Assembly: GCF_002159495.1 (NCBI RefSeq)
Contig: NZ_NFIT01000005.1
Coordinates: forward strand, 62,001 to 126,000
Source: Olsenella sp. An293
GTDB lineage: Bacteria; Actinomycetota; Coriobacteriia; Coriobacteriales; Atopobiaceae
Reading direction: 5' to 3'
DNA length: 64,000 nt
Notes under the pieces: generated by a model
The model's database searches: none
What the model was told of the DNA's origin: nothing
Seen by the model: the letters and a program-made list of their open reading frames with translations, nothing else
In this document: positions 1 to 64,000 of the stretch, piece by piece
How the letters are laid out: every line of letters begins with the position of its first letter
How positions within the stretch are numbered: the first letter of the stretch is position 1
Made by a program: the position numbers and the translations under genes

Positions 1-285
1 CTCGAAGGCATCGAGCCGGCCGTAGACCGCGGGCGCCTCTATGAGCACGCCGACGCGCGGGTCGGACTCGCACGGGCGCAGCTGCCTGTCAAGGACGCTC
101 ACGGTGCCCGCGTCCTGTCGCATGAAGCCCGCGACGAGCTTGAGCAGGGTGGACTTGCCCGCGCCGTTCTTGCCCACGATTCCAAAGACGGAGCCGGCAG
201 GCACGGCGAGGCTCACGTCGCACACCGCGCGCACGCGGCCGCGCGAGAAGGACTTGGAGAGGCTGCTCGTCTCGATGGCGTTCAT
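1..285 (-). CDS. ABC transporter ATP-binding protein (5' part, runs off the left edge)
   Basis: The reverse strand from the ATG at 285 stays open to the window edge (95 codons) and encodes the N-terminal half of an ABC ATPase. A Walker A motif (GKNGAGKST, residues 38-46) is clear. It is followed by a Q-loop-like region with 'GVLIEAPAVYGRL', the form seen in lantibiotic/bacitracin-export type ATPases. The Walker B and signature motifs lie outside the window. The ATPase would power a membrane exporter or permease encoded further left. Its start follows a GGGGGA ribosome site. The substrate cannot be told from this fragment. Confidence 0.85.
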   Translation of the reverse strand, partial: MNAIETSSLSKSFSRGRVRAVCDVSLAVPAGSVFGIVGKNGAGKSTLLKLVAGFMRQDAGTVSVLDRQLRPCESDPRVGVLIEAPAVYGRLDAFE

Positions 286-399
286 GGTGTCCCCCTTCCC
301 TTGCTGCTTTCAGCCTACCCGGAAGGTGTCGGCAAACGCTCCAGAGACCTACAAGACTTTGACAAGATGCGCGCGTGGCAACGGGAAAGCGCGCCAACC

Positions 400-687
400 C
401 TACAGGCTCTTCGGAAGGTTCCCGTAGACCCCCTGTCTATGTCCCACGCGCACGACCTCAATAAGCAGCCTGTCCTCATGGATGCTGGCAAGTATGCGAT
501 ATGACCCCACGCGATAGCGCCAACCCGACTCCGTTCCCTGGATCTGCTTTGATCCGGGAATGGCCTTGGGGTTATCGCAGCCCACGAGGTTTGTCTCAAC
601 CCACCTGACAACCATCGAGCGCTGCTTCCTTTCAATGGAAAGCAGCTCCTTGGCAGCTCGTCTCGTCCACTCGACCTCGTAGCTCAC
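400..687 (-). CDS. RelE/ParE-family toxin
   Basis: This 95-residue basic protein has the RelE/ParE core. An N-terminal helix pair (WTRRAAKELL) is followed by a beta-sheet with 'WRYRVGSYRILASI' and the C-terminal 'VVRVGHRQGVYGN', the usual end of this toxin fold. Such toxins are mRNA interferases or gyrase poisons; which one applies here cannot be told. It starts with GTG at 687, inside the antitoxin stop region (GAGTGAGC), so the two genes are translationally coupled. The antitoxin comes first in the operon, as is normal for RelBE pairs. Confidence 0.85.
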   Translation of the reverse strand: MSYEVEWTRRAAKELLSIERKQRSMVVRWVETNLVGCDNPKAIPGSKQIQGTESGWRYRVGSYRILASIHEDRLLIEVVRVGHRQGVYGNLPKSL

Positions 688-911
688 TCAGCATCGGCGG
701 CCATCCTCATGACCTCCTCCATGCTGTAGCGGATACCGTCATCTGAACGAATCGCCTCGTCATAGGCAAGCTTGTCCGCAGCCTCCTCGACCTTCTCGAG
801 GGCCGCCTCCCTCACCACATCGGAAAACGTGCTCCCCACGAAGTCGGCGTATGCCTGAATCCAAGACTTCTCCTCAGGCGCAAAACGAATCGCCGTCGCC
901 CCCATTGCCAT
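684..911 (-). CDS. RelB-like / DUF6290 antitoxin
   Basis: This 75-residue acidic protein begins with a short strand ('ATAIRFAPEEKSWIQAYAD'), typical of ribbon-helix-helix antitoxins of the RelB/DUF6290 type. It ends with an acidic helix likely to bind the toxin. It overlaps the downstream toxin by four bases. The ATG at 911 is preferred over the ATG at 905 because AAAGGGG lies six bases upstream of it. A perfect 8-bp inverted repeat sits between promoter and start, so autorepression by the antitoxin or the complex is likely. Confidence 0.8.
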   Translation of the reverse strand: MAMGATAIRFAPEEKSWIQAYADFVGSTFSDVVREAALEKVEEAADKLAYDEAIRSDDGIRYSMEEVMRMAADAE

Positions 912-923
912 GGTCTGCCCCTT

Positions 924-952
924 TCGTACTACGCTGTAGTACGAATAGTATA
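924..952 (-). promoter_or_regulatory. Toxin-antitoxin promoter with operator palindrome
   Basis: On the reverse strand a TATACT -10 box (947-952) is followed at once by the perfect palindrome TCGTACTA-N5-TAGTACGA (924-944). The palindrome would cover the transcription start. This position is what an autoregulating ribbon-helix-helix antitoxin needs. No good -35 box is visible. Confidence 0.6.
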
Positions 953-957
953 CCCAC

Positions 958-1680
958 TTACTGGCTAGAAGTCGTCTCGAGCTTGAAGCCGATGCCCCAG
1001 ACGGTCTGGAGGTAGGCGTCGGTGCCGGACGCGCGAAGCTTGGCGCGCAGGTTGCTCACGTGCGTGGCGATGGTGCGCTCCTCAGTGAGGGCCTCCTCGC
1101 CCGCAACCAGCTCAAAGAGGGCGCGCTTGGTGAAGACGCGGCCGGGCTCGGCCATCATGGCGGCGAGGATGTCAAACTCGGTGCGCGTGAGGCGCAGCGG
1201 AGCGCCGTCCACGGCAAACGTGCGGGCGGCGGAGTCGAGCTCCCAGCGGCCAAAGCGCGCTACGACGCCCGCGCGCTCTTCTCGCCCGCGGCCGCGCAGC
1301 TGCACCTCCACGCGCGCGAGCAGCTCGTCGAGGTCGAAGGGCTTGACGAGGTAGTCGCTCGCGCCCAGGCGAAGGAGCGCCACGCGGTCCGTCACGGCGG
1401 ACTTCGCCGAGGTCACGATTACGGGAGCGGCAACGCCGGCAGCGCGAAGGCGCCCGATGAGCTCCTCGCCGGGGACGCCGGGCAGCATGAGGTCCAAGAT
1501 CACGAGGTCGAAGGGCCGGTTCTTCTCGGCGGCGCGCTCTGCCGCAAGCAGGGCCTCCGTGCCGGAGAAGGCCGGCACGCACGCGTAGCCCTCGTCCCCG
1601 AGAAAGGTGCAGACCACCTCGGAGAGCGCGGCGTCGTCCTCGACCACGAGGGCGTGGGGGCTGTTGGCGAGCGTATTCAT
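958..1680 (-). CDS. OmpR/PhoB-family response regulator
   Basis: This 240-residue two-component regulator has a receiver domain with the acidic pocket 'VEDD' (14-16), phosphoacceptor Asp63 in 'LDLMLP', Thr90 and Lys113 in 'VKPFD'. A winged-helix DNA-binding domain follows ('LTRTEFDILAAMM', 'THVSNLRAKL'). The ATG at 1680 is chosen because upstream in-frame codons belong to the repeat region. No histidine kinase gene adjoins it here. Downstream lie the toxin-antitoxin pair and an ABC ATPase; the kinase may sit beyond the left edge or elsewhere. Confidence 0.9.
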   Translation of the reverse strand: MNTLANSPHALVVEDDAALSEVVCTFLGDEGYACVPAFSGTEALLAAERAAEKNRPFDLVILDLMLPGVPGEELIGRLRAAGVAAPVIVTSAKSAVTDRVALLRLGASDYLVKPFDLDELLARVEVQLRGRGREERAGVVARFGRWELDSAARTFAVDGAPLRLTRTEFDILAAMMAEPGRVFTKRALFELVAGEEALTEERTIATHVSNLRAKLRASGTDAYLQTVWGIGFKLETTSSQ

Positions 1681-1707
1681 GGAGCCAGTATAGCCCCGAC
1701 CCCGCCG

Positions 1708-1851
1708 TGAGGGTATGTACACCGCCCGCTCAGGGTATGTACACTTTCCGGCCCACCAGCACTTCTCGCCCGCGTCTCTGACCTGCGGCTTTGCGAGAAG
1801 AACCTCAAAGTCGACTGTACATACCCGATATGCGCACTGTACATACCCTCA
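1708..1851. repeat. Four-box inverted repeat (GGGTATGTACA family)
   Basis: GGGTATGTACA occurs twice in forward orientation (1711-1721, 1733-1743) and twice inverted (1816-1826, 1838-1848). The box spacing is exactly 22 bases on each side, so the outer and inner boxes pair symmetrically around a loop of about 70 bases. The outer boxes extend to TGAGGGTATGTACA / TGTACATACCCTCA. It fills the gap between the HAD gene and the response regulator, both on the reverse strand. It could be an operator cluster, a terminator, or a REPIN-like element. Confidence 0.8.
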
Positions 1852-1865
1852 GGGACGGGCGCCCC

Positions 1866-2681
1866 TCAGCGCGTAAACGGCCACTCTCCCGCCGCGAGCG
1901 CCTCGATTGAGGCGGCCACCGCGTCGTCCTCGCAGGCACCGATGTGCCAGCGCGCCGCCTCGGCCGCCTCCGGCGCGGCGCCCGCCACCGCCACGGAGTT
2001 CTTCACGGCGGCGAACATCGGCAGGTCGTTGTCCGCGTCACCGAAGACCACGACGTCGTCGAGGCCCACGCCCAGACGCTCGGCCAGCCACGCCACCGCG
2101 GTGCCCTTGTTCCAGCCGCACGGCATGATGTTGGAGTACGTGGGCATGGCCCGGTCCACGTCAAACGCCACGACCTCGGCACCCAGCCGTGCGACGAGCT
2201 CGGCCATGGCCGCCTCGCCCGCGCCGGTGAAGACGTTGGCCTTCACCACGGGAAAGTCCGGCAGCTCACGTGTCACGCGGCAGCGCTCGGCATAGGCCGG
2301 GAAGTGCGCTGCCAGCACCTCGAGCTCGCCCTCCACCAGAAGCGGGGTCGCGTCGTCAAAGCAGACCAGCCCGGCGCCCGGCGTGGCGGCGACGATGGCG
2401 CGCAGCTGCTCGAGGGCGTCGGACGCGAGCGACTGCTCCATGACCTTCTCGCCGCCCAGGTAGACCTGCATGCCGTTGGTCGCGAGCGCCGTGGAGCAGC
2501 AGGCCGCGTCCCCGCCAAAGAAGTCCGGGATCCACGAGTAGCCGCGTCCGCTCGCGGCGCCCACCCAGAGGCCGGCGTCGATCGCCGCGTGGAAGGCGGC
2601 GACGGTGCGCTCCGAGACCTGGCGCCGACCGCGCGGCAGGATGGTCCCGTCAATGTCGGTGAGGATGAGCTTCACGGCCAC
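1866..2681 (-). CDS. HAD-superfamily Cof-type sugar phosphatase
   Basis: This 271-residue cytoplasmic phosphatase of the Cof/YbjI-like HAD subfamily has motif I 'DIDGTI' near the N-terminus. Motif IV is 'FGDADNDLPMF' near residue 220, with a C2-type cap between them. These enzymes hydrolyse sugar phosphates and similar small phosphates. The start is a GTG at 2681, placed six bases after GGGAG; a second GTG two codons later is also possible. The gene follows the DeoR gene on the same strand with a 41-base gap, so they are probably one operon in sugar metabolism. Exact substrate unknown. Confidence 0.88.
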   Translation of the reverse strand: MAVKLILTDIDGTILPRGRRQVSERTVAAFHAAIDAGLWVGAASGRGYSWIPDFFGGDAACCSTALATNGMQVYLGGEKVMEQSLASDALEQLRAIVAATPGAGLVCFDDATPLLVEGELEVLAAHFPAYAERCRVTRELPDFPVVKANVFTGAGEAAMAELVARLGAEVVAFDVDRAMPTYSNIMPCGWNKGTAVAWLAERLGVGLDDVVVFGDADNDLPMFAAVKNSVAVAGAAPEAAEAARWHIGACEDDAVAASIEALAAGEWPFTR

Positions 2682-2722
2682 GTTCTTCTCCCTTCGCCTT
2701 GTGCCCCGCGCATGGGGCGCAC

Positions 2723-3490
2723 TCAGTATATGACGCGGCAGCCCAGCTCGGCCGCGTCCGCGCCCACCACGCCCTCCGGGTCCGCGTCCATGATCACGGC
2801 CTCGACGCGCTCGAGCGTCCCAAACCACAGGAGTCCGGCAGCGCCGACCTTGCTCTGGTCCATGAGGACGAACGTCCGAGAGGCGCAGCCCAGGTACGCG
2901 CGCTTGAGCTCGGCCATGTCCTGGTTGTTGGTCATGAGGCCGCGACCGGGCACGTAGGACGTTGGCGTGACGAAGGCCTTGTCCGGGTGGAGCATCTCGA
3001 GCGTGCGCATGGCGAGCGGGCCCGCGGTGTAGCGGTGCCCCTTGCGCAGGCTGCCTCCGAGCATGATGACGTCGAGGGAGGGCGCGGAGCGGTCGACGTA
3101 GTCGGCGATCGTGAAGTCGTCGGTCACGATGGTCACCCCCGTCCGTCCCGAGATGGCGCGGACAAGCTCGAGCGCCGTGGTGCCCGAGTCCACGAGCACC
3201 GCGTCCCCGTCCTCCACGAAGGGAGCCGCCAGCCGCGCGATGGCCTGCTTGGCCTCCACGTTCACGTTCACGCGCCGGTCCTGCACCGAGACCGTGAGCG
3301 TCTTGGAGAGCGAGACGGCGCCGCCGTGCGTGCGGCGCAGCTTGCCGTCGCGCTCGAGGGCGTCGAGGTCGGCGCGCGCCGTCACGCGGGACACGCCAAA
3401 GGCCTCCGCGAGCTGCTTGACCTGCACGGACGTCGCGCGGTCGAGCATGGAGAGAATCGCCGCGCGCCGCTCCTCTGATGACATTGCCAT
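2723..3490 (-). CDS. DeoR/GlpR-family transcriptional regulator
   Basis: This 255-residue repressor has an N-terminal DeoR winged helix ('VKQLAEAFGVSRVTARADLDALE', residues about 23-45, then the family signature 'RRTHGGAV'). The C-terminal sensor domain of the DeoR/ISOCOT fold carries 'VDSGTTALELVRAI' and 'GRGLMTNNQDMAELKRAYL'. Such regulators respond to phosphorylated sugars. It is divergent from the class II aldolase gene, separated by about 300 bases, and is the likely local regulator of the aldolase, HAD, EIIA and ROK genes around it. Confidence 0.92.
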   Translation of the reverse strand: MAMSSEERRAAILSMLDRATSVQVKQLAEAFGVSRVTARADLDALERDGKLRRTHGGAVSLSKTLTVSVQDRRVNVNVEAKQAIARLAAPFVEDGDAVLVDSGTTALELVRAISGRTGVTIVTDDFTIADYVDRSAPSLDVIMLGGSLRKGHRYTAGPLAMRTLEMLHPDKAFVTPTSYVPGRGLMTNNQDMAELKRAYLGCASRTFVLMDQSKVGAAGLLWFGTLERVEAVIMDADPEGVVGADAAELGCRVIY

Positions 3491-3789
3491 GCTCGCCCGC
3501 CCTTCTCGACGCTGTTCTCGCCCGCCGGCTACGCACCCGCCGGCTGCGTTTGTGTGCGAATTGTGTTTCCTTTTCTTGCCTTACCGGCAATCTATCACAT
3601 TGTCTTTGCTTTCGTTTTGGAAAGCGCATCGGGCGGCGGCGGGGCTTGGCCGCCCAGCGGAGGGCGAGAAGAACGCCAGCGCTGCCTTTGCTTTCCCTTC
3701 CCCGCGCCGCTCGGCGGGCGCGCCGGGCCCCGCACGCGCGCGGGCCGCCTACAATGGCGGTATCAGCCGCTCCGAGGAAGGGAGTTTCG
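3491..3789. promoter_or_regulatory. Divergent promoter region of the DeoR and aldolase genes
   Basis: This 299-base gap contains a TACAAT -10-like box (3750-3755) for the aldolase gene. It also holds two copies of CTTTGCTTTC (3604-3613 and 3686-3695), 82 bases apart in AT-richer surroundings; these could be DeoR binding sites. The box assignments are visual guesses. A CGAGAAGAAC motif (3665-3674) also lies here. Confidence 0.35.
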
Positions 3790-4641
3790 ATGCTCGTCAC
3801 CACGAAGGAAATGCTGCTCGACGCCCAGGCCGGCCACTACGCCGTCGGCGCGTTCAACGTCGAGAGCCTCGAGTTCGTCATGGCCGTCGTGAAGGCCGCC
3901 GAGGAGCTGCGCTCCCCCGTCATCATGCAGACCACGCCCGGCACCGTGAAGTACGCCAACCTCGACTACTTTGCCGCCATGTGCCGCGTCGCCGCCGAGC
4001 AGGCGAGCGTGCCCGTGGCCATCCACCTCGACCACGGCGACGGCTTCGACCGCGCGGTCCAGGCCATGAAGGCCGGCTACACCTCCGTCATGATCGACGG
4101 CTCCCACGACACCTTCGAGGACAACATCGCCCTCACCTCCTCCGTGACCAAGGTCGCCAAGCCGCTGGGCATCCCCGTCGAGGCCGAGCTCGGCAAGGTC
4201 GGCGGCAAGGAGGACGACGGCCCGGCCGTCGAGGGCGAGAGCCCCTACACCGACCCCGAGGAGGCCCGCGAGTTCGTCGAGCGCACCGGCTGCACGTCGC
4301 TCGCCATCGGCGTGGGCACCGCGCACGGCGTCTACACCGAGACCCCGCACATCGAGCAGAGCGTCGTGAAGGCCATCCGCTCCGTCGTGGACGTGCCGCT
4401 CGTGCTCCACGGCACCTCCGGCGTGCCCGACGACCAGGTCGCCGAGGCCATCAAGAACGGCATCTGCAAGGTCAACTACGCCACCGAGCTGCGCCAGGCC
4501 TTCATGCGCGGCTTCATGGGCTACATGGCCGAGAACCCCGGCGCCTTTGACCCCAAGAAGCCCAACAAGCCCGGCATGCAGGAGATCACCGACCTCGTCA
4601 AGGTCCGCATGACCAACCTCGGCTCCGTCAACAGGGCATAA
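3790..4641 (+). CDS. Class II fructose-1,6-/tagatose-1,6-bisphosphate aldolase
   Basis: This 283-residue zinc-dependent aldolase is of the FbaA/GatY/KbaY family. Visible motifs are 'IHLDHGDGFD' with Asp81 and His82 (catalytic and zinc region), 'YTSVMIDGSH', 'EAELGKVGGKED' and 'AHGVY'. It cleaves fructose- or tagatose-bisphosphate to triose phosphates. The two substrates cannot be separated by eye; the PTS EIIA, ROK kinase and HAD neighbours favour a dedicated sugar pathway. The ATG at 3790 follows GGGAG. A strong terminator follows the gene. Confidence 0.9.
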   Translation: MLVTTKEMLLDAQAGHYAVGAFNVESLEFVMAVVKAAEELRSPVIMQTTPGTVKYANLDYFAAMCRVAAEQASVPVAIHLDHGDGFDRAVQAMKAGYTSVMIDGSHDTFEDNIALTSSVTKVAKPLGIPVEAELGKVGGKEDDGPAVEGESPYTDPEEAREFVERTGCTSLAIGVGTAHGVYTETPHIEQSVVKAIRSVVDVPLVLHGTSGVPDDQVAEAIKNGICKVNYATELRQAFMRGFMGYMAENPGAFDPKKPNKPGMQEITDLVKVRMTNLGSVNRA

Positions 4642-4670
4642 GACAGGCACCGCCCCGACCACGCAGCTTT

Positions 4671-4722
4671 GGCCCCGGTTGCCGTCCCCGTGAGGGCGCA
4701 GCAACCGGGGCCTTCCTGTGTT
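4671..4722 (+). terminator. Rho-independent terminator of the aldolase gene
   Basis: A 12-base perfect stem GGCCCCGGTTGC (4671-4682) / GCAACCGGGGCC (4701-4712) is followed by a pyrimidine-rich tail (TTCCTGTGTTT). It lies 30 bases past the aldolase stop. Confidence 0.8.
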
Positions 4723-4797
4723 TATAGGGCCCACGGAGCCCGTCCTCGTACTCCCGTGAGGACAAGGACGTCGAGCGAGAAGAACCTGCCCGCGTCA

Positions 4798-4834
4798 CAT
4801 AAAACGGGCCCCGACGCGCGCGGCGCGGGTCCGT
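4798..4834 (-). terminator. Rho-independent terminator of the EIIA gene
   Basis: Read on the reverse strand, ACGGACCC ... GGGCCCGT (4827-4834 / 4804-4811) forms a GC-rich hairpin followed by TTTTAT. It lies beyond the EIIA stop at 4867. Confidence 0.65.
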
Positions 4835-4862
4835 TGACATTTTAACCTGACGACATTGTCAA
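4834..4862. repeat. Solo unit of the TTGACA/AACCTGACG palindrome family
   Basis: TTGACA (4834-4839) and TGTCAA (4857-4862) flank the core TTTTAACCTGACG. This matches one arm of the paired elements at 28.15, 29.58 and 47.87 kb (TTGACAATATAACCTGACG then a TGTCAA end). It sits between two convergent genes. Confidence 0.6.
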
Positions 4863-4866
4863 AACG

Positions 4867-5325
4867 CTACGCCTCGGCGAGGCCGGAGTTGACGAGCTCG
4901 GCGATCTTCTCGGCATCGTCGAACGCCTGGACGTTCGCGCGGAAGCCGTCGTCCATGAGCAGGGCGGCCACCTTGGAGAGCAGCCGCAGATGCGTGGTGC
5001 CGGCCTCGGCGGCGGGCGTCAGGATGGAGATGGCGCAGGTGACGGGCGCATTGTCCATGGAGGGCCACTCGATGCCCTCGGTGAACTTGACGACGATCAT
5101 GCCCGCCGCCTTGATGGCGTCGCTCTTGGCGTGGGGGATGGCGAAGCCGCCCGTCATGCCCGTGGTGCCCTCGACCTCGCGGGCCTTGTACGCCCCGTAG
5201 ACGCCCTCGGCGTCATCGGAGAGGCCCAGCTCGACGGCCTTGGCGGCCAGCAGCCTGAGCGCCTCGTCGACGGAAGCGGCGCTCTGGCCGAGAACAACGT
5301 TGGATGCGGGAACGAACTCGCTCAT
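4867..5325 (-). CDS. PTS fructose/mannitol-type EIIA component
   Basis: This 152-residue phosphocarrier has the EIIA-2 active-site motif 'GGFAIPHAKSDAI' with His65, which accepts phosphate from HPr. It passes that phosphate to a EIIB/EIIC pair for sugar uptake. No EIIB or EIIC gene is present here, so this is a free-standing EIIA. It may serve a distant permease or have a regulatory role. The ATG at 5325 follows GGGGGG and is preferred over a much longer upstream frame. It lies downstream of the ROK kinase on the same strand, separated by a strong hairpin. Confidence 0.9.
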   Translation of the reverse strand: MSEFVPASNVVLGQSAASVDEALRLLAAKAVELGLSDDAEGVYGAYKAREVEGTTGMTGGFAIPHAKSDAIKAAGMIVVKFTEGIEWPSMDNAPVTCAISILTPAAEAGTTHLRLLSKVAALLMDDGFRANVQAFDDAEKIAELVNSGLAEA

Positions 5326-5388
5326 CTCTACCCCCCTGCCCGGCGGCGTTCGCCGCCCGTGCCTATTCGTAACAGATACATGGTAGCA

Positions 5389-5433
5389 CCGCGCGGGGAG
5401 GACGAGGACATCGGCGTCATCCTCCCCGCGCGG
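5389..5433 (-). terminator. Hairpin between the ROK kinase and EIIA genes
   Basis: CCGCGCGGGGAGGA (5389-5402) pairs perfectly with TCCTCCCCGCGCGG (5420-5433) around a 17-base loop. There is no T-run, so it may be a partial terminator or an mRNA stability element between two same-strand genes. Confidence 0.5.
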
Positions 5434-5488
5434 GCACATTCGGGGCTCACGTGAGCGCGTCGGCGACGAAGGCGCGGGACAGCCCGGA

Positions 5489-6442
5489 CTATCCCCTGGC
5501 CTCGCGACGCAGGCGCAAGGCCTCGTAGGCGCAGCCGTACATGGCCGCCTGGTTTCCGAGGCTCGCCGCCTCGATGCGTGCCTCCTTGCACGGCTTGAGC
5601 GCGTACTCCGCGAACTTCTTGCGCAGCTCGGGGGCGAAGGTGGCAAAGGCACCCGCCACGCCGCCGCCGATGAGGTACATCTCGGGGTCCACGATGCAGG
5701 AGATCTGCGACATGGCCAGGGCCAGATAGTCGCACATCTTGTCCACGGCGAGCTGGGCGCACTCGTCGCCGCCCGCGAGCGCGCGGAAGACGGAGAGCGT
5801 GTCGGTGGCGTGCTCCACGTGCACCGGCGTCACGCCGCGACGCTCGCACTCCTCGAGGTAGAGGCGCACGATGCCCTGCGCCGAGGCGTACTGCTCGAGG
5901 CAGCCGCGCCGGCCGCAGCCGCACGTGCGCGTCTCGTCGCGGTTGAGCGTGATGTGGCCGATCTCGCCGCCCGCGCCAAAGGAGCCGGCGATGAGCCTGC
6001 CGCCCACGACCACGCCGGCGCCGACGCCCGTGCCCAGCGCGATGAGCACGTAGCTGGAGACGCCCTGCGCCACGCCGGCCCACATCTCGCCGAGCGCCGC
6101 CGCATTGGCGTCGTTGACGAAGGCGATGCTCGCGTTGGGGAACTCCGCGGAGAGCGCGCCGACAAAGCCCTCGGGGTCGAGCTTGATGTTGGCGAGAAGA
6201 CCCACGGTGCCGTCATCGGCCACGGGACCGGGGATGTCCAGGCCGCAGGCGATGACGTCGGCGGCGGTGGCGTCGTGGGCGGCGAGGACCTTGCCCAGGC
6301 CCTCGGTCACGGTGGCGTATGCCACGGCGTCCACGAGCGCGGGCGTCGGGATCTTGCGCTCCTCGAGCAGCTCTCCCTCGGGCGTGAACAGTCCCGCCTT
6401 GATGCTCGTCCCGCCGACGTCGATGCCCAGCACCATATCCAT
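5489..6442 (-). CDS. ROK-family sugar kinase (glucokinase-like)
   Basis: This 317-residue ATP-dependent sugar kinase has the N-terminal phosphate loop 'GIDVGGTSIKAGLF' (about 5-18). It also carries the ROK signature with zinc ligands 'CGCGRRGCLEQYAS', and 'ALGTGVGAGVVVGG'. ROK kinases phosphorylate glucose, fructose, ManNAc and related sugars; the substrate is not clear here. ATG 6442 is chosen because AGGGAGG lies eight bases upstream; the longer frame has no such site. With the aldolase, EIIA and HAD genes it forms a sugar-catabolism neighbourhood. Confidence 0.9.
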   Translation of the reverse strand: MDMVLGIDVGGTSIKAGLFTPEGELLEERKIPTPALVDAVAYATVTEGLGKVLAAHDATAADVIACGLDIPGPVADDGTVGLLANIKLDPEGFVGALSAEFPNASIAFVNDANAAALGEMWAGVAQGVSSYVLIALGTGVGAGVVVGGRLIAGSFGAGGEIGHITLNRDETRTCGCGRRGCLEQYASAQGIVRLYLEECERRGVTPVHVEHATDTLSVFRALAGGDECAQLAVDKMCDYLALAMSQISCIVDPEMYLIGGGVAGAFATFAPELRKKFAEYALKPCKEARIEAASLGNQAAMYGCAYEALRLRREARG

Positions 6443-6617
6443 GTCTTGTTCCTCCCTTGCCGTGCGGGGACTCCCGCGGCCAAACGTATCCCCGATGATA
6501 GCCACCCGCAGAAGCTCTGTGACCATCTTCTGCGCGGGCGGGTCCGGGCGTCGGCGGACGGGTACACTGAGGGTGCGTCACCCTCACGCACGTCACCCAG
6601 AGCAGCGAGGAGCACCC

Positions 6618-8246
6618 ATGGCAGAGACGAACCCCACCACGCAGCCCACAGCCGACCCCAAGACGCAGCCCGCCGCAGATGCCGTCGCGCAGGGGGTCAC
6701 GATCCCCTCGACCAACCGCGGCGAGATCAACGCCGCGCTCTCCAACCCCCGCGCAGACATGGAGGCGCTCGACGCCCTCGAGCGCACGCTCTTCTCGCTG
6801 CGCTACGCCATGGGCGAGATCGGCGGGCTCGGCCCCGTGATCGACCCGCCCAAGGCCACCGCCCAGCGCGGCGAGGCCATGGCACAGCTGCAGGAGCTGT
6901 CCGTGCGCGCGCTCTGTGACCCTGCCGTGGCGCCGCTGCTCGGTCGCCTGGAGCAGGAGCCCGAGCTCATCGGCGAGACCCGCATGGCGCAGGTCAAGAT
7001 CCTCAAGCGCGACCGTGCCTCCCTCGTGGACGTGCCCGCCGAGGAGCAGGCCGCCTTCAGCCGTCTCACCGTCGAGGCCAACGACGTCTGGCGCCGCGCC
7101 AAGGCCGCCAACGACTGGGCGTCGTTCGAGCCCTACGTCGACCGCATCGTGGCGTCGCTTCGGCGCATGGCCGAGTTCAAGGACGCCGAGAAGGACCCGT
7201 ACGACGTCTGGCTCAATGAGTACGAGTGGGGCACCGACCGCGCCTTCTACGACCGGTTCTTCTCGCAGGTGAAAGACTGCGTGGTCCCGCTGCTCGCCGA
7301 CTGCATGGCCAGCCGCCACAAGCCGAGCCACGCCTGCGTGGAGGGCACCTTCGACGTGGAGCGCCAGTGGCGGCTCGCGGGAGACCTCGCACGTCTCGAG
7401 GGCCTCGACGAGGGGGCCCTCTGGATCGGGCGAACCGAGCACCCCTTCACCTGCGGGCTCTCGCGCGACTTTGTCATCGTGACCGGCCACGCCTACCCCG
7501 ACAACGTGCTCTCCAACGTCTTCTCCATCCTCCACGAGGGCGGGCACGCCCTCTACGAGCAAAACGTCGATGCCGCCTACGCGGGCACCTCGCTCGCCGA
7601 GGGCACCTCGATGGGCATGCACGAGGCACAGAGCCGCTTCTTCGAGAACCTCGTGGGCCGCTCCGAGGCCTATGCGCCCACGCTGCTGGCCGTGCTGCGC
7701 CGCCACTTCCCGGGGCAGTTTGCCCGCGTGACGGCTCACCAGCTCTACCTTGCGGAGAACTGCGCCGAGCCGGGTCTGGTCCGCACCGAGGCCGACGAGC
7801 TCACCTACCCGCTGCACGTCCTCGTGCGCTACGAGATCGAGCAGCTCCTCTTCTCCGGCGAGGCCACCGCGGCCGACGTGCCGCGCCTCTGGGCCGAGAA
7901 GTACCGCGAGTACCTAGGCGTCACCGTCCCGGACGACGCGCGCGGAGCTCTGCAGGACACCCACTGGTCCGACGGCTCCTTCGGCTACTTCCCCACCTAC
8001 GCGCTGGGGTCGGCCTTTGGCGCTCAGCTCAAGGCGGCGATGATCCGCGGCGGCATAGACTTCGAGGCGGTCTGCGCCTCGGGCGACCTCGCGCCCATCC
8101 GCTCCTGGCTGCGCGACAACATCTGGCACTGGGGCCGCGCCAAGGACTCCGGCGAGCTCATCGAGGCGGCGTGCGGCGAACCCTTCTCGGCCACCTACTA
8201 CACCGACTACCTGACCGAGAAGTTCTCCACCATCTACCGCCTGTAA
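6618..8246 (+). CDS. M32-family metallocarboxypeptidase
   Basis: This 542-residue cytoplasmic zinc carboxypeptidase is of the Taq/M32 family. The zinc motif is 'HEGGH' (His306, Glu307, His310), a normal HExxH variant. It is followed by 'GTSMGMHEAQSRFFEN' with the third zinc ligand and by 'DTHWSDGSFGYFPTYALG'. The protein trims peptides from the C-terminus. An N-terminal extension of about 30 residues rich in Thr, Pro and Gln precedes the conserved region. The stop codon TAA and the bases after it belong to the CTGTAAATTGGGGAC repeat. Confidence 0.93.
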   Translation: MAETNPTTQPTADPKTQPAADAVAQGVTIPSTNRGEINAALSNPRADMEALDALERTLFSLRYAMGEIGGLGPVIDPPKATAQRGEAMAQLQELSVRALCDPAVAPLLGRLEQEPELIGETRMAQVKILKRDRASLVDVPAEEQAAFSRLTVEANDVWRRAKAANDWASFEPYVDRIVASLRRMAEFKDAEKDPYDVWLNEYEWGTDRAFYDRFFSQVKDCVVPLLADCMASRHKPSHACVEGTFDVERQWRLAGDLARLEGLDEGALWIGRTEHPFTCGLSRDFVIVTGHAYPDNVLSNVFSILHEGGHALYEQNVDAAYAGTSLAEGTSMGMHEAQSRFFENLVGRSEAYAPTLLAVLRRHFPGQFARVTAHQLYLAENCAEPGLVRTEADELTYPLHVLVRYEIEQLLFSGEATAADVPRLWAEKYREYLGVTVPDDARGALQDTHWSDGSFGYFPTYALGSAFGAQLKAAMIRGGIDFEAVCASGDLAPIRSWLRDNIWHWGRAKDSGELIEAACGEPFSATYYTDYLTEKFSTIYRL

Positions 8247-8296
8247 ATTGGGGACGTGTTTTTTCGTTCAGACGTTTTGGGACAGGTTTCCCAGCG
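8241..8296. repeat. Degenerate single arm of the ATTGGGGAC palindrome family
   Basis: CTGTAAATTGGGGAC (8241-8255) is followed by a sequence close to the arm at 52.4 kb (a CGTGTT..TTCG..CAGAC..TTTGGGACAGG series) but with several substitutions. There is no matching inverted arm. The first six bases are the last codon and stop of the M32 gene. It looks like a decayed half-element. Confidence 0.7.
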
Positions 8297-8308
8297 GAGG
8301 GGCCGCGG

Positions 8309-8782
8309 ATGAGAGCGCTCATACAACGCGTGGAACAGGCGTCGGTCGAGGTGGACGGCGTCGTGACGGGCAGCTGCGGCGCCGGCTACCTGATTCTGCT
8401 GGGCGTGGCGCCCCGCGACGACGAGGCCCTGGCGGAACGCCTCTGGCGCAAGGTGTCCGCGCTGCGCATCTGCGCGGACGACGCCGGAAAGACCAACCGC
8501 TCGCTGCTTGACACTGGTGGCAGCGTGCTCGTGGTGAGCCAGTTCACGCTCTACGCCGACGCTCGCCGCGGCAACCGGCCGTCATTCACCGGAGCGGCCG
8601 GTCCCGATCTCGCCGAGCGCCTCTACGACCGGTTCTGCGACCTCGCCGAGGCGGAGCTGGGCCCAGGGCGCGTGGGCCGCGGAGTCTTTGGCGCGGACAT
8701 GCGCGTGAGCCTGGTCAACGACGGGCCCTTCACCGTCCTTCTCGACACCGACGAACTGGGCTGGGGCTCAGCCAGGGGTTGA
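8309..8782 (+). CDS. dtd: D-aminoacyl-tRNA deacylase
   Basis: This 157-residue Dtd removes D-amino acids mischarged onto tRNA. Both family signatures are present: 'SQFTLYADARRGNRPSF' in the centre, and a C-terminal 'NDGPFTVLLDT' standing for the Gly-cisPro loop region (NxGPxT). The length is normal for the family. ATG 8309 is preceded by GGAGGGG. It lies about 60 bases after the M32 peptidase gene on the same strand, with a repeat remnant between. Confidence 0.95.
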   Translation: MRALIQRVEQASVEVDGVVTGSCGAGYLILLGVAPRDDEALAERLWRKVSALRICADDAGKTNRSLLDTGGSVLVVSQFTLYADARRGNRPSFTGAAGPDLAERLYDRFCDLAEAELGPGRVGRGVFGADMRVSLVNDGPFTVLLDTDELGWGSARG

Positions 8783-8859
8783 CGCGCGCGGCGCAGGTCG
8801 GGGCCTGATGATAGACTCGGTGGGCTGCACGTCAAACTTGCTGATAGAAAGGCTCTCGC

Positions 8860-9339
8860 ATGAAGATCGTCGATGAGTTCAAGGAGTTCATCGCCCGCGG
8901 CAACGTCATGGACATGGCCGTTGGTATCATCGTCGGTGGCGCGTTCACCGCAATCGTCAACTCGCTCGTGACCAACGTCATCCAGCCGCTGATCACGCTC
9001 GTGACCACCGTCTCCAGCACCGCTACCGGCGGCGCGGCCGACGGCGCCACCGAGGCCATCAACAGCCTGCGCTGGCTCGTTCCCGGCACCACCGATCAGT
9101 ACATCGACCTCGGTGCCTTCATCTCCGCCATCATCAACTTCCTGATCATCGCCTTCGTGGTCTTCTGCATGGTCAAGGGCCTCAACACCATGCGCGAGCG
9201 CATGGACGCCCTCGCCAAGAAGGAGGCCGACGAGGAGGCTGCCGAGGAGGCCGCGGCCCCGCACTGCCCGTACTGCCTCGAGGAGGTCAAGGCCGGCGCC
9301 ACCCGCTGCCCGCACTGCGGCGAGAAGATCGAGGCCTAG
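8860..9339 (+). CDS. mscL: Large-conductance mechanosensitive channel with C-terminal zinc ribbon
   Basis: This 159-residue membrane channel opens under hypo-osmotic stress. The N-terminus 'DEFKEFIARGNVMDMAVGIIVGGAFT' is the classic MscL start and first membrane helix. A second helix spans about residues 86-105. After a charged helix comes an extra zinc-ribbon-like tail with Cys136, Cys139, Cys150 and Cys153 (CPYC-x10-CPHC). It is flanked by its own terminator, so it is probably monocistronic. Confidence 0.95.
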   Translation: MKIVDEFKEFIARGNVMDMAVGIIVGGAFTAIVNSLVTNVIQPLITLVTTVSSTATGGAADGATEAINSLRWLVPGTTDQYIDLGAFISAIINFLIIAFVVFCMVKGLNTMRERMDALAKKEADEEAAEEAAAPHCPYCLEEVKAGATRCPHCGEKIEA

Positions 9340-9361
9340 GCTCCCCTCTCATTGCACGTTA

Positions 9362-9396
9362 GCGCCGCCCGGCACCGCGCCGGGCGGCGCTTTTCT
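9362..9396 (+). terminator. mscL terminator
   Basis: A perfect 11-base stem GCGCCGCCCGG (9362-9372) / CCGGGCGGCGC (9380-9390) is followed by TTTTCT, 22 bases after the mscL stop. Confidence 0.9.
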
Positions 9397-9417
9397 ATAG
9401 GTAGCTCCAAGTTTTCC

Positions 9418-9658
9418 GTGCAATCCTGTCCTTCAGTCCATATCGCCCGGTACCCGCATGCAAAACCCGCCCTCAATCCATCGGATTTCTGGGGCCCATC
9501 AAGCGTCCGGGACCTTCCTCCGAGAAAACCCGCAGGTCAGCTTCATATCAATTTTTATATTTTTATTTCGCCGGCCAAAATGAGCCATTTCTCCATGTCT
9601 TGGAGCACGATTTTGTATGAGCGGACCGGGAAAAATGGATTGAAGGGCACTTTTGCAC
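9418..9658. repeat. Four-box inverted repeat, CCTTCAATCCAT family, copy A
   Basis: Two forward boxes (CCTTCAGTCCAT 9430-9441; CCCTCAATCCAT 9470-9481) face two inverted boxes (9595-9605, degenerate; ATGGATTGAAGG 9635-9646). The outermost ends are GTGCAA (9418) and TTGCAC (9658). The arms are about 66 bases each and imperfectly complementary over their whole length. The AT-rich central part has no gene. It lies between convergent mscL and manA. Relatives are at 39.15 and 55.54 kb. Confidence 0.8.
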
Positions 9659-9661
9659 ACT

Positions 9662-9699
9662 TAAGAAGAACGCGGCCCGGGCAACCATGCCCGGGCCGC
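9662..9699 (-). terminator. manA terminator
   Basis: On the reverse strand GCGGCCCGGGCA / TGCCCGGGCCGC (9688-9699 / 9672-9683) is followed by GTTCTTCTT, 54 bases past the manA stop. Confidence 0.8.
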
Positions 9700-9752
9700 T
9701 TCACAAGACTCGAAACACCATGCTGCCCTAAAGCGGGCGGGCCAGCATAGAG

Positions 9753-10718
9753 CTACGGAAGGCGCGAGGTCACGAGCGTCATGTCGCCGGCAAACGTGAG
9801 CGTGCCGCAGCCGGCAGGCGCGAGGAAGTGCGTACCCAGACCAATCTCGTGCTCGACGCCCGCCTCGGCAGCGCATACGGTTCCGGAGCCCTCGATCACG
9901 CTCACGCACATGAACGGATACGGCTGCTCCACCGCCTTCCCCCCGCTCACGCGCACGCGATCCACGACGAAGTTGGGGCACTCCATCAGCTCGGTCACGC
10001 CGTCGACCTCGGGCGCGGTGACCTCACCGGACGCGGGCGCCTCCATGCCGTAGTCCACCACGTCGAGGCTCTGCTGGATGTGCAGCTCACGCGGCTTGCC
10101 GTCATCACCAACGCGATCGTAGTCGTAGACGCGATACGTGACGTCGGAGGACTGCTGCGTCTCCAGAATCAGCGTGCCACCCTGGATGGCGTGGACGGTG
10201 CCCGGCTCGATGGGGAAGAAGTCGCCCGCGCGGCACGGCACGAGGTTGAGCATGTCGTCCCAGCGCCCCTCCTCGATCATGGCAGCGAGCTCGGCGCGGT
10301 CGTGCGCGCGCTGCCCGATCACGATCTTGGTGCCCGGGTCCACGGCGAGCACGTACCAGCACTCGCGCTTGCCCAGGCTGCCGTTCTCGTGCTCGGCGGC
10401 GTAGGCGTCGTCCGGGTGCACCTGCACGGAGAGGTTGTCCTTGGCGTCGATGATCTTGACCAGCAGCGGGAAGCGGTCGCCCTCGACGTCGCCGAAGAGC
10501 TCGCGATGCTCGTCCCAGAGCTCGGAGAGGTGCTTGCCGTCCCACGCGCCGCCGGCCACGACGCAGTCGCCGTTGGGGTGCGCGCTGATGGCCCAGCACT
10601 CGCCGATCGGGCCGTCGGGAATCTCGTAGCCAAACTCGGTCTCGAGCTTGCGGCCGCCCCAGATCTTCCCGTGGAAGATGGGCGTCGGGAAGATGAGGTC
10701 GCGCGTGATGTCGGACAT
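9753..10718 (-). CDS. manA: Mannose-6-phosphate isomerase, class I
   Basis: This 321-residue cupin-fold zinc enzyme interconverts mannose-6-phosphate and fructose-6-phosphate. Family motifs are 'GKIWGGRKLE', 'LVKIIDAKDNLSVQVHPDD' (zinc ligands in QVHPDD) and 'IEPGTVHAIQGGTLILETQQSSDVTYRVYDYDR' (read as consecutive short motifs). The start at ATG 10718 sits behind CAGGAGG. The gene is monocistronic between a terminator and a solo repeat unit. It feeds mannose into glycolysis or supplies GDP-mannose precursors. Confidence 0.95.
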   Translation of the reverse strand: MSDITRDLIFPTPIFHGKIWGGRKLETEFGYEIPDGPIGECWAISAHPNGDCVVAGGAWDGKHLSELWDEHRELFGDVEGDRFPLLVKIIDAKDNLSVQVHPDDAYAAEHENGSLGKRECWYVLAVDPGTKIVIGQRAHDRAELAAMIEEGRWDDMLNLVPCRAGDFFPIEPGTVHAIQGGTLILETQQSSDVTYRVYDYDRVGDDGKPRELHIQQSLDVVDYGMEAPASGEVTAPEVDGVTELMECPNFVVDRVRVSGGKAVEQPYPFMCVSVIEGSGTVCAAEAGVEHEIGLGTHFLAPAGCGTLTFAGDMTLVTSRLP

Positions 10719-10802
10719 GCTTTCCTCCTGCTCAAAGGATGGTTCAGACGATGTCATCTTACCCCGTCGGGCAGGAGGTTGGTGCCGGGCTTGGCGCTCA
10801 TG

Positions 10803-10830
10803 TGACACTGGCGTCAGGTTAGTTTGTCAA
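10803..10830. repeat. Solo unit of the TTGACA/GTCAGGTTA palindrome family
   Basis: TGACAC ... GCGTCAGGTTA ... TTTGTCAA matches one arm of the 47.87-kb palindrome (GACAGTCGCGTCAGGTTA then TTGTCAA) with a few changes. There is no inverted partner. It lies between manA and the following small gene. Confidence 0.55.
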
Positions 10831-10854
10831 GTTTGTTGGGAGGCGGCGTCACCC

Positions 10855-11136
10855 TCACAGGTGAGCGTGCCACCAGCCGTGTCGCCCCTCGCGCGCCTGG
10901 GCGTCCTCGGAAGGATGGAAGCGGTCGCAAACGTTGGAGGTGCGCAGGTACTCCTCGCCAAACGGATCGATCGTCGGAACGAGACTGCGCGGGTCCTCGG
11001 CAAAGTGGTTCTCAGGGCTCGTGTGGACGTGAGGGTCCGTCAGCGTGAAGCCACGGCTGCATGCGCCACGGAACTTGCCGGTCTTCTTGTTGCGCGCAAA
11101 GGACGCGAAGATGCAGTCGGTGCAGTGAAAGCCCAT
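10855..11136 (-). CDS. Small Cys/His-rich protein of unknown function
   Basis: This 93-residue soluble protein has no family I can name. It begins 'MGFHCTDCIFASFARNKKTGKFRG' with a CxxC pair (Cys5, Cys8), then Cys26, a His-rich stretch 'DPHVHTSPENH' and a later 'SNVCDRFHP'. The spacing could hold a metal ion. The ATG at 11136 has GGGGAGGG upstream, which supports a real gene. It is isolated between divergent and same-strand neighbours. Function not known. Confidence 0.6.
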   Translation of the reverse strand: MGFHCTDCIFASFARNKKTGKFRGACSRGFTLTDPHVHTSPENHFAEDPRSLVPTIDPFGEEYLRTSNVCDRFHPSEDAQAREGRHGWWHAHL

Positions 11137-11274
11137 GCGAACCCTCCCCTATCGTGCGCTCGAGACGGTATCGTACCCCAACGCGAGCGGCATATTCACG
11201 TCGGCGGGCGGAACCTCGAGGCTTGCGGGCAGCCGGATGAGGATACTGCTTACAGGGATTGATCGAGGAGGACC

Positions 11275-12240
11275 ATGGGACATCAAGAGGCCAACCGAGA
11301 AGAGCTGAGCTTCCCCTCCGCGGACGGGCGCTCGACCATCCGAGCGCTCCTCTGGCAGCCAAAGCTCGCCGCCGGCGAGCGGCCGCGCGGGGTCGTGCAG
11401 CTCATCCACGGCATGGCCGAGCACGTGGAGCGCTACGACGCGTTCGCAAACATGCTCGCCGAACACGGTCTCGCGGTCTGCGGCGACGACCACATCGGCC
11501 ACGGCGCCTCCTGCGACCCCGACGCCTACGGCTGCCTTCCGGCGCGCGGCGGCGCCGAGGCGCTCGTCGCCGACGAGCACACGCTGCGACGCGTCATGAC
11601 CGAGCGCATGGGCGCAGACGTTCCCTACCTGCTCTTTGGCCACTCGCTCGGCAGCTATATCGCCCGCGTCTACCTGGCGGAGCACGGAAGGGGCCTCGCG
11701 GGCGTGGTCCTCAGCGGAACCGGCACCCTCCCCGTCGCCGTCTCGTGGGCGGGGCATGCCCTCGCGCGCCTCACCTGTGCCGTCCGTGGCGAGAAGTACC
11801 GATCAAAGCTGCTCGACGGCATGGGCGTCGGAGCCTATGCGCGAGCCGTCCCCGGCGCATCGGGCTGTGAGTGGCTCAGCCACAACGAGAAGAACGTGGC
11901 CGCCTACGTCGCCGATCCCCGCTGCGGGTTCATGTTCTCCGCGGGCGGCTACGCGGCGGTCACCAAGCTCACGGCGCGCGCCTGCTCGCTTTCGTGGGCC
12001 CGGCGCGCGCCTCACGACGTGCCCCTGCTCTTTGTCTCCGGCGCGGAGGACCCCGTGGGAGACAACGGCAAGGGGGTGCGGGCCGCGGCGAAGCTCGCGC
12101 GCCGCGCCGGGCAAAGGCACGTGGACGTGCGCATCTACGAGGGCATGCGCCACGAGATCCTCAACGAGAAGGACGGCGCGCGCGTCATGGGAGACGTGCT
12201 CTCCTGGATCGAGGCGCGGCTCGACGGGAAGGGACGCTAA
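11275..12240 (+). CDS. Alpha/beta hydrolase, monoacylglycerol-lipase-like
   Basis: This 321-residue serine hydrolase is of the Hydrolase_4/lysophospholipase group. Visible elements are the oxyanion region 'VVQLIHGMAEHVERYD', nucleophile elbow 'FGHSLGS' with Ser124, a likely Asp in 'SGAEDPVGDNGKG' and His in 'YEGMRHEILNEKD'. It probably cleaves mono- or lysoglycerides. It ends one base before glpK, so the two are co-transcribed. This fits release of glycerol from a lipid ester followed by phosphorylation. Start ATG 11275 follows GAGGAGG. Confidence 0.88.
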   Translation: MGHQEANREELSFPSADGRSTIRALLWQPKLAAGERPRGVVQLIHGMAEHVERYDAFANMLAEHGLAVCGDDHIGHGASCDPDAYGCLPARGGAEALVADEHTLRRVMTERMGADVPYLLFGHSLGSYIARVYLAEHGRGLAGVVLSGTGTLPVAVSWAGHALARLTCAVRGEKYRSKLLDGMGVGAYARAVPGASGCEWLSHNEKNVAAYVADPRCGFMFSAGGYAAVTKLTARACSLSWARRAPHDVPLLFVSGAEDPVGDNGKGVRAAAKLARRAGQRHVDVRIYEGMRHEILNEKDGARVMGDVLSWIEARLDGKGR

Positions 12241-12241
12241 C

Positions 12242-13735
12242 ATGGGCACCGAGAAGTACGTGATCGCGCTCGACCAGGGGACCACCTCGTCGCGTGCCGC
12301 GCTCGTCGACCGCGCCGGCCGCATGGTCGACGTCGTCCAGCGCCCCTTCCAGCAGATCTTCCCGCATCCCGGCTGGGTCGAGCACAACCCGCAGGAGATT
12401 CTCTTCTCGCAGCTCGGCAGCTGCACGGAGCTCATCGCGCGCCACGGGCTCACCGCGGCAAACGTGGCCGCCATCGGCATCGACAACCAACGCGAGACCA
12501 CCATCGTCTGGGATCCGGCGACGGGGGCGCCCGTGTGCAACGCCATCGTGTGGCAGTGCCGGCGCACGGCCGAGATGGTCGAGCGGCTCTGCGGCGCGCC
12601 CGAGATGAGCGCCACGATCAGGGCGAAGACGGGCCTTCTGCCCGACGCGTACTTCTCGGCGAGCAAGATCGCCTGGATCTTGGAAAACGTTCCCGGGGCG
12701 CGCGAGCGCGCCGAGGCGGGTGAGCTGCTCTTTGGCACCGTGGACACGTGGCTTGTCTGGGTGCTCACAGGCGGCCTGGTGCACGCGACCGACCCCACCA
12801 ACGCCAGCCGCACGATGCTCTACAACATCCACGAGGGTCGCTGGGACGAGGAGCTCCTCGCCCTCTTTGGCATCCCGGCCTCGATGATGCCCGAGGTGCG
12901 CCCGAGCTCCGGCCTCTTTGGCGAGACGAGCTACCCGGGGCTTCCTGCCGGCATCCCCATCATGGGCGTGGCCGGCGACCAGCAGGCGGCCCTCTTCGGG
13001 CAGTGCTGCTTTGCGCCCGGCGAGGCCAAGAACACCTATGGGACCGGCTGCTTCATGCTGCTCAACACCGGCAGCGAGGCCCGAGCGAGCGAGCACGGCC
13101 TCGTTACCACCATCGCCGCCGCGCCGCCGAACGTCACAGACACGCAGTACGCCCTCGAGGGCTCCGTCTTTGTGGCGGGCGCGCTCATCCAGTGGCTGCG
13201 CGACGAGCTGGGCATCATTCGCACCGCGGCGGAAACCGAGGCGCTCGCGCAAAGCGTGCCGGACACCGGCGGCGTCTACATCGTGCCGGCCTTCACCGGG
13301 CTCGGGGCGCCCTGGTGGAAGCCCGACGCCCGCGGCGCGATCCTGGGCCTCACGCGCGGGACCACGCGCGCCCACCTCGCGCGAGCCGCGCTCGAGGCGC
13401 TCTCGTACCAGATCTGCGACCTCGCGGACGCCATGGCCGCCGACGCCGGCGGCGCGCTCGACGTGCTCAACGTCGACGGCGGCGCCTCGGCAAACGACTT
13501 CCTGATGCAGTTCCAGGCCGACCTGCTGGGGCGGGAGCTGCGGCGCCCCGCCAACACCGAGACCACCTCGCTCGGGGCGGCCTACCTGGCGGGGCTTGCC
13601 TCTGGGTTCTGGAGCGGCACCGACGAGCTGCGTGGCCTGCGCGAGACCGACGACGTCTTCCGCCGCACGATGGACCCGTCGCGCGCGGACGCCCTTCTCG
13701 CCGGCTGGCACGACGCCGTGCGCCGCGTGCTGTAG
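12242..13735 (+). CDS. glpK: Glycerol kinase
   Basis: This 497-residue FGGY-family kinase makes glycerol-3-phosphate from glycerol and ATP. Motifs are 'ALDQGTTSSRAAL' at the N-terminus, 'HPGWVEHNPQEI', 'IGIDNQRETTIVWD', 'GVAGDQQAALFGQ', 'NTYGTGCFMLLNTG' and the C-terminal 'ETTSLGAAYLAGLASGFW'. The length is normal. It begins one base after the upstream hydrolase stop, indicating coupling. There is no glpF or glpD beside it. The short palindrome at 13761 lies just downstream. Confidence 0.97.
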   Translation: MGTEKYVIALDQGTTSSRAALVDRAGRMVDVVQRPFQQIFPHPGWVEHNPQEILFSQLGSCTELIARHGLTAANVAAIGIDNQRETTIVWDPATGAPVCNAIVWQCRRTAEMVERLCGAPEMSATIRAKTGLLPDAYFSASKIAWILENVPGARERAEAGELLFGTVDTWLVWVLTGGLVHATDPTNASRTMLYNIHEGRWDEELLALFGIPASMMPEVRPSSGLFGETSYPGLPAGIPIMGVAGDQQAALFGQCCFAPGEAKNTYGTGCFMLLNTGSEARASEHGLVTTIAAAPPNVTDTQYALEGSVFVAGALIQWLRDELGIIRTAAETEALAQSVPDTGGVYIVPAFTGLGAPWWKPDARGAILGLTRGTTRAHLARAALEALSYQICDLADAMAADAGGALDVLNVDGGASANDFLMQFQADLLGRELRRPANTETTSLGAAYLAGLASGFWSGTDELRGLRETDDVFRRTMDPSRADALLAGWHDAVRRVL

Positions 13736-13760
13736 GGAGGCGAGACGGTGGGAACGGGCA

Positions 13761-13791
13761 CGTGACAATTCAACCTGTCCTAATTGTCACG
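13761..13791. repeat. Solo palindrome between glpK and the CapA-like gene
   Basis: CGTGACAATT (13761-13770) and AATTGTCACG (13782-13791) are perfect inverted arms around an 11-base loop containing CAACCTG. It resembles a single arm of the AACCTGACG family (GTGACAATATAACCTG). It lies between convergent genes and has no T-run. Confidence 0.65.
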
Positions 13792-13809
13792 CGCCTACCC
13801 CCTTTTGGG

Positions 13810-15036
13810 TCACGCTCGCCAGACGAGCTCTCCCGCGACCGGGTCAAAGTCCTCGCCCAGCCGCTCCGAGCAAAACTCCACGCACCATGCGCGCGAGAAG
13901 CCCTCGCAGCCCTCGAAGGCGCGGATGCCGTTTGCCGCGGCAAGCTCCTCGGTGTAGTCCGCCAAGCGTCGGGTGGCGAAGCCCTCCCCCTTCGCCCGCT
14001 GCGTGACCAGCGCCGTGAGCCGGCACTCGTCGACGCGCGCGCCCGCGTCCGAGAAGGACGCGCTCACCTGGGCCATGCCGCCCACCATCGTGTCCATGCG
14101 GCTCTGGCCCGAGACGAAGTTGCCCACGGACCAGAACACGGGCACCGTCCGCCCGTCCGCTGAGGCCAGCACCTCGAAGGGCTGCAAAACGTGAGGATGG
14201 CCGCCGATGATGACGTCCGCACCCGCGTCGGCGAGCGTCTGCGCCCATCCGCGCTGGTCGGCGTTGGGCTCGGCGGCGTACTCGTCGCCCCAGTGCGGGC
14301 AGGCAACGATGAGGTCGGCGCCCGCCGCGCGTACGGCGGCGACGTCGGATGCCACGAGCTCCGCGTCCATCATGCGCACGCACCAGGGCTCCGGCAGCGG
14401 GACGCCGTTCATGTACGTGGCGTAGTTGAGCACGGCGACCGTGTGTCCCGCGCGCTCGATGACGGGCCGCTCGCCGGCAGCCTCCCGGCTGTCCGCGATG
14501 CCCGTGACCAACATGCCCGGATGAGCCGAGCGCCAGTAGGCGAGCTCGGCAGCTATGCCGTCCAGCCCGCGGTCGAGCGCGTGGTTGTTGGCGTGGAGCA
14601 CCACGTCAAAGCCTGCGCCGACCTCCGCGTCGCCAACCTCCTGCGGGCCGTTGAAGCTGGGATAGCCCGAGAGGCCGAGCGCCTCGCCACCCAGGATCGT
14701 CTCCTGACTCACGAGTGCGAGGTCCGCCGCCTCAACGTCATCCGCGACGTGCGCAAAGAGGTGGGCGTAGTCTCGCGTCCCATCCTCGCCAAGGCCGCTC
14801 TCCTGCACGCTCGGATGCAGCAGGACGTCGCCGACCGCAAGCAGCGTGAGCCGCTCGCCGCCCTCGGGAGGCTCCGCTCCGGACGCGTCCGCCTCCGCGT
14901 GCGCACGGTCAAAGACCGTCCCCGGTGCGCGCCCCGTCTCAGGCGCCGCCGCGTGGGAGCATCCCGCCAGCGCCCCCAGCCCCGAAAGCGCGGCAGCCGA
15001 GAAGAGCGAGCGACGTGTGAGCATCATGCGGGCCAC
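13810..15036 (-). CDS. CapA-like metallophosphatase-fold lipoprotein
   Basis: This 408-residue secreted protein is of the CapA/PgsA family (polyglutamate or capsule biosynthesis type). The N-terminus has 'RRSLFSAAALSGLGALAGC', a twin-Arg-like signal ending in a lipobox (LAGC). The fold shows metallophosphatase motifs: 'LAVGDVLLHP', 'NNHALDRG', 'PHWGDEY' and 'IIGGHPHVLQPFE'. Function in coriobacteria is unproven; related proteins act in cell-surface polymers. GTG 15036 is preferred because AAGGAGG lies five bases upstream. Confidence 0.85.
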   Translation of the reverse strand: MARMMLTRRSLFSAAALSGLGALAGCSHAAAPETGRAPGTVFDRAHAEADASGAEPPEGGERLTLLAVGDVLLHPSVQESGLGEDGTRDYAHLFAHVADDVEAADLALVSQETILGGEALGLSGYPSFNGPQEVGDAEVGAGFDVVLHANNHALDRGLDGIAAELAYWRSAHPGMLVTGIADSREAAGERPVIERAGHTVAVLNYATYMNGVPLPEPWCVRMMDAELVASDVAAVRAAGADLIVACPHWGDEYAAEPNADQRGWAQTLADAGADVIIGGHPHVLQPFEVLASADGRTVPVFWSVGNFVSGQSRMDTMVGGMAQVSASFSDAGARVDECRLTALVTQRAKGEGFATRRLADYTEELAAANGIRAFEGCEGFSRAWCVEFCSERLGEDFDPVAGELVWRA

Positions 15037-15115
15037 GGTAACCTCCTTGCGACAGGTGCGCGTGGCCCCATTGTCGCATGTTCTTATTGCCTGACGCGCC
15101 TCTCGGCACCGGCAT

Positions 15116-15181
15116 CGAGTAAGAGTTTCTTGCAAGAAGCGGGGTCAAATGGAGGCACTTCTCGCAAGAAACTCTTACTCG
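15116..15181. repeat. Palindrome between asnS and the CapA-like gene
   Basis: CGAGTAAGAGTTTCTTGC (15116-15133) pairs perfectly with 15164-15181. The pairing extends inward to about 24 bases with one mismatch, around an 18-base loop. No other copy is seen in the window. Confidence 0.8.
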
Positions 15182-15223
15182 GCGCAGTCGGACGGCTCTT
15201 GGGCCGAGAAGAACCTCGAGACA

Positions 15224-15251
15224 GAAAAAGGGCCGGCGCGCGGCCGGCCCC
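15224..15251 (-). terminator. asnS terminator
   Basis: On the reverse strand GGCCGGC-CGCGC-GCCGGCC is followed by CTTTTT, eight bases after the asnS stop. Confidence 0.85.
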
Positions 15252-15259
15252 AGGCTGAA

Positions 15260-16663
<1,404 letters not shown>

Positions 16664-16775
16664 GGGGGTTCTCCTTTTGCGAGACGAGGTTCTTCTCGAT
16701 ATGCCGGTCTAACTCTAGCGCAACGCGCGTGACGGCGCTTGCAGGGCCCGTGGCAAAGGAGCGTCGTGACGCCCG

Positions 16776-16830
16776 ACTGGTAATCTTGCGTGACCAATTA
16801 TGAGGAAATTGGTCATGTGAGATTACCAGT
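16776..16830. repeat. Palindrome in the asnS-pyrE divergent region
   Basis: ACTGGTAATCTTGCGTGACC... (16776-16799) pairs with 16806-16830 (ending GAGATTACCAGT) with three mismatches in 24, loop about 6 bases. It sits between the divergent starts of asnS and pyrE, so a terminator role is less natural than an operator or repeat-element role. Confidence 0.75.
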
Positions 16831-16962
16831 CTTGGAGTCAGAGGCCGGTCGCATCGCGCAGGTGCCCGCGTGGAAGTGGCTTCTCTCGAGCAATGCGGTT
16901 GCCGCGGACAAGTAGAATCTAGTTACGCATACGACGCGGCTCGGCCGCCGGAAGGAGAGCAT

Positions 16963-17625
16963 ATGGAAGCCTACAAGCGCGAGTTCATTGAGTTCATGGT
17001 CGAGTCCAACGTCCTGAAGTTCGGTGACTTCACGCTCAAGAGCGGGCGCAAGTCCCCCTTCTTCATGAACGCCGGCGCCTACGTCACGGGCTCCCAGCTC
17101 AAGCGCCTGGGCGAGTACTACGCCCACGCCATCCACGATAACTTTGGCCTGGACTTCGACGTGCTCTTTGGGCCGGCCTACAAGGGCATCCCGCTGGCCG
17201 TGACCACGGCCATCGCCCTGCACGAGCTCTACGGCAAGGAGGTCCGCTACTGCTCCGACCGCAAGGAGGAGAAGGACCACGGCGCCGACAAGGGCGGACT
17301 GCTCGGCACCAAGCTCGCCGACGGCGACCGCGTGGTCATGATCGAGGACGTCACCACCTCGGGCAAGTCCATCGACGAAACCTACCCCAAGGTGACCGGT
17401 GCCGCCGACGTGGAGATCAAGGGCCTCATCGTAAGCCTCAACCGCATGGAGGTCGGCAAGGGCGGCGTCGTGACCGCTCAGCAGGAGATCCAGGAGAAGT
17501 ACGGGTTCCCGGTGGCGAGCATCGTGAGCATGGCCGAGGTCGTCGAGGCGCTCGACGGCACCGTCATCACGCCCGAGCTCAAGGCCGCGATCGACGCCTA
17601 CTACGAGCAGTACGGCGTCAAGTAG
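16963..17625 (+). CDS. pyrE: Orotate phosphoribosyltransferase
   Basis: This 220-residue enzyme joins orotate to PRPP in pyrimidine synthesis. The PRPP-binding motif 'VVMIEDVTTSGKSIDE' and the substrate loop 'DRKEEKDHGADKGG' are both clear, as is 'GDFTLKSGRKSPFFMN' near the N-terminus. ATG 16963 follows GGAAGGAG. The gene stands alone with a terminator after it; no other pyr genes are nearby. A TAGAAT -10-like box lies at 16913. Confidence 0.96.
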   Translation: MEAYKREFIEFMVESNVLKFGDFTLKSGRKSPFFMNAGAYVTGSQLKRLGEYYAHAIHDNFGLDFDVLFGPAYKGIPLAVTTAIALHELYGKEVRYCSDRKEEKDHGADKGGLLGTKLADGDRVVMIEDVTTSGKSIDETYPKVTGAADVEIKGLIVSLNRMEVGKGGVVTAQQEIQEKYGFPVASIVSMAEVVEALDGTVITPELKAAIDAYYEQYGVK

Positions 17626-17648
17626 CGCGCGACGAGAAGAGATGAGGA

Positions 17649-17692
17649 GGGCGGGCCGCCAGCAAGCTGCGCTGGCGGCCCGCCCTTTCTTT
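17649..17692 (+). terminator. pyrE terminator
   Basis: A perfect 15-base stem GGGCGGGCCGCCAGC (17649-17663) / GCTGGCGGCCCGCCC (17671-17685) is followed by TTTCTTTC. Confidence 0.92.
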
Positions 17693-17713
17693 CAATCCGT
17701 CCCAGGTCGAGGG

Positions 17714-19030
17714 CTACTCCGCCAGGCTCGTCGCCCAGACGCAGTCCTCGGGCATGCGGGCGTTGCCGGACGCGACCTCTGCCGGAATGCGACTGTCGAG
17801 CGCAAAGAGCTCAGAGAGCGTGACGAACTCGTAGCCCTGGCTCTGGAGCTTCTCCAAGATCTTGGGCAGGGCCTCGAGGTCCTGGTCGCGGTTGCCGCCA
17901 CCGTCGTGCATGAGGATGATCGCGCCGCTCCAGATGCCCTCGGTGCAGTTGCTCACGATCGTGTCGACGCCTGGGAGCTCCCAGTCGAGGCTGTCGAGGT
18001 TCCAGATCACGGATGCCGAGAAGTTCCCGCCCGAGTTGACCCATGTCTGGGCGTCGAGCGAGCCGTACGGCGGGCGCAGCGTCGTGGTGTCGCCGCCGCC
18101 CGCAGAGGAGATCGCGGAGAAGGCGTCGCCGATCTCGGAGCGCAGCGTGTCCGTGTCGATTGCCGTGAGCTGCTCGTGGTTTTGCGTGTGGGAGCACACC
18201 TGCGAGCCCTGGGCCTTGATGGCCTGCACAAGGTCCTCGCGGCCGGGAATCTGCGAGCCCAGGCAGAAAAACGTCGCGCGGGCACCATGCTCGCTCAGGA
18301 TGTCGAGGTAGCGCTGGGTGTAGCTGCTGGGGCCGTCGTCGAAGGTGATGGCGACGACCTTGCGGTTGCCCTCCGGGCGCGGGTTGATGCTCTCGAGCTT
18401 GACGTTTTGGACGGGCTCGATCACCTCGCCGGCGACCGTCTCGCCCGAGACGTCCCCGACCGTGAACTTCTGCCTGCCGACCTTGCCGTACTGGGAGACA
18501 AAGGTGATGGCACCCACGGAGTCGGCGGGCTCGAGCTGGGGCTGGACCTCGCGCTCCTCCTCGTGGGAGGCCTCGACGACGTCGGTGCCGTCACCGATGA
18601 TGATCGACTCGTTGCCCGAGGCGCGGAAGGACGCGGCGGCGCCCTCGTCGAGGGTCTCGCCGTCGACCGTGGCGGTGAACGCGGTCCCGCCGCCCTCCTC
18701 GAGCAGGTTGCCCCCAACCGAGACGAGGTTGCCCGCCTTGGGGGAGATGCCCTCGTCCTCCATGATCTGCTCGAGCGTCGCGCTGGCGCTCACGTCCACG
18801 CCCGTGCCGTTGACGATCACGCGCACGGTGCGGTTGAGCCACATCCAGATGCCGCCCCCCACGATGGCGGCGATGACGAGCAGCGCGAGAACCGCGACCA
18901 GGCGGCTCTCGCGCGAGGAGCGCCGCGGCTGGCGCGGCTGACGGCCCGGCTGCTGACGACGGGAGGGAGTCTGCGCGCGCAGGTGCGGGGACGCCGCGCG
19001 CTGCTGACGGGGATAGTAGTTCTCGCTCAT
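17714..19030 (-). CDS. Membrane-anchored polysaccharide deacetylase
   Basis: This 438-residue cell-envelope enzyme has an N-terminal basic cytoplasmic tail rich in Arg, Gln and Pro and one membrane helix (about residues 45-67, 'VAVLALLVIAAIVGGGIWMW'). A ubiquitin-like/G5-type extracellular segment follows, then a NodB deacetylase domain. NodB motifs are intact: 'AITFDDGPSS', 'CSHTQNH', 'RPPYGS', 'DSLDW' and 'ILMHDGG'. It likely removes acetyl groups from peptidoglycan GlcNAc, giving lysozyme resistance. It is monocistronic. Confidence 0.92.
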   Translation of the reverse strand: MSENYYPRQQRAASPHLRAQTPSRRQQPGRQPRQPRRSSRESRLVAVLALLVIAAIVGGGIWMWLNRTVRVIVNGTGVDVSASATLEQIMEDEGISPKAGNLVSVGGNLLEEGGGTAFTATVDGETLDEGAAASFRASGNESIIIGDGTDVVEASHEEEREVQPQLEPADSVGAITFVSQYGKVGRQKFTVGDVSGETVAGEVIEPVQNVKLESINPRPEGNRKVVAITFDDGPSSYTQRYLDILSEHGARATFFCLGSQIPGREDLVQAIKAQGSQVCSHTQNHEQLTAIDTDTLRSEIGDAFSAISSAGGGDTTTLRPPYGSLDAQTWVNSGGNFSASVIWNLDSLDWELPGVDTIVSNCTEGIWSGAIILMHDGGGNRDQDLEALPKILEKLQSQGYEFVTLSELFALDSRIPAEVASGNARMPEDCVWATSLAE

Positions 19031-19182
19031 GTGATTCCGTCCGTTCGCGCGGGGACGAGAAGTGCCTTGTGTGGTGTGATTTCCCGCGCCACCCACAGCC
19101 TACCATCTTGGACCGCCGCCGTCCGTGACGTTGGCGTCATGTAAACCGAGGGTGACATCTGGGCGCCATCAGTTGGGAGCTT

Positions 19183-19241
19183 CTGTAAATTGGGGACTGT
19201 CCCCAACTTGCTGCTAATTGGGGACTGTCCCCAATTAGCAG
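19183..19241. repeat. Two nested GGGGAC-t-GTCCCC palindromes
   Basis: TTGGGGAC-t-GTCCCCAA (19190-19206) is followed by CTGCTAATTGGGGAC-t-GTCCCCAATTAGCAG (19211-19241, 15-base arms, given in parts). The stretch starts with CTGTAAATTGGGGAC, shared with 8.24 and 52.4 kb. A further degenerate GTCCCCGATTGGCAG follows at 19246. It lies between two reverse-strand genes. Confidence 0.85.
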
Positions 19242-19272
19242 AGAGTCCCCGATTGGCAGAAGACTCGAAGGC

Positions 19273-19788
19273 CTACAGGCGCGAGACGAGCTCCTCGGCG
19301 GGACGGCGCTTGAAGTGCATCGCCGCGGGCTCGTCACCCTCCGCGGGATAGCCGAGCGGGAAGAGCGCCACCAGGTCATAGCCTGCCATCTCGGGGAAGG
19401 CCTCTTTCACCGCGGGCGCGTCGAAGTGGCCGACCCAGGTGGTCCCCAGCCCAAGGTCGTGCGCGGCCAGCATGATGTGGGTGCCCACGATGGACGCGTC
19501 CACGTCGGCGAAGTTACGTCCGTCGTACTTGCGCACCCACGCCTCGTCGGGAGCGGCCCCCAGCACCAAGATCACGCGCGCCCCAAAGGAGAAGCGCGTG
19601 AGCCCGGAGAGGCGCTCCACGACCTCGGGACTCTCCACGACCCAGAGGTGCCACGGCTGCTTGTCCACTGCGGTGGGCGCGGCGACGGCGGCGTCGATGA
19701 GCGCCTGGACCTTCTCGTCCTCCACGGGCCGGTCGGCGAATGCGCGACAGGAGTAGCGATCGTGCGCGAGCTGCAGGAAATCGGTCAT
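19273..19788 (-). CDS. Nitroreductase-family flavoprotein
   Basis: This 171-residue FMN-dependent oxidoreductase is of the nitroreductase fold. The N-terminal 'RYSCRAFADRPVEDEKVQALIDAA' and 'APTAVDKQPWHLWVVE' are the FMN-binding start. 'DASIVGTHIMLAAHDLGLGTTWVG' (conserved middle block) and 'LFPLGYPAEG' complete the family pattern. The substrate is unknown; relatives reduce nitroaromatics or act in flavin or iodotyrosine chemistry. ATG 19788 follows GGGAG. Confidence 0.9.
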   Translation of the reverse strand: MTDFLQLAHDRYSCRAFADRPVEDEKVQALIDAAVAAPTAVDKQPWHLWVVESPEVVERLSGLTRFSFGARVILVLGAAPDEAWVRKYDGRNFADVDASIVGTHIMLAAHDLGLGTTWVGHFDAPAVKEAFPEMAGYDLVALFPLGYPAEGDEPAAMHFKRRPAEELVSRL

Positions 19789-19873
19789 GGGGACTCCCTC
19801 CTCTTGGTGGACACGTCGAGTATACCCGCGACGCACGGGGTAGAATGGAAGGCCCGCGAACGGAGGAGCACGC

Positions 19874-22462
19874 ATGGCAGACGCATCCGCAGCCACGACC
19901 ATCGATGAGGGGCCCAACGCCCCCGGCTCGCTGGGGAGGCTCATCCCCTGGCCGGACGAGTCAACCTATCCCAACATCCCCGCCGAGGAGGCGCTCGACC
20001 TCTTTTTGGGCTGGGTCGAGTCTCGCGGCATCGAGCTCTGGCCCCACCAGGAGGAGGCGCTTCTCAGCCTGGCCGCCGGCGACCACCTGATCTTGGGCAC
20101 GCCCACGGGCTCGGGCAAGTCGATGGTGGCGCTGGGCATGTGCTTCATGAGCGTGTGCACCGACCGACGGGCCTACTACACCGCCCCCATCAAGGCCCTG
20201 GTGAGCGAGAAGTTCTTTGACCTCGTGGAGCTCTTCGGCCGTGAGAACGTGGGCATGATCACCGGAGACGCGGCCATCAACGCGGAGGCGCCGATCATCT
20301 GCTGCACGGCGGAGATTCTCGCCAATCAGGCCCTCCGCGAGGGCGAGACGTGCGACGTGGGCTGCGTGGCCATGGACGAGTTCCACTTCTACGCGGACCC
20401 GGACCGCGGCTGGGCCTGGCAGGTGCCGCTGCTCACCCTCCCCCACGTGCAGTTCCTTCTGATGAGCGCCACGCTGGGCGACACCTCCTCCATTGCCGCC
20501 GCGCTCTCCGAGCACACGGGAGGGCGCACGGTGGACACGATCGCGGACGCACCGCGCCCCGTGCCGCTCTCCTACGAGTTCGTGGACACGGCCCTGGAGG
20601 GCACGGTGGAGCTCGCGCTGCGCGCGGGCGAGGCGCCGCTCTACATCGTGCACTTCGCGCAGGACGCGGCGCTGGCGAGCGCGCAGTCCCTGGCGAGCTA
20701 CGGCGTCTCCACCAAGGAGCAGCGCGAGGCCATCAAGGAGGCGATCAGGGGCACGCGCTTCACCACCACCTTTGGCAAGACGCTCCAGCGCCTGCTCGGC
20801 TGCGGCGTGGGCGTGCACCACGCGGGCATGCTGCCGCGCTACCGCCTGCTCGTGGAGAAGCTCGCGCAGCAGGGCCTGCTGCCGGTCATCTGCGGCACGG
20901 ACACGCTCGGCGTGGGCATCAACGTGCCCATTCACACCGTGGTGCTCACCGCGCTCTCCAAGTTTGACGGACGCCGCATGCGCCACCTCAACGCGCGCGA
21001 GTTCCACCAGATCGTGGGCCGCGCCGGACGCGCCGGCTTTGACACCGAGGGCCACGTCATCGCCGAGGCCACCGAGTACGACATCGAGAACGCCCGCGCG
21101 CTCGCCAAAGCTGGCGGCGACCCCAAGAAGGCGCGCAAGATCAAGACGAAGAAGCCGCCCGAGGGGTTTGTGGGCTGGAACAAGCAGACCTTCGAACGCC
21201 TGGAGGCGGCCGTGCCGGAGCCTCTGCGCCCGCGCATGAAGGTCACCCACTCGATGGTGCTCGCCGAGGTCGAGCAGGGCGGCGACGCCTGGGCGCGCGT
21301 GCACAAGCTCATCGAGGACTCCGCGCAGCCGGCCGAGGAGAAGGCCGCACTTGCCACGCGCGCCGACGAGATCTTTGCCACGCTGCTCGACGCCGGCGTG
21401 GTCACGCGCGAGGAGGGCCCCGAGGGCGACGTCTGGTCCACCACCGTGGACCTGCCGGACGACTTTGCCCTCGACCAGCCGCTGTCACCGTTTCTGCTCG
21501 CCGCGCTGGAGCTTCTGGACCCCGAGTCGGAGACCTACGCGCTCGACGTCATCTCCATGGCAGAGGCCACGCTCGAGGACCCGTTCCAGATCCTGCGCGC
21601 CCAGCAGCGCGCCGCGCGCGACCGCGCGATGTCCGAGATGAAGGCCGAGGGCATCGAGTACGACGAGCGCATGGAGCGCCTGCAGGAGGTCACCTGGCCC
21701 AAGCCGCTCGAGGAGCTGCTCGACGCCGCCTTTGCCGAGTACTGCGAGAAGGTTCCCTGGGCGCGCGACTTTGCGCTCTCCCCCAAATCCATCCTGCGCG
21801 ACATGGTGGAGACGGCGAGCGACTTCAAGGAGTACGTAGGCCGCTACGGCATCGCGCGCTCCGAGGGTCTGCTGCTGCGCTACCTCTCCGAGGCGTTCCG
21901 CGCCCTCGACCGCACCGTGCCGCTCGACAAGCGGGACGAGCGCCTGAACGACATCATCGCGTGGCTGGGACTTGTGGTGCGCACGGTGGACTCCTCGCTC
22001 GTGGACGAATGGGCCGCCGCCGGGGAGAGCTCCGCCGAGGGGCTCGACGCCGCCCCGCCCGCCGCGGACGAGGTCGTGCGCGACCGTCGCGGCCTCACGC
22101 TGCTCGTGCGCAACGCCCTTTTCGCCCGCGTGCGGCTGGCGGCGTTTGGCAGCGTCGACGAGCTCGGCAAGCTCGACGCCGAGTGGGGCTGGCGGGCGCC
22201 GGTGTGGCAGCGCGCCCTAGACCGCTTCTACGAGGAGCACGAGGAGATCGTGCTCGACGGCGACGCACGCAGCGCTGCGTATTTCTCAATCGACGCGTCC
22301 GACGAGCGCGCGACCCACGTCTGGCACGTGCACCAGGTCTTCCGCGACTCCGACGACGACCGCGACTTCGGCATCTGGGGAGACGTGGATCTCGACGCCA
22401 CGCAGGACGAGGGCGCCGTGGTGTTCTCGAGCTACCGCGTAGGCTTCGTGGACGACGAGTAG
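19874..22462 (+). CDS. DEAD/DEAH-type helicase with DUF3516 (Ski2-like)
   Basis: This 862-residue superfamily 2 helicase has Walker A 'GTPTGSGKSM' near residue 75, the DEAH-like box 'MDEFHFY', motif III 'LLMSATLGD', 'VGVHHAGMLPRYR', 'CGTDTLGVGINVPIHTVV' and motif VI 'QIVGRAGRAG'. A long C-terminal region of about 450 residues matches the DUF3516 actinobacterial RNA helicase type. The role is probably RNA remodelling or decay; this is an inference from the Ski2-like core. ATG 19874 follows GGAGGA. Confidence 0.9.
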   Translation: MADASAATTIDEGPNAPGSLGRLIPWPDESTYPNIPAEEALDLFLGWVESRGIELWPHQEEALLSLAAGDHLILGTPTGSGKSMVALGMCFMSVCTDRRAYYTAPIKALVSEKFFDLVELFGRENVGMITGDAAINAEAPIICCTAEILANQALREGETCDVGCVAMDEFHFYADPDRGWAWQVPLLTLPHVQFLLMSATLGDTSSIAAALSEHTGGRTVDTIADAPRPVPLSYEFVDTALEGTVELALRAGEAPLYIVHFAQDAALASAQSLASYGVSTKEQREAIKEAIRGTRFTTTFGKTLQRLLGCGVGVHHAGMLPRYRLLVEKLAQQGLLPVICGTDTLGVGINVPIHTVVLTALSKFDGRRMRHLNAREFHQIVGRAGRAGFDTEGHVIAEATEYDIENARALAKAGGDPKKARKIKTKKPPEGFVGWNKQTFERLEAAVPEPLRPRMKVTHSMVLAEVEQGGDAWARVHKLIEDSAQPAEEKAALATRADEIFATLLDAGVVTREEGPEGDVWSTTVDLPDDFALDQPLSPFLLAALELLDPESETYALDVISMAEATLEDPFQILRAQQRAARDRAMSEMKAEGIEYDERMERLQEVTWPKPLEELLDAAFAEYCEKVPWARDFALSPKSILRDMVETASDFKEYVGRYGIARSEGLLLRYLSEAFRALDRTVPLDKRDERLNDIIAWLGLVVRTVDSSLVDEWAAAGESSAEGLDAAPPAADEVVRDRRGLTLLVRNALFARVRLAAFGSVDELGKLDAEWGWRAPVWQRALDRFYEEHEEIVLDGDARSAAYFSIDASDERATHVWHVHQVFRDSDDDRDFGIWGDVDLDATQDEGAVVFSSYRVGFVDDE

Positions 22463-22541
22463 CAAGCCGCGGCGGGCCGGGGCGACGCGCCCCTTCCCGC
22501 CGCGACCCGTCGGAGCGCTTCGGATGGAGCACCCTCACGTC

Positions 22542-22653
22542 GTAGGCAGTTTTTGCGAGCAGCCCCGGCGCCTCGCCTTGCCCAGCATAGTTTTCGCAGG
22601 TAAGAAGGTCGTCACTTCGGCATCTACTCGGGCTTCTTCCAAAAACTGCCTAC
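22542..22653. repeat. GTAGGCAGTTTTT palindrome, copy 1
   Basis: GTAGGCAGTTTTTG (22542-22555) pairs perfectly with CAAAAACTGCCTAC (22640-22653), with a loop of 84 bases. It lies just downstream of the nuclease-like gene and between convergent genes. A second copy sits at 23846. Confidence 0.85.
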
Positions 22654-22668
22654 AACGCGAACCTCGGG

Positions 22669-23655
22669 TTATCCGATGGGCACTGTTCCTCGGAATAGGC
22701 GCGCCTCCGGATCGGTCAAGCGAGCATACAGGTCTTTCTGAGCGGCGCGCTCGTCAGCAGTATAGGACCTCTGCTCAATGCCAAACCGCTCCCTCACCAT
22801 CCAGATGAACGTCTCAAACTTCTCGAACGTTCTCATCTGTCCCCAAGTTGCAGAGACTGTCTTGACCCCCATTGCCTCGAGAACGTTTCTACGCGCCTGC
22901 GTATGGTCGTAGCGATACTTTCCCGTATGGTACTCATAACTGTCGTATTCAATGTTTCCGCGAACAGACGGTAAGTAGATGTCCCCCTTGAAGTACTTTT
23001 CCCCTACGAGAGGACGAAGCCTCTCGTCAACGTCGATGCGCTGGTTGGCGACTATTTCCGGCATTGCCCAGCCACCATGCTCCGGGGGGAGAACAAAGGT
23101 GAGCGCCAGCAGGATTTCCATCGGGGAAGCCGTGCAGGGGACTACATATTGGAGGGCCTTCCGGGCAACGACGAGTCCGTATACCTTCGAGAGGGAGTCG
23201 AGACACGTCCCCATCCTTTCTGGCAGAGTGAGGGTCTCTCGTTTTCCGGCATAATCTCTCCCCTTATCTGATATTGCGAACTCCGCACACAGATGGCAAC
23301 CGATTTCGACCATCCTAGTGAAGTCGCTTGTTGACGCGAGCTGCAGATATGTGAGCTCGGGAGAACAGACGCAGTTTGTGCCCGAAAGCTCGAAGAGCGA
23401 TCCCGAGGGGAGGCCCGCCTTCCACACATGGGTGACAACGCTCTTGAGGTGGCGCTGGCTGGAGCGATCGGGAACGAGCACGTGCAGCGGGACATCCTCG
23501 GAATAGCCAAAGGGGAGGTGCGCTTCCTTAATCTCACTCATGTTTGCGCTCGCCCAGGCAAGATTCTTTCTCTCAGAACCGTTGGGAATGCACTCGTCCC
23601 CCGTCTTCGTAAGCCAGTAGCGCAACGCAGACTCATGACTCAAGCAAATTGGCAT
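22669..23655 (-). CDS. Vsr/DUF559-like nuclease-fold protein, probable acquired gene
   Basis: This 328-residue protein begins 'MPICLSHESALRYWL'. Its C-terminal part carries the pattern of a DUF559/Vsr-type endonuclease fold: 'SPMEILLAL', then 'KGDIYLP', 'IEYDSYEYH' (E-x-D core), 'DHTQARRNVLEAMGV' and a final Thr/Ala strand. The N-terminal part (SHESALRYW, 'VCSPELTYLQLAS') resembles AbiEi-type antitoxin proteins. Base composition is visibly less GC-rich than the neighbours. The gene is bracketed by two copies of one palindrome. ATG 23655 follows GGGAGG. Activity and role are unproven; defence or mobile-element function is a guess. Confidence 0.7.
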   Translation of the reverse strand: MPICLSHESALRYWLTKTGDECIPNGSERKNLAWASANMSEIKEAHLPFGYSEDVPLHVLVPDRSSQRHLKSVVTHVWKAGLPSGSLFELSGTNCVCSPELTYLQLASTSDFTRMVEIGCHLCAEFAISDKGRDYAGKRETLTLPERMGTCLDSLSKVYGLVVARKALQYVVPCTASPMEILLALTFVLPPEHGGWAMPEIVANQRIDVDERLRPLVGEKYFKGDIYLPSVRGNIEYDSYEYHTGKYRYDHTQARRNVLEAMGVKTVSATWGQMRTFEKFETFIWMVRERFGIEQRSYTADERAAQKDLYARLTDPEARLFRGTVPIG

Positions 23656-23845
23656 GTCTACCTCCCAGCTTGATGGGCTCGTAGGAGGCAGCCTAGCGAC
23701 TGCGTGGATTTCCCGTCTGCCTCTCTTCTGCACGGGAGCTTCCCTCAATCTGCTACCCCAGCTAAATCGGTCAGGACAATTCACTGAGGCGTCGCGGAGG
23801 CGGAAATTGTTTCGGTGAGAGGCGCCCGTTTCGGGGCGTGCGGCT

Positions 23846-23964
23846 GTTGTAGGCAGTTTTTTGAAAGAGCCCGAGTACAAAGGCAGACCGCAAGGCCTCA
23901 GCCTGCACTTTCTCGGCGCATTATGCGTCTCTACAGTACCCTGCCCGAAAAAACTGCCTACAAC
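23846..23964. repeat. GTAGGCAGTTTTT palindrome, copy 2
   Basis: GTTGTAGGCAGTTTTTT (23846-23862) pairs with AAAAAACTGCCTACAAC (23948-23964), 17 perfect bases, loop 85 bases. The loop also holds a short GAGCCCGAG/CTGCACTTT stretch that is not obviously related to copy 1. The region 23656-23845 before it has no other recognisable feature. Confidence 0.85.
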
Positions 23965-24026
23965 AGTGGGGGCGCACAGCCCCACTTCCTGCGCACCCCA
24001 TGGGTAGTAAAGTTATAAGTTAATTT

Positions 24027-25028
24027 TTAGCCCTCAAAAGGCACCACGTGGGCAACGGCGTCAGCCGGCTGGATGCGCGAGCCGCCGTTGTCGAGGTCCA
24101 CGAGCACGTAGCGGTCGTTGCCCATGCCGAGCTCCTTCATGTAGGAGAGCTGGCGCAGGCCGTGGCGGGTCTCCATGCGCTCCACAAGGGCGTGGCGGTC
24201 CTCCTCCCTCATGGCGTAGACCAGGTCGACGCAGGCCTGGTCAATCGCGAGGATGTCCGTGGAGGCGAGGATGCCCACGTTGGGCGTGACCACGGGCTCG
24301 GCCGCCGTGCCCTCGCAGTCGCAGGAGACGGACATGTTGCGCATCACGTTCACGAAGGTGATGCGCTCGCCGAAGTGGTCGCACACGGCCTTGGCCGACT
24401 CCATCATGCGCTCCATGAACTCCTCGTCCGAGATGTCCCACATGTCGTCGGAGCCGGGCGTGGTGTGAATCTCCTTCTTGCCGATCCTGCCGTCGGCGCA
24501 GCCGATGCCGATGTTCTTGGCCGAGCCGCCAAAGCCGCCCTTCGTGTGCCCCTTGAAGTGCGTGAGCACGAACAGGGAGTCGTAGTCGGCCAGGTGCGAG
24601 CCCATGTGCACCTCGTCGAACCACTTCCCGCCCGCCACGGGAAAGGGCGTAGCACCGTCCTCGTCCATGATGTCCACGGGCGCGAAGGTCCAGCCGTTGA
24701 CCTCGAGGGTCGCCCGGTGCTTCTCGGTGGTGTCGCGGTCACCGGCGTAGTAGCTGTTGGTCTCCACGATGGTCGCGTCCGGGAGGTCGGCCTTCAGGAG
24801 CTCCGCCACCCACGGGCGCGGGATGATGTTGGGCCCGTGCTGCTCCCCGGTGTGGAGCTTGACGGCCACCTTGCCGGAGACGTTACCGCTCACCTGCTCG
24901 TACGCGCGGCGCAGGCCCGCCGCGGAGAGGTCGCGCGTGAAGTAGACGATCGACTCGTTGCCGCCGCGCTCCTCGTAGGGGACGTAGCGCTCGCCGCCGG
25001 TGCCGGGCTGCGGGTTCTTCTCGGCCAT
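24027..25028 (-). CDS. DUF362 domain protein
   Basis: This 333-residue protein is of the DUF362 family, often annotated as Fe-S or ferredoxin-linked. Recognisable blocks are 'KVAVKLHTGEQHGPNIIPRPW', 'ETNSYYAGDRDTTEKHR', 'LTHFKGHTKGGFGGSAKNIGIGCADGRIGKK' (two adjoining motifs) and 'ILASTDILAIDQACVDLVY'. No classical CxxCxxCxxxC cluster motif is visible, only 'SCDCEG'. The biochemical role of the family is unsettled. ATG 25028 follows AAGGAGG. A TATACT-like -10 lies upstream near 25060. Confidence 0.85.
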   Translation of the reverse strand: MAEKNPQPGTGGERYVPYEERGGNESIVYFTRDLSAAGLRRAYEQVSGNVSGKVAVKLHTGEQHGPNIIPRPWVAELLKADLPDATIVETNSYYAGDRDTTEKHRATLEVNGWTFAPVDIMDEDGATPFPVAGGKWFDEVHMGSHLADYDSLFVLTHFKGHTKGGFGGSAKNIGIGCADGRIGKKEIHTTPGSDDMWDISDEEFMERMMESAKAVCDHFGERITFVNVMRNMSVSCDCEGTAAEPVVTPNVGILASTDILAIDQACVDLVYAMREEDRHALVERMETRHGLRQLSYMKELGMGNDRYVLVDLDNGGSRIQPADAVAHVVPFEG

Positions 25029-25209
25029 GATGCCTCCTTGTTTAGAGTTCCTGTGACTCGTAGTATACACTTTAGAGACGTATCGTCACTTGTTTTTCGG
25101 CAAACATGAGAACGCCCCGTCAGCAGGCATCGACGGAGCGTCCTCGAAAGAAGAGGGGTTCGGCGCGGCGCATGGCAGAGTCCGCCCCGAAGGGAGGTGG
25201 CAGCGGGTA

Positions 25210-25857
25210 CTAGCCCCTGACCTCGCGGACCAGCGCGGCGGCCTCGCGCGTGAGCTCGAGCATACGGTCAAACGCGCCGGCACGGATGAGGTCGGGCTTG
25301 ACCATCCAGGTGCCACCGCAGGCAAGGATCGCGGGGCACGCGAGGTACTCCCGGAGGTTCGCGGCCGAGACTCCGCCCGTGGGCATGAAGCGGTGACCAA
25401 CAAAGACCGAAGCCAGGGCCTTGATCGTGTCGAGCCCGCCGTACTGGGCGGCCGGGAAGAACTTGGTGACCGCAAGCCCCTTGTTCACGAGCGCCGTGAC
25501 CTCCGTCGGCGTGACGCCCGCCGGCAGCACCGGCACCTCGTTCGCAAGGCACCAGTCCACGACCTCCATGTTGTAGCCCGGGCTCACGATGTAGCGAGCC
25601 CCGGCGCCGACGGCGCGACGCGCCTGGTCGAGCGTGAGCACCGTGCCCGCGCCCATGAGCAGCTCGGGACACTTCTCGCTCATCTCGTGGATGGCGTCCG
25701 CGGCGCAGGCGGTGCGAAAGGTCACCTCGGCGGAGGGCAGGCCTCCCTCCACGAGCACGTCCGCCACCGGGAGCGCGTCCTCCACGCGGTCGAGCACGAC
25801 CACCGGGACCACACCGATCTTCTCGACCTGCCGATAAAAGCCGTCCATGTAGCTCAT
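25210..25857 (-). CDS. eda: KDPG/KHG (2-dehydro-3-deoxy-phosphogluconate) aldolase
   Basis: This 215-residue class I aldolase splits KDPG or hydroxy-oxoglutarate into pyruvate plus aldehyde. The conserved Glu is in 'SAEVTFRT'; the Schiff-base Lys is in 'AVTKFFPAAQYGG'; 'MGAGTVLTLDQA' and 'FMPTGGVSAANLREYL' bind phosphate. Three ATGs cluster at the start (25863, 25857, 25848). 25857 is chosen because GGAAGG lies seven bases before it. There is no kduI, kdgK or edd nearby, so the pathway is not fixed. Confidence 0.9.
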   Translation of the reverse strand: MSYMDGFYRQVEKIGVVPVVVLDRVEDALPVADVLVEGGLPSAEVTFRTACAADAIHEMSEKCPELLMGAGTVLTLDQARRAVGAGARYIVSPGYNMEVVDWCLANEVPVLPAGVTPTEVTALVNKGLAVTKFFPAAQYGGLDTIKALASVFVGHRFMPTGGVSAANLREYLACPAILACGGTWMVKPDLIRAGAFDRMLELTREAAALVREVRG

Positions 25858-25988
25858 TGCCATCCCTTCCCCCAAACGTGTTTGCCTTGAGTCTAGCGCG
25901 CCACGCGATCCCTTTGTCGTTGTGCCCGATCGGCGCTATGGCGTAACATTATTTACTCGATATTCCACGCGGCGGCAGGAGGAGGCGC

Positions 25989-28118
25989 ATGGCCGAGAAC
26001 CTCGAGAGCGCTCAGGGCGCCCACGCAGACGACCCCATCTTCCAGCAGGAGCAGGCTCACCTCTCCGAGCTCTACGCCAAGCTGCTGCAGATCCGCGACG
26101 AGATCTCCGAGGACCTCGAGAGCAACCACCGCGGCGCCAAGCAGGACCTCATCGACATGTCCGAGGAGGTGCGCCTGGACTTTGGCGGCGCGGACGAGAC
26201 CATCGAGACGCTCGCCGCCATCGAGACGCTCAACTCCGTCATCGACGCCTACAATCAGTACCACGACTTCAACGTGGACAAGCTGCGCCGCGTGATGCTT
26301 CTGCTCATGCAGCCCTACTTCGCGAAGGTCACGCTCGAGATGCGCCCGGGCCGCCCGCCGCGCGACGTCTACATCGGCGCCGCGGGCATGACCGACGAGC
26401 GCAGCCGCCCGCTCGTGGTGGACTGGCGCTCCCCCGTCGCCGAGACCTACTACAACCAGGAGATGGGCCCCACCTCCTACCAGGTGGACGGCAAGACCCG
26501 CACGGTCAACCTCACGCTGCGCCGCCAGTTCGACATCGTGCGCGACCAGCTCAACATGTACTTCGACACCACGATCGCGATTCAGGACTCGCTGCTCCTG
26601 GGCGCCCTCAAGAAGCGTCACACCGAGAAGCTCCAGGCCATCACGGCCACCATCCAGCGCGAGCAGAACGAGGTCGTGCGCCATGACGACGTGCCCGTCC
26701 TTCTCGTCAACGGCATCGCGGGGTCGGGCAAGACGTCGGTGCTGCTGCAGCGCATTGCGTTCCTGCTGTACCGCGAGCGCGCGACGCTCTCCCCGGACCA
26801 GGTGTGGCTCTTCACGCCCAACACCGTCTTCGAGAGCTACATCGACACCGTGCTGCCCTCCATGGGCGAGGCCAACCCGCAGACCGTGACCTGGCGCGCG
26901 TTCGTGGAGGCGCAGGGGGCCGGCGAGCGCGACCTGGGCCTCGACACCGACCCGGCCTCGCTGCGCCGCCTCGAGGCCGCAGCCGCCGACCTCGTGCTCG
27001 AGGCTGACGACCTGCGCGAGATCCGCGAGGGAGACGAGGTGCTGCTCAAGCCGGGGCAGATCCAGGGCGCCGTCGAGAAGTTCTCTCAGTTCCCGGTGGG
27101 ACCGCGCTTCACCGCGCTCGTGAAGGACGAGCTGCACAGCCGCCTCGAGCGGCGCTTCACGCAGATGTCCAAGAGCGAGGAGCTGCAGGAGGAGATGCTC
27201 GAGATGGACATCGAGCAGCAGGTCGAGGTCTTTGGCGAGACCATCTCCCCCGACGACGAGGCGCAGACCATCGAGTACGCGCGCCGCCTCGTGGAGTTTC
27301 GCTACGCGGGCGCGCACGAGCGCATCGAGCGACTCGAGTGGCTGCGCTTTGACCGAATCGGCATGCGCATGCTCGGCGCCAACGCGCTCTCCGCGACGGA
27401 GTGGCTGTTCCTGCGGCTCCTCTTTACCGGCACGGGCGACAAGAGCGCGCGCTTCGTCATGCTCGACGAGGTTCAGGACTACACCGAGGCCCAGCTCATG
27501 GTGCTTGCGCGTCACTTCTCGCGCGCGCACTTCCTGCTGCTGGGCGACGAGCACCAGGCCATCTTCGAGGGAACGGCCACCTTCGACCGCATCGCGGAGA
27601 TCTTCCGCGAGACCCACGGCAGCGTTGACGAGTGCCGCCTGCTCACGAGCTACCGCTCCTCCCCGGAGATCACGGCGCTGTTCACCGGGCTTCTCGAGAA
27701 GGACGAGCAGCTGCGGCTCACCTCGGTACAGCGTGCGGGCGTGGAGCCCGTCATCCGCTCGTTCGACGACCGCGAGGAGTACCTCGAGGCCCTGCGCGCC
27801 GCGGTGGCCGAGCCCGGCGAGGGCCTCACCGCCGTCGTGGCCGAGAGCGACGCGCGCGTGAGCTGGCTTGCCAAGCAGCTCGGCGACACCGTGACGGTCC
27901 TGGGCAAGCACGCGGCGCTTCCCGCCGCCGGAACGGTGCTGCTGCCCCTGCGCGTCGCCAAGGGCCTGGAGTTCGACCACGTCATCGTGCCCGACGCGCA
28001 GGCCGAGGTCTACCCTGACGCCCCTCTCGCGCGCCGGCGCCTCTATACCGCGCTCTCCCGCGCCATGCACCGCGTGACCGTGCTCGCCCAGGGGCCGCTC
28101 ACCCCGCTTCTGCGATAA
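25989..28118 (+). CDS. helD: HelD-like UvrD-family ATPase
   Basis: This 709-residue superfamily 1 protein has an N-terminal coiled-coil arm ('HLSELYAKLLQIRDEISEDLE'), typical of HelD, which clears stalled RNA polymerase. Walker A 'GIAGSGKTSVLLQRIAFLLY' lies near residue 245. Further motifs are 'LFTPN', Walker B 'MLDEVQDYTEAQL', 'SYRSSPEI' and the C-terminal 'VAKGLEFDHVIVPDA' and 'LYTALSRAMHRVTVL'. ATG 25989 follows GGAGG. A perfect 30-base palindrome lies 35 bases after the stop. Confidence 0.88.
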   Translation: MAENLESAQGAHADDPIFQQEQAHLSELYAKLLQIRDEISEDLESNHRGAKQDLIDMSEEVRLDFGGADETIETLAAIETLNSVIDAYNQYHDFNVDKLRRVMLLLMQPYFAKVTLEMRPGRPPRDVYIGAAGMTDERSRPLVVDWRSPVAETYYNQEMGPTSYQVDGKTRTVNLTLRRQFDIVRDQLNMYFDTTIAIQDSLLLGALKKRHTEKLQAITATIQREQNEVVRHDDVPVLLVNGIAGSGKTSVLLQRIAFLLYRERATLSPDQVWLFTPNTVFESYIDTVLPSMGEANPQTVTWRAFVEAQGAGERDLGLDTDPASLRRLEAAAADLVLEADDLREIREGDEVLLKPGQIQGAVEKFSQFPVGPRFTALVKDELHSRLERRFTQMSKSEELQEEMLEMDIEQQVEVFGETISPDDEAQTIEYARRLVEFRYAGAHERIERLEWLRFDRIGMRMLGANALSATEWLFLRLLFTGTGDKSARFVMLDEVQDYTEAQLMVLARHFSRAHFLLLGDEHQAIFEGTATFDRIAEIFRETHGSVDECRLLTSYRSSPEITALFTGLLEKDEQLRLTSVQRAGVEPVIRSFDDREEYLEALRAAVAEPGEGLTAVVAESDARVSWLAKQLGDTVTVLGKHAALPAAGTVLLPLRVAKGLEFDHVIVPDAQAEVYPDAPLARRRLYTALSRAMHRVTVLAQGPLTPLLR

Positions 28119-28153
28119 CGGCACCTACCGGCTGGAGCTGATAGTCACGTCAG

Positions 28154-28224
28154 GTTGACAGTCACGTCAGGTTATATTGTCACACCTCAGGCGCGTGACA
28201 ATATAACCTGACGTGACTGTCAAC
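28154..28224. repeat. Paired palindrome, AACCTGACG family (30-base arms)
   Basis: The arms 28154-28183 and 28195-28224 are perfect reverse complements over 30 bases (core CGTCAGGTTATATTGTCAC), loop 11 bases. Immediately before the first arm, AGTCACGTCAGGTT (28142-28155) repeats part of it directly. It lies between two forward-strand genes. Confidence 0.93.
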
Positions 28225-28284
28225 TCGGCGACCGCAGGGAACGTGAGACAATAGGGCAACAACCGGCGCAGGCGAGGAGGTCCC

Positions 28285-29535
28285 ATGTTCAGCCCCTTCC
28301 GCAGCGAGCAGGGCGCGCCCAAGACGATCGCCGAGGTCGAGTATCCCGACCTCGAGCAGCTGCGCGACCTCGAGGAGGGCTTCGCCCTCGAGCTCAAGCA
28401 GACCTTCTCGCCGAGCGTTCGCCGCAAGATACCCAAGATCGTCGCCTCGTTCGCCAACTCGCGAGGCGGCTGGCTCGTCATCGGCATATCGGACGCCGAG
28501 AAGGACGTGTGCCCGGTACCCCGCCCCGGGGCAGACGTGAGCCAGGTCGTCGGCGAGCTCTGCCGGCGCCACGTCTCCCCCGCCCCGCGCTTCTCGGCGC
28601 GCTTCCTTCCCGATCCCGCCTCGCCTGAGCAGGGCGTCATTCTCGTCCAGGTCCTCGAGGGGGACTTCCCGCCCTACGTGGCCGACGGCATCGTGGAAAT
28701 CCGCGAGGGCTCCACGTCCGGTCCCGCCGCGGGCACGGCGCTCGTGGACCTCTACGACAAGGCCACGCGCCGCCGGCTCGAGGTGCGCGCCTTCTGCAAG
28801 CGTACCGTCTACTATCCCATGCCCGACGCCCGTCGCAGGGAGCTGCCGCTCTTCAACCTCTACCTCTTTAGGATGGGGCGCGACTCCGAGGAGGCCTTCT
28901 CGCGCGACCGCTCCAACGAGACCGCCGCAGCGATGCGCGTGGCGTTTGGACAGCAGGGGCTCGACTGCCGCATCCAGCACGCCCACGACAGCCTCGTCTT
29001 TCGCATCCCCGCACGCGACGAGACCGTGGTGCCTCACTCCGCGATCGAGCTCTTCCCGGACGAGTCGATGAAGCTCTCCGTGCCGGCAGTCCTGCTCGAG
29101 GGGCGGGAGCGCGACCGGGCACTTGCCACGATGACGCGCCGCGCGCTCTTCCCGCCCGCCGAGGGAGCGCGCCTCATCGACGCCGCGGCGACGCTCAGCC
29201 GCGTGAAGCGCATGGCGACGCTGCTCGACCGCTACGTGCGCGTGCGCGACATCCCCTGGCAGGAGTACGCCGTGGCCTACGAGCTCGAGAACATGGCCGG
29301 CGTGACCCTGTGGTCCGACGACGAGACCTATCTCCGCTATGCTGAGAAGCACGGCGTTCTCTACTGCGCGACCACCGACTGCCTCTCGCGCGTACGCTAT
29401 CTCAGCGACGGAGCACACGACACCTTCCGCGCGCGCCAGTTTGCGGGGAGCCACTTCTTCGAGGCCTGCGGCCTGCCGCTCGGCTCGCCCGATCCCGAGG
29501 ACAACGAGCTCGTGGACGCCCTGCTCCGTTCCTGA
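28285..29535 (+). CDS. AlbA_2 (Schlafen-like) domain protein
   Basis: This 416-residue protein has an N-terminal AlbA_2 domain: 'EGFALELKQTFSPSVRRKIPKIVASFANSRGGWLVIGISD' is the family block (E-x-LK ... ANS-GG-L-IGI). Such domains bind nucleic acid or ATP and occur in regulators and defence proteins. The remaining 250 residues match no family I can name and lack the usual helix-turn-helix tail. ATG 28285 follows GAGGAGG. It is flanked by AACCTGACG palindromes on both sides. Confidence 0.75.
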   Translation: MFSPFRSEQGAPKTIAEVEYPDLEQLRDLEEGFALELKQTFSPSVRRKIPKIVASFANSRGGWLVIGISDAEKDVCPVPRPGADVSQVVGELCRRHVSPAPRFSARFLPDPASPEQGVILVQVLEGDFPPYVADGIVEIREGSTSGPAAGTALVDLYDKATRRRLEVRAFCKRTVYYPMPDARRRELPLFNLYLFRMGRDSEEAFSRDRSNETAAAMRVAFGQQGLDCRIQHAHDSLVFRIPARDETVVPHSAIELFPDESMKLSVPAVLLEGRERDRALATMTRRALFPPAEGARLIDAAATLSRVKRMATLLDRYVRVRDIPWQEYAVAYELENMAGVTLWSDDETYLRYAEKHGVLYCATTDCLSRVRYLSDGAHDTFRARQFAGSHFFEACGLPLGSPDPEDNELVDALLRS

Positions 29536-29581
29536 GCCTGTGAATTGAGGGCAGTCCCCGTGCGGTTGACGATCACGCCAA

Positions 29582-29667
29582 GTTGACAATCACGTCAGGT
29601 TATATTGTCAACCGCGCGGGCTGACAATCACGTGTGGTTGACAATATAACCTGACGTGATTGTCAAC
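29582..29667. repeat. Paired palindrome, AACCTGACG family (32-base arms)
   Basis: The arms 29582-29613 and 29636-29667 are perfect over 32 bases. Each arm is itself a palindrome, GTTGACAAT-N13/14-ATTGTCAAC. The 22-base loop has a further TGACAATCACGTG piece and a degenerate GGTTGACGATCACG precedes it. The last base abuts the TAG of the fructosamine kinase gene. It lies between convergent genes. Confidence 0.93.
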
Positions 29668-30480
29668 CTATGCGTAGCGACGCGCCATCGCCACCGTCTC
29701 GTCCAGATACCAGCCACCAAAGAGCACGCAGTGCAGAAGCAGCGGCGCCAGCTGGTGGAGGCCCACGCGCTCCCGCCAGCCATCCGCAAGTGGCGAGGCC
29801 TCGTCATAGCCGAGAAGAACCTCCTCCAGCAGCGGGTGCCCAAAGAGCGCGAGCATCGCGAGGTCCGTCTCAGCATGGCCGCCGTAGGCCATGGGGTCGA
29901 TCAGGACGCTGCCCGTCGGTGCGGCACGATTGCCGTCCCAGAGCACGTTCCCGGACCAGAGATCGCCGTGAAGGCGTGCGCAGGGCACGCCCGCCGCACG
30001 CACGAGCTCGGGCTGCGGCGCATCAAACTCCCCTGCCGTCAACCGCGCGGCCACCCGCTCAAAGAGCCGCAACTCAGATGGGCCAAACTCACCGCTATCG
30101 ACAAGGCTGCGCACGTAGTTCATGACGCGATGCTCGGCGAAGAACGCGCCCCAGCTCGCCGCGGCATCCTCGCGCGCCACGTAAGGCGTGCGGGCGCGCC
30201 CGCACCACGGCTCTCCCGTCCAGCCCTCCGGGGCGCAGCCGTACCACGACGCGCCCGCGGCATGCATGCGCGCCAGCGCCGCGCCCGTGCGCCGAGCCGC
30301 CGCGACCGAGGGCGCCCCGGTCCTCACGCGCTCCTCGACGAGCTGGTCCTCGCTCACGCTCAGCACGCGCACGACGCGGACCCCGCCGTTCTTCTCGGCC
30401 TCCGCAAGCCAGCGCAGCGCCGCCGCCTCACCCGGAAGGTTGTCCCCGTACCCAGCGGCCTTCACGAACGTCTCCTGCAT
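29668..30480 (-). CDS. Fructosamine/ketosamine-3-kinase family protein
   Basis: This 270-residue kinase-fold protein carries the FN3K signature: 'ARLHGDLWSGNVLWD' (catalytic loop) and 'VLIDPMAYGGHAETDLAMLALFG' (metal-binding DP motif, conserved block). 'GEAAALRWLAEAEKNGGVRVVRVL' is the N-lobe. These enzymes phosphorylate sugar-modified (glycated) amines for repair. ATG 30480 has GGGGGCGGAG upstream. Its stop codon touches the palindrome at 29582-29667. Confidence 0.88.
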   Translation of the reverse strand: MQETFVKAAGYGDNLPGEAAALRWLAEAEKNGGVRVVRVLSVSEDQLVEERVRTGAPSVAAARRTGAALARMHAAGASWYGCAPEGWTGEPWCGRARTPYVAREDAAASWGAFFAEHRVMNYVRSLVDSGEFGPSELRLFERVAARLTAGEFDAPQPELVRAAGVPCARLHGDLWSGNVLWDGNRAAPTGSVLIDPMAYGGHAETDLAMLALFGHPLLEEVLLGYDEASPLADGWRERVGLHQLAPLLLHCVLFGGWYLDETVAMARRYA

Positions 30481-30564
30481 CTCCGCCCCCTTTGTGCAGC
30501 TTTTCTAGCCTCCTGAGGTCCACGGGTACAATAGTGCCCCAAGCAGACGACCGAAAGGACCAGC

Positions 30565-31155
30565 ATGGCCGGCAGCATCAACTATCAGCTCGCGCGCTTC
30601 GAGGCGTCGTACGGCACCGTGGCACAGCTTCCCGCCTCCACCACGCCCGAGGTGGCGGTGGCCGGCCGCTCCAACGTGGGCAAGTCGTCGCTGCTCAACA
30701 AGCTCTTCAATCGCAAGGGTCTGGTCAAGGTCTCGAGCACGCCCGGCAAGACGGCCAACATCAACTTCTTCGACGTCGACGGCATCCGCTTCGTGGACCT
30801 GCCCGGCTACGGTTTTGCCAAGGTGTCGCAGAAGGAGAAGCAGCGCTGGGCCAACCTCATCTCCGGCTACTTTGCGCAGGAGCGCAGCTTCAACCTCGTC
30901 ATCGCGCTCGTCGACATCCGCCACGACGCCCAGAAGCTCGACCACGAGATGGTGGGGTTTCTTCTCGAGAGCGAGCTGCCCTTCGTGGTGGCGCTCACCA
31001 AGGCCGACAAGCTCGGTCGCTCGAAGCAGATGCAGCAGGCCGCGACCATTGCCAAGCAGCTCGGCATCGACCGCGAGCAGGTCGTGATCACCTCGTCCGA
31101 GACCGGTCAGGGCATCGACGAGCTCCGTCGCCGCATCGCCGACGCCTGCCTGTGA
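30565..31155 (+). CDS. engB: Ribosome-biogenesis GTPase EngB (YsxC/YihA)
   Basis: This 196-residue TRAFAC GTPase is needed for 50S assembly. G1 is 'GRSNVGKSS' (34-42), the switch Thr lies in 'SSTPGKT', G3 is 'DLPGYG' (78-83), G4 is 'TKADK' and G5 'TSSETGQGI'. Length is normal. A TACAAT -10-like box is at 30527. Its last codon and stop (TGTGA) are the first bases of the 68-base palindrome arm. Confidence 0.96.
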   Translation: MAGSINYQLARFEASYGTVAQLPASTTPEVAVAGRSNVGKSSLLNKLFNRKGLVKVSSTPGKTANINFFDVDGIRFVDLPGYGFAKVSQKEKQRWANLISGYFAQERSFNLVIALVDIRHDAQKLDHEMVGFLLESELPFVVALTKADKLGRSKQMQQAATIAKQLGIDREQVVITSSETGQGIDELRRRIADACL

Positions 31156-31292
31156 GCTCGGGGCGGGCTTTCTGCTGATTGGGGATGCAAATTGGGGACG
31201 TGTTATTTCGTGCAGACGAAACAACGTCTGCACGAAATAACACGTCCCCAATTTGCATCCCCAATCAGCAGAAAGCCCGCCCCGAGCTCACA
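31151..31292. repeat. 68-base-arm perfect palindrome, ATTGGGGAC family
   Basis: The arms 31151-31218 and 31225-31292 are perfect reverse complements over 68 bases with a 6-base loop (AAACAA). The arm contains GCTTTCTGCT, ATTGGGGATGC, AAATTGGGGACGTG and TTATTTCGTGCAGACG modules, most shared with the 52.4-kb element. Both ends include the CTG-TGA stop region of the convergent genes engB and mntP. Confidence 0.97.
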
Positions 31293-31857
31293 GAACGCCG
31301 AGGTGCTCGAGCAGGACCTTGAGGCCGATGAGGATCAGCACGACGCCGCCCACGACGCTCGCGGGCTTCTCGTAGCGCGCGCCAAAGAAGTGCCCCACCG
31401 CCACGCCCGCAAACGAGAGGCAGAACGTGATGACACCGATGAGCGAAACCGACGCCACGATGTCCACGTTGAGCGCCGCGAACGAGATGCCCGCCGCCAG
31501 GGCGTCGATCGACGTCGCCACCGCCAGCACAAGAAACTCGCGCAGGTCGATGCCGCTCGTGTCCTCGCACCCGCATTCGTCCTCCTCGTGGAAGGCCTCC
31601 CAGAGCATCTTTCCGCCGATGAAGGCGAGAAGGACAAAGGCCACCCAGTGGTCGACCGGCTCGATCAGCCACATGAACTGCGTGCCCAGCGCCCAGCCCA
31701 TGAGCGGCATGAGCGCCTGGAAGCCCCCGAAGAAAAGCGCCAGCACCGCGGCCGTGCGCAGGTTGAGCTTCCGCATCCCCAGGCCGCGGCAGATCGAGAC
31801 CGCAAACGCATCCATCGACAGCCCCACGGCGATGAGCACCAGCTCGACGATTCCCAT
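31288..31857 (-). CDS. mntP: Manganese efflux pump MntP
   Basis: This 189-residue membrane protein of six helices exports Mn(II). Two repeats carry 'VGLSMDAFAVSICRGLGM' and 'VATSIDALAAGISFAAL', each with the conserved Asp of the metal site. A Cys/acidic loop 'EEDECGCEDTSG' joins them. ATG 31857 follows GGAGAGGGG. A manganese-riboswitch-like leader and terminator precede it, which agrees with the function. Its stop lies inside the palindrome arm. Confidence 0.94.
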   Translation of the reverse strand: MGIVELVLIAVGLSMDAFAVSICRGLGMRKLNLRTAAVLALFFGGFQALMPLMGWALGTQFMWLIEPVDHWVAFVLLAFIGGKMLWEAFHEEDECGCEDTSGIDLREFLVLAVATSIDALAAGISFAALNVDIVASVSLIGVITFCLSFAGVAVGHFFGARYEKPASVVGGVVLILIGLKVLLEHLGVL

Positions 31858-31879
31858 GACGTCCCCTCTCCTTGGCGTC

Positions 31880-31925
31880 AAACAAAAAGACTCGCGACAA
31901 GGGCACTCACCCTCGTCGCGAGTCT
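31880..31925 (-). terminator. Terminator in the mntP leader (riboswitch expression platform)
   Basis: On the reverse strand AGACTCGCGACGAGGG (31910-31925) pairs with CCCTTGTCGCGAGTCT (31888-31903), followed by TTTTTGTTT. It lies between the aptamer-like region and the mntP start, where a regulated terminator should be. Confidence 0.85.
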
Positions 31926-31930
31926 CGTTG

Positions 31931-32010
31931 ATTAAGGCGCGCCAGGCGTTTTCCGCCAGCGTGTTGACGCGCCGCACGCCTTCGCGGCGTGCCACTACTC
32001 CCTCGTGGAC
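31931..32010 (-). promoter_or_regulatory. Probable yybP-ykoY manganese riboswitch upstream of mntP
   Basis: The reverse-strand leader has GGGAGTAG (31995-32002), then a stable stem GCACGCCGC/GCGGCGTGC-like helix, then GTCAACA (31962-31968) and a second GC stem (GGCGTTTTCCGCC). These are the known landmarks of the yybP-ykoY class, which binds Mn(II) and commonly controls mntP. A TATGAT -10 box lies just upstream (32015-32020). The exact aptamer limits and fold were judged by eye. Confidence 0.7.
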
Positions 32011-32081
32011 GGCCATCATAGCACAGGGGCGCCGCGCAGGGCCGCGGCGGAGCGGGCGCGGCGGGACGGCACGCGCATTGC

Positions 32082-35000
32082 CTACTCGGCGGACTTGAGG
32101 GCGCCGACCATGTCGATGCGGTCGAGCGAGCGATTGGTGATGAGGTTCACGGCCACCGTGAACACGAACGCCAGCACCGCGGAGATCACGTAGGTGAGCG
32201 GGTCCACCACCACGTCGAAGTACAGCGACGGCATCCGCAAGATCCACGTGAGCGAGCGCGCGAGGGCATAGCCGAGCGGCATGCCGAGCACCACGCCGAT
32301 GCCCGTGAGGATGATCGTCTCCTTGTTGATGTAGCTGTGCACCTCGGGTCGCTTGAAGCCCAGGACCTTGAGCGTCGCGAGCTCGCGCTCGCGCTCGGAG
32401 ATGTTGGTGTTGGAGAGCGTGAAGACCACGGTGAACGCAAGGGCGGCGGCAAGCACGATGACCACGTAGACCACGGTGTTGATGAGCGTGAAGGCGCTCG
32501 AGAAGTCGCGCACGAGCTTGGCCGTGGATACCACCGAAAGCAGGCGGTCGTCCTGCGTGAGGCGCTCGGAGAGCTCGATCTGCTCCTCGCTCGCGCCCGC
32601 AAGATGGGCGAGCACGCCGTTCATCTCGCACTTCTCGCCAAATGCCGTCTCGTAGGCGTCCGCGGTCATGAAGATCGTGTTGCTCAGGTAGTTGAGCGCG
32701 ATGCCGTCCACCCGCACGGCCCCCTCGGCGAGCGCGGAGTCCTGCAGCGCCAGCTCGTCGCCCAGCGCAAAGCCCATGACCTGCTCGGCGTTCTTGGTAA
32801 TCACGGCACCGTCTTCCGTGAGCTCGAGCTCGCTGCCGCCCTCGTCCTCGAGCTGCGTGTAGCCCGCGAGGTCGGCGGCCTCGGGCATCACCACGAGCTG
32901 CACGGTCTCCTTGTCGTCGCCGTAGCTCACCGTGAGGCTGTCGATGTAGACGCGAATGAGGTCCTCGACCTCGGGGTCGGCCTCGAGGTCGGCCACCACC
33001 TCGTCGAGGTGGTCAGCGGAGCTCACAGCCATGAGGTCGTAGCGGGTCACGCCCGCGTCGCCGTACTGGCGCGGCGAGAGCGAGAGCACCGTGTCGCGGA
33101 TGCCAAAGCCCGTGATGAGCAGCGCAACGCACCCCGCGATGCCAAAGGTCGTCATAAGGAAGCGCCGCTTGTAGCGGAAGAGGTTGCGCGCCGTGACCTT
33201 GTTGAGGAAGCTGAACCTGTTCCAGACGGGCGCGATGCGCTCGAGCAGGATGCGCGAGCCCGCGCGCGGCGCCTTGGGCCGCATGAGCTCTGCCGGGGAC
33301 TCCTTGAGCTCCTGGCGGCAGGTGAGAACCGTCGCGCCCACGATGCCCAGCGCAAAGAGAGCGAAGGCCACGGCAGAGCTCGCCACGTCAAAGCCGTACA
33401 TGAAGCCCGGCAGCGCATACATGGTCGAGAAGATCGTGAAGATGATGGCGGGCAGCACGACGAAGCCGAGCACGTTGCCCACGATCGCTCCCACGACACA
33501 GGCCGCCAGCGCGTAGAGCGCGTACTTGGAGAGGATGCGGCCGCGCGAGTACCCGAGCGCCTTGTAGACGCCGATGAGCCCGCGCTCCTCCTCGACCATG
33601 CGCGTCATGGTGGTGAGGCTGATGAGCACCGCCACCACGAAGAACACGACGGGAATCACGGTGCCGATGGCCTCGATCGAGGAGGCGTCGGAGTCCACGC
33701 TCGCGTAGCTCGAGAGGCTCGAACGGTCCTGGACGTACCACGTGGCGTCAGGCAGGTCCTCGATCTCGGCGCGCGCGTCGGCGATCTCGGCGAGGGCGTC
33801 GTCGCGCTCGGACTCGAAGGTGGCGCGGGCGTCGTCGAGCTCAGCCTGGCCGTCGGCGATCTCTGCCAGGGCATCGTCGAGCTGCTGCTGCGCGTCCGCG
33901 AGCTGCTCCAGGGCCTCGGCGCGCTGGCGGTCGAGCTCTGCCTGTCCCTCCTCGAGCTCCGCCCAGCCGTCCGCAAGCTCGCGCTCGCTCTGCTCGAGCG
34001 TGGCCTGAGCGGAGACAAGCTGGTCATAGGCGTCGCGCAGGTCCTGCCAACCCTCGTCGATGATGGCCTGCTGCTTGGAAAACTCCGTCTCGGCAGTGGT
34101 CTTTGCCTGCTCGATGCCGGCGTCAAGCTGCGCGAGACCGTCGTTTGCCTGAGCGAGGCCCGCCGCGGCCTGGACGCGGCCGCCTGCCAGCGCGGCGGCG
34201 CTCTGCTCGCTCGCGGGGTCGGCAGAGCCCAGAGCGATGATCTGCTGGAGGCCCGCCTGCGAGCTCTCGAGGCTCGCGAGCTGCCCCTGGATGGTCTCGA
34301 CGCCCTGCTGCGCGGCGTCTCGGGACGCCTGGAGCTCCGCGCGCTGCGCCGTGAGGCCGGTGAGCGTGGCCTGCAGCTGCTCGCGCTGGGCGAGAAGCGC
34401 CTCGAGCTCCGGGCTCCTCTGCGGCGCTGCCGCCTCGGCTGCCGCGCCCACCTCGGGCCCCTCCGCGCCGGACGCCTCCTCGGGCTCCTCCGCGCCACCC
34501 GTCTCGCCGGGAGCTTCCGGCTCGCCCGTCTCGCCCTGCTCGAGCGCCGCTATCTGCGCGTCAATGGCGTCGAGCGCCGCCTGGGTCTGCCCGATGCCCG
34601 CGTCGAGCTCTTCGAGCGCGGCGTCGATGGTCGCGATCTGGCCCGTGAGCTCCTCGGCCTGTGCCTGGAGCTGACCGGACATCTGCCCCAGGGACTCCGA
34701 GACGGGCGTCAGCGCGGAGGCCGCCTGGCCCATCGCGCCCGAAAACGCGCTGACCGCCGTCTCGGCGCTGCTCTCGTCCGCTGTCTGCACCTGCTCCCAG
34801 GCCCCGCGCACCTGCGCCGCGACGCCCGAGAGCGCCTCGCCGGCCTCGGGCAGCGAGCCCGCCATCGCGTCGAGCCCGTCGGCCATCTGGATGACGCTGC
34901 CGTCGAGGGTCGCTATGGTCTGCGTCAGGCTGTCCACGGTCGCCTCGACCTCGGCGCGCTGCGCCTCGAGCTCCGCGATCGTCGTGGCGTAGAACTCGTC

Positions 35001-36182
35001 GCGCGCTGCGTCGAGCTGCGCCTGACCGTCCCTCAGCTGCTGCTCGGCGCCTGGGAGCGCCGCGTTGTACTCCTCGATGCCGGCGGCGAGCTCGGCCTTT
35101 CCGTCGGCGAGCTGAGCGGCTCCGTCCTCGAGCTGCGCGCGCCCGTCGTCAATCTCCGCCTGGGCGTCGTCGAGCTGGCCCAGCGCGTCGGCGCGCTGCT
35201 CGTCAAGCTCTGCCTGACCGTCGGCCACCTCGGCGCGTCCGTCGTCGAGCTCCGCCTGGCCGTCGGCGATCTCCTGTTCGGCATCCGCGAGCTCCTCGAG
35301 CGCCTCGGCCTCCGCCTCGTCGACCTCCTCGGTGGCGTCCGCGCGGATGCCCTCCCCGCGCACCCGCTCGCGCTCGCCGCGCGCGTCCTCGACGCGCTGC
35401 TTCACGGCGTCGACGATCTGGTCGTACTCGTCGGAGTAGCACAGCGGCTCGCTCGCGCCCTCGACGATGAGATAGGCCACCGTGTACGCCTCGGCCGTCG
35501 CGCATTCGGGCGTCACGAAGAACGAGTACTGCGACCCGCCGCTCGAGCGGAACGACATCGTCCCCTCGCCGGCGTTGACGTCCATCGGGTCGAGCACCGA
35601 CCCCACGATCGTGTAGTCGCGGCGCTCGAAGACCTCCGTCGAGCCGGAGTCGAGCGCGTCGAGTCCCTCGTCCTTCTCGCCCTCTGCGGCGTCCTCGTCG
35701 TCATCGGCGCCGTGGAAGGTCACCGTGTCGCCGATGGTAAGGCCGGAGTCCTTGAGGTAGCGCTGCGTGACGGCGATCTCGTCCTCGCTCTCGGGCAGGC
35801 GCCCCTCGAGCACGAGCGGCTCGTTCATGCCGGAGGGCGAGAGCGCCTTGACGTCGACCTTCTCGGAGACCGAGCCCACCGTCGTGTAGGCCGTCTCCAC
35901 GTAGCCGCCCTCGGCGGCCTCCACGCCCTCGAGCGCGGCGAGCGCCTCCACGTCCTCGTCCGTGAGGCCGAGGGTGGACTGCACGCGCACGTCGAAGAGG
36001 CTCTGCTCGTCAAAGAACGCGTCGGCCGAGTTGCGCAGGTCCACGCAGGAGGCGCGCAGGCCCGTGAGCATCGTCACGCCGAGCGCCGTGATCGCGGCGA
36101 GCGCCACGAAGCGCTTGAGGCTCCCGCGAACCGTGCGCAGGATGTCGCGCGTGAAGGCGCTCTGTGACGCGGCCGACGACAT
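32082..36182 (-). CDS. Giant FtsX-type ABC permease with long coiled-coil ectodomain
   Basis: This 1366-residue membrane protein has an N-terminal helix ('FVALAAITALGVTMLTGLRA') and an ectodomain of about 800 residues. The ectodomain is dominated by repeated 11-residue motifs of the type 'ADGQAELDDGRAE', plus a Pro/Glu/Gly-rich linker (GETGEPEAPGETGG). Two sets of FtsX permease helices follow ('VPVVFFVVAVLISLTTMTRM' and the C-terminal 'FTLINTVVYVVIVLAAALAF'). It pairs with the ATPase gene two bases upstream. It probably exports or handles an envelope substrate, or works as a mechanotransducer. The substrate is unknown. Confidence 0.88.
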   Translation of the reverse strand: MSSAASQSAFTRDILRTVRGSLKRFVALAAITALGVTMLTGLRASCVDLRNSADAFFDEQSLFDVRVQSTLGLTDEDVEALAALEGVEAAEGGYVETAYTTVGSVSEKVDVKALSPSGMNEPLVLEGRLPESEDEIAVTQRYLKDSGLTIGDTVTFHGADDDEDAAEGEKDEGLDALDSGSTEVFERRDYTIVGSVLDPMDVNAGEGTMSFRSSGGSQYSFFVTPECATAEAYTVAYLIVEGASEPLCYSDEYDQIVDAVKQRVEDARGERERVRGEGIRADATEEVDEAEAEALEELADAEQEIADGQAELDDGRAEVADGQAELDEQRADALGQLDDAQAEIDDGRAQLEDGAAQLADGKAELAAGIEEYNAALPGAEQQLRDGQAQLDAARDEFYATTIAELEAQRAEVEATVDSLTQTIATLDGSVIQMADGLDAMAGSLPEAGEALSGVAAQVRGAWEQVQTADESSAETAVSAFSGAMGQAASALTPVSESLGQMSGQLQAQAEELTGQIATIDAALEELDAGIGQTQAALDAIDAQIAALEQGETGEPEAPGETGGAEEPEEASGAEGPEVGAAAEAAAPQRSPELEALLAQREQLQATLTGLTAQRAELQASRDAAQQGVETIQGQLASLESSQAGLQQIIALGSADPASEQSAAALAGGRVQAAAGLAQANDGLAQLDAGIEQAKTTAETEFSKQQAIIDEGWQDLRDAYDQLVSAQATLEQSERELADGWAELEEGQAELDRQRAEALEQLADAQQQLDDALAEIADGQAELDDARATFESERDDALAEIADARAEIEDLPDATWYVQDRSSLSSYASVDSDASSIEAIGTVIPVVFFVVAVLISLTTMTRMVEEERGLIGVYKALGYSRGRILSKYALYALAACVVGAIVGNVLGFVVLPAIIFTIFSTMYALPGFMYGFDVASSAVAFALFALGIVGATVLTCRQELKESPAELMRPKAPRAGSRILLERIAPVWNRFSFLNKVTARNLFRYKRRFLMTTFGIAGCVALLITGFGIRDTVLSLSPRQYGDAGVTRYDLMAVSSADHLDEVVADLEADPEVEDLIRVYIDSLTVSYGDDKETVQLVVMPEAADLAGYTQLEDEGGSELELTEDGAVITKNAEQVMGFALGDELALQDSALAEGAVRVDGIALNYLSNTIFMTADAYETAFGEKCEMNGVLAHLAGASEEQIELSERLTQDDRLLSVVSTAKLVRDFSSAFTLINTVVYVVIVLAAALAFTVVFTLSNTNISERERELATLKVLGFKRPEVHSYINKETIILTGIGVVLGMPLGYALARSLTWILRMPSLYFDVVVDPLTYVISAVLAFVFTVAVNLITNRSLDRIDMVGALKSAE

Positions 36183-36184
36183 GG

Positions 36185-36886
36185 CTACCACTCGATCTCT
36201 GCGATGGGCGTGGGGTCGTCGTTGGTCGTCATGCTCGTCACGCGTCCGCTCTTGAAGCGGATGAGACGGTCCGCCATGTCCGCGAGCGCCGCGTTGTGCG
36301 TGACGATGATGACGGTTATGCCCTCGTTGCGGCACATGTCCTGCAGGAGCTGCAGGATCTGCTTGCCCGTCTGGTAGTCGAGCGCGCCGGTGGGCTCGTC
36401 GCACAGAAGCAGCTTGGGGTTCTTGGCCATGGCGCGCGCGATGGAGACGCGCTGCTGCTCGCCGCCGGAGAGCTGCGCGGGGAAGTTGCTCAGGCGCTCG
36501 GCCAGGCCCACCTTCGTAAGCGTCTCCGCGGGGTCGAGCGAGTCGGGGCAGATCTGCGTCGCAAGCTCCACGTTCTCGAGCGCGGTGAGGTTGGGCACGA
36601 GGTTGTAGAACTGGAAGACAAAGCCCACGTCAGCGCGGCGGTACAGCACGAGGTCGTTCTCGCTCGCACCGGAAAGGTCGCGGCCGTCCACGCGAACGGT
36701 GCCCGAGGTGGCGCTGTCCATGCCGCCCAGGATGTTGAGAGCCGTGGTCTTGCCCGCGCCCGAGGCGCCCAGGATGACGGCGAGCTCGCCCTGCTCGACG
36801 GTGAAGCTCGCACCGTCGAGGGCGTTGATCTTGGCGGACCCCTCTCCGTAGGTACGCACGACGTCTAGGAAGTCTATGTAGGCCAT
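36185..36886 (-). CDS. ABC ATPase, LolD/MacB type
   Basis: This 233-residue ATPase has Walker A '[16 protein letters not shown]', Q-loop '[19 protein letters not shown]', signature '[16 protein letters not shown]', Walker B '[12 protein letters not shown]' and H-loop 'VIIVTHN'. All motifs are intact. The MacB/LolD subfamily partners FtsX-type permeases, matching the giant permease that starts two bases after its stop. An operator-like palindrome lies before its start, next to a divergent TetR gene. Confidence 0.95.
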
Positions 36887-36903
36887 GCCGGCTCCGATTG
36901 CTC

Positions 36904-36932
36904 GACAGCGTGTTGTCTAATCGAAGTATACT
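36904..36932. promoter_or_regulatory. Divergent promoter with TetR-type operator
   Basis: GACAGCGTGTTGTC (36904-36917) is an imperfect 14-base palindrome. Overlapping -10 boxes follow: TATACT on the + strand (36927-36932) and TATACT on the - strand (36925-36930). On the reverse strand the palindrome would cover the start of the ABC transcript. This fits repression by the TetR protein encoded next door. Confidence 0.5.
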
Positions 36933-37032
36933 GGGGTTGGCGGGCGATAAGAACCACCGCTCGACACGCGGCGCGCAAGTGTCGTGGAAAAGGGACCGCT
37001 CCCGTTCCGCATTTCCAGAGATGGAGGGCGCC

Positions 37033-37578
37033 ATGAGAAAGCAGCCGCAGGTCACGGAGCAGACAAGGGCCAATCTCCGCCAGGCGTTCTGGGAGCTCTA
37101 CGCCGAGAGGCCCGTGGAGAAGATCTCGGTCCGTGAGATCACCGACCGCGCCGGCTACAACCGCGCGACCTTCTACCTCTACTACCACGACGTCTACGAG
37201 CTGCTGGCAGAGATTGAGGACCAGGTGCTTGGCGTCATTGAGCGCCTGGTGAACGAGCGCCTGCTCAAGGGCGACCGCCTCGACTTCTCCCAGCACATGG
37301 GGCTCATCCTGCGTCTGGCCCAGCGCTCGCGCGACTACACGCGCGTCCTGCTGGGCCCGCACGGTGACCCGGCGTTCACCCAGCGGCTCAAGGGCATCCT
37401 GAGCCCGCTCATCGACCGCTTCTTCCTTCCCGAGGAGCCTCTCGGCCAGCAGGCGGAGCATATCGTGCGCGAGTTCTACCTCTCCGGCATCGTGGCCACG
37501 ATCCGCACCTGGACCGCCGAGGAGGACCCCATGCCCATAGAGCAGCTCATCGGCGTCATCGTCAACGTCGTACTATAG
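37033..37578 (+). CDS. TetR-family transcriptional regulator
   Basis: This 181-residue repressor has an N-terminal helix-turn-helix 'ISVREITDRAGYNRATFYLYYHDVYELL' (conserved block; turn at DRAGYNRATF) and a helical ligand domain. ATG 37033 is preferred because GGAGG lies just upstream; an ATG at 37021 is also in frame. Divergent to the ABC operon, which it likely controls. The ligand is unknown. Confidence 0.9.
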   Translation: MRKQPQVTEQTRANLRQAFWELYAERPVEKISVREITDRAGYNRATFYLYYHDVYELLAEIEDQVLGVIERLVNERLLKGDRLDFSQHMGLILRLAQRSRDYTRVLLGPHGDPAFTQRLKGILSPLIDRFFLPEEPLGQQAEHIVREFYLSGIVATIRTWTAEEDPMPIEQLIGVIVNVVL

Positions 37579-37620
37579 GGTCCGCCCGCCAGCCGCCGAC
37601 CGCCCCCGCGAGCCGGGGAC

Positions 37621-37687
37621 ATGCGCGTTGGGGACAGTCCCCAACGCGCATGAGTGGGACAGACATCCCGGAGGCGTCTGTCCCACT
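37621..37687. repeat. Two palindromes between TetR and DegV genes
   Basis: ATGCGCGTTGGGGAC-a-GTCCCCAACGCGCAT (37621-37651, 15-base perfect arms, given in parts) is followed by AGTGGGACAGAC (37653-37664) / GTCTGTCCCACT (37676-37687). The first shares the TTGGGGAC-GTCCCCAA core seen at 19.2 kb. It lies between convergent genes. Confidence 0.9.
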
Positions 37688-37705
37688 AGGAAGAACGAGA
37701 ACCGG

Positions 37706-38551
37706 CTAGTTCTTGGCAAAGAACGCGAGCGCGATGGCGCCCGGCCCCACATGCGTGCCGATGGTGGCGCCCACCGAGGTGATGGGCAGGTCCTCCTCGG
37801 CCACCTTGCCCTCCCAGATGGCGCGGTTGTCGTCCAGGTACTTCTTCAACAGCTTCTGGGAGAGGCCCGTGTAGCCCAGCAGCACCGGCATCGTGAAGTC
37901 GATGCCGTGCTTCTCGACCTGCTGGTGGAGCTGGTTGCGCCCGTTCTTGGAGCCGCGCGCCTTGCCCAGCATCACGACCTCGCCGTCCTCGACGCCCACG
38001 ACGGGCTTGATGGAGAGCAGCTCACCGATGGCGCCCACGCTCTTGGGGATGCGGCCGCCGCGCTTGAGGTACTCGAGCGTGTCGAGCAACGCGAGCAGGC
38101 AGACGCGGTCCACGACCGCCTCAACCTTCTCCGCAACCTCGACGGCGCCCAGGCCCTCGTCGACGAGGCGCAGCGCATAGAGCACGAGAAGGCTCTGGCC
38201 GATGGTGACGTTCTTGCCGTCGACCACGTGAACCTCGGGATAGTCCGCAGCGGCGGTGACGGCGCTCTGATAAGTGCCGGAGAGCTTGGAGGAGAGCGTG
38301 ATCACCACGGCCTCCTCGCCCGCAGCACGCACCCGCTCGAAGGCCTGCTGGTAGGCATACGGGGTGGCCTGGCTCGTTTTGGGCAGCTCGTCGCTCTCGA
38401 TGAGCAGCTCGTAGAAGCGTTCGTTGGTGAGGTCGACGCCGTCGGCGTACGTGGTCGCGCCAAAGGTGATGCCCAGGGGGAGCACCGTGAGGCGGGAGTC
38501 GAGCTCGCCCGGGAGGTCGATCCCGGAGTCGGTGATGATGCGGACGGACAT
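37706..38551 (-). CDS. DegV-family fatty-acid-binding protein
   Basis: This 281-residue DegV/FakB-like protein has the family start 'IITDSGIDLP', the 'KTSQATPYAYQQAFE' loop with Ser contacting the lipid carboxyl, 'ITLSSKLSGTYQSA' and 'LKRGGRIPKS'. FakB proteins present fatty acids to the FakA kinase; no fakA gene is here. It is co-directional with the MarR gene 27 bases upstream, a pairing that suggests regulation of lipid metabolism. Confidence 0.92.
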   Translation of the reverse strand: MSVRIITDSGIDLPGELDSRLTVLPLGITFGATTYADGVDLTNERFYELLIESDELPKTSQATPYAYQQAFERVRAAGEEAVVITLSSKLSGTYQSAVTAAADYPEVHVVDGKNVTIGQSLLVLYALRLVDEGLGAVEVAEKVEAVVDRVCLLALLDTLEYLKRGGRIPKSVGAIGELLSIKPVVGVEDGEVVMLGKARGSKNGRNQLHQQVEKHGIDFTMPVLLGYTGLSQKLLKKYLDDNRAIWEGKVAEEDLPITSVGATIGTHVGPGAIALAFFAKN

Positions 38552-38578
38552 GGCGCTTCCCTTCTGTCGGACGGCGGC

Positions 38579-39037
38579 CTACTGGCCGTCTCGCCCGTAC
38601 GTCTTGAGCTTCTCGAGAATGTGGTTGAGCGAATCGTACATCTGCAGGCGCTGACGTGCGGCAAGCCCACCGCCAGCCTCGTCGAGCACTCGGTGAATGA
38701 TGTCGTCGAGCGGGCGCGCGGCCTCTCGTCCCTTCTCGGTGAGGCGCACCGGGGCACGATATCGGGAGGCATCCTCGTCCTCGGCGTCACCCACCTCGAC
38801 GAAGCCATCTTCGGCGAGGTGCGCCACGGTGCGCGACATCGCGGCGCGGCTCACGTCGACCAGGCGAGCGAGCTCGGAGGCGGTGAGCCCCTCGGGGTAC
38901 TTGACCAGGTAGTAGAGGCACATCACGTCCGAGCCGCGAAAGCCCAGGCGCTTGGCCTCTGCCGTCTTGATGCGCTGAATCTCTTTTCCGAGGGCGCTGA
39001 TGATGCCGACGAAGTCCTCGAACCGCGTCCCCCTCAC
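38579..39037 (-). CDS. MarR-family transcriptional regulator
   Basis: This 152-residue winged-helix regulator contains 'GLTASELARLVDVSRAAMSRTVAHLAEDGFVEV' (recognition region, conserved block) and a wing 'RYRAPVRLTEKGREAA'. I chose GTG 39037 because GGGGGAGAGG lies before it; the GTG at 39061 has no ribosome site. Upstream lies a perfect palindrome that is the likely operator. Together with degV it resembles FabT-like lipid control, an inference only. Confidence 0.88.
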   Translation of the reverse strand: MRGTRFEDFVGIISALGKEIQRIKTAEAKRLGFRGSDVMCLYYLVKYPEGLTASELARLVDVSRAAMSRTVAHLAEDGFVEVGDAEDEDASRYRAPVRLTEKGREAARPLDDIIHRVLDEAGGGLAARQRLQMYDSLNHILEKLKTYGRDGQ

Positions 39038-39063
39038 GTTGCCTCTCCCCCTCGTGCTCACAC

Positions 39064-39085
39064 ATGTTAACTAATTAACATTATG
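39064..39085 (-). promoter_or_regulatory. MarR operator and -10 region
   Basis: ATGTTAA-CTAA-TTAACAT (39064-39081) is a perfect 7+7 palindrome 27 bases upstream of the MarR start. On the reverse strand CATAAT (39080-39085) overlaps it as a -10 box. This is the usual place for a MarR autorepression site. Confidence 0.6.
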
Positions 39086-39150
39086 GCCGAGCACGACCTT
39101 GCTTCAAGTGCGGCACGCGATATTCACACGACTCTTGAGGCTGCCCGCTT

Positions 39151-39383
39151 GCTCTTTTGCCTCTCAATCCATATTGCTGCCGGGCCGCAGACAAAACTGC
39201 GCTTCGATCCATGAAAAAATGCGCCTCCGCTGAGGGGCTGACCAGAAAAACTGCAGGTCGCGCTTCAGCCACTGTCCCCAATCTCTACCGCAGGCCGATC
39301 GTTCGCCCATTTTTCCATGGATCGAAGGCGGCTTTTGTTTCTTGAGACGGACGAAAATGGATTGGAAGGCCAAATTGCAGACT
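39151..39383. repeat. Four-box inverted repeat, CCTTCAATCCAT family, copy B
   Basis: Boxes: CTCTCAATCCAT (39161-39172), GCTTCGATCCAT (39201-39212), inverted ATGGATCGAAGG (39317-39328) and ATGGATTGGAAGG (39357-39369). Box spacing is 40 bases on both sides. Between the boxes of each arm lies a conserved ACAAAA motif. The centre holds GACCAGAAAAACTGCAGG. It lies between the divergent MarR and ECF operon. No protein gene was seen in this 490-base gap except the leader peptide. Confidence 0.85.
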
Positions 39384-39530
39384 TGCGAGCTTCTAGAGAC
39401 CGCCCAGCACAGCCCACGACCGCGCTCGATTGTTTCGGACCAGAAAACTCCCTTGCGCGCGCGACGGGGCACGCGTATCTTGTCCACAACACATACGTCC
39501 CTCGACCAGAAGCGAAAGGAGCGCCGGAGC

Positions 39531-39611
39531 ATGAGCAACGTCGTCAACGTCAACGTTCGCACGTCCATGAACTGGTGGTGGCGCAACTTCTCCTCGCTCG
39601 GTCGATGGTGA
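39531..39611 (+). CDS. Trp-rich leader peptide of the ECF operon
   Basis: This 26-codon reading frame has an AAAGGAG ribosome site nearby. It encodes MSNVVNVNVRTSMN, then Trp-Trp-Trp (codons 15-17, bases 39573-39581), RNFSSLGR and a final Trp before TGA. An intrinsic terminator starts 30 bases after its stop and 85 bases ahead of the ECF S gene. Four Trp in 26 codons, three consecutive, is the hallmark of a trp-type attenuation leader. It is too short to be a normal gene. The alternative antiterminator pairing was not worked out. Confidence 0.75.
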   Translation: MSNVVNVNVRTSMNWWWRNFSSLGRW

Positions 39612-39640
39612 GTCTCACGCGCCATATCCATTTGCGCTGA

Positions 39641-39673
39641 AAGGGCTCCCGGAAGACCGGGAGCCCTTTTCTT
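39641..39673 (+). terminator. Attenuator terminator before the ECF operon
   Basis: AAGGGCTCCCGG (39641-39652) / CCGGGAGCCCTT (39657-39668) forms a perfect 12-base stem with an AAGA loop and a TTTTCTT tail. It lies between the Trp leader peptide and the ECF S gene. Confidence 0.92.
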
Positions 39674-39753
39674 GTGACGCCATCATCGCCGGCCACCAAA
39701 ATGCACGCCGACAAGAACCTCGATCAAGAACCTCTCCCAGAAAGGAAGTCACC

Positions 39754-40329
39754 ATGTCCGAGAACACCGCCACCCAGACCGCCGCCCGCACCGTCGCCAC
39801 CGCCGACCACGGCAAGCTCGACATCCAGGCCCTCGTCCTTCTCGCCGTCCTCCTGGCCGCCGGGTTCATCCTCAACTTCACCGTGGGCAAGGCCATCTCC
39901 GGCATCTCCGGAGGCCTCATCAGCCCCGAGTTCATCATCTCCGCCTTCTGCCTTACCATCCTCGTGGTGCGCCCCAACATCGGCCAGGCGCTCGTGATCG
40001 GCCTCATCTCCGCCGCCGTCATCCAGGTCACCACCACCTCGCCCTTCATCGACTTTGCCGCCGAGGGCATCGCCGCGATGCTCATGGCGCTCATCGTCGC
40101 CGCTGGCATGGCCTCCCCCGCCAAGAAGTTTGTCCCGCTCGCCGGCTCCTTCGTCACCACCGTGGTCTCCGGCGTCATCTTCATGCTCATCAAGATCGCC
40201 ATGGTCGGCGGCGCGGCCGAGCTCGCCGCGGCGATGCTGCCCGTGGTCCTGCTCACCGGCGTCTTCAACGCCATCCTCGTGAGCGCGCTCTATCTGCCCA
40301 TCAAGGCCGCCCTCAAGCTCAACGACTAA
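39754..40329 (+). CDS. ECF transporter S component, probably for tryptophan
   Basis: This 191-residue membrane protein has about six helices ('LVLLAVLLAAGFILNFTVG', 'LISPEFIISAFCLTILVV', 'ALVIGLISAAVIQVTT', 'GIAAMLMALIVAAGMA', 'VVSGVIFMLIKIAMV', 'MLPVVLLTGVFNAILVSAL'). It is the substrate-binding part of an energy-coupling-factor importer; A and T components follow in the same operon. The Trp-rich leader and attenuator upstream are the reason for proposing tryptophan as substrate. The protein sequence alone does not fix it. Confidence 0.8.
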   Translation: MSENTATQTAARTVATADHGKLDIQALVLLAVLLAAGFILNFTVGKAISGISGGLISPEFIISAFCLTILVVRPNIGQALVIGLISAAVIQVTTTSPFIDFAAEGIAAMLMALIVAAGMASPAKKFVPLAGSFVTTVVSGVIFMLIKIAMVGGAAELAAAMLPVVLLTGVFNAILVSALYLPIKAALKLND

Positions 40330-40331
40330 TG

Positions 40332-40360
40332 GGTCAAAAGGGGACTGTCCCCTTTTGACC
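40332..40360. repeat. Intra-operon palindrome GGTCAAAAGGGGAC-t-GTCCCC...
   Basis: GGTCAAAAGGGGAC (40332-40345), one base, then GTCCCCTTTTGACC (40347-40360): perfect 14-base arms with a 1-base centre. It lies three bases after the S gene stop and 14 bases before the A gene start. The GGGGAC-GTCCCC core is shared with 19.2 and 37.6 kb. It could alter the ratio of S to A/T expression. Confidence 0.9.
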
Positions 40361-40374
40361 TAAGAAAGGTCACC

Positions 40375-42120
40375 ATGGCCCAGCCCTCCCCCATCATCCG
40401 GCTCGACGACGTCTCGTTCTCGTACGGCGCGTCCGCGACTCCCGCGCTCGACCACGTCTCCCTCTGCATCGCGCCGGGGGAGTTCGTGGGCGTGATCGGA
40501 CCCTCGGGAGCCGGCAAGTCCACGCTCGCCGCCGCCCTGTCCGGCGCCATCCCCCATCACTATCGCGGACAGCTCTTCGGGGCCGTGACCGTGGACGGAA
40601 GCGACACCTGCGAGGTCACGCTCACGGACATCTCTCGCGTCGTGGGCAGCATCAACCAGGACATCGACGCCCAGATGGTCGCCTCCGTGGTGGAGGACGA
40701 GCTGCTCTTTGGCCTCGAGAACTTCGGCGTGCCCCACGACCAGATTCCCGACCGCCTCGCCAGCGCGCTCGAGACCGTGGGCATCGCCGACCTGCGCGAG
40801 CGCGAGATCGCGACGCTCTCCGGCGGCCAGAAGCAGAAGGTCGCCATCGCCGCCATGCTGGCGCTGCGCCCGCGCGTGCTCGTCCTCGACGAGCCCACCG
40901 CCGCACTCGACCCCGTCTCGTCGAGCACGGTCTTCGAGACGCTGCGCGCGCTCAACCGGGACGCCGGCATCACCGTCGTGGTCATCGAGCAGAAGGTCGC
41001 CCTGCTCTGCGAGCACTGCGACCGCATCGTCGTTATGGACCGGGGCCGGGTCGCCTTTGACGGCACGCCGCGCTCGGTCTTCTCGCACGGACGCAACCTC
41101 AGGGCGCTCGGCGTGGACAGCCCCCGCGTGGCGCGCATCTCCAACAGTCTCGCCGAGCACGGCGTCATCGAGCCCGGGGCGCCCTGTCTCAGCGTGGCCG
41201 AGGCGCGCGACCTTGTGGCCGACCTCGTCCGCGGACAAGCCGCAGGCGAGAAGAACGCGGCGGCAGGCACCCCCGCAAAGCCCCGCCCCGCCCTGCCCGC
41301 CGACCCCGTGGTCAGCTTCCGCGACGTCAGCTTTGCCTACCCCGGGAGCCGCGCCACCGTGGAGCACCTCAGCTTCGACGCGCGGCCCGGCGAGATCGTG
41401 GGCGTCGTCGGACAGAACGGCGCCGGCAAGACGACCCTCACCAAGCTCCTAAACGGGCTGCTCAAGCCCGCCTCCGGCGAGGTGCTCGTAGCCGGCCTCG
41501 ACACGCGCGACACCCCCACGAGCCGCCTGGCCGCGCACGTCTCCACGCTCTTCCAGAACCCCGACCGCCAGCTCTGCAAGGACACCGTCCTCGACGAGGT
41601 CGCCTTTGGGCTCGAGCTTACGGGCGTCGGAGCGGGCGAGGCCCGCGAGCGCGCACGCTCCGTCGCCGAGCGCTTCGGCCTGCCCCTCGACGCCGCGCCC
41701 TTCTCGCTCTCCCGCGGACAGCGGCAGATGGTCGCCCTGGCCTCCGTGGTCGTGATGGAACCGGAGGTGGTCCTTCTCGACGAGCCCACGAGCGGCCTCG
41801 ACTACCGCGAGTGCATGACGGTCATGGAGACGGTGCGCGAGATGGCCGAGAAGGGCTGCGCCGTCGTCATGGTCTGCCACGACATGGAGGTGGTCTCGGA
41901 TTTTGCCGAGCGCGTCATCGTCATGGCCGACGGGCGCATCCTCGGGCAGGGTCCCGCGGACCAGGTCTTTGCGGACGCCGGGCTCATGGCCCGCGCCGAC
42001 GTCGAGGCGCCGCAGGTCGTGCGCCTTGCCGCCGAGCTCGCGCGCGACGTCTCGCCCGCCTTTGCGGGGGCCTCCCAGGTCTCCGACATCGTCGACACCG
42101 TGGAGGGGATGCTCAAGTGA
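40375..42120 (+). CDS. ECF transporter ATPase, fused A1-A2
   Basis: This 581-residue protein has two complete ABC ATPase domains in tandem. First domain: Walker A 'GPSGAGKST', 'LSGGQKQKVAIAAMLA', 'VLDEPTAALD'. Second domain (from about residue 300): 'GQNGAGKTT', 'LSRGQRQMVALASVV', 'LLDEPTSGLD'. Separate EcfA1 and EcfA2 genes are more common; the fusion is a known variant. It energises the importer together with the S and T components on either side. ATG 40375 follows AAAGG. Confidence 0.94.
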   Translation: MAQPSPIIRLDDVSFSYGASATPALDHVSLCIAPGEFVGVIGPSGAGKSTLAAALSGAIPHHYRGQLFGAVTVDGSDTCEVTLTDISRVVGSINQDIDAQMVASVVEDELLFGLENFGVPHDQIPDRLASALETVGIADLREREIATLSGGQKQKVAIAAMLALRPRVLVLDEPTAALDPVSSSTVFETLRALNRDAGITVVVIEQKVALLCEHCDRIVVMDRGRVAFDGTPRSVFSHGRNLRALGVDSPRVARISNSLAEHGVIEPGAPCLSVAEARDLVADLVRGQAAGEKNAAAGTPAKPRPALPADPVVSFRDVSFAYPGSRATVEHLSFDARPGEIVGVVGQNGAGKTTLTKLLNGLLKPASGEVLVAGLDTRDTPTSRLAAHVSTLFQNPDRQLCKDTVLDEVAFGLELTGVGAGEARERARSVAERFGLPLDAAPFSLSRGQRQMVALASVVVMEPEVVLLDEPTSGLDYRECMTVMETVREMAEKGCAVVMVCHDMEVVSDFAERVIVMADGRILGQGPADQVFADAGLMARADVEAPQVVRLAAELARDVSPAFAGASQVSDIVDTVEGMLK

Positions 42121-42863
42121 CCAGCGTCATCGACTACGTTCCCGGGGACACCCTGCTCCACCGGCTCAACCCCGTGACCAAGCTCGCCCTGGCCGCCGCC
42201 ATCATCGCGGCGACGCTGCTGGCGGACACCTACCCGCTGCTGCTCGCCCTTCTCGCCCTCACGTTTGCGCTCGCCGCGTACGCCGGCGTGCCCGGACGGC
42301 TTGCGCGCCTGCTCAAGCTCGTGGTGCCCCTCGGCGTGGTGATGTTTGTCTTCCAGCTGCTGTTCACCCGCACCGGTGACGTTGTCTGGGGCTTTGTGAC
42401 CACCGACGGCCTGCTCACGGGCCCCAAGGTATGTCTGCGCCTCATGGGCGTGGCGCTGCCGCTCGTGCTCATGCTCATGGTGACCAGGCTCACCGACCTC
42501 GCAAACGCCTGCGTCGAGGTGCTGCGCGTCCCATATCGCTACGCGTTCACGTTCACCACTGCGCTGCGCTTTGTCCCCGTGTTCTCGCAGGAGATGAACG
42601 CGATCATGGAGGCCCAGACCGCCCGAGGCGTGGAGTACGACACGCGCAACCCCATCCGCAAGCTGCGGCTCATGCTGCCTCTCTGCGTGCCACTGCTCGT
42701 GAGCTCCGTCGGCCGCACCGAGGCCACGGCGCTTGCCGCCGAGCAGCGCGGCTTCTACCTGCGCACGCGCGAGAGCAGCTACCGACGCTACCCGCTCGTG
42801 GCGCGCGACTGGGCGGTCCTTGCCCTCTGCGTGGCGCTCGTGGCCCTGGGCGTGGTGCTGTAG
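42117..42863 (+). CDS. ecfT: ECF transporter T component
   Basis: This 248-residue membrane scaffold protein has 'DTLLHRLNPVTKLALAAAI' at the N-terminus and the two coupling motifs near 'AQTARGVEY' and 'TALAAEQRGFYLRTR' (the Ala-Arg-Gly type signature). It begins at a GTG overlapping the A gene stop (GTGA), with GGAGGGG upstream. It links the fused ATPase to the S component in a dedicated (group I) ECF importer. Confidence 0.93.
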   Translation: MTSVIDYVPGDTLLHRLNPVTKLALAAAIIAATLLADTYPLLLALLALTFALAAYAGVPGRLARLLKLVVPLGVVMFVFQLLFTRTGDVVWGFVTTDGLLTGPKVCLRLMGVALPLVLMLMVTRLTDLANACVEVLRVPYRYAFTFTTALRFVPVFSQEMNAIMEAQTARGVEYDTRNPIRKLRLMLPLCVPLLVSSVGRTEATALAAEQRGFYLRTRESSYRRYPLVARDWAVLALCVALVALGVVL

Positions 42864-42905
42864 GGCGGGGCCGAGCCGTCCCGGGCGCCACCCCAGCCCG
42901 GCGAT

Positions 42906-42978
42906 TTAGTGTACAAAATCAGATTTCACTATATATATGCAGGTGATTTTTCCGAACAACTCTGATTTTGTACACTAA
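42906..42978. repeat. Palindrome TTAGTGTACAAAATCAGA between ecfT and PepSY genes
   Basis: TTAGTGTACAAAATCAGA (42906-42923) pairs perfectly with 42961-42978 (18 bases). The 37-base AT-rich loop contains TATATATA. No other copy is in the window. It lies between convergent genes, next to the PepSY terminator. Confidence 0.88.
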
Positions 42979-42995
42979 TTCCCCCGCAAGGGGCG

Positions 42996-43029
42996 ACACA
43001 AAACGACCCCGCCCATGAGGACGGGGTCG
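42996..43029 (-). terminator. Terminator of the PepSY gene
   Basis: On the reverse strand CGACCCCG ... CGGGGTCG (43022-43029 / 43004-43011) is followed by TTTTGTGT, 20 bases past the PepSY stop. Confidence 0.8.
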
Positions 43030-43049
43030 CGGGGGAGCTGAGGCTCGGG

Positions 43050-43967
43050 TTAGTCATCGTCGCGGTCGTCATCCCAGTCGTCGCGGTCGTCGCGGTCGTC
43101 GTCCCAATCGTCGTCGCGGTCATCCAGGTCGTCGCGGTCGTCGTCCCAGTCGTCGTCGCGGTCATCCAGGTCGTCGCGGTCGTCGTCCCAGTCGTCGTCG
43201 CGGTCGTAGCGGTCCTCGTGCCAGTCATCCCAGTCGTCGCGGTCGTCCCAGTCGTCATTGCCGTCGACGTCGGCCTCGAGGACCTTGCCCGTGCGGGCGT
43301 CAACCTCGTACTCATACTCGACGCCTCCAGACGTGAACTCCATCTCGTACACGCCGTCATCCAGCTCGTACTCGTGGTCGTTGAAGCTCGCCTCGGTCAG
43401 CCCGAGCTGGGAGAGCACGATGTCCTTCGCCGCATCGAGACCAATGTATCCGCGGTCGTCGAGCTGCTCGGGCGCCACCGTCAGCGCGTCGGAGGCAAGG
43501 CCAAAGCCGCCCACCGTTGCGCGCACATCGTCCTCGATTCCCCGCAAGAAGTCCTCCCCGGGATAACTCGAGCCCTGCTGAAGCTTCACGACCACGTTGC
43601 GGTCGTGGCCGTCAACCGTCTGATTGAAGTGCCCTGCCTCGTAGATCTCCTCCACCAGGTCGGAGACGACCTCCCGGCACTGGCGCCCCTCGTAGCCCCC
43701 GTATCCGCTCGTCACCCCGCGGCCCTCGTCGTTCACGCCCTCGACCTCGGTGACGAGGCCATCGTCGTCATACTCGATCTCAATCTCGGGATTGACGCTC
43801 AGAAGCAGGGTTCCCGCCGCCTGGGACGCCTGGGCGATCGGGGTCTCGCCGGCACCGTCCGCCGTCTGCGTCGCAGCGGGCGTCGTCCCGCAGCCCGCCA
43901 AAACCGCCGTGAGGGCGATGCCCATGGTCGCGCCGGTCAGGATGTTCTTCAGGCTCGTGGTCTTCAT
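43050..43967 (-). CDS. PepSY lipoprotein with RsgI-like segment and Asp-rich repeats
   Basis: This 305-residue lipoprotein has a signal ending in a lipobox ('ALTAVLAGC'). A segment 'LLLSVNPEIEIEYDDDGLV' to about residue 160 resembles the extracellular middle domain of RsgI. A PepSY domain follows (about 170-236, 'DAAKDIVLSQLG' to 'YEYEVDARTGKVLEADVD'). The C-terminal tail of about 65 residues is almost only Asp, Arg and Trp (DDWDDDRDDLDDR repeats). It shares its promoter motif with sigI, so it is a likely SigI-regulon member. The role may be envelope sensing or metal binding; not proven. Confidence 0.85.
   Translation of the reverse strand: MKTTSLKNILTGATMGIALTAVLAGCGTTPAATQTADGAGETPIAQASQAAGTLLLSVNPEIEIEYDDDGLVTEVEGVNDEGRGVTSGYGGYEGRQCREVVSDLVEEIYEAGHFNQTVDGHDRNVVVKLQQGSSYPGEDFLRGIEDDVRATVGGFGLASDALTVAPEQLDDRGYIGLDAAKDIVLSQLGLTEASFNDHEYELDDGVYEMEFTSGGVEYEYEVDARTGKVLEADVDGNDDWDDRDDWDDWHEDRYDRDDDWDDDRDDLDDRDDDWDDDRDDLDDRDDDWDDDRDDRDDWDDDRDDD
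43052..43210. repeat. 42-base tandem repeat in the PepSY gene tail
   Basis: A unit with 'CATCCAGGTCGTCGCGGTCG' recurs with a 42-base period (for example at 43121 and 43163), encoding 14-residue DDRDDDWDDDRDDL units. Shorter GTCGTC runs surround it. The tract is prone to length change by slippage. Confidence 0.85.
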
Positions 43968-44012
43968 GGTGTCCTCCTTGGGTCGTAACCTCTGTTTTGC
44001 CTTGCAGTGAGA

Positions 44013-44045
44013 GGTTGCGCGGGCGCCCCACCAAAACCGGGGTCG
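44013..44045 (-). promoter_or_regulatory. Probable SigI-dependent promoter of the PepSY gene
   Basis: Reverse strand: CGACCCCGGTTTTGG (44031-44045), then CGCAACC (44013-44019). The same two blocks with identical spacing precede sigI. The C-rich -35 and CG-A -10 agree with what is reported for SigI promoters in Firmicutes. The start would fall about 40 bases before the PepSY ATG. Confidence 0.65.
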
Positions 44046-44089
44046 CTCAGAAAGAAAAATCCGCCAGGCGAGAAGAACGTGCGACGCAG

Positions 44090-44926
44090 CTAGTCGTCAT
44101 TGTCGTCCCCATCGTCGTCATCGTCGTCCCCATCGTCGTCATCGTCGTCCCAGCCGTCGTCATCGTCCTCGTCGTCATCGATGGCCTGGGGAGCTTGTGG
44201 CGCGGGCGGATTGGGCGCGGGCGCTGTATCGGTCTCGGGCGGAACCGGCGCGACTCCGTCGTCTTCGTCATCGTCAAGATCATCAAAACCGTCATCGTCC
44301 CAGTCGTCCGCATCGTCAAGGTCATCGTCGCCAGGCGAGCCGCCAACCGGCGCCCCCGATCCCTCGACCACCACGCGATGGTCGAGGTGGACCTCCAGCT
44401 CGATCACGAGCCGGTCCTCGGTCGCCGTCTTCCACTCCTCGTCGCCCGACTCCACGGTCAGCTCGATGGTGCCGCCCTCCTTGAGATAGCCCTGCTCCTC
44501 GGCCCTATTTGCCAGGTCGTCCGAGACGTCGTCAATCGTCCTTCCGTAGAACGAGAACCCGCTCACCAGCGCCTCGCCGTCAGCGTTTTCTCCCTCCACG
44601 TCCACGACGCGGTCAAAGCGGTTGACCTCCATGCTCACCTCGGGGTTGATACGCATGTAGACGGTGCCAATGGGTAGGCGCCACACGACGCCGCCGGCGA
44701 TGACGGCGACGACGAGACACGCCGCGGCGGCGATCAGTCCCACGCGCCTGCGCGTCCTTCTCACCTTCCGCGCCTCAAAGGCGAGCAGCTGACCCTCATC
44801 AAAGATGACGACGTCATCGACCTCCTGGCCGACTTCGTATCCGAGGTTGGGAACCCGCACGAAGCGCCCCTCCTCGTCGAGCGCCACGGCATAGCTCGCA
44901 GCGCACTCCAAGATCAGGTAGCTCAT
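44090..44926 (-). CDS. rsgI: RsgI-family anti-sigma factor
   Basis: This 278-residue single-pass protein has an N-terminal cytoplasmic anti-sigma domain ('ILECAASYAVALDEEGRFV', 'NLGYEVGQEV'), a membrane helix at residues 62-82, and an outside domain with the RsgI pattern 'MRINPEVSMEVNRFDRVVDV'. A long tail of Asp and Pro residues follows. It would hold SigI at the membrane until a surface signal arrives. It overlaps the sigI stop by four bases (ATGA), so the pair is co-translated. No carbohydrate-binding module is attached. Confidence 0.9.
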   Translation of the reverse strand: MSYLILECAASYAVALDEEGRFVRVPNLGYEVGQEVDDVVIFDEGQLLAFEARKVRRTRRRVGLIAAAACLVVAVIAGGVVWRLPIGTVYMRINPEVSMEVNRFDRVVDVEGENADGEALVSGFSFYGRTIDDVSDDLANRAEEQGYLKEGGTIELTVESGDEEWKTATEDRLVIELEVHLDHRVVVEGSGAPVGGSPGDDDLDDADDWDDDGFDDLDDDEDDGVAPVPPETDTAPAPNPPAPQAPQAIDDDEDDDDGWDDDDDDGDDDDDDGDDNDD

Positions 44927-45666
44927 CGACCGTCACCTCCCCCGCTGCCCACGATTTTGCACAGGTGGCCACGAATTATTTCGAACCCGTTGGTGTAGGC
45001 AAGCAGCAGCGCCACGAGGTAGGTTCGATGGCGCTCGAGCGTCTTCTTCTCGACCCCAGAGCCGCGAGCAAGATCGGAGATCGGCAGCTTCTTGGTGGCA
45101 AGGAGCCGCTCCAGGAGGCCGGGGTTGGCACGGGCATGCTCGAGCGCCCGCCCGCACGCCTCGAGCGTGCGCTGCTGGCGCGGGCAACTCTCGGTCACGT
45201 CAAAGAGCGAGATGCCAAACTCCTTGAGCTGCGCCGTGAACTCCGCGATTTCCGCCCGGCTCGCAAGGCGCGCCTCGCGCTCCGCGATCTCGTCCTTCTC
45301 GGCAGCAAGCGTCTCGACAAGCGGGCGGTCGTCCTCGTCGTCGGCCGTCGACCGACGCTCGTCGAGGGAGAGAACCTCGGCGTGACGGCGTTCGCGACGC
45401 CTGAAGTCAATCAGGCGGTTCTTGATGCTCAGGGCCGCAAGGGGAAGAAATGCGCCCCGGGATCGATCGTATGACATAACCGCCTCGTGGAAGGCAAACA
45501 TGGCAATCCCCAGCTCGTCGTCGCGCCCCTCCCGCGGAGGCCGGCCCATGAACCTGGCGGTCTCCGCCTTGATGAACGGAAGGTAGCTTCGCACCAGCTC
45601 GTCGGCGGCGCGCGGGTCCCTCTTGGCCGCACGGACGCGAACGACTATCTCCCTGTTCTCTCTCAT
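44923..45666 (-). CDS. sigI: SigI-type RNA polymerase sigma factor
   Basis: This 247-residue sigma-70-family factor has region 2 'DELVRSYLPFIKAETARFMG' to 'SYDRSRGAFLPLAALSIKNRLID' and a SigI-type C-terminal domain ('FTAQLKEFGISLFDVTESCP', 'KKLPISDLARGSGVEKKTLERHRTYLVALLLAYTNG' as the DNA-binding block). It is first in a sigI-rsgI operon and has its own probable SigI promoter, indicating autoregulation. In Firmicutes SigI governs heat or polysaccharide-sensing regulons. ATG 45666 follows GGGGAG. Confidence 0.9.
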   Translation of the reverse strand: MRENREIVVRVRAAKRDPRAADELVRSYLPFIKAETARFMGRPPREGRDDELGIAMFAFHEAVMSYDRSRGAFLPLAALSIKNRLIDFRRRERRHAEVLSLDERRSTADDEDDRPLVETLAAEKDEIAEREARLASRAEIAEFTAQLKEFGISLFDVTESCPRQQRTLEACGRALEHARANPGLLERLLATKKLPISDLARGSGVEKKTLERHRTYLVALLLAYTNGFEIIRGHLCKIVGSGGGDGR

Positions 45667-45684
45667 CGTCTCCCCTCGACAACA

Positions 45685-45717
45685 GGATGCGAAGGCACCG
45701 CTCCAAAACCGGGGTCG
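45685..45717 (-). promoter_or_regulatory. Probable autoregulated SigI promoter
   Basis: Reverse strand: CGACCCCGGTTTTGG (45703-45717), then CGCATCC (45685-45691), with the same 18-base offset as the motif before the PepSY gene. Positions between the blocks (GG, GCC) also match. It lies 19 bases or more before the sigI ATG. Confidence 0.65.
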
Positions 45718-45803
45718 TTTGCAGAAAATGCCTGAAAGGTTCAGGTTACCGGCCCCATGCCGCAACAACGTAAGCCCCGTGTAAGAAGCGGCGGGCGGCA
45801 AAA

Positions 45804-45896
45804 CCGGGCTCGCTAGTATGCCCTCTCCGCAAGGCTTTTCTCGCCAACTGGGCAAATGCGAGGGAGCAGTCACGAAAGGCATACTAGCGAGCCCGG
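45804..45896. repeat. Palindrome CCGGGCTCGCTAGTATGCC in the sigI-recQ region
   Basis: CCGGGCTCGCTAGTATGCC (45804-45822) pairs perfectly with 45878-45896 (19 bases), loop 55 bases. AAAA before the first arm makes it AAAACCGGGCTCG, close to the SigI -35 block. It lies between divergent genes. No other copy was seen. Confidence 0.88.
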
Positions 45897-45969
45897 AGAC
45901 GACCACAGCGCCTTTCTGTCCGGGCCAAGGCGCATAATGGGGCGAGAAGAACCCGACGACAGGAGCCCC

Positions 45970-47856
45970 ATGGCGGACCTCACGCCCCTCGACATCCTGC
46001 GCACCACCTTCGGCTACTCGAGCTTCCGCCCGCACCAGGCCGAGATTGTGGACGCCGCGCTCGCCGGGCGCGACGTGCTGGCCGTCATGCCCACCTCGGC
46101 GGGCAAGTCCGTCTGCTACCAGGTTCCCGCGCTCGCGCTGGCCGCGCGCGCCGGGGCGCTCACGCTCGTAATCTCGCCGCTCATCTCGCTCATGGCCGAC
46201 CAAGTGGGCGCCCTGCGCCAGTCTGGCGTGGCGGCGAGCTACCTCAACTCGACGCTTTCCGCCGGCGAGCGCGCGAGCGTGCTCCACGGCATCGCCTCGG
46301 GCGCGCTCGCGCTTGTCTACGTGGCACCGGAGCGCCTCGACGACCCAGCCTTCCTCGAGACCGTCTCCGCGCGCGGCGTTGGCCTGCTCGCCGTGGACGA
46401 GGCACACTGCATCTCGCAGTGGGGCAACGACTTCAGGCCCAGCTATCAGCGCATCATTGAATTTCTCGAGGCACTTCCCGCACGCCCGCCGGTGATGGCG
46501 CTCACGGCAACGGCCACGCGCGCGGTCCGCAAGGACATCGCCGCGGCGCTCGGACTCTCCGACCCGTTCACCGTCATCGCGAGCTTTGACCGGCCAAACC
46601 TCTCCTTCGCCGTGTCCCGGCCGCGGGGCGGCGCCGAGAAGGACCGGATGCTCGTCGCCTTTGTCCGTCAGCGCGCCACGCTCTCCGGCATCGTCTACTG
46701 CTCGAGTCGGCGTGCCGTTGAGGAGGTGTGCGACCTGCTGTGTGACGAGGGGCTCGCGGCCACGCGCTACCACGCGGGCCTCCCCGCCGAGGAGCGCGAG
46801 CGCAACCAGGAGGACTTCCTCTACGACCGCTCCCGCGTGATGGTGGCCACCAACGCCTTTGGCATGGGCATCGACAAGTCCAACGTGAGCTACGTGGTCC
46901 ACTACAACCTGCCGCTCAGCCTCGAGAACTACTACCAGGAGGCGGGGCGCGCCGGACGTGACGGCACCAAGGCGGAGTGCCTTTTGCTCTACTCCCCCGG
47001 CGACGTGCACACGGCGGAGTTTCTGCTCTCGCGCAGCGAGCCGCGCGAGGGCCTCACGCCCGAGCAGATAGAGACGCTTGCCGAGCGCGACGCCGAGCGC
47101 CTGCGCCAGATGGTCTTCTACGCAACCACCACCGAGTGCCTGCGCGCCCACATCCTGCGCTACTTTGGTGAGGAGACTCCGGCCTACTGCGGCAACTGCG
47201 GCAACTGCCTCACGGACTTCGAGGAGGTGGACGCCACCACCGACGCCCTCAAGGTCGTGAGCTGCGTGGCGCGCATCGCCCAGCGAGGACGCAGCGCGGG
47301 GGCGTCGATGATCGTGGACGTGCTGCGCGGCTCGCGGGGCGAGAAGGTCCTGCGCCGCGGCTTTGACACCCTCTCGACCTACGGGATCATGGCCGACGTT
47401 CCCGCGGCGCGCGTGCGCGCCATCCTGGATGAGCTGGTCTTCCGCGGCGTTCTCGCGCGCACGGGCGGGGACTACCCCACGATTGCGCTCACGGAGATCT
47501 CGAGGGCGTTCCTTCGCCGCGAGGCCCCCTGGGACGAGCCGTTCGTGCTCAAGGTCGCAAAGGGCGCGCCACGCGTCGAGCGCGCTGTCGCCGCGCCTGC
47601 CAAGACCCGCGCCGCGACGGACGTCTCCGAGCTCGACGAGGTGGGTCAGGAGCTCTATGCCCGGCTTTCGGAGCTTCGGGGCGAGCTCGCGCGCGAGCAG
47701 GGCGTGCCGTCATACTTCATCTTCTCCAACGCCACCCTCGTGGACATGTGCGCCAAGCGGCCGAGAAACGCAGACGAGCTGCTCGGCGTCTCCGGCGTGG
47801 GCGCCAAGAAGGCCGAGCGCTACGGCGAGCTCTTCCTCGAGAAGATCAACGGGTAG
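45970..47856 (+). CDS. recQ: ATP-dependent DNA helicase RecQ
   Basis: This 628-residue RecQ helicase has Walker A 'MPTSAGKSVCYQVPAL', DEAH box 'VDEAHCISQWGNDFRPSY', 'ALTATAT', 'YHAGL' and 'QEAGRAGRDG'. Zinc-binding Cys are in 'CGNCGNC'; an RQC winged helix and a C-terminal HRDC domain ('LSELRGELAREQGVPSYFIFSNATL', then 'LLGVSGVGAKKAERYG') complete it. It unwinds recombination and repair intermediates. ATG 45970 follows AGGAG. A CATAAT -10-like box lies at 45933. A perfect palindrome begins 10 bases after the stop. Confidence 0.96.
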   Translation: MADLTPLDILRTTFGYSSFRPHQAEIVDAALAGRDVLAVMPTSAGKSVCYQVPALALAARAGALTLVISPLISLMADQVGALRQSGVAASYLNSTLSAGERASVLHGIASGALALVYVAPERLDDPAFLETVSARGVGLLAVDEAHCISQWGNDFRPSYQRIIEFLEALPARPPVMALTATATRAVRKDIAAALGLSDPFTVIASFDRPNLSFAVSRPRGGAEKDRMLVAFVRQRATLSGIVYCSSRRAVEEVCDLLCDEGLAATRYHAGLPAEERERNQEDFLYDRSRVMVATNAFGMGIDKSNVSYVVHYNLPLSLENYYQEAGRAGRDGTKAECLLLYSPGDVHTAEFLLSRSEPREGLTPEQIETLAERDAERLRQMVFYATTTECLRAHILRYFGEETPAYCGNCGNCLTDFEEVDATTDALKVVSCVARIAQRGRSAGASMIVDVLRGSRGEKVLRRGFDTLSTYGIMADVPAARVRAILDELVFRGVLARTGGDYPTIALTEISRAFLRREAPWDEPFVLKVAKGAPRVERAVAAPAKTRAATDVSELDEVGQELYARLSELRGELAREQGVPSYFIFSNATLVDMCAKRPRNADELLGVSGVGAKKAERYGELFLEKING

Positions 47857-47865
47857 TAGCGGGGA

Positions 47866-47943
47866 CTGGGTTGACAGTCGCGTCAGGTTATATTGTCAAC
47901 TTGACAAAGTTGACAATATAACCTGACGCGACTGTCAACCCAG
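47866..47943. repeat. Paired palindrome, AACCTGACG family (37-base arms)
   Basis: The arms 47866-47902 and 47907-47943 are perfect over 37 bases around a 4-base loop (GACA). They share the core CGTCAGGTTATATTGTCAAC with the 28.15- and 29.58-kb elements. The last codons and TGA of thpR (CTG-GGT-TGA) lie inside the right arm, and their mirror copy lies next to recQ. Confidence 0.96.
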
Positions 47944-48462
47944 CTCCACGGTATAGAGCGGCTTGTAGCGAGCGCCATCCGGCTCGAGGATGCTGCGGAA
48001 CAGCGTGACGCGCGTCGCCTCGTCCGGCAGCGGGAAGGCCAGGTCCCCCAGTGCCCCACGAGGCACGCGTGCCCGTCGGGCCAAAGTGACGTGCGGCAGG
48101 AAGTCCTTCTCGTCATAGGCGAGCCCGCGGGCGGAGAGCTCTGAGCGCACCCGCGCGGCAAGGTCCATGAGCCGGGGGTCCTTCTCGATGCCCAGCCAGA
48201 GCGTGGCGTCACGGGAGCGCCCAAAGGTGCCGAGGCCCGTCGCACGCAGCCGCACGGGGCCCGCGCCCGCGCACGCCGCGTCGAGCGCAGCCATCGCCGA
48301 TCGCGCCTCCGCCTCCCCCACCTCGCCGAGAAACGCCAGGGTGAGGTGGTGGTTCTCGCCCGACACAAAGCGCCCCGCACACGCGGCCTCGAGCCCGCGC
48401 GCAAGCCCCGCGACCTCGTCCGCAAACGCCTCCGGCAGCTCCAGCGCAATGAACGCCCTCAT
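47935..48462 (-). CDS. thpR: RNA 2',3'-cyclic phosphodiesterase (2H family)
   Basis: This 175-residue 2H phosphoesterase has both catalytic tetrapeptides: 'HLTL' (39-42) and 'HVTL' (124-127). It opens 2',3'-cyclic phosphates at RNA ends and has also been linked to tRNA ligase activity. Length is normal. The ATG at 48462 follows AAGGAGGGAG. Its stop codon is inside the palindrome shared with recQ. Confidence 0.93.
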   Translation of the reverse strand: MRAFIALELPEAFADEVAGLARGLEAACAGRFVSGENHHLTLAFLGEVGEAEARSAMAALDAACAGAGPVRLRATGLGTFGRSRDATLWLGIEKDPRLMDLAARVRSELSARGLAYDEKDFLPHVTLARRARVPRGALGDLAFPLPDEATRVTLFRSILEPDGARYKPLYTVELG

Positions 48463-48598
48463 TTCTCCCTCCTTCCTTTCTCACACGGTATCAGAACAAG
48501 TGTTGCAGTGTTTGTGACCGACGCGCAAAGGGCAATTGCTGTCCGGCGGACGGGGCATCATGGGATGACGACAAGAACGCGCGTTTGGAGCAAGCATC

Positions 48599-49927
48599 GT
48601 GGAGAGCGCCTACCTCTGCATCGACCTCAAGTGCTTCTATGCCTCGGTCGAGTGCGTGGACCGCGGGAAGGACCCCTTCGAGCACCGGCTCGTGGTGGCG
48701 GACCCCACGCGCGGCCCCACCACCATCTGTCTCGCCGTCTCGCCGGCCATGAAGGCGGCCGGCGTGCGCAACCGCTGTCGCGTCTTCGAGATTCCAGACG
48801 GGATCGATTACGAGATGGCGCCGCCGCGCATGCGCCGCTACATGGAGGTCTCGGCAGACATCTACGAGCTCTACCTGAGGTACTTCTCGCCGGAGGACAT
48901 CCACGTCTACTCCATCGACGAGGTCTTCATCGACGTGACCCCCTACCTCGCCCTCTACGGCAAGACGCCACGCGAGCTGGCCACGATGCTCATGGACCTC
49001 GTGCTCCGGGAGACGGGCGTGTGCGCCACGGCGGGAATCGGCACCAACCTCTTTCTTGCCAAGGTGGCGCTCGACATCACGGCCAAGCACGTGGACGACC
49101 ACATCGGCGAGCTCGATGAGGCCCGCTACAAGTGCCTCATCTGGCCGCACCGCCCCATCACGGACGTCTGGGGCATCGGCCCGGGGATCGCGCGGCGCCT
49201 CGCCCGGATGGGCGCGCACGACATGGGCGGCGTGGCGCTTCTTCCAGAACAGGCGCTCTATGACGAGTTTGGCATCAACGCCGAGCTGCTCATCGATCAC
49301 GCCTGGGGCGTCGAGCCCTGCACGATGGCGGAGATTCACGCCTACAGGCCCAAGGCGCACTCGCTGGGCTCCGGGCAGGTCCTCATGCGCGACTACAGCT
49401 TCGAGGAGGCACGGGTGATCCTGCGCGAGATGGTAGACGGCCTCGTGCTCGACCTCGTGGACAAGGGCCTGGTCTGCGGGCACGTCTCGCTCTTTGCGGG
49501 CTATGCCCGCGAGCGCCTGTCGGAGGCCGAGAAGAGCGCGCCCGCGCAGGTCTTCACCGGCGAGCACGGGACGCGCGTGCTGGGCCGCCATGACGAGGCA
49601 GCCAACGCCTCGCGCAAGCTCGCCGAGGCGACCAGCTCCCGCGAGGCGCTCACCGCGGCGTTTCTGGCGCTCTTCGAGGAGATCGTCGACCCCAATCGAG
49701 CCGTCCGGCGCATCAACATAGCCATGGGCGAGCTTGTGCCGGAGGAGTACGCGGAGCTCACGCTCTTCTCGGACCCCACGGCGGACTCGGACGAGAAGAG
49801 CCTCGCCCGAGCCACGATGGCCGTGAAGCGTCGGTTTGGCAAAAACGCGCTTGTGCGCGGGATAAGCCTGCGCCCGGAGGCCACGGCGCGGGAGAGAAAC
49901 CAGCAGGTCGGAGGACATCATGAGTGA
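48599..49927 (+). CDS. Y-family DNA polymerase (UmuC/DinB-like)
   Basis: This 442-residue translesion polymerase has catalytic acids in 'IDLKCFYASVE' and 'YSIDEVFIDV', a helix-hairpin-helix 'VWGIGPGIARRLARMG' and a little-finger domain with 'HSLGSGQVLMRDYSFEEA'. It belongs to the UmuC-like group of Gram-positive bacteria. It starts with GTG at 48599 behind TTGGAG. Its stop overlaps the start of a small partner gene that is truncated here. It sits in a repair-rich stretch (recQ, nth, UvrA2). Confidence 0.92.
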   Translation: MESAYLCIDLKCFYASVECVDRGKDPFEHRLVVADPTRGPTTICLAVSPAMKAAGVRNRCRVFEIPDGIDYEMAPPRMRRYMEVSADIYELYLRYFSPEDIHVYSIDEVFIDVTPYLALYGKTPRELATMLMDLVLRETGVCATAGIGTNLFLAKVALDITAKHVDDHIGELDEARYKCLIWPHRPITDVWGIGPGIARRLARMGAHDMGGVALLPEQALYDEFGINAELLIDHAWGVEPCTMAEIHAYRPKAHSLGSGQVLMRDYSFEEARVILREMVDGLVLDLVDKGLVCGHVSLFAGYARERLSEAEKSAPAQVFTGEHGTRVLGRHDEAANASRKLAEATSSREALTAAFLALFEEIVDPNRAVRRINIAMGELVPEEYAELTLFSDPTADSDEKSLARATMAVKRRFGKNALVRGISLRPEATARERNQQVGGHHE

Positions 49928-50055
49928 CCAGCAGCCAAGGCGTCGCGTCGACCGCGCGGCGCAGTTCATGCCGTTTGCCGCGCTCACCGGCTACTACGAC
50001 CTCATCCGCGAGCGCGCCGCCGCCCACGGCGCGCCCTCGGACGGAAGGTGCTCCC
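49920..50055 (+). pseudogene. Truncated YolD-like partner of the Y-family polymerase
   Basis: The frame begins with ATG overlapping the polymerase stop and encodes 'RRVDRAAQFMPFAALTGYYD', the conserved start of the small YolD-like protein that usually follows such polymerases. After about 40 codons the similarity stops where the convergent aminotransferase gene ends (its TAG is at 50056). Further in-frame codons are antisense to that gene. The C-terminal half is probably lost by a deletion that joined the two genes. Confidence 0.65.
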
Positions 50056-51570
50056 CTACGCCTGGCGATAGTGCGCGAAGAAGTCCGCAAGATCCGTCAT
50101 CGCCTCGCGCAGAACCTCCATGCGCGGGAGGTAGACGATGCGGAAGTGATCGGGCTCCGGCCAGTTGAAGCCGCCGCCGCGCGTGATCAGGATGCGCTTC
50201 TCGTGCAGCAGATCAAGGGCGAACTGCTCGTCATCGGTGATGTTGAACTTCTTCACGTCGATCTTGGGGAAGATGTAGAACGCCGCCTTTGGCTTGACCG
50301 CCGTGATGCCGTCGATGGCGTTGAGCGCCTCGTAGACGTAGTTGCGCTGCTCGTAGACGCGCCCGCCCGGCTCGACGTAGCGCTCCACGCTCTGATAGCC
50401 GCCGAGCGCCGTCTGGACGATGGACTGCGCCGGCACGTTGGAGCACAGGCGCATGTTGGAGAGCATATTGATGCCGTAGATGAAGTCGCGCATGCAGCGC
50501 TTGTTGCCGGAGAGGACCATCCAGCCGATGCGATAGCCGGCGACCATGTGGGACTTGGAAAGGCCGGAGAACGTGACGCACGGCAGATCAGGTGCGAGGG
50601 AGGCGATGGAGATGTGCTCGTGGCCGTCCATGCACAGACGGTCGTAGATCTCGTCCGAGAAGATCATGAGCTGGTGGCGCCGCGCGATATCCACGATCTG
50701 CTCGAGCACCTCGCGCGGATAGACCGCGCCGGTGGGGTTGTTGGGGTTGATGATGACGATGGCCTTGGTGTTGCTCGTGACCTTGGCCTCCATGTCCGCG
50801 AGGTCGGGCGTCCACTCGGCCTGCTCGTCGCAGAGGTAGTGCACCGGGGTGCCGCCCGCGAGCGTGGCGCACGCGGTCCAGAGCGGGTAGTCGGGGCTCG
50901 GGATCAGAATCTCGTCGCCGGTGTCGAGCAGCGCGTTCATGCAGAGCTGGATGAGCTCGGAGACGCCGTTGCCCGTGTAGATGCCGTCCATGCTCACGTT
51001 GGGCAGATGCTTGATCTGCGCGTACTGCATGATGGCCTTGCGCGCGGAGAAGAGGCCGCGGGAGTCCGAGTATCCCTCGCAGTCGGGCAGCTGCTGGCGC
51101 ATGTCGTGCACGACCTCGTCGGGCGTGCGGAAGCCAAAGGGCGCGGGGTTGCCGATGTTGAGCTTGAGGATGCGCAGGCCCTCGTCCTCCATGCGGGCCG
51201 CCTCGTCGGCCACCGGGCCGCGGACGTCGTAGAGGACGTTGTCGAGCTTGTTGGACTTCTTGAACTCACGCATAGTGGCGCTCCTTTTTGTGGACGTGCT
51301 GGCAGAGGGGGTCGTGGGGGCGGTCTCAGGCCGCGCGGAAGCTCGCGCGCCGTCTGCCGTGGCAAGCCACGTCTCCGGGACGCCCAAGATGTCCGCCAGC
51401 AGGCGAAGCGTCGCCGCACGCGGGACGACCTTACCGCTCACGTATTGGCTGACCTGGCTTTTTCCCAGGCGCTCGCCACGCTGCGCCGCAGCGTGGATGA
51501 GGTCGGCCTGCTTGAGGTTCTTCTCGCCCATCGCCCGCCGAAGGCGGTCCGCAAAGGTCTCCTGGAGCAT
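50056..51570 (-). CDS. XRE-type HTH domain fused to AlaA-like aminotransferase
   Basis: This 504-residue protein has residues 1-75 as a Cro/C1-type helix-turn-helix ('KQADLIHAAAQRGERLGKSQ', 'VSQYVSGKVVPRAATLRLLA', 'ILGVPETWL'). A Pro/Thr/Ser linker (76-99) follows. From Met100 it is a full AlaA-type glutamate-pyruvate aminotransferase ('NIGNPAPFGF', 'INPNNPTGAVY', 'SDEIY', PLP Lys339 in 'SGLSKSHMVAG'). An AAGGAG ribosome site within the linker precedes the ATG of Met100 (51273), so a stand-alone 405-residue enzyme may also be made. Four ATTGAACT boxes lie upstream. It probably links alanine metabolism to self-regulation. Confidence 0.88.
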   Translation of the reverse strand: MLQETFADRLRRAMGEKNLKQADLIHAAAQRGERLGKSQVSQYVSGKVVPRAATLRLLADILGVPETWLATADGARASARPETAPTTPSASTSTKRSATMREFKKSNKLDNVLYDVRGPVADEAARMEDEGLRILKLNIGNPAPFGFRTPDEVVHDMRQQLPDCEGYSDSRGLFSARKAIMQYAQIKHLPNVSMDGIYTGNGVSELIQLCMNALLDTGDEILIPSPDYPLWTACATLAGGTPVHYLCDEQAEWTPDLADMEAKVTSNTKAIVIINPNNPTGAVYPREVLEQIVDIARRHQLMIFSDEIYDRLCMDGHEHISIASLAPDLPCVTFSGLSKSHMVAGYRIGWMVLSGNKRCMRDFIYGINMLSNMRLCSNVPAQSIVQTALGGYQSVERYVEPGGRVYEQRNYVYEALNAIDGITAVKPKAAFYIFPKIDVKKFNITDDEQFALDLLHEKRILITRGGGFNWPEPDHFRIVYLPRMEVLREAMTDLADFFAHYRQA

Positions 51571-51582
51571 CCGGCCTCCCGT

Positions 51583-51662
51583 AGTTCAATTCTGGCAACA
51601 AGATTGAACTTCTCCTGCAACAAGTTCAATATCGACACTCTATCACAGATTTAAATTGAACT
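51583..51662. promoter_or_regulatory. Four ATTGAACT operator boxes between the HTH-AlaA and nth genes
   Basis: AGTTCAAT (51583-51590), ATTGAACT (51603-51610), AGTTCAAT (51623-51630) and ATTGAACT (51655-51662) alternate in orientation, 20, 20 and 32 bases apart. TTGTTGC-like pieces lie between. The last box adjoins a possible nth promoter (TTGGAA 51663-51668, TATCAT 51685-51690). The natural candidate to bind them is the HTH domain encoded 13 bases away. Confidence 0.65.
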
Positions 51663-51717
51663 TTGGAATAACTTCTGAACGCCGTATCATCGTCGCAGGA
51701 CGTCCCGAGGAGGATCG

Positions 51718-52380
51718 ATGCCCAGAGAGACCAAGCAGGCCAAGATCGACCGCGCCGTCGAGGTGTGCCGACGCCTTGACGAAAAGTACGGCCCGGTCGA
51801 GTGCTTTCTCGACCACGCGAGCCCCTTCCGCCTGACCATTGCCGTCCTGCTTTCCGCACAGACCACCGACGCCCAGGTCAACAAGGTGACGCCGGCGCTC
51901 TTCGAGCGCTTCCCCACGCCCGAGGCCATGGCCGCCGCCTCGCCCGCCGAGGTGGCAGAGTACATACACAGCCTCGGCTTCTATAAGTCGAAGGCGCGCC
52001 ACTGCGTCGAGTGCGCCCAGATGATCGTCTCCGAGTTTGGCGGGGAGGTCCCACACACGATGGAGGAGCTCACGCGCCTGCCCGGCGTGGGGCGCAAGAC
52101 CGCCAACATCGTGATGAACGTGGGCTTTGGCATCGTCGAGGGCATCGCGGTGGACACGCACGTCAACCGCATCGCTCACCGCCTTGCGCTCTCGCCCAAG
52201 ACGCACGAGAAGGAGCCGCTCAAGACCGAGCAAGACCTGCTCAAGCTGCTGCCGCGAGAGCTCTGGGGGCCGGTTAACCACCAGTGGATCAAGCACGGGC
52301 GCGACACCTGCTCGGCGCGCGCGCCCAAGTGCGACGGCTGCGTCCTCGAGGACATCTGCCCGAGCGCCCACCGCTGCTAG
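51718..52380 (+). CDS. nth: Endonuclease III
   Basis: This 220-residue DNA glycosylase/AP lyase repairs oxidised pyrimidines. The helix-hairpin-helix 'LPGVGRKTAN' has catalytic Lys127; Asp146 lies in 'VDTHVNR'. The 4Fe-4S ligands are Cys198, Cys205, Cys208 and Cys214 (C-x6-C-x2-C-x5-C). All key residues are present. ATG 51718 follows GAGGAGGA. It is divergent from the HTH-aminotransferase gene and convergent with the UvrA-like gene, separated by the largest palindrome in the window. Confidence 0.96.
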   Translation: MPRETKQAKIDRAVEVCRRLDEKYGPVECFLDHASPFRLTIAVLLSAQTTDAQVNKVTPALFERFPTPEAMAAASPAEVAEYIHSLGFYKSKARHCVECAQMIVSEFGGEVPHTMEELTRLPGVGRKTANIVMNVGFGIVEGIAVDTHVNRIAHRLALSPKTHEKEPLKTEQDLLKLLPRELWGPVNHQWIKHGRDTCSARAPKCDGCVLEDICPSAHRC

Positions 52381-52381
52381 G

Positions 52382-52540
52382 GCTATCTGTAAATTGGGGA
52401 CAGGCTTTCTGCTAATTGGGGACGTGTTATTTCGTGCAGACCGTTTGGGACAGGTTTGATGGACAAACCTGTCCCAAACGGTCTGCACGAAATAACACGT
52501 CCCCAATTAGCAGAAAGCCTGTCCCCAATTTACAGATAGC
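52382..52540. repeat. 77-base-arm perfect palindrome, ATTGGGGAC family
   Basis: The arms 52382-52458 and 52464-52540 are perfect reverse complements over 77 bases with a 5-base loop (ATGGA). Each arm is modular: CTGTAAATTGGGGAC, AGGCTTTCTGCT, AATTGGGGACGTG, TTATTTCGTGCAGACC and GTTTGGGACAGG. The right arm contains the last codons and TAA of the UvrA-like gene; the left arm carries the mirror copy beside nth. Related elements are at 31.15, 8.24 and 19.18 kb. Confidence 0.98.
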
Positions 52541-55034
52541 GGCCCGTGACGCTCTGCTCGCATGCCGCGACCTGCTCGGGCGTGCCTGCGCACACAATGC
52601 GGCCTCCCGCATCGCCCCCTCCGGGCCCCATGTCGATGACCCAGTCGGCGGCGGCGATCATGTCCAGGTCGTGTTCGATCACCACGACCGTGGCGCCGTT
52701 GTCGATGAGCCGCTGCAGCACGCCGAGCAGCACCTCCACGTCGAGCGGGTGCAGCCCGATCGTGGGCTCGTCAAAGACGAAGAGCGCGTCGGCCTGGTTG
52801 CGCGTGAGCTCGCTCGCGAGCTTGAGGCGTTGGGCCTCGCCGCCCGAGAGCGCCGGCGTGGCCTCGCCCAGCGTGAGGTAGCCGAGGCCTAGGTCGTGCA
52901 GGACCTCGAGCTTGGCCTTCGCCGATCGAAGACCCGTCTCCGCCAGCACCTCGCGCGCCTGGTCGACGGTATAGGACAGCAGCTCGGGCAGGCTCACGTC
53001 ACCCGACAGCCTAACCTCCCATGCCTCGCGGCCGTAGCGTGCGCCGCCGCAGTCCGGGCACGGGATGTCCACGTCCGGAAGAAACTGCACGTCAAGCGAG
53101 ATCTGCCCCGTGCCGTCGCACGTGGGACAGCGCAGCGACCCGGTGTTATACGAGAACGCCCCCGCCTTGAAGCCGCGCTCGCGCGCCTCTGGGAGCTTGG
53201 CGTAGGCGCGTCGCAGGTCGTCGAGGACGCCGGAGTAGGTCGCCACCGTCGAGCGCACGTTGGCGCCGATGGGCGTCGCGTCGATGAGGTTGGCTCGGCG
53301 CAGACCCGCGGTGTCAACGGAGCGCACGTGAGCCGGCAGCGCCTCCCCTACGATGGCGGCGCGCAGGCCGGGCACCAGGCTCTCCAGCACGAGCGTCGTC
53401 TTCCCCGAGCCCGAGACGCCCGTCACCGCCGTGAGGCGCCCCCGCGGGATCTCCACCGAGAGCGGGCGCACGGTGTGGATGGCATCGGTCTCAATCCGAA
53501 GGGCGCCCGTCGAGAAGACCTCGCTCGCCGCCACCCGCTCCCGGGCGCGCACCTGCCGGGCGCCGGAGAGGAAGGGGCCGATTCGCGACTCCGGGCTCTT
53601 CTCGACCTCCGCGACGCTGCCCTGGACTATGACGCGCCCGCCATCGGCACCCGAGCCCGGGCCGATCTCCACGAGATGGTCCGCATGGCGCAGCACGCGC
53701 ACGTCGTGGTCGACCAGCACGACGGAGTTGCCGTCCGCAAGCAGGTCGTCCACCACGCCGAGAAGTCCCTCCACATTGGAGGGATGAAGGCCGATCGAGG
53801 GCTCGTCCAGCACATAGAGCACGCCCGTGGTCCGATTGCGCACGGCACGGGCGAGCTGGACGCGCTGGCGCTCGCCCGTGGAGAGCGTCGAGCTCGCCCG
53901 ATCGAGCGAGAGGTAGCCCAGACCCAGCTGCTGGAGGCGACAGATGGGCTCGTCGGTCTCCGCGCAGATTGTCCGGGCCATCTCGCGCAGGTCGTCCGGA
54001 ACAAGCTGCGGCACCGTGGGCACCCACGTCGCGAGCTCATCGAGCGTCAGCGCCGTCGCATCCGCGAGGTTCATGCCGTCGATCTCGGGCCCGCGCGCCG
54101 CCGCCGAGAGGCGCGTGCCGCCGCAGTCCGGGCACACGTCCTCGCGAAGGAACCGCGCCACGCGCGCCAAGCCCTTCTCGTCCTTTGCCTTGGAGAGCGC
54201 GTTCTTCACCGTGTTCACCGCGCTGTAGTAGGTAAAGTCCATCTCGGCGAAGGACTCGCCCTTCTTGGCCCTGTAAAGGATGTGCCGCTTCTCCATGGGC
54301 CCGTGGAAGACAATCTCGCGTTCCTCGGGCGTGAGCTGGTTGAACGGCACGTCGGTGCGCACCCCAAAGGAGCCGCAGACCTGCTTCATGAGGTCCCACA
54401 TGAGCGAGCCCCACGGCAGGACCGCCCCGTCGTCGATGGAGATGCTCTCGTCGGGCACGAGCGAGGCCTCGTCGACGGTGCGGACGACGCCGGTGCCCCC
54501 GCAGGTGGCACAGGCACCGCCGCTGTTGAAGGCGAGATCCTCCGCGCCCGGCCCCATGAACTCGACGCCGCAAACGGGGCAGCGCGTGGCGCGCCCGAGC
54601 GCCACGTCCATGCTCGGCGGCACGCGGTGCCCGTTGGGGCACACGTGACTACCGAGACGCGAGAAAAGAAGGCGCAGGTAGTTGAGGAGCTCGGTAGAGG
54701 TGCCAAAGGTCGAGTGCACGCCGGGCACAGCAGGACGCTGCCGCAGGGCAAGTGCCGCCGGAACGTGCAGCACCTCGTCCACCGTGGCGCGGCCCGTCTG
54801 GGCGATGCGCCGCCGCGTGTAGGTGGAGAGCGCGTCCAGGTAGCGGCGCGACCCCTCCGCATAGAGCGTGCCCAGCGCGAGCGAGCTCTTTCCCGAGCCG
54901 GAGACGCCGGCGATCCCCACGAGCTCGTTCAGGGGGATGTCCACGTCGACGTCCTTGAGGTTGTGGACGCGGGCGCCCCGCACCTCGATGTGGTCCGGGG
55001 CGGGACGGGGCGCCGTCAGGGCGCGCGGGGGCAT
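52530..55034 (-). CDS. UvrA-like ABC protein (class II, UvrA2)
   Basis: This 834-residue ABC ATPase pair of the UvrA family is shorter than canonical UvrA (about 950). It shows two Walker A motifs ('[16 protein letters not shown]', '[16 protein letters not shown]'), two signatures ('[15 protein letters not shown]', '[15 protein letters not shown]') and zinc-finger Cys pairs ('CPDCGGTRL'; 'CPTCDGTG' with 'CPDCGGARY'). UvrA2 proteins lack much of the UvrB-binding domain and are tied to DNA-damage or drug tolerance. It starts one base after the deformylase-like stop, so the two are coupled. Confidence 0.9.
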
Positions 55035-55035
55035 G

Positions 55036-55455
55036 CTAGACCAGCTTGCCCTTGCAGTGATCGACCATGTGCTGGATCATCTGGGCAGTCCAGCCCACGT
55101 AGTCGCGACGACGGGCCCTGAGCTGGCCGTCGACGAGCTCGTCGAAGGACACCTTGATCTTGGCGAAGCGTGTGACCTTGGAGACCTCCTCGTGCGTGAG
55201 GCAGCTCTCCTCGACCTTGGCGCCGCCCAGGCCCATGAGGACCTTGGGGTTGTACATGACGTGGACCTCGTCCTTGTCGTCCTGGAAGGCGATGATGGCC
55301 TTGGTCACGCCGATCTGGTTGGCGGCCAGGCAGACCGCGTCGTCGATGGCGGCAAGCGTGTCAACGAGGTCCTGAGCGACCGGGGCGTCCTCAGCGGTCG
55401 CGAGCTCGCACGGGGTGGAGAGGATGGCGTCGTCGTGCACCAGGTCCTTGATCAT
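55036..55455 (-). CDS. Peptide-deformylase-like protein lacking the catalytic Glu
   Basis: This 139-residue protein has the deformylase fold: motif 1 '[10 protein letters not shown]' (GxGLAAxQ variant), motif 2 'EESCLTHE' (metal Cys) and motif 3 'QHMVDHC' in place of HExxH. The two His of motif 3 are kept but the catalytic Glu is Met. It may bind metal without deformylating, or act on something else. ATG 55455 follows AAGGGA and is preferred over 55476, which has no ribosome site. It is coupled to the UvrA-like gene downstream. Confidence 0.82.
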
Positions 55456-55542
55456 GAGAATCCCTTCGAACTTCATGTGCGGTTTTGCTGCTCACGATAG
55501 TATAGCCATGTCACCCAGACACGTCGCCGCATGCACTTTTGC

Positions 55543-55760
55543 CCTTCAAGCCATAACTGGGGTCTGCGGAAAACAAAACACGCCTTCAATCCATGAGGTT
55601 TTGGCCCTTTCGGACAAGAAAAGTTTATGAGGGCCAACTCTTATCTGGGAAAACGCTGCCGATGCCGCGAGATGCCACCCCTCTTGAGGCTAAATCCCAT
55701 GGATCGAAGGCACGTTTTGTTCTCGGCAAGCCAGTAATATGGACTTAAGACCAGTTTTGC
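55543..55760. repeat. Four-box inverted repeat, CCTTCAATCCAT family, copy C
   Basis: Boxes: CCTTCAAGCCAT (55543-55554), CCTTCAATCCAT (55583-55594), inverted ATGGATCGAAGG (55699-55710) and the degenerate ATGGACTTAAG (55739-55749). Spacing is 40 bases on each side, as in copy B. ACAAAAC lies between boxes in the left arm and GTTTTGT in the right. Inside, TTGGCCCT and AGGGCCAA (near 55601 and 55629) form a smaller hairpin. It lies between divergent genes. Confidence 0.83.
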
Positions 55761-55797
55761 AACCCGCCCAGTGCCCCTCAATACGAAGCGAGGTCCC

Positions 55798-56373
55798 ATG
55801 TTCAACGTCGTGCTCGTGACGCCGGAGATTCCGGCGAACACGGGAAACATCGGGCGCACCTGCGTGGTCACGGGGTCTCGTCTTCACCTCGTGTGCCCGC
55901 TTGGATTCTCCCTGGACGAGAGGTCGCTGCACCGAGCGGGGCTCGGATACTGGGAGAGTCTCGATGTCACGGTACATGAGAGCTGGGACGCGTTTCTTGA
56001 CGTCGTGGGACCGGACGCGCGCCTGCACCTGCTCACCAAGAAGGCCAAGCGCGCCTACGCCGAGGTCAGCTATCGGGACGGCGACTACCTCGTCTTTGGC
56101 TGCGAGAGCGTGGGGCTTCCCGAGGGGCTGCTGGCTGCGCACGCAGACCGCTGCGAGCGCATCCCCATGCTGCCCGACGCTGCCTCGCTCGAGAACGCCC
56201 AAAGCTGGGGTGCGTCGGATGAGCGCTGCGACCACGCCGCGCTTCTTGCCCAAGACGTCTGCGGCAACTTCGTGAACCCAGAGGACTACCGCATCAGCGC
56301 GCTCAATCTCTCCAACGCCGCGGCCATCGTGCTCTACGAGGCCCTGCGCCAGACCGGTTTTCAAGGAATGTGA
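55798..56373 (+). CDS. trmL: tRNA (cytidine/uridine-34 2'-O) methyltransferase TrmL-like (SPOUT)
   Basis: This 191-residue SPOUT methylase methylates the wobble ribose of tRNA-Leu. Motifs are 'TPEIPANTGNIGRTC', 'LVCPLGFSLDERSLHRAGLGY', 'LVFGCESVGLPEGLL' and the C-terminal 'RISALNLSNAAAIVLYEALRQ' (knot region). Between the last two there is an extra stretch of about 35 residues ('DAASLENAQSWGASDERCDH') not usual in TrmL, which is normally near 155-160 residues. ATG 55798 follows GAGG. It is followed six bases later by a GNAT gene. Confidence 0.9.
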   Translation: MFNVVLVTPEIPANTGNIGRTCVVTGSRLHLVCPLGFSLDERSLHRAGLGYWESLDVTVHESWDAFLDVVGPDARLHLLTKKAKRAYAEVSYRDGDYLVFGCESVGLPEGLLAAHADRCERIPMLPDAASLENAQSWGASDERCDHAALLAQDVCGNFVNPEDYRISALNLSNAAAIVLYEALRQTGFQGM

Positions 56374-56379
56374 GAGCTC

Positions 56380-56820
56380 ATGACCAGTTGCCACACCGTC
56401 GCCGAGCGCGCCCCCGAGCTCATCGACCAGCTCACCCGCGTGTGGGAGCGCTCCGTGCGCGCCACGCACACGTTTCTCTCCGAGGCGGAGATCGCCGAGA
56501 TCAAGCCGTTCGTCCCGCAGGCGCTCGCAGGCGTGGAGACGCTCGTCACTGCCGAGAAGGACGACGCGCCCGTGGGCTTCATGGGCGTGGAGGGCGGCCG
56601 TTTGGAGATGCTCTTCCTCGACCCGGAGGCACGCGGCCAGGGCCTCGGCCGACAGCTCCTCGAGCACGGCATCGAGCGCCTCGGCGTGAGCGAGCTCACC
56701 GTCAACGAGCAGAACCCGCAGGCCGTGGGCTTCTACGAGCACCTGGGCTTCTCCGCGTATCGGCGCACGGAGACGGACGAGGAGGGTCGCCCCTACCCGC
56801 TGCTCTATATGCATCTGTAG
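56380..56820 (+). CDS. GNAT-family N-acetyltransferase
   Basis: This 146-residue acetyltransferase has the CoA-binding loop 'LDPEARGQGLGRQLLEHGI' (Q/R-x-x-G-x-G/A) and the C-terminal 'VNEQNPQAVGFYEHLGFSAY', typical of YjaB-type GNATs. The acceptor is unknown. It starts six bases after trmL and is probably in its operon. A palindrome of the CCAAACTCCACACGTGG family follows. Confidence 0.9.
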   Translation: MTSCHTVAERAPELIDQLTRVWERSVRATHTFLSEAEIAEIKPFVPQALAGVETLVTAEKDDAPVGFMGVEGGRLEMLFLDPEARGQGLGRQLLEHGIERLGVSELTVNEQNPQAVGFYEHLGFSAYRRTETDEEGRPYPLLYMHL

Positions 56821-56868
56821 GCCAAGGGCCCGCCGCCCCCGGCGCTCGTCGTCACCCGTCCCTCTCGG

Positions 56869-57002
56869 CCCAAACTCCACACGTGGTGTCTCTTTTTCTT
56901 TCCAGGTCGCAAAACAACTGGTCTTTCTTCGCGGATAAGCCGAGAAGAACCACCACGTGTGGAGTTTGGGACCGAGAAACGTGTGGAGTTTGGGACCGAG
57001 AA
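56869..57002. repeat. Palindrome CCCAAACTCCACACGTGGTG, copy 1
   Basis: CCCAAACTCCACACGTGGTG (56869-56888) pairs perfectly with 56951-56970 (20 bases). A second direct copy of ACGTGTGGAGTTTGGGACCG follows at once (56979 onward). TCTCGG before the left arm and CCGAGA after the right arm extend the symmetry. It lies between convergent genes. Copy 2 is at 63.86 kb. Confidence 0.88.
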
Positions 57003-57017
57003 GGGCGGGCGCGCTCG

Positions 57018-57602
57018 TCACGCTCGGCTGAGAAACGTATCGAGCGCGGCGAGGCCGGCGGACAGGCGCTCGGCGACGTGCCGCATGTGATTGCCGGGGC
57101 CGAGCGTCACATCCACCGCGCAGCCGTGCTCGCGCAGGATGTCCGCGCAGGCGGCGAGGTCCTCCTCGACGTGGCGAAACGGCAGTCCCGCGCGCTTCTC
57201 CTTCTTCCCCACCGAGAAGTACGCGTAGCGCCCGGAGCCCTCCGGCGCGTTCGCGCGCAGCCAGTCGACCCAGCCCTCGTACCAGACGGAACCCGAGAGG
57301 CACGCGCACGCCGAAAGACGCGGCTCGCGCGCGAACGCGTAGAGCGCGAAGAGCCCGCCGAGCGAGTAGCCACAGATGGCATGGGGTCCGGGCGCCCGGT
57401 CGAGCTGCTCGGCGAGCGAGGCGAGCGTCTCGTCCGCATGGCCGCCAAAATCCCTCTCACCCGGGCGCAGCGAAGGCGCGGGCCACGGCGTGAGCGCATC
57501 GCCCCAGTCCGCAACCGGCACGCTCACTGCGCGCGACCGCAGCCCCTTGGCCGCCTCCGCCACGGGAAGCGGGTGCTCTGATGAATCGATGACGTAGATC
57601 AC
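57018..57602 (-). CDS. Esterase-like alpha/beta hydrolase
   Basis: This 194-residue hydrolase is of the esterase D/BesA-like group: nucleophile elbow 'CGYSLGGLFALYAF' with its Ser, a following 'SGSVWYEGWVDWL', and 'GPGNHMRHV' with the likely catalytic His. Such proteins cleave small esters or siderophores. It starts with GTG 57602 behind AAGGAG. The gene stands alone. The substrate is unknown. Confidence 0.82.
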   Translation of the reverse strand: MIYVIDSSEHPLPVAEAAKGLRSRAVSVPVADWGDALTPWPAPSLRPGERDFGGHADETLASLAEQLDRAPGPHAICGYSLGGLFALYAFAREPRLSACACLSGSVWYEGWVDWLRANAPEGSGRYAYFSVGKKEKRAGLPFRHVEEDLAACADILREHGCAVDVTLGPGNHMRHVAERLSAGLAALDTFLSRA

Positions 57603-57680
57603 GCAGCTCCTTCGCTCAAGCGGCCAGGCCCATTGTCGCAGAGACTCCGCCGGAACTTTTCCAGATTCCCTCTTGTGCTG

Positions 57681-57719
57681 TGTATAGGTGTGTATATACT
57701 GTACTTACCGGGTATACAC
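57681..57719. promoter_or_regulatory. Operator-like TGTATA repeats before the GntR gene
   Basis: GTGTATA (57690-57696) and TATACAC (57713-57719) form an inverted repeat 16 bases apart; another TGTATA lies at 57681. The stretch is AT-rich in a GC-rich region and lies about 50 bases before the GntR start. It is a likely promoter with GntR sites. Confidence 0.5.
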
Positions 57720-57769
57720 GGTTGGCTCGTGGGAGACGTCCTGGCGAGCCGGCACGGAAGGACGACGGC

Positions 57770-58138
57770 TTGGACATCATCATCTCGAACTCGAGCGGCA
57801 AGCCCATCTACGAGCAGATCACGGACCAAATCAAGACTGCGATCGTCAAGGGCGAGCTCAAGGAGGGCGAGCAGCTCCCCTCGATCCGGGCACTCGCCAA
57901 CAGCCTGCGCGTGAGCGCGATCACCACCAAGCGCGCCTACGCGGACCTGGAGGCAACGGGGCTCATCGAGACGGTGCAGGGCAAGGGCAGCTTCGTCGCC
58001 GGCGGAAACGCCGACCTCATCCGCGAGGAGCAGCTACGAGAGGTCGAGGACCTCATGGCCCGGGCGGTCGAGCGCGGCCGCGCAATGGGCCTCACGAACG
58101 ACGAGCTCTCCGAGATGCTCGCCCTGGTACTGGAATGA
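57770..58138 (+). CDS. GntR-family regulator, YtrA subfamily
   Basis: This 122-residue short GntR regulator has the N-terminal winged helix 'PIYEQITDQIKTAIVKGELK', 'LPSIRALANSLRVSAITTKR' and 'AYADLEATGLIETVQGKGSF', plus a short helical tail. YtrA-type regulators control adjacent ABC transporters, and the ABC genes follow here. The start is a TTG at 57770 behind GGAAGGA. A short palindrome separates it from the ATPase gene. Confidence 0.9.
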   Translation: MDIIISNSSGKPIYEQITDQIKTAIVKGELKEGEQLPSIRALANSLRVSAITTKRAYADLEATGLIETVQGKGSFVAGGNADLIREEQLREVEDLMARAVERGRAMGLTNDELSEMLALVLE

Positions 58139-58167
58139 TGATGAAAAGGGACTGTCCCTTTTCATCA
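58139..58167. repeat. Intra-operon palindrome TGATGAAAAGGGAC-t-GTCCCTTTTCATCA
   Basis: TGATGAAAAGGGAC (58139-58152), one base, and GTCCCTTTTCATCA (58154-58167) form perfect 14-base arms. It starts one base after the GntR stop and ends 14 bases before the ATPase start. It has the same layout and GGGAC-t-GTCCC core as the palindrome inside the ECF operon. Confidence 0.9.
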
Positions 58168-58181
58168 GGAAGGACGTCACC

Positions 58182-59069
58182 ATGAGCGCACTCATCGAGG
58201 CACGCGGCCTCACCAAGCACTACGACGGGTTCTCGCTGGAGGGCGTGAGCCTCACGGTCAACGAGGGTGAGGTCGTGGGCTTCATCGGCCAGAACGGGGC
58301 CGGCAAGTCCACCACCATCAAGGCCCTGCTCGGCCTCATCAAGCTCGACGGCGGCGGGGCGCAGGTCCTCGGCACCCCGAGCGACGAGCTCTCCCACCCC
58401 TCCGGCGCTGCCGTCAAGGAGCGCGTGGGCGTGGTCTTTGACACCGTCTCCCTCCCCGGGCACCTGCGCGTCTCCGACGTGGGCCGCATCTACCGGAGCG
58501 CCTATGCCTCCTGGGACGCGCACGCCTTCGACCGGCTCGCGCGCGAGCTCGGCCTCGACCCCAAGAAGGCCGTGAAGGACCTCTCGCGCGGCATGGGCAT
58601 GAAGCTCAGCCTCGCCTGCGCCCTCGCGCACGACCCGCAGGTCCTCATCCTCGACGAGGCCACGGCCGGTCTCGACCCGATGGCGCGCGACGAGGCGCTC
58701 GATCGCCTGCGCGAGTTCGTGGCGCGCCCGGGCCGCGCGATCCTCATGAGCAGCCACATCACGAGCGACCTCGAGCGCATCGCGGACCGCATCGTGTGCA
58801 TCGACGCCGGGCGCATCGTCTTCGACCTGCCCAAGGACGTCATCACCGACGAGACGGGCATCGCGCGCTGCCGCGTGGCCGACTTCGAGCGCGTGGCGGC
58901 GAGCGGCGTCGTGCCCGAGCGCGAGCTGCGCTACCTGCGCCATGACTACGGCATCGACGTCCTCGTGCCCGACCGCTTCGCCTTTGCCGAGAACTTCCCC
59001 GATATCCCCTGCGACCGCATGACCATCGACGACTACATGGCTCTCACCCTGAAGGGCGGTGTCCGATAA
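58182..59069 (+). CDS. ABC transporter ATP-binding protein
   Basis: This 295-residue ATPase has Walker A 'GQNGAGKSTTIKALLG', an atypical signature 'LSRGMGMKLSLACALA', Walker B 'ILDEATAGLDPMARDE' and H-loop 'MSSHITSDLERIAD'. The 'LSRGM' form is typical of YtrB-like exporters paired with YtrA regulators. It overlaps the first permease start by one base (TAATG). The transported compound is unknown. Confidence 0.92.
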   Translation: MSALIEARGLTKHYDGFSLEGVSLTVNEGEVVGFIGQNGAGKSTTIKALLGLIKLDGGGAQVLGTPSDELSHPSGAAVKERVGVVFDTVSLPGHLRVSDVGRIYRSAYASWDAHAFDRLARELGLDPKKAVKDLSRGMGMKLSLACALAHDPQVLILDEATAGLDPMARDEALDRLREFVARPGRAILMSSHITSDLERIADRIVCIDAGRIVFDLPKDVITDETGIARCRVADFERVAASGVVPERELRYLRHDYGIDVLVPDRFAFAENFPDIPCDRMTIDDYMALTLKGGVR

Positions 59070-59794
59070 TGAGGCGCGCCTACCTCATCGAGCTCACCAT
59101 CTTCCGCGACTACGGCAAGCAGCTCTTGGCCCTCGGATTTCTCGTGGCGGTGCTCGTGGGCTGCGGGATGCAGACCGTGCTCGCCGCCCCCTCGATCATC
59201 ACCTGCATGTTCTTCATGATGGGCGCCATGGGAGCGGCCGCCTACGACGAGCAGAACGACTGGGGCCGCTTCCGCCTCACCCTCCCGCTCTCCCGCAGCG
59301 ACGTGGTGCTCGGCCGCTACGCCGCCATCGTGACGCTGGGCCTCGGCGGCATGGCGGTGGGCCTGCTCGCCGCCTTCGCGATCAGTGCCGTGGCGGGCGC
59401 GGTGGAGCTGCCCGGCGAGCTCTCCCAGGCGCTCACGCTCGACCCCGGCACGCTCTCCGGGATGGCCTTCGCCACGACGTTCTGCCTGCTCATCGGCGCG
59501 ACCGTGGCCTCCGTCGTGACGCCGATCTACTTCCGCCTGGGCCAGACCAAGGCCACGCAGCTCCTGCCCACGATCATCGTCATGCTCTTCGTGCTGCCCG
59601 TGGTCTTCCTCGGCAACAGCGGGCTTCTCGACGGGGCGCTGCCGGGCGCCGAGCAGATCGCGGCCTTCCTCGCCTACATCGAGACGCCCGGGGGCCTGGC
59701 CGTGGGATGCACAGGCATGGTGGCGGCCGCCGTCGTCATCCTCGGCATCTCCGCCGCGATCTCCCTCAGGCTCTACGAGACGCGCGAGCTCTAG
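59069..59794 (+). CDS. ABC-2 type permease, copy 1
   Basis: This 241-residue membrane protein has about six helices ('LLALGFLVAVLVGCGMQTVL', 'IITCMFFMMGAMGAAAY' and others). 'DEQNDWGRFRLTLPLSRSDVVLGRYAAI' is the ABC-2 coupling region. It is clearly homologous to the next permease (same length, same 'DWGRxRLTxPLSRxDVVL' block, same 'TREL' end). The two probably form a heterodimer with the ATPase upstream. Confidence 0.88.
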   Translation: MRRAYLIELTIFRDYGKQLLALGFLVAVLVGCGMQTVLAAPSIITCMFFMMGAMGAAAYDEQNDWGRFRLTLPLSRSDVVLGRYAAIVTLGLGGMAVGLLAAFAISAVAGAVELPGELSQALTLDPGTLSGMAFATTFCLLIGATVASVVTPIYFRLGQTKATQLLPTIIVMLFVLPVVFLGNSGLLDGALPGAEQIAAFLAYIETPGGLAVGCTGMVAAAVVILGISAAISLRLYETREL

Positions 59795-59818
59795 AGCGCA
59801 GGCACGGACGAGAAGAGC

Positions 59819-59850
59819 GGGGCGCCGCGGGACCTTCCCCGCGGCGCCCC
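59819..59850. terminator. Hairpin between the two permease genes
   Basis: GGGGCGCCGCGGG (59819-59831) pairs perfectly with CCCGCGGCGCCCC (59838-59850). There is no T-run after it (TCGCAAAAG). It could lower expression of the second permease or protect the upstream mRNA. Confidence 0.5.
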
Positions 59851-59873
59851 TCGCAAAAGATTGGAGCACGAAG

Positions 59874-60599
59874 ATGCTGCGCGCCTACCTCGTTGACATG
59901 ACCGTCCTCCGGGACTACTCGCGGGCGCTCCTCGGCCTCGGGTTCTTCGTCGCCGTGTGCGTGAGCCTGGGCATGCGCACCACCGTGATGGCCCCGGGGC
60001 TCCTCACGATGATGTACCTTTTGCTCGGCGTGTCCGGGACGAACTCCTTCGACGACGACAACGGCTGGGGGCGCCTTCGCCTCACGATGCCGCTCTCCCG
60101 CCGCGACGTGGTGCTCGCCCGCTACGGCGCCATCGTGACGCTCGGGCTCGGCGGCCTGGTCGCCGGACTGGCGACGGCGCTCGTCCTCGCGGCGGTCGCG
60201 CACGTCGTCCCGCTGCCGGGCGGGCTGTCCCCCGCCTTTGCGCTCTCCGGGGACGCCCTGCTGGGCATGGCCCTCTCCGCGGGGGCGCTCTTTGCCGTCG
60301 GGTCGCTCTGCGCGGCCGTGGAGACTCCGCTCTTCTTCCGCTTTGGCAACACCAGGGCGACGCAGTACCTGCCGCTCGTGCCCCTCGTCGCGCTGCTCTG
60401 CCCCATCATCGTGCTGGGCGGAAGCGGCATGATCGACGAGAGCACGCTCACGGTCGAGGGCATCGCGGGGGCCCTGAGCTCCGTCTGGTCGCCCGCGGGC
60501 GCGGTGGCGTGCCTCGCCGGGCTGCTCGCGCTCTCGGCCGCCCTTCTCGGCCTCTCCGCCGCACTCTCCCTGCGTCTCTACGCGACGCGCGAGCTCTAG
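59874..60599 (+). CDS. ABC-2 type permease, copy 2
   Basis: This 241-residue paralogue of the preceding gene has 'DDDNGWGRLRLTMPLSRRDVVLARYGAI' as the coupling block, hydrophobic helices such as 'LLGLGFFVAVCVSLGM' and 'LAGLLALSAALLGLSAALSL', and the same C-terminal 'ATREL'. It likely arose by tandem duplication. It is separated from copy 1 by a 79-base gap with a strong hairpin. Confidence 0.88.
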   Translation: MLRAYLVDMTVLRDYSRALLGLGFFVAVCVSLGMRTTVMAPGLLTMMYLLLGVSGTNSFDDDNGWGRLRLTMPLSRRDVVLARYGAIVTLGLGGLVAGLATALVLAAVAHVVPLPGGLSPAFALSGDALLGMALSAGALFAVGSLCAAVETPLFFRFGNTRATQYLPLVPLVALLCPIIVLGGSGMIDESTLTVEGIAGALSSVWSPAGAVACLAGLLALSAALLGLSAALSLRLYATREL

Positions 60600-60612
60600 C
60601 AGAAAGGGCGCC

Positions 60613-60696
60613 ATGAACCTCGACCTCACCGTTCTCTTTGTGATCTTCCTGCTTCTCGTTGCCGTCCCGCTGAGAAACGCGCGGCGCCGGCGCTGA
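60613..60696 (+). CDS. Small single-helix membrane peptide
   Basis: A 27-codon frame encodes MNLDLTVLFVIFLLLVAVPL followed by RNARRRR. It has AAAGG upstream (AGAAAGGGCGCC then ATG) and starts 13 bases after the second permease stop, so it looks co-translated with the ABC operon. One hydrophobic helix with a basic C-terminal tail is typical of small accessory membrane peptides. Nothing is known of it; it could be a chance frame. Confidence 0.5.
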   Translation: MNLDLTVLFVIFLLLVAVPLRNARRRR

Positions 60697-60853
60697 GGGG
60701 CCGGGCGTCCCCACTAGGGCGCGGCCGCCCGAGCGCGTGCCGGAATCGGGCGGGCCGCAGCTCGCCGAAGCTCCTGGGCCGGTCGCCCATGCGCCCCCGC
60801 CACCCTATAATGGCGAGAAGAGACCCGCACGCCCTGCAGTGGGGAGACCGAAC

Positions 60854-61462
60854 ATGAGCTTTGACGTGAGCAAGCTGGAGTGGACGCGCCCGCCCGAGGA
60901 TTACCGCATCTCCCCGGGGCGCATCGAGATCGTCACCGAGCCGCACACCGACCTCTGGCAGCGGACGTACTATCACTTTCGCAACGACAGCGCGCCCGTC
61001 CTGCAGATGAGCTGCGACGAGAGGTTCTTCTCGTTTGTGGTGCGGACGGAGTTTGCGGAGAGCCACCACCGCTTCGACCAGTGCGGCGTCGTCGTGTACC
61101 TCGACGCTGAGAACTGGCTCAAGGGGTCGATCGAGTACGAGAACGAGCGCTTCCAGCACCTGGGCAGCGTCGTGACCAACCACGGCTACTCCGACTGGGC
61201 CACCACGGAGATCCCCGCCGGCGTCTCCTCCATGTGGTATCGGCTGAGCCGCCGGGAGGACGACTTCTGCATCGAGTGCTCCGAGGACGGCGTCACGTTC
61301 CACCAGATGCGCGTCTGCCACCTGCACGAGGCCACCGGCACGGTGCGCTTTGGCGTCTACGCGTGCAGCCCGGAGGACTCCAGCTTCCGCGCGATCTTCA
61401 CCAACATGGACCTGGGCGAGTGCGCGTGGCGGGCGCACGACGGCCAGGCCCCGGACCTGTGA
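60854..61462 (+). CDS. DUF1349 (concanavalin-like) protein
   Basis: This 202-residue cytoplasmic protein is of the DUF1349 family, a jelly-roll fold related to YesU/'regulation of enolase' proteins. Blocks are 'RFDQCGVVVYLDAENWLKGSIEYE', 'SVVTNHGYSDWATTEI' and 'FGVYACSPEDSSFRAIFTN'. Its role is likely sugar binding; not established. ATG 60854 follows GGGGAG; a TATAAT -10 box is at 60806. It overlaps the next hydrolase gene (GTGA). Confidence 0.88.
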   Translation: MSFDVSKLEWTRPPEDYRISPGRIEIVTEPHTDLWQRTYYHFRNDSAPVLQMSCDERFFSFVVRTEFAESHHRFDQCGVVVYLDAENWLKGSIEYENERFQHLGSVVTNHGYSDWATTEIPAGVSSMWYRLSRREDDFCIECSEDGVTFHQMRVCHLHEATGTVRFGVYACSPEDSSFRAIFTNMDLGECAWRAHDGQAPDL

Positions 61463-62253
61463 CGGGCGTCGTGGCCGGCCGGGAGGCGGGCGAGGGGCGC
61501 ACCGCGGCGAGCGTCGCCGAGAGGGACCTCTGGGCGGAGCACGACGGTATCCGCGTGTACGGCCGGCTGCGCGTGCCGGACGCCGCCGCTCCCCTGCCCG
61601 CCGTAATCTGCTCGCCGTTTTTCAGCGGAGACCACGAAACGGCCGGGGAGTGGGCCGCGCCGCTCGCAGAGGCGGGCATCGTCACCTGCGCGATCGACTT
61701 CTTCGGCGGCACGCCGCACTCGCGCTCGGGCGGGCGCACCACCGAGATGTCCGTCTGCACGCAGGCAGCCGACCTCTCCGCGGTGCTCGACGTCGTGCGC
61801 GCGCTGCCCGAAGTGGACCCCGACCGCATCTACCTGCTCGGACAGAGCCAGGGCGGCTTCGTGAGCACGATTGTCGCCGACGAGCGGCCCACCGACGTGG
61901 CAGGCCTCTTCCTGCTCTATCCCGCGCTCGTGATCCACGACGACGCCGTCGAGCGCTTTGGCGCTCCGGAGAACGTCCCCGAGGCCTATGAGATGTGGAT
62001 GGAGCTCGGCCGCCGCTATGCCGTGGACGCCCTGGCCTGGGACCCGTTCGAGCATATGAGCTACCCCGGCCCCGTGCGCATCTGGCAGGGCGACGCCGAC
62101 CCGCTCGTGCCGCTCGCCTACGCCGAGCGCGCGGCGCGCACCTACGCGAGCTGCGAGCTCGAGGTCGTCCGCGACGCGGGCCACGGCTTCTACGGCATCC
62201 GCAAGCGGCGCATCACAGAGCAGATCGTGGCGGCGGTCCTCGGGAGGGACTAG
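61459..62253 (+). CDS. Dienelactone-hydrolase-like alpha/beta hydrolase
   Basis: This 264-residue serine hydrolase has nucleophile '[12 protein letters not shown]', an acid in '[15 protein letters not shown]' and His in '[10 protein letters not shown]'. The start is a GTG at 61459 overlapping the DUF1349 stop (GTGA); a second GTG at 61471 is possible. Co-translation with the DUF1349 gene suggests a joint role, perhaps on a sugar ester. The substrate is unknown. Confidence 0.83.
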
Positions 62254-62396
62254 GACGCCACGCGCGACGCGATCCCTCGCCTGCGGCGAGCCGCCCCCTC
62301 TTCACCTGCGACGAGTCGCTGGCCACCTCCCCTTTCACACCTTCCCTTTCACCTATAATGGGCAGCCACAACCATCCGCGCGAGAAAGGCGCCTTC

Positions 62397-63761
62397 ATGG
62401 ACATCACGCCCCAGGAAGTGGCCGAGACCCTCTCGATGGTCTCCGAGCAGAACCTCGACCTCCGCACCATCACGATGGGCATCTCGCTCGCGGGTTGCGC
62501 GGACGAGGACATGGCCCGCATGTGCGACAAGGTCTACGACCGCATCACGCGCACGGCCGAGCACCTCGTCGAGACCGCCGACGATCTTCAGGCCGAGTAC
62601 GGCATCCCCATCGCCAACAAGCGCGTCTCCGTGACGCCCATCGCGCAGATCGCCGCCGGCTGCGCCGACGAGGACCTCTCCCCGCTCGCGCACGCCATGG
62701 ACCGCGCGGCCGAGACCCTCGGCATCGACTTCATGGGCGGCTTCTCCGCGCTCGTCCAGAAGGGCATGGGCGACGCCGACCGTCGTCTCATCGCGTCCGT
62801 CCCCGAGGCGCTGGCCACCACCGACCGCGTGTGCTCGTCGCTCAACATCGCCTCCACGCGCGCCGGCATCAACATGGACGCCGTGCTGCTCTCGGCCGAG
62901 ACCATCCTCGAGTGCGCGCGCCGCACCGTTGACATCGACTGCTACGGCGCGGCCAAGTTCGTGGTCTTTGCCAACATGGTCGAGGACTCGCCGTTCATGG
63001 CGGGCGCCGTCCACGGCTCCGGCGAGGCGGACGCCGTCATCAACGTTGGCGTCTCTGGCCCCGGCGTCATGGCCGCGGCGCTCGCAGAACTGCCCGAGAC
63101 CGCGAGCCTCATGGACGTGGCCGAGAAGATCAAGCAGACCGCCTTCAAGATCACCCGTGCCGGCGAGCTCATGAGTCGCGAGGCGAGCCGTCGCCTTGGG
63201 GTCGAGAAGGGCATCGTGGACCTCTCCCTGGCGCCGACGCCCGCTGCCGGCGACTCCGTGGCCCAGATCCTCGAAACCATCGGCGTCGGCGAGTGCGGCG
63301 GCCCCGGCACCACCTGCGCGCTCGCGCTGCTCAACGACGCCGTGAAGAAGGGCGGCGTCATGGCGTCCTCGAGCGTGGGCGGCCTCTCGGGCGCCTTCAT
63401 CCCCGTCTCCGAGGACGCCGGCATGATCCGCGCGGCGGTGGACGGAGCGCTCTCTCTGGAGAAGCTCGAGGCCATGACCTGCGTGTGCTCCGTGGGCCTG
63501 GACATGATCGCCGTGCCCGGTGACACCTCAGTCGAGACCATCGCCGGCATCATCGCCGACGAGATGGCCATCGGCGTCATCAACACCAAGACCACGGCGG
63601 TGCGCCTCATCCCGGCCATCGGCCGCAAGGAGGGCGACATGCTCGAGTTTGGCGGCCTGTTTGGCTCCGCACCGGTCATGCCCGTCAACCAGTTTGCCGG
63701 CAGTGTCTTCGCGCACCGCGGCGGCCGCTTCCCCGCCCCGCTCAACTCGCTCAAGAACTAA
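62397..63761 (+). CDS. DUF711 / UPF0210 family (PFL-like) protein
   Basis: This 454-residue protein is of the DUF711 family, whose structure resembles pyruvate-formate-lyase/ribonucleotide-reductase barrels. Conserved blocks are '[16 protein letters not shown]', '[17 protein letters not shown]', '[15 protein letters not shown]' and '[12 protein letters not shown]'. Biochemical function is unknown; an ACT-domain protein usually accompanies it, but none is next to it here. A TATAAT -10 box is at 62354. A strong terminator follows. Confidence 0.92.
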
Positions 63762-63780
63762 CCTCCAAGACAGCGAAAGG

Positions 63781-63818
63781 CGCGCGGGTCGAGGTTCTTC
63801 TCGGCCCGCGCGTTTTTT
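63781..63818 (+). terminator. Terminator of the DUF711 gene
   Basis: CGCGCGGGTCGAG (63781-63793) / CTCGGCCCGCGCG (63800-63812), one mismatch, loop GTTCTT, followed by TTTTTT. Confidence 0.93.
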
Positions 63819-63855
63819 GACCCGAGGTTCTTCTCGGCCCGAGGCCCTTATCGGC

Positions 63856-63959
63856 CCCCAAACTCCACACGTGGTGGTTCTTTCTCTAATTCGTATTAAT
63901 CCTACCTGGGGTTTTCCGTTACCTAAACAAAAGAGAAACACCACGTGTGGAGTTTGGGG
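63856..63959. repeat. Palindrome CCCCAAACTCCACACGTGGTG, copy 2
   Basis: CCCCAAACTCCACACGTGG (63856-63874; pairing runs to 63876) pairs perfectly with 63939-63959. The pairing continues imperfectly through TTCTTTCTC / AGAGAAA. The loop of about 60 bases is AT-rich. It shares 20 arm bases with copy 1 at 56.87 kb. Confidence 0.9.
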
Positions 63960-64000
63960 CCGAGAAGGATCGTGGCCGAGCGCCCCTGCCGAGAATAACC

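Follow-up and report, generated by a model that had tools for sequence, protein, structure and literature searches.

A nuclease-like gene and its companion palindromes in Olsenella sp. An293 and related genomes

The locus and the predicted protein

The window is a stretch of 64,000 nucleotides from Olsenella sp. An293. It is part of contig C31 of a 2.31-Mb genome. A nuclease-like gene lies there between two palindromic elements, and the whole unit sits in a slot with one gene at each border. The features of the locus, in window coordinates, are as follows.

19874-22462, plus strand: left-border gene, helicase-like as judged by eye
22539-22656, plus strand: downstream element, 118 nt, 12 nt past the stop of the nuclease-like gene, with outer arms GTCGTAGGCAGTTTTT / AAAAACTGCCTACAAC
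22669-23655, minus strand: nuclease-like gene, 328 amino acids plus stop, with a predicted AbiEi-like N-terminal domain (about residues 1-172) and a predicted EDxHD/Vsr-like domain (about residues 177-293)
23656-23845, minus strand: leader, 190 nt, from the upstream element to the start codon
23846-23964, minus strand: upstream element, 119 nt, with perfect 19-nt arms CTGTTGTAGGCAGTTTTTT spanning 23844-23966
24027-25070, minus strand: right border of the slot, a putative DUF362-like gene

The 328 codons of the nuclease-like gene occupy 22672-23655 on the minus strand, with the stop beyond. The GC content of the gene is 55.7%, compared with 69.4% and 66.4% for the neighboring genes, so the lower GC content reported by the first-pass annotation holds. 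That annotation also described two copies of one palindrome around a single gene. Both copies do match a covariance model built from 11 element copies, scoring 86.7 and 95.2 bits, and both are among its 11 training sequences. They are oppositely oriented by best model strand. The annotated size of 119 nt is right for the upstream copy; the downstream copy contains 118 nt from 22539, and the 112 nt from 22542 given earlier was a trimmed version.

No second gene was seen between the two palindromes. No AbiEii-like toxin gene was seen adjoining the unit, whose neighbors, judged by eye, are helicase-like and DUF362-like. The window contained no tRNA, and the search against Rfam returned a chance-level match only (E 5). 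A terminator role was rejected, the region having one terminator-like site against a shuffle mean of 1.6. The 9-mer GGCGAGAAG / CTTCTCGCC is frequent, occurring at 22 places in the window. It recurs in the intergenic DNA of relatives and also within several palindromes.

By sequence, the window protein has a sub-threshold Pfam match only, to MTES_1575 (PF18741; E 0.033, 14.7 bits against a cut-off of 38.2). This profile matched 3 of 23 orthologs at an E value of 1 or below (best E 0.013). The protein shares with MTES_1575/DUF559-like proteins of Actinomycetota the motif E-[YAV]-D-[SG]..H......D..R, read by eye; unlike them, it falls under the Pfam cut-off. The origin of the name MTES_1575 is taken from PMC3710099. 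Y1_Tnp was absent from the Pfam matches of 23 family members up to E 1. NCBIfam, PADLOC and PHROGs gave no match for the window protein, and the PDB searched by sequence gave a single irrelevant match (E 1.8). One of two paralogs scanned had a weak match to the PADLOC entry "HEase" (E 5.7e-4).

The AlphaFold2 model of the protein had a mean pLDDT of 86. Modeled residues 177-293 aligned with the homing endonuclease I-Bth0305I (3r3p) at Z 9.8 over 96 residues with an rmsd of 2.6, and with Vsr at Z 7.4. Modeled residues 1-172 aligned with AbiEi at Z 7.4, or 8.2 when modeled alone; the latter alignment covers 118 residues, and AbiEi residues 67-195 only. The N-terminal model also aligned with Rv2827c (Z 5.7), with MenT1, a toxin of nucleotidyltransferase type (Z 5.7), and with an aminoglycoside nucleotidyltransferase (Z 4.8). 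Because MenT1 and the aminoglycoside enzyme are nearly as close as Rv2827c, the link to AbiEi goes no further than fold resemblance. Foldseek alone found no match at an E value of 0.001 or below (E 1.1 to 3r3p). The fold statements rest on a second structural aligner, for which middling Z scores are common. No variation was seen among 16 orthologs at E180, D225, E236, D238, D250 or R255, and H243 is at least 90% conserved in the ortholog alignments. We tentatively take E180, D225, H243 and D250, by eye, to be the putative catalytic E, D, H and D of the EDxHD motif.

The predicted structure resembles an AbiEi-like domain joined to an EDxHD/Vsr-like nuclease. Both likenesses had been proposed from sequence motifs; by sequence they come down to the sub-threshold Pfam match, whereas the predicted structure supports the two of them. 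Unlike I-Bth0305I and Vsr (comparison source, in part: PMC3943268), the gene is not in an intron or intein, it is flanked by dispersed palindromes, and its product has the AbiEi-like domain. Unlike AbiEi of type IV toxin-antitoxin systems, which its N-terminal model resembles starting only at AbiEi residue 67, it has a nuclease domain attached and no AbiEii-like neighbor in view.

The joining of a predicted AbiEi-type antitoxin fold to a nuclease fold would suit a toxin-antitoxin or defense-like unit, as would the weak HEase match of one of the two paralogs scanned. The nuclease would then be harmful or act on invading DNA, and the palindromes would be control sites, self-marks or decoys. We consider this quite improbable, given the single gene between the palindromes, the lack of a PADLOC match for the window protein, and family members that are spread over the chromosome. 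A pattern-based scan confirmed no relatives in viral contigs.

The palindrome and its gene across the genus

Single-strand folding of both flanking elements beats all 200 shuffles on either strand. The z values of DNA folding energy for the two were -3.6 and -4.9, and -6.6 and -6.75. The 13-mer GTAGGCAGTTTTT occurs 11 times in the genome, and its reversed control does not occur. The genome contains at least eight elements: the pair around the gene and six solo copies. The covariance model matches 29 of 31 genomes of the genus at an E value of 0.001 or below, and in its counts a palindrome is often scored on both strands.

In 102 elements (best strand), arm positions 1-12 are paired in 86-100%. 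Three or four pair types occur at several arm positions, and none of the twelve positions is equaled by any of 300 shuffles. The 102-element alignment was fitted to the model, and the arm-pairing test was made on raw ends. The interior contains T-tracts, AGTA/TACT motifs and a central AAAA..GCAGGTAG. The length is nearly constant at about 119 nt and the inner motifs are conserved. The arm includes GTAG in only some of the families, and GCAGGTAG is conserved in the middle of the element. Some species have copies of the arm repeated inside the element. On rough gene calls, no gene overlaps 82 of the 91 element loci, and a gene 3' end lies within 60 nt of 49 of 66 elements. A separate large palindrome, at G000:C3:76181-76309 (L031 and L032), has doubled arms GTTAATTGGGGACGTGTTTTTTCGTGCAGACAGTTTG, which are unlike those of the element family of the nuclease gene.

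The protein search covered the 31 genomes of the genus and returned 6-18 family matches in each. A clear ortholog was retrieved from 22 further genomes, with 44-73% identity or, in one partial case, 74%. Twenty-two protein-search loci are in named genomes, labeled Thermophilibacter, Olsenella, Atopobium sp. or Atopobiaceae. The ortholog comparison used one locus in each of 23 genomes, this one included, with one genome per species. An element lies 9-66 nt past the stop in 22 of the 23 loci. An upstream element was detected in nine, ending about 175-197 nt before the aligned start, a spacing similar to that of the leader here. Both sides were detected in eight loci, and all 23 have at least one element. 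The element search around seven distant family members (L068-L074) gave two weak matches only (E 0.035 and 0.039).

The frame contains 320-330 codons in 22 of the 23 loci. The remaining locus, L067, matches residues 166-325 only in a frame of 179 codons and may be a broken gene. Apparent in-frame stops inside many orthologs were dismissed; they are normal stop codons that the alignment overruns.

Elements are also present in six of the eight genomes without an ortholog. Across the 31 genomes, gene presence against element presence gave a Fisher p of 0.06. The first-pass annotation proposed looking for the gene with the same flanks elsewhere, and named as refuting its reading orthologs consistently lacking the palindromes or palindromes widely present without the gene. 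The gene recurs with at least one palindrome at every ortholog locus examined. Palindromes without the gene are, taken literally, widespread as well, both here (six of eight elements) and in the gene-less genomes. This is how REP-like repeats behave, and it does not separate the readings considered below. As far as sequence comparison goes, the gene and its palindromes form a conserved couple with genome-specific arms.

The arm sequences differ between species, on both sides together. We compared 60 further copies from 12 genomes with the arm of their own genome's gene. The copies were chosen from the listed model matches, so low-scoring copies are under-represented, and one of them (L346) adjoins a gene remnant and is not solo. 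A match of at least 10 of 11 was found for 38 copies. Label shuffles gave a mean of 7.1, and none of 5,000 reached 38. The other 22 copies fell below this match, including all tested copies of G013 (5), G003 (3), G023 (2) and G024 (5). All five G024 copies agree with the arms of the G007/G023 gene, and two copies from G007 agree with the arm of the G024 gene. The helicase-slot gene of G024 (L386) is an in-frame remnant of about 96 codons with internal deletions. Palindrome copies are still dispersed in G024 though its nuclease gene is reduced to this remnant. Protein similarity and arm similarity are weakly correlated over 21 loci (rho 0.28, reached by 9 of 5,000 permutations), and shared ancestry could be the source.

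Paralogs and orthologous sites

The gene is one of a family with about ten members per genome (range of protein-search matches, 6-18), and many of these members are flanked by a palindrome private to each. Both flanks share a word of at least 13 nt in 41 of 62 distant paralogs, against 7.4% of mismatched pairs. Three of 38 window ORFs pass the same test. So do 7 of 23 orthologs, as many lack the upstream copy or have a diverged one; that set contained 22 loci without L067, plus L105 (a second G007 ortholog). In this genome six of nine family members pass (L045, L108, L120, L129, L130 and L131), and L114, L126 and L128 fail. The paralog examples inspected have true palindromes on both sides, with unrelated arms. 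L110, L119 and L120, which are syntenic orthologs with neighbors judged by eye, have different arms that match across the gene within each species. Enrichment of the core motif around the paralogs is moderate: it occurs in 21 of 62 upstream flanks and 14 of 62 downstream flanks, and in 11% of random 450-mers. Two near-identical G007 paralog copies, L134 and L135, were rejected as a case of recent transposition. L135 is an inverted duplication at a contig end, followed by what looks like sequencing adapter, and was taken to be an assembly artifact; it was left out of the 62.

Two further families are represented in the window.

1708-1851, no strand assigned: solo element of the second family, with double arms TGAGGGTATGTACAC; the gene flanked by this family is the paralog at G000:C1:252733
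63856-63959, no strand assigned: downstream palindrome of the third family member, with perfect 21-nt arms CCCCAAACTCCACACGTGGTG; the gene is on the minus strand

The second family (arms GAGGGTATGTACAC) has a 14-nt arm core with 61 exact copies in this genome, and controls have none. It is absent from 17 of the 31 genomes. Dispersal within the genus was tested for two families, the second and that of the window gene. The third family member has its stop at about 64018, about 18 nt past the right end of the window. Its upstream partner palindrome has the same 21-nt arms.

The elements might instead be ordinary REP-like repeats mobilized by RAYT/Y1 transposases, with the nuclease gene a passenger between two copies. 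The core motif GCAGGTAG does contain GTAG. Y1 transposase matches were found in 28 of the 31 genomes, two of them in this genome, and a match in G008 (G008:C1:996997-997734, near L266 and L410) lies about 270 nt from an element. However, G026 (one contig), G019 and G005 have no match at an E value of 0.001 or below and carry 23, 25 and 10 element matches, counted on both strands. The Y1 count and the number of element matches are also uncorrelated (rho -0.04). Y1 mobilization is therefore unlikely, and we give it a slim chance. A passenger gene would leave unexplained why arms match the gene of their own genome and why the flanks of 41 of 62 paralogs match each other with unrelated arms.

Empty sites, which the first-pass annotation led one to look for, were found. 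The interval between aligned flanks in the helicase-like/DUF362-like slot is 1,546 nt here and 19 nt in G006. In the comparison with G019 it is 1,565 nt against 10 nt. The right-border gene of G006 and G019 comes almost directly after the helicase-like gene. G007 has 1,470 nt where G005 has 7 nt, and the right-hand neighbor of G007 differs. A single element is missing from the hisF slot of G006, which measures -3 nt against 156 nt here. The empty slots could be losses.

There were 26 orthologous-site pairs, not independent of one another, among the 91 element loci. Thirteen of them have different arms (at most 16 of 22 matches). The orientation of the core is kept in 11 of these 13. Their interior identity averages 0.617, against 0.553 (sd 0.052) for unrelated pairs, and exceeds the 95% level in 4 of the 13. 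Given the kept orientation and the inherited interiors, some elements appear to have been inherited in place with both arms changed. The others may have been replaced or may have diverged. The kept orientation (11 of 13) and inherited interior (4 of 13) suit change in place no less well than insertion. The sites compared gave no sign of a transposition event, a target-site duplication or an exact junction; the intergenic flanks are too diverged for an exact junction to be seen.

In the hisF 3' slot (L234-L262) and the helicase slot (L367-L394), the palindromes differ, by eye, from one species to another, as though these slots were hot spots. The palindromes of other species in these slots (for example, those with arms AATAACGCGCAC and TGCCATAACG) lie beside none of the 86 nuclease units compared. 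The hisF slot of G016 (L236, 2268-3461) contains a 1.2-kb insertion with other small genes. By eye, these resemble nucleotidyltransferase and HigBA-type toxin-antitoxin modules.

AbiEi antitoxins bind inverted repeats and repress their own promoter. In the main rival reading, the palindromes are operators or structural sites, bound by a protein with a regulatory or host function. The flanking copies would be autoregulatory, the dispersed elements would be a regulon or chromosomal sites, and specificity and sites would coevolve. We think this rather unlikely but rate it above the other rivals. It would account for a nearly constant element length, conserved inner motifs and the predicted AbiEi-type domain. 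It also suits sites that species have inherited in common while the arms changed in place, with an interior still recognizable at 4 of 13. The positions argue against it: gene 3' ends, rather than promoters, are where most copies lie (no more than 60 nt away for 49 of 66), and the element lies shortly past the gene's own stop in 22 of 23 loci. Putative catalytic residues that are invariant in 16 orthologs, the presence and absence of elements, and the different palindromes in the same slot of other species also count against it.

Proposed mechanism and known systems

Our preferred explanation, which we hold to be about evenly poised, is that gene and palindromes are cognate partners, functioning in the manner of a REPtron with another enzyme. 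The nuclease would spread or homogenize its own palindrome. In this mechanism, the AbiEi-like domain would read the private outer arms. The EDxHD/Vsr-like domain would cut the element, which would probably then be in the form of an extruded or single-stranded hairpin. Through repair or rejoining, the resident element would be copied to further intergenic sites. The chief effect would be to convert existing elements to the resident arm type, a homing-like conversion. A copy kept on one or both sides of the gene would let gene and palindrome be inherited together.

The comparison documents, at the level of DNA and translated sequence, a flanking element, dispersal, concerted genome-specific arms and swapped arms at orthologous sites. 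It likewise documents absences at syntenic sites, putative catalytic residues that are conserved, and matched paralog flanks. We infer recognition of the arms, cutting, and nuclease-driven spread or conversion. The idea of a cassette in which a nuclease moves, maintains or polices its repeats had been put forward in the first-pass annotation. It stands as to the conserved couple, the genome-specific arms, the dispersal and the empty sites; the nuclease may move, convert or only bind the palindromes. One palindrome tracking its gene between species suggests an undescribed way for repeats to spread or stay alike.

REPtrons, in the parts of PMC3733652 and PMC8266576 drawn on here, contain an enzyme gene flanked by a palindrome that is also dispersed intergenically. 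Their palindrome families are species specific, and gene-less genomes contain the repeats too. The couple described here has all of these properties. Unlike in REPtrons, the enzyme is not a HUH/Y1 transposase, its predicted fold being I-Bth0305I/Vsr-like. The elements seem to differ too, with about 119 nt, T-tracts and a central core in place of GTAG-tagged hairpins of 20-40 nt. Several unrelated families are present per genome, and arms differ at inherited sites. In TIRtrons, a RAYT-like gene lies between long terminal inverted repeats, and some of these repeats make up repeat families (PMC3733652, in the same part). They share with this unit an enzyme gene between repeats, but their enzyme is a tyrosine transposase. 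As for homing-type spread, some syntenic sites lack the unit. Many bacterial genomes contain REP-like palindromes, and their enzymes, according to the same portions of PMC3733652 and PMC8266576, are tyrosine transposases. Some REP families, the CGTC REPs, are listed there without a known enzyme (PMC3733652). No description of a link between a nuclease gene and palindromes was found in searches of the open-access PMC literature.

More tentatively, and with doubt, these units may be an unrecognized class of nuclease-palindrome couples, with several unrelated specificities per genome and probably present in other Actinomycetota. Each would drive its private palindrome by cutting and by repair from its own type. 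If true, this would be a bacterial molecular drive on intergenic palindromes, convergent on REPtrons with unrelated chemistry, with both arms of the copies changing jointly where a site is inherited. Position, covariation and recurrence in paralogs connect private palindromes to a gene family that has no curated profile match. The palindrome link would give these nuclease-like proteins a testable function. Several natural specificity variants per genome would allow a protein-DNA code to be read out. The dispersed sites also offer an instance of concerted change, traceable species by species.

Outside the genus, PF18741 was searched in 60 genomes of the phylum. We tested 16 of 30 loci and 19 of 20 loci of a second set, which made 35 rows and 34 distinct loci. 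The 14 loci left out of the first set had long multidomain or fragmentary frames, and L200 was left out for a short flank. A word of at least 17 nt was shared across the flanks in 5 of the 34 loci (L168 and L208-L211). Mismatched pairs outside the genus reached 17 at most, which L211 equals. The pattern CGCCGAGCGTGCA, in the genus of G096, has 0-7 matches in 25 relatives (controls, 0-2), and dispersal there is weak. G096 itself has nine matches, with none in the controls. Four of the five passing loci are from G096, where four of six loci tested pass. In the G096 flanks inspected, palindromes begin at or just past the stop codon.
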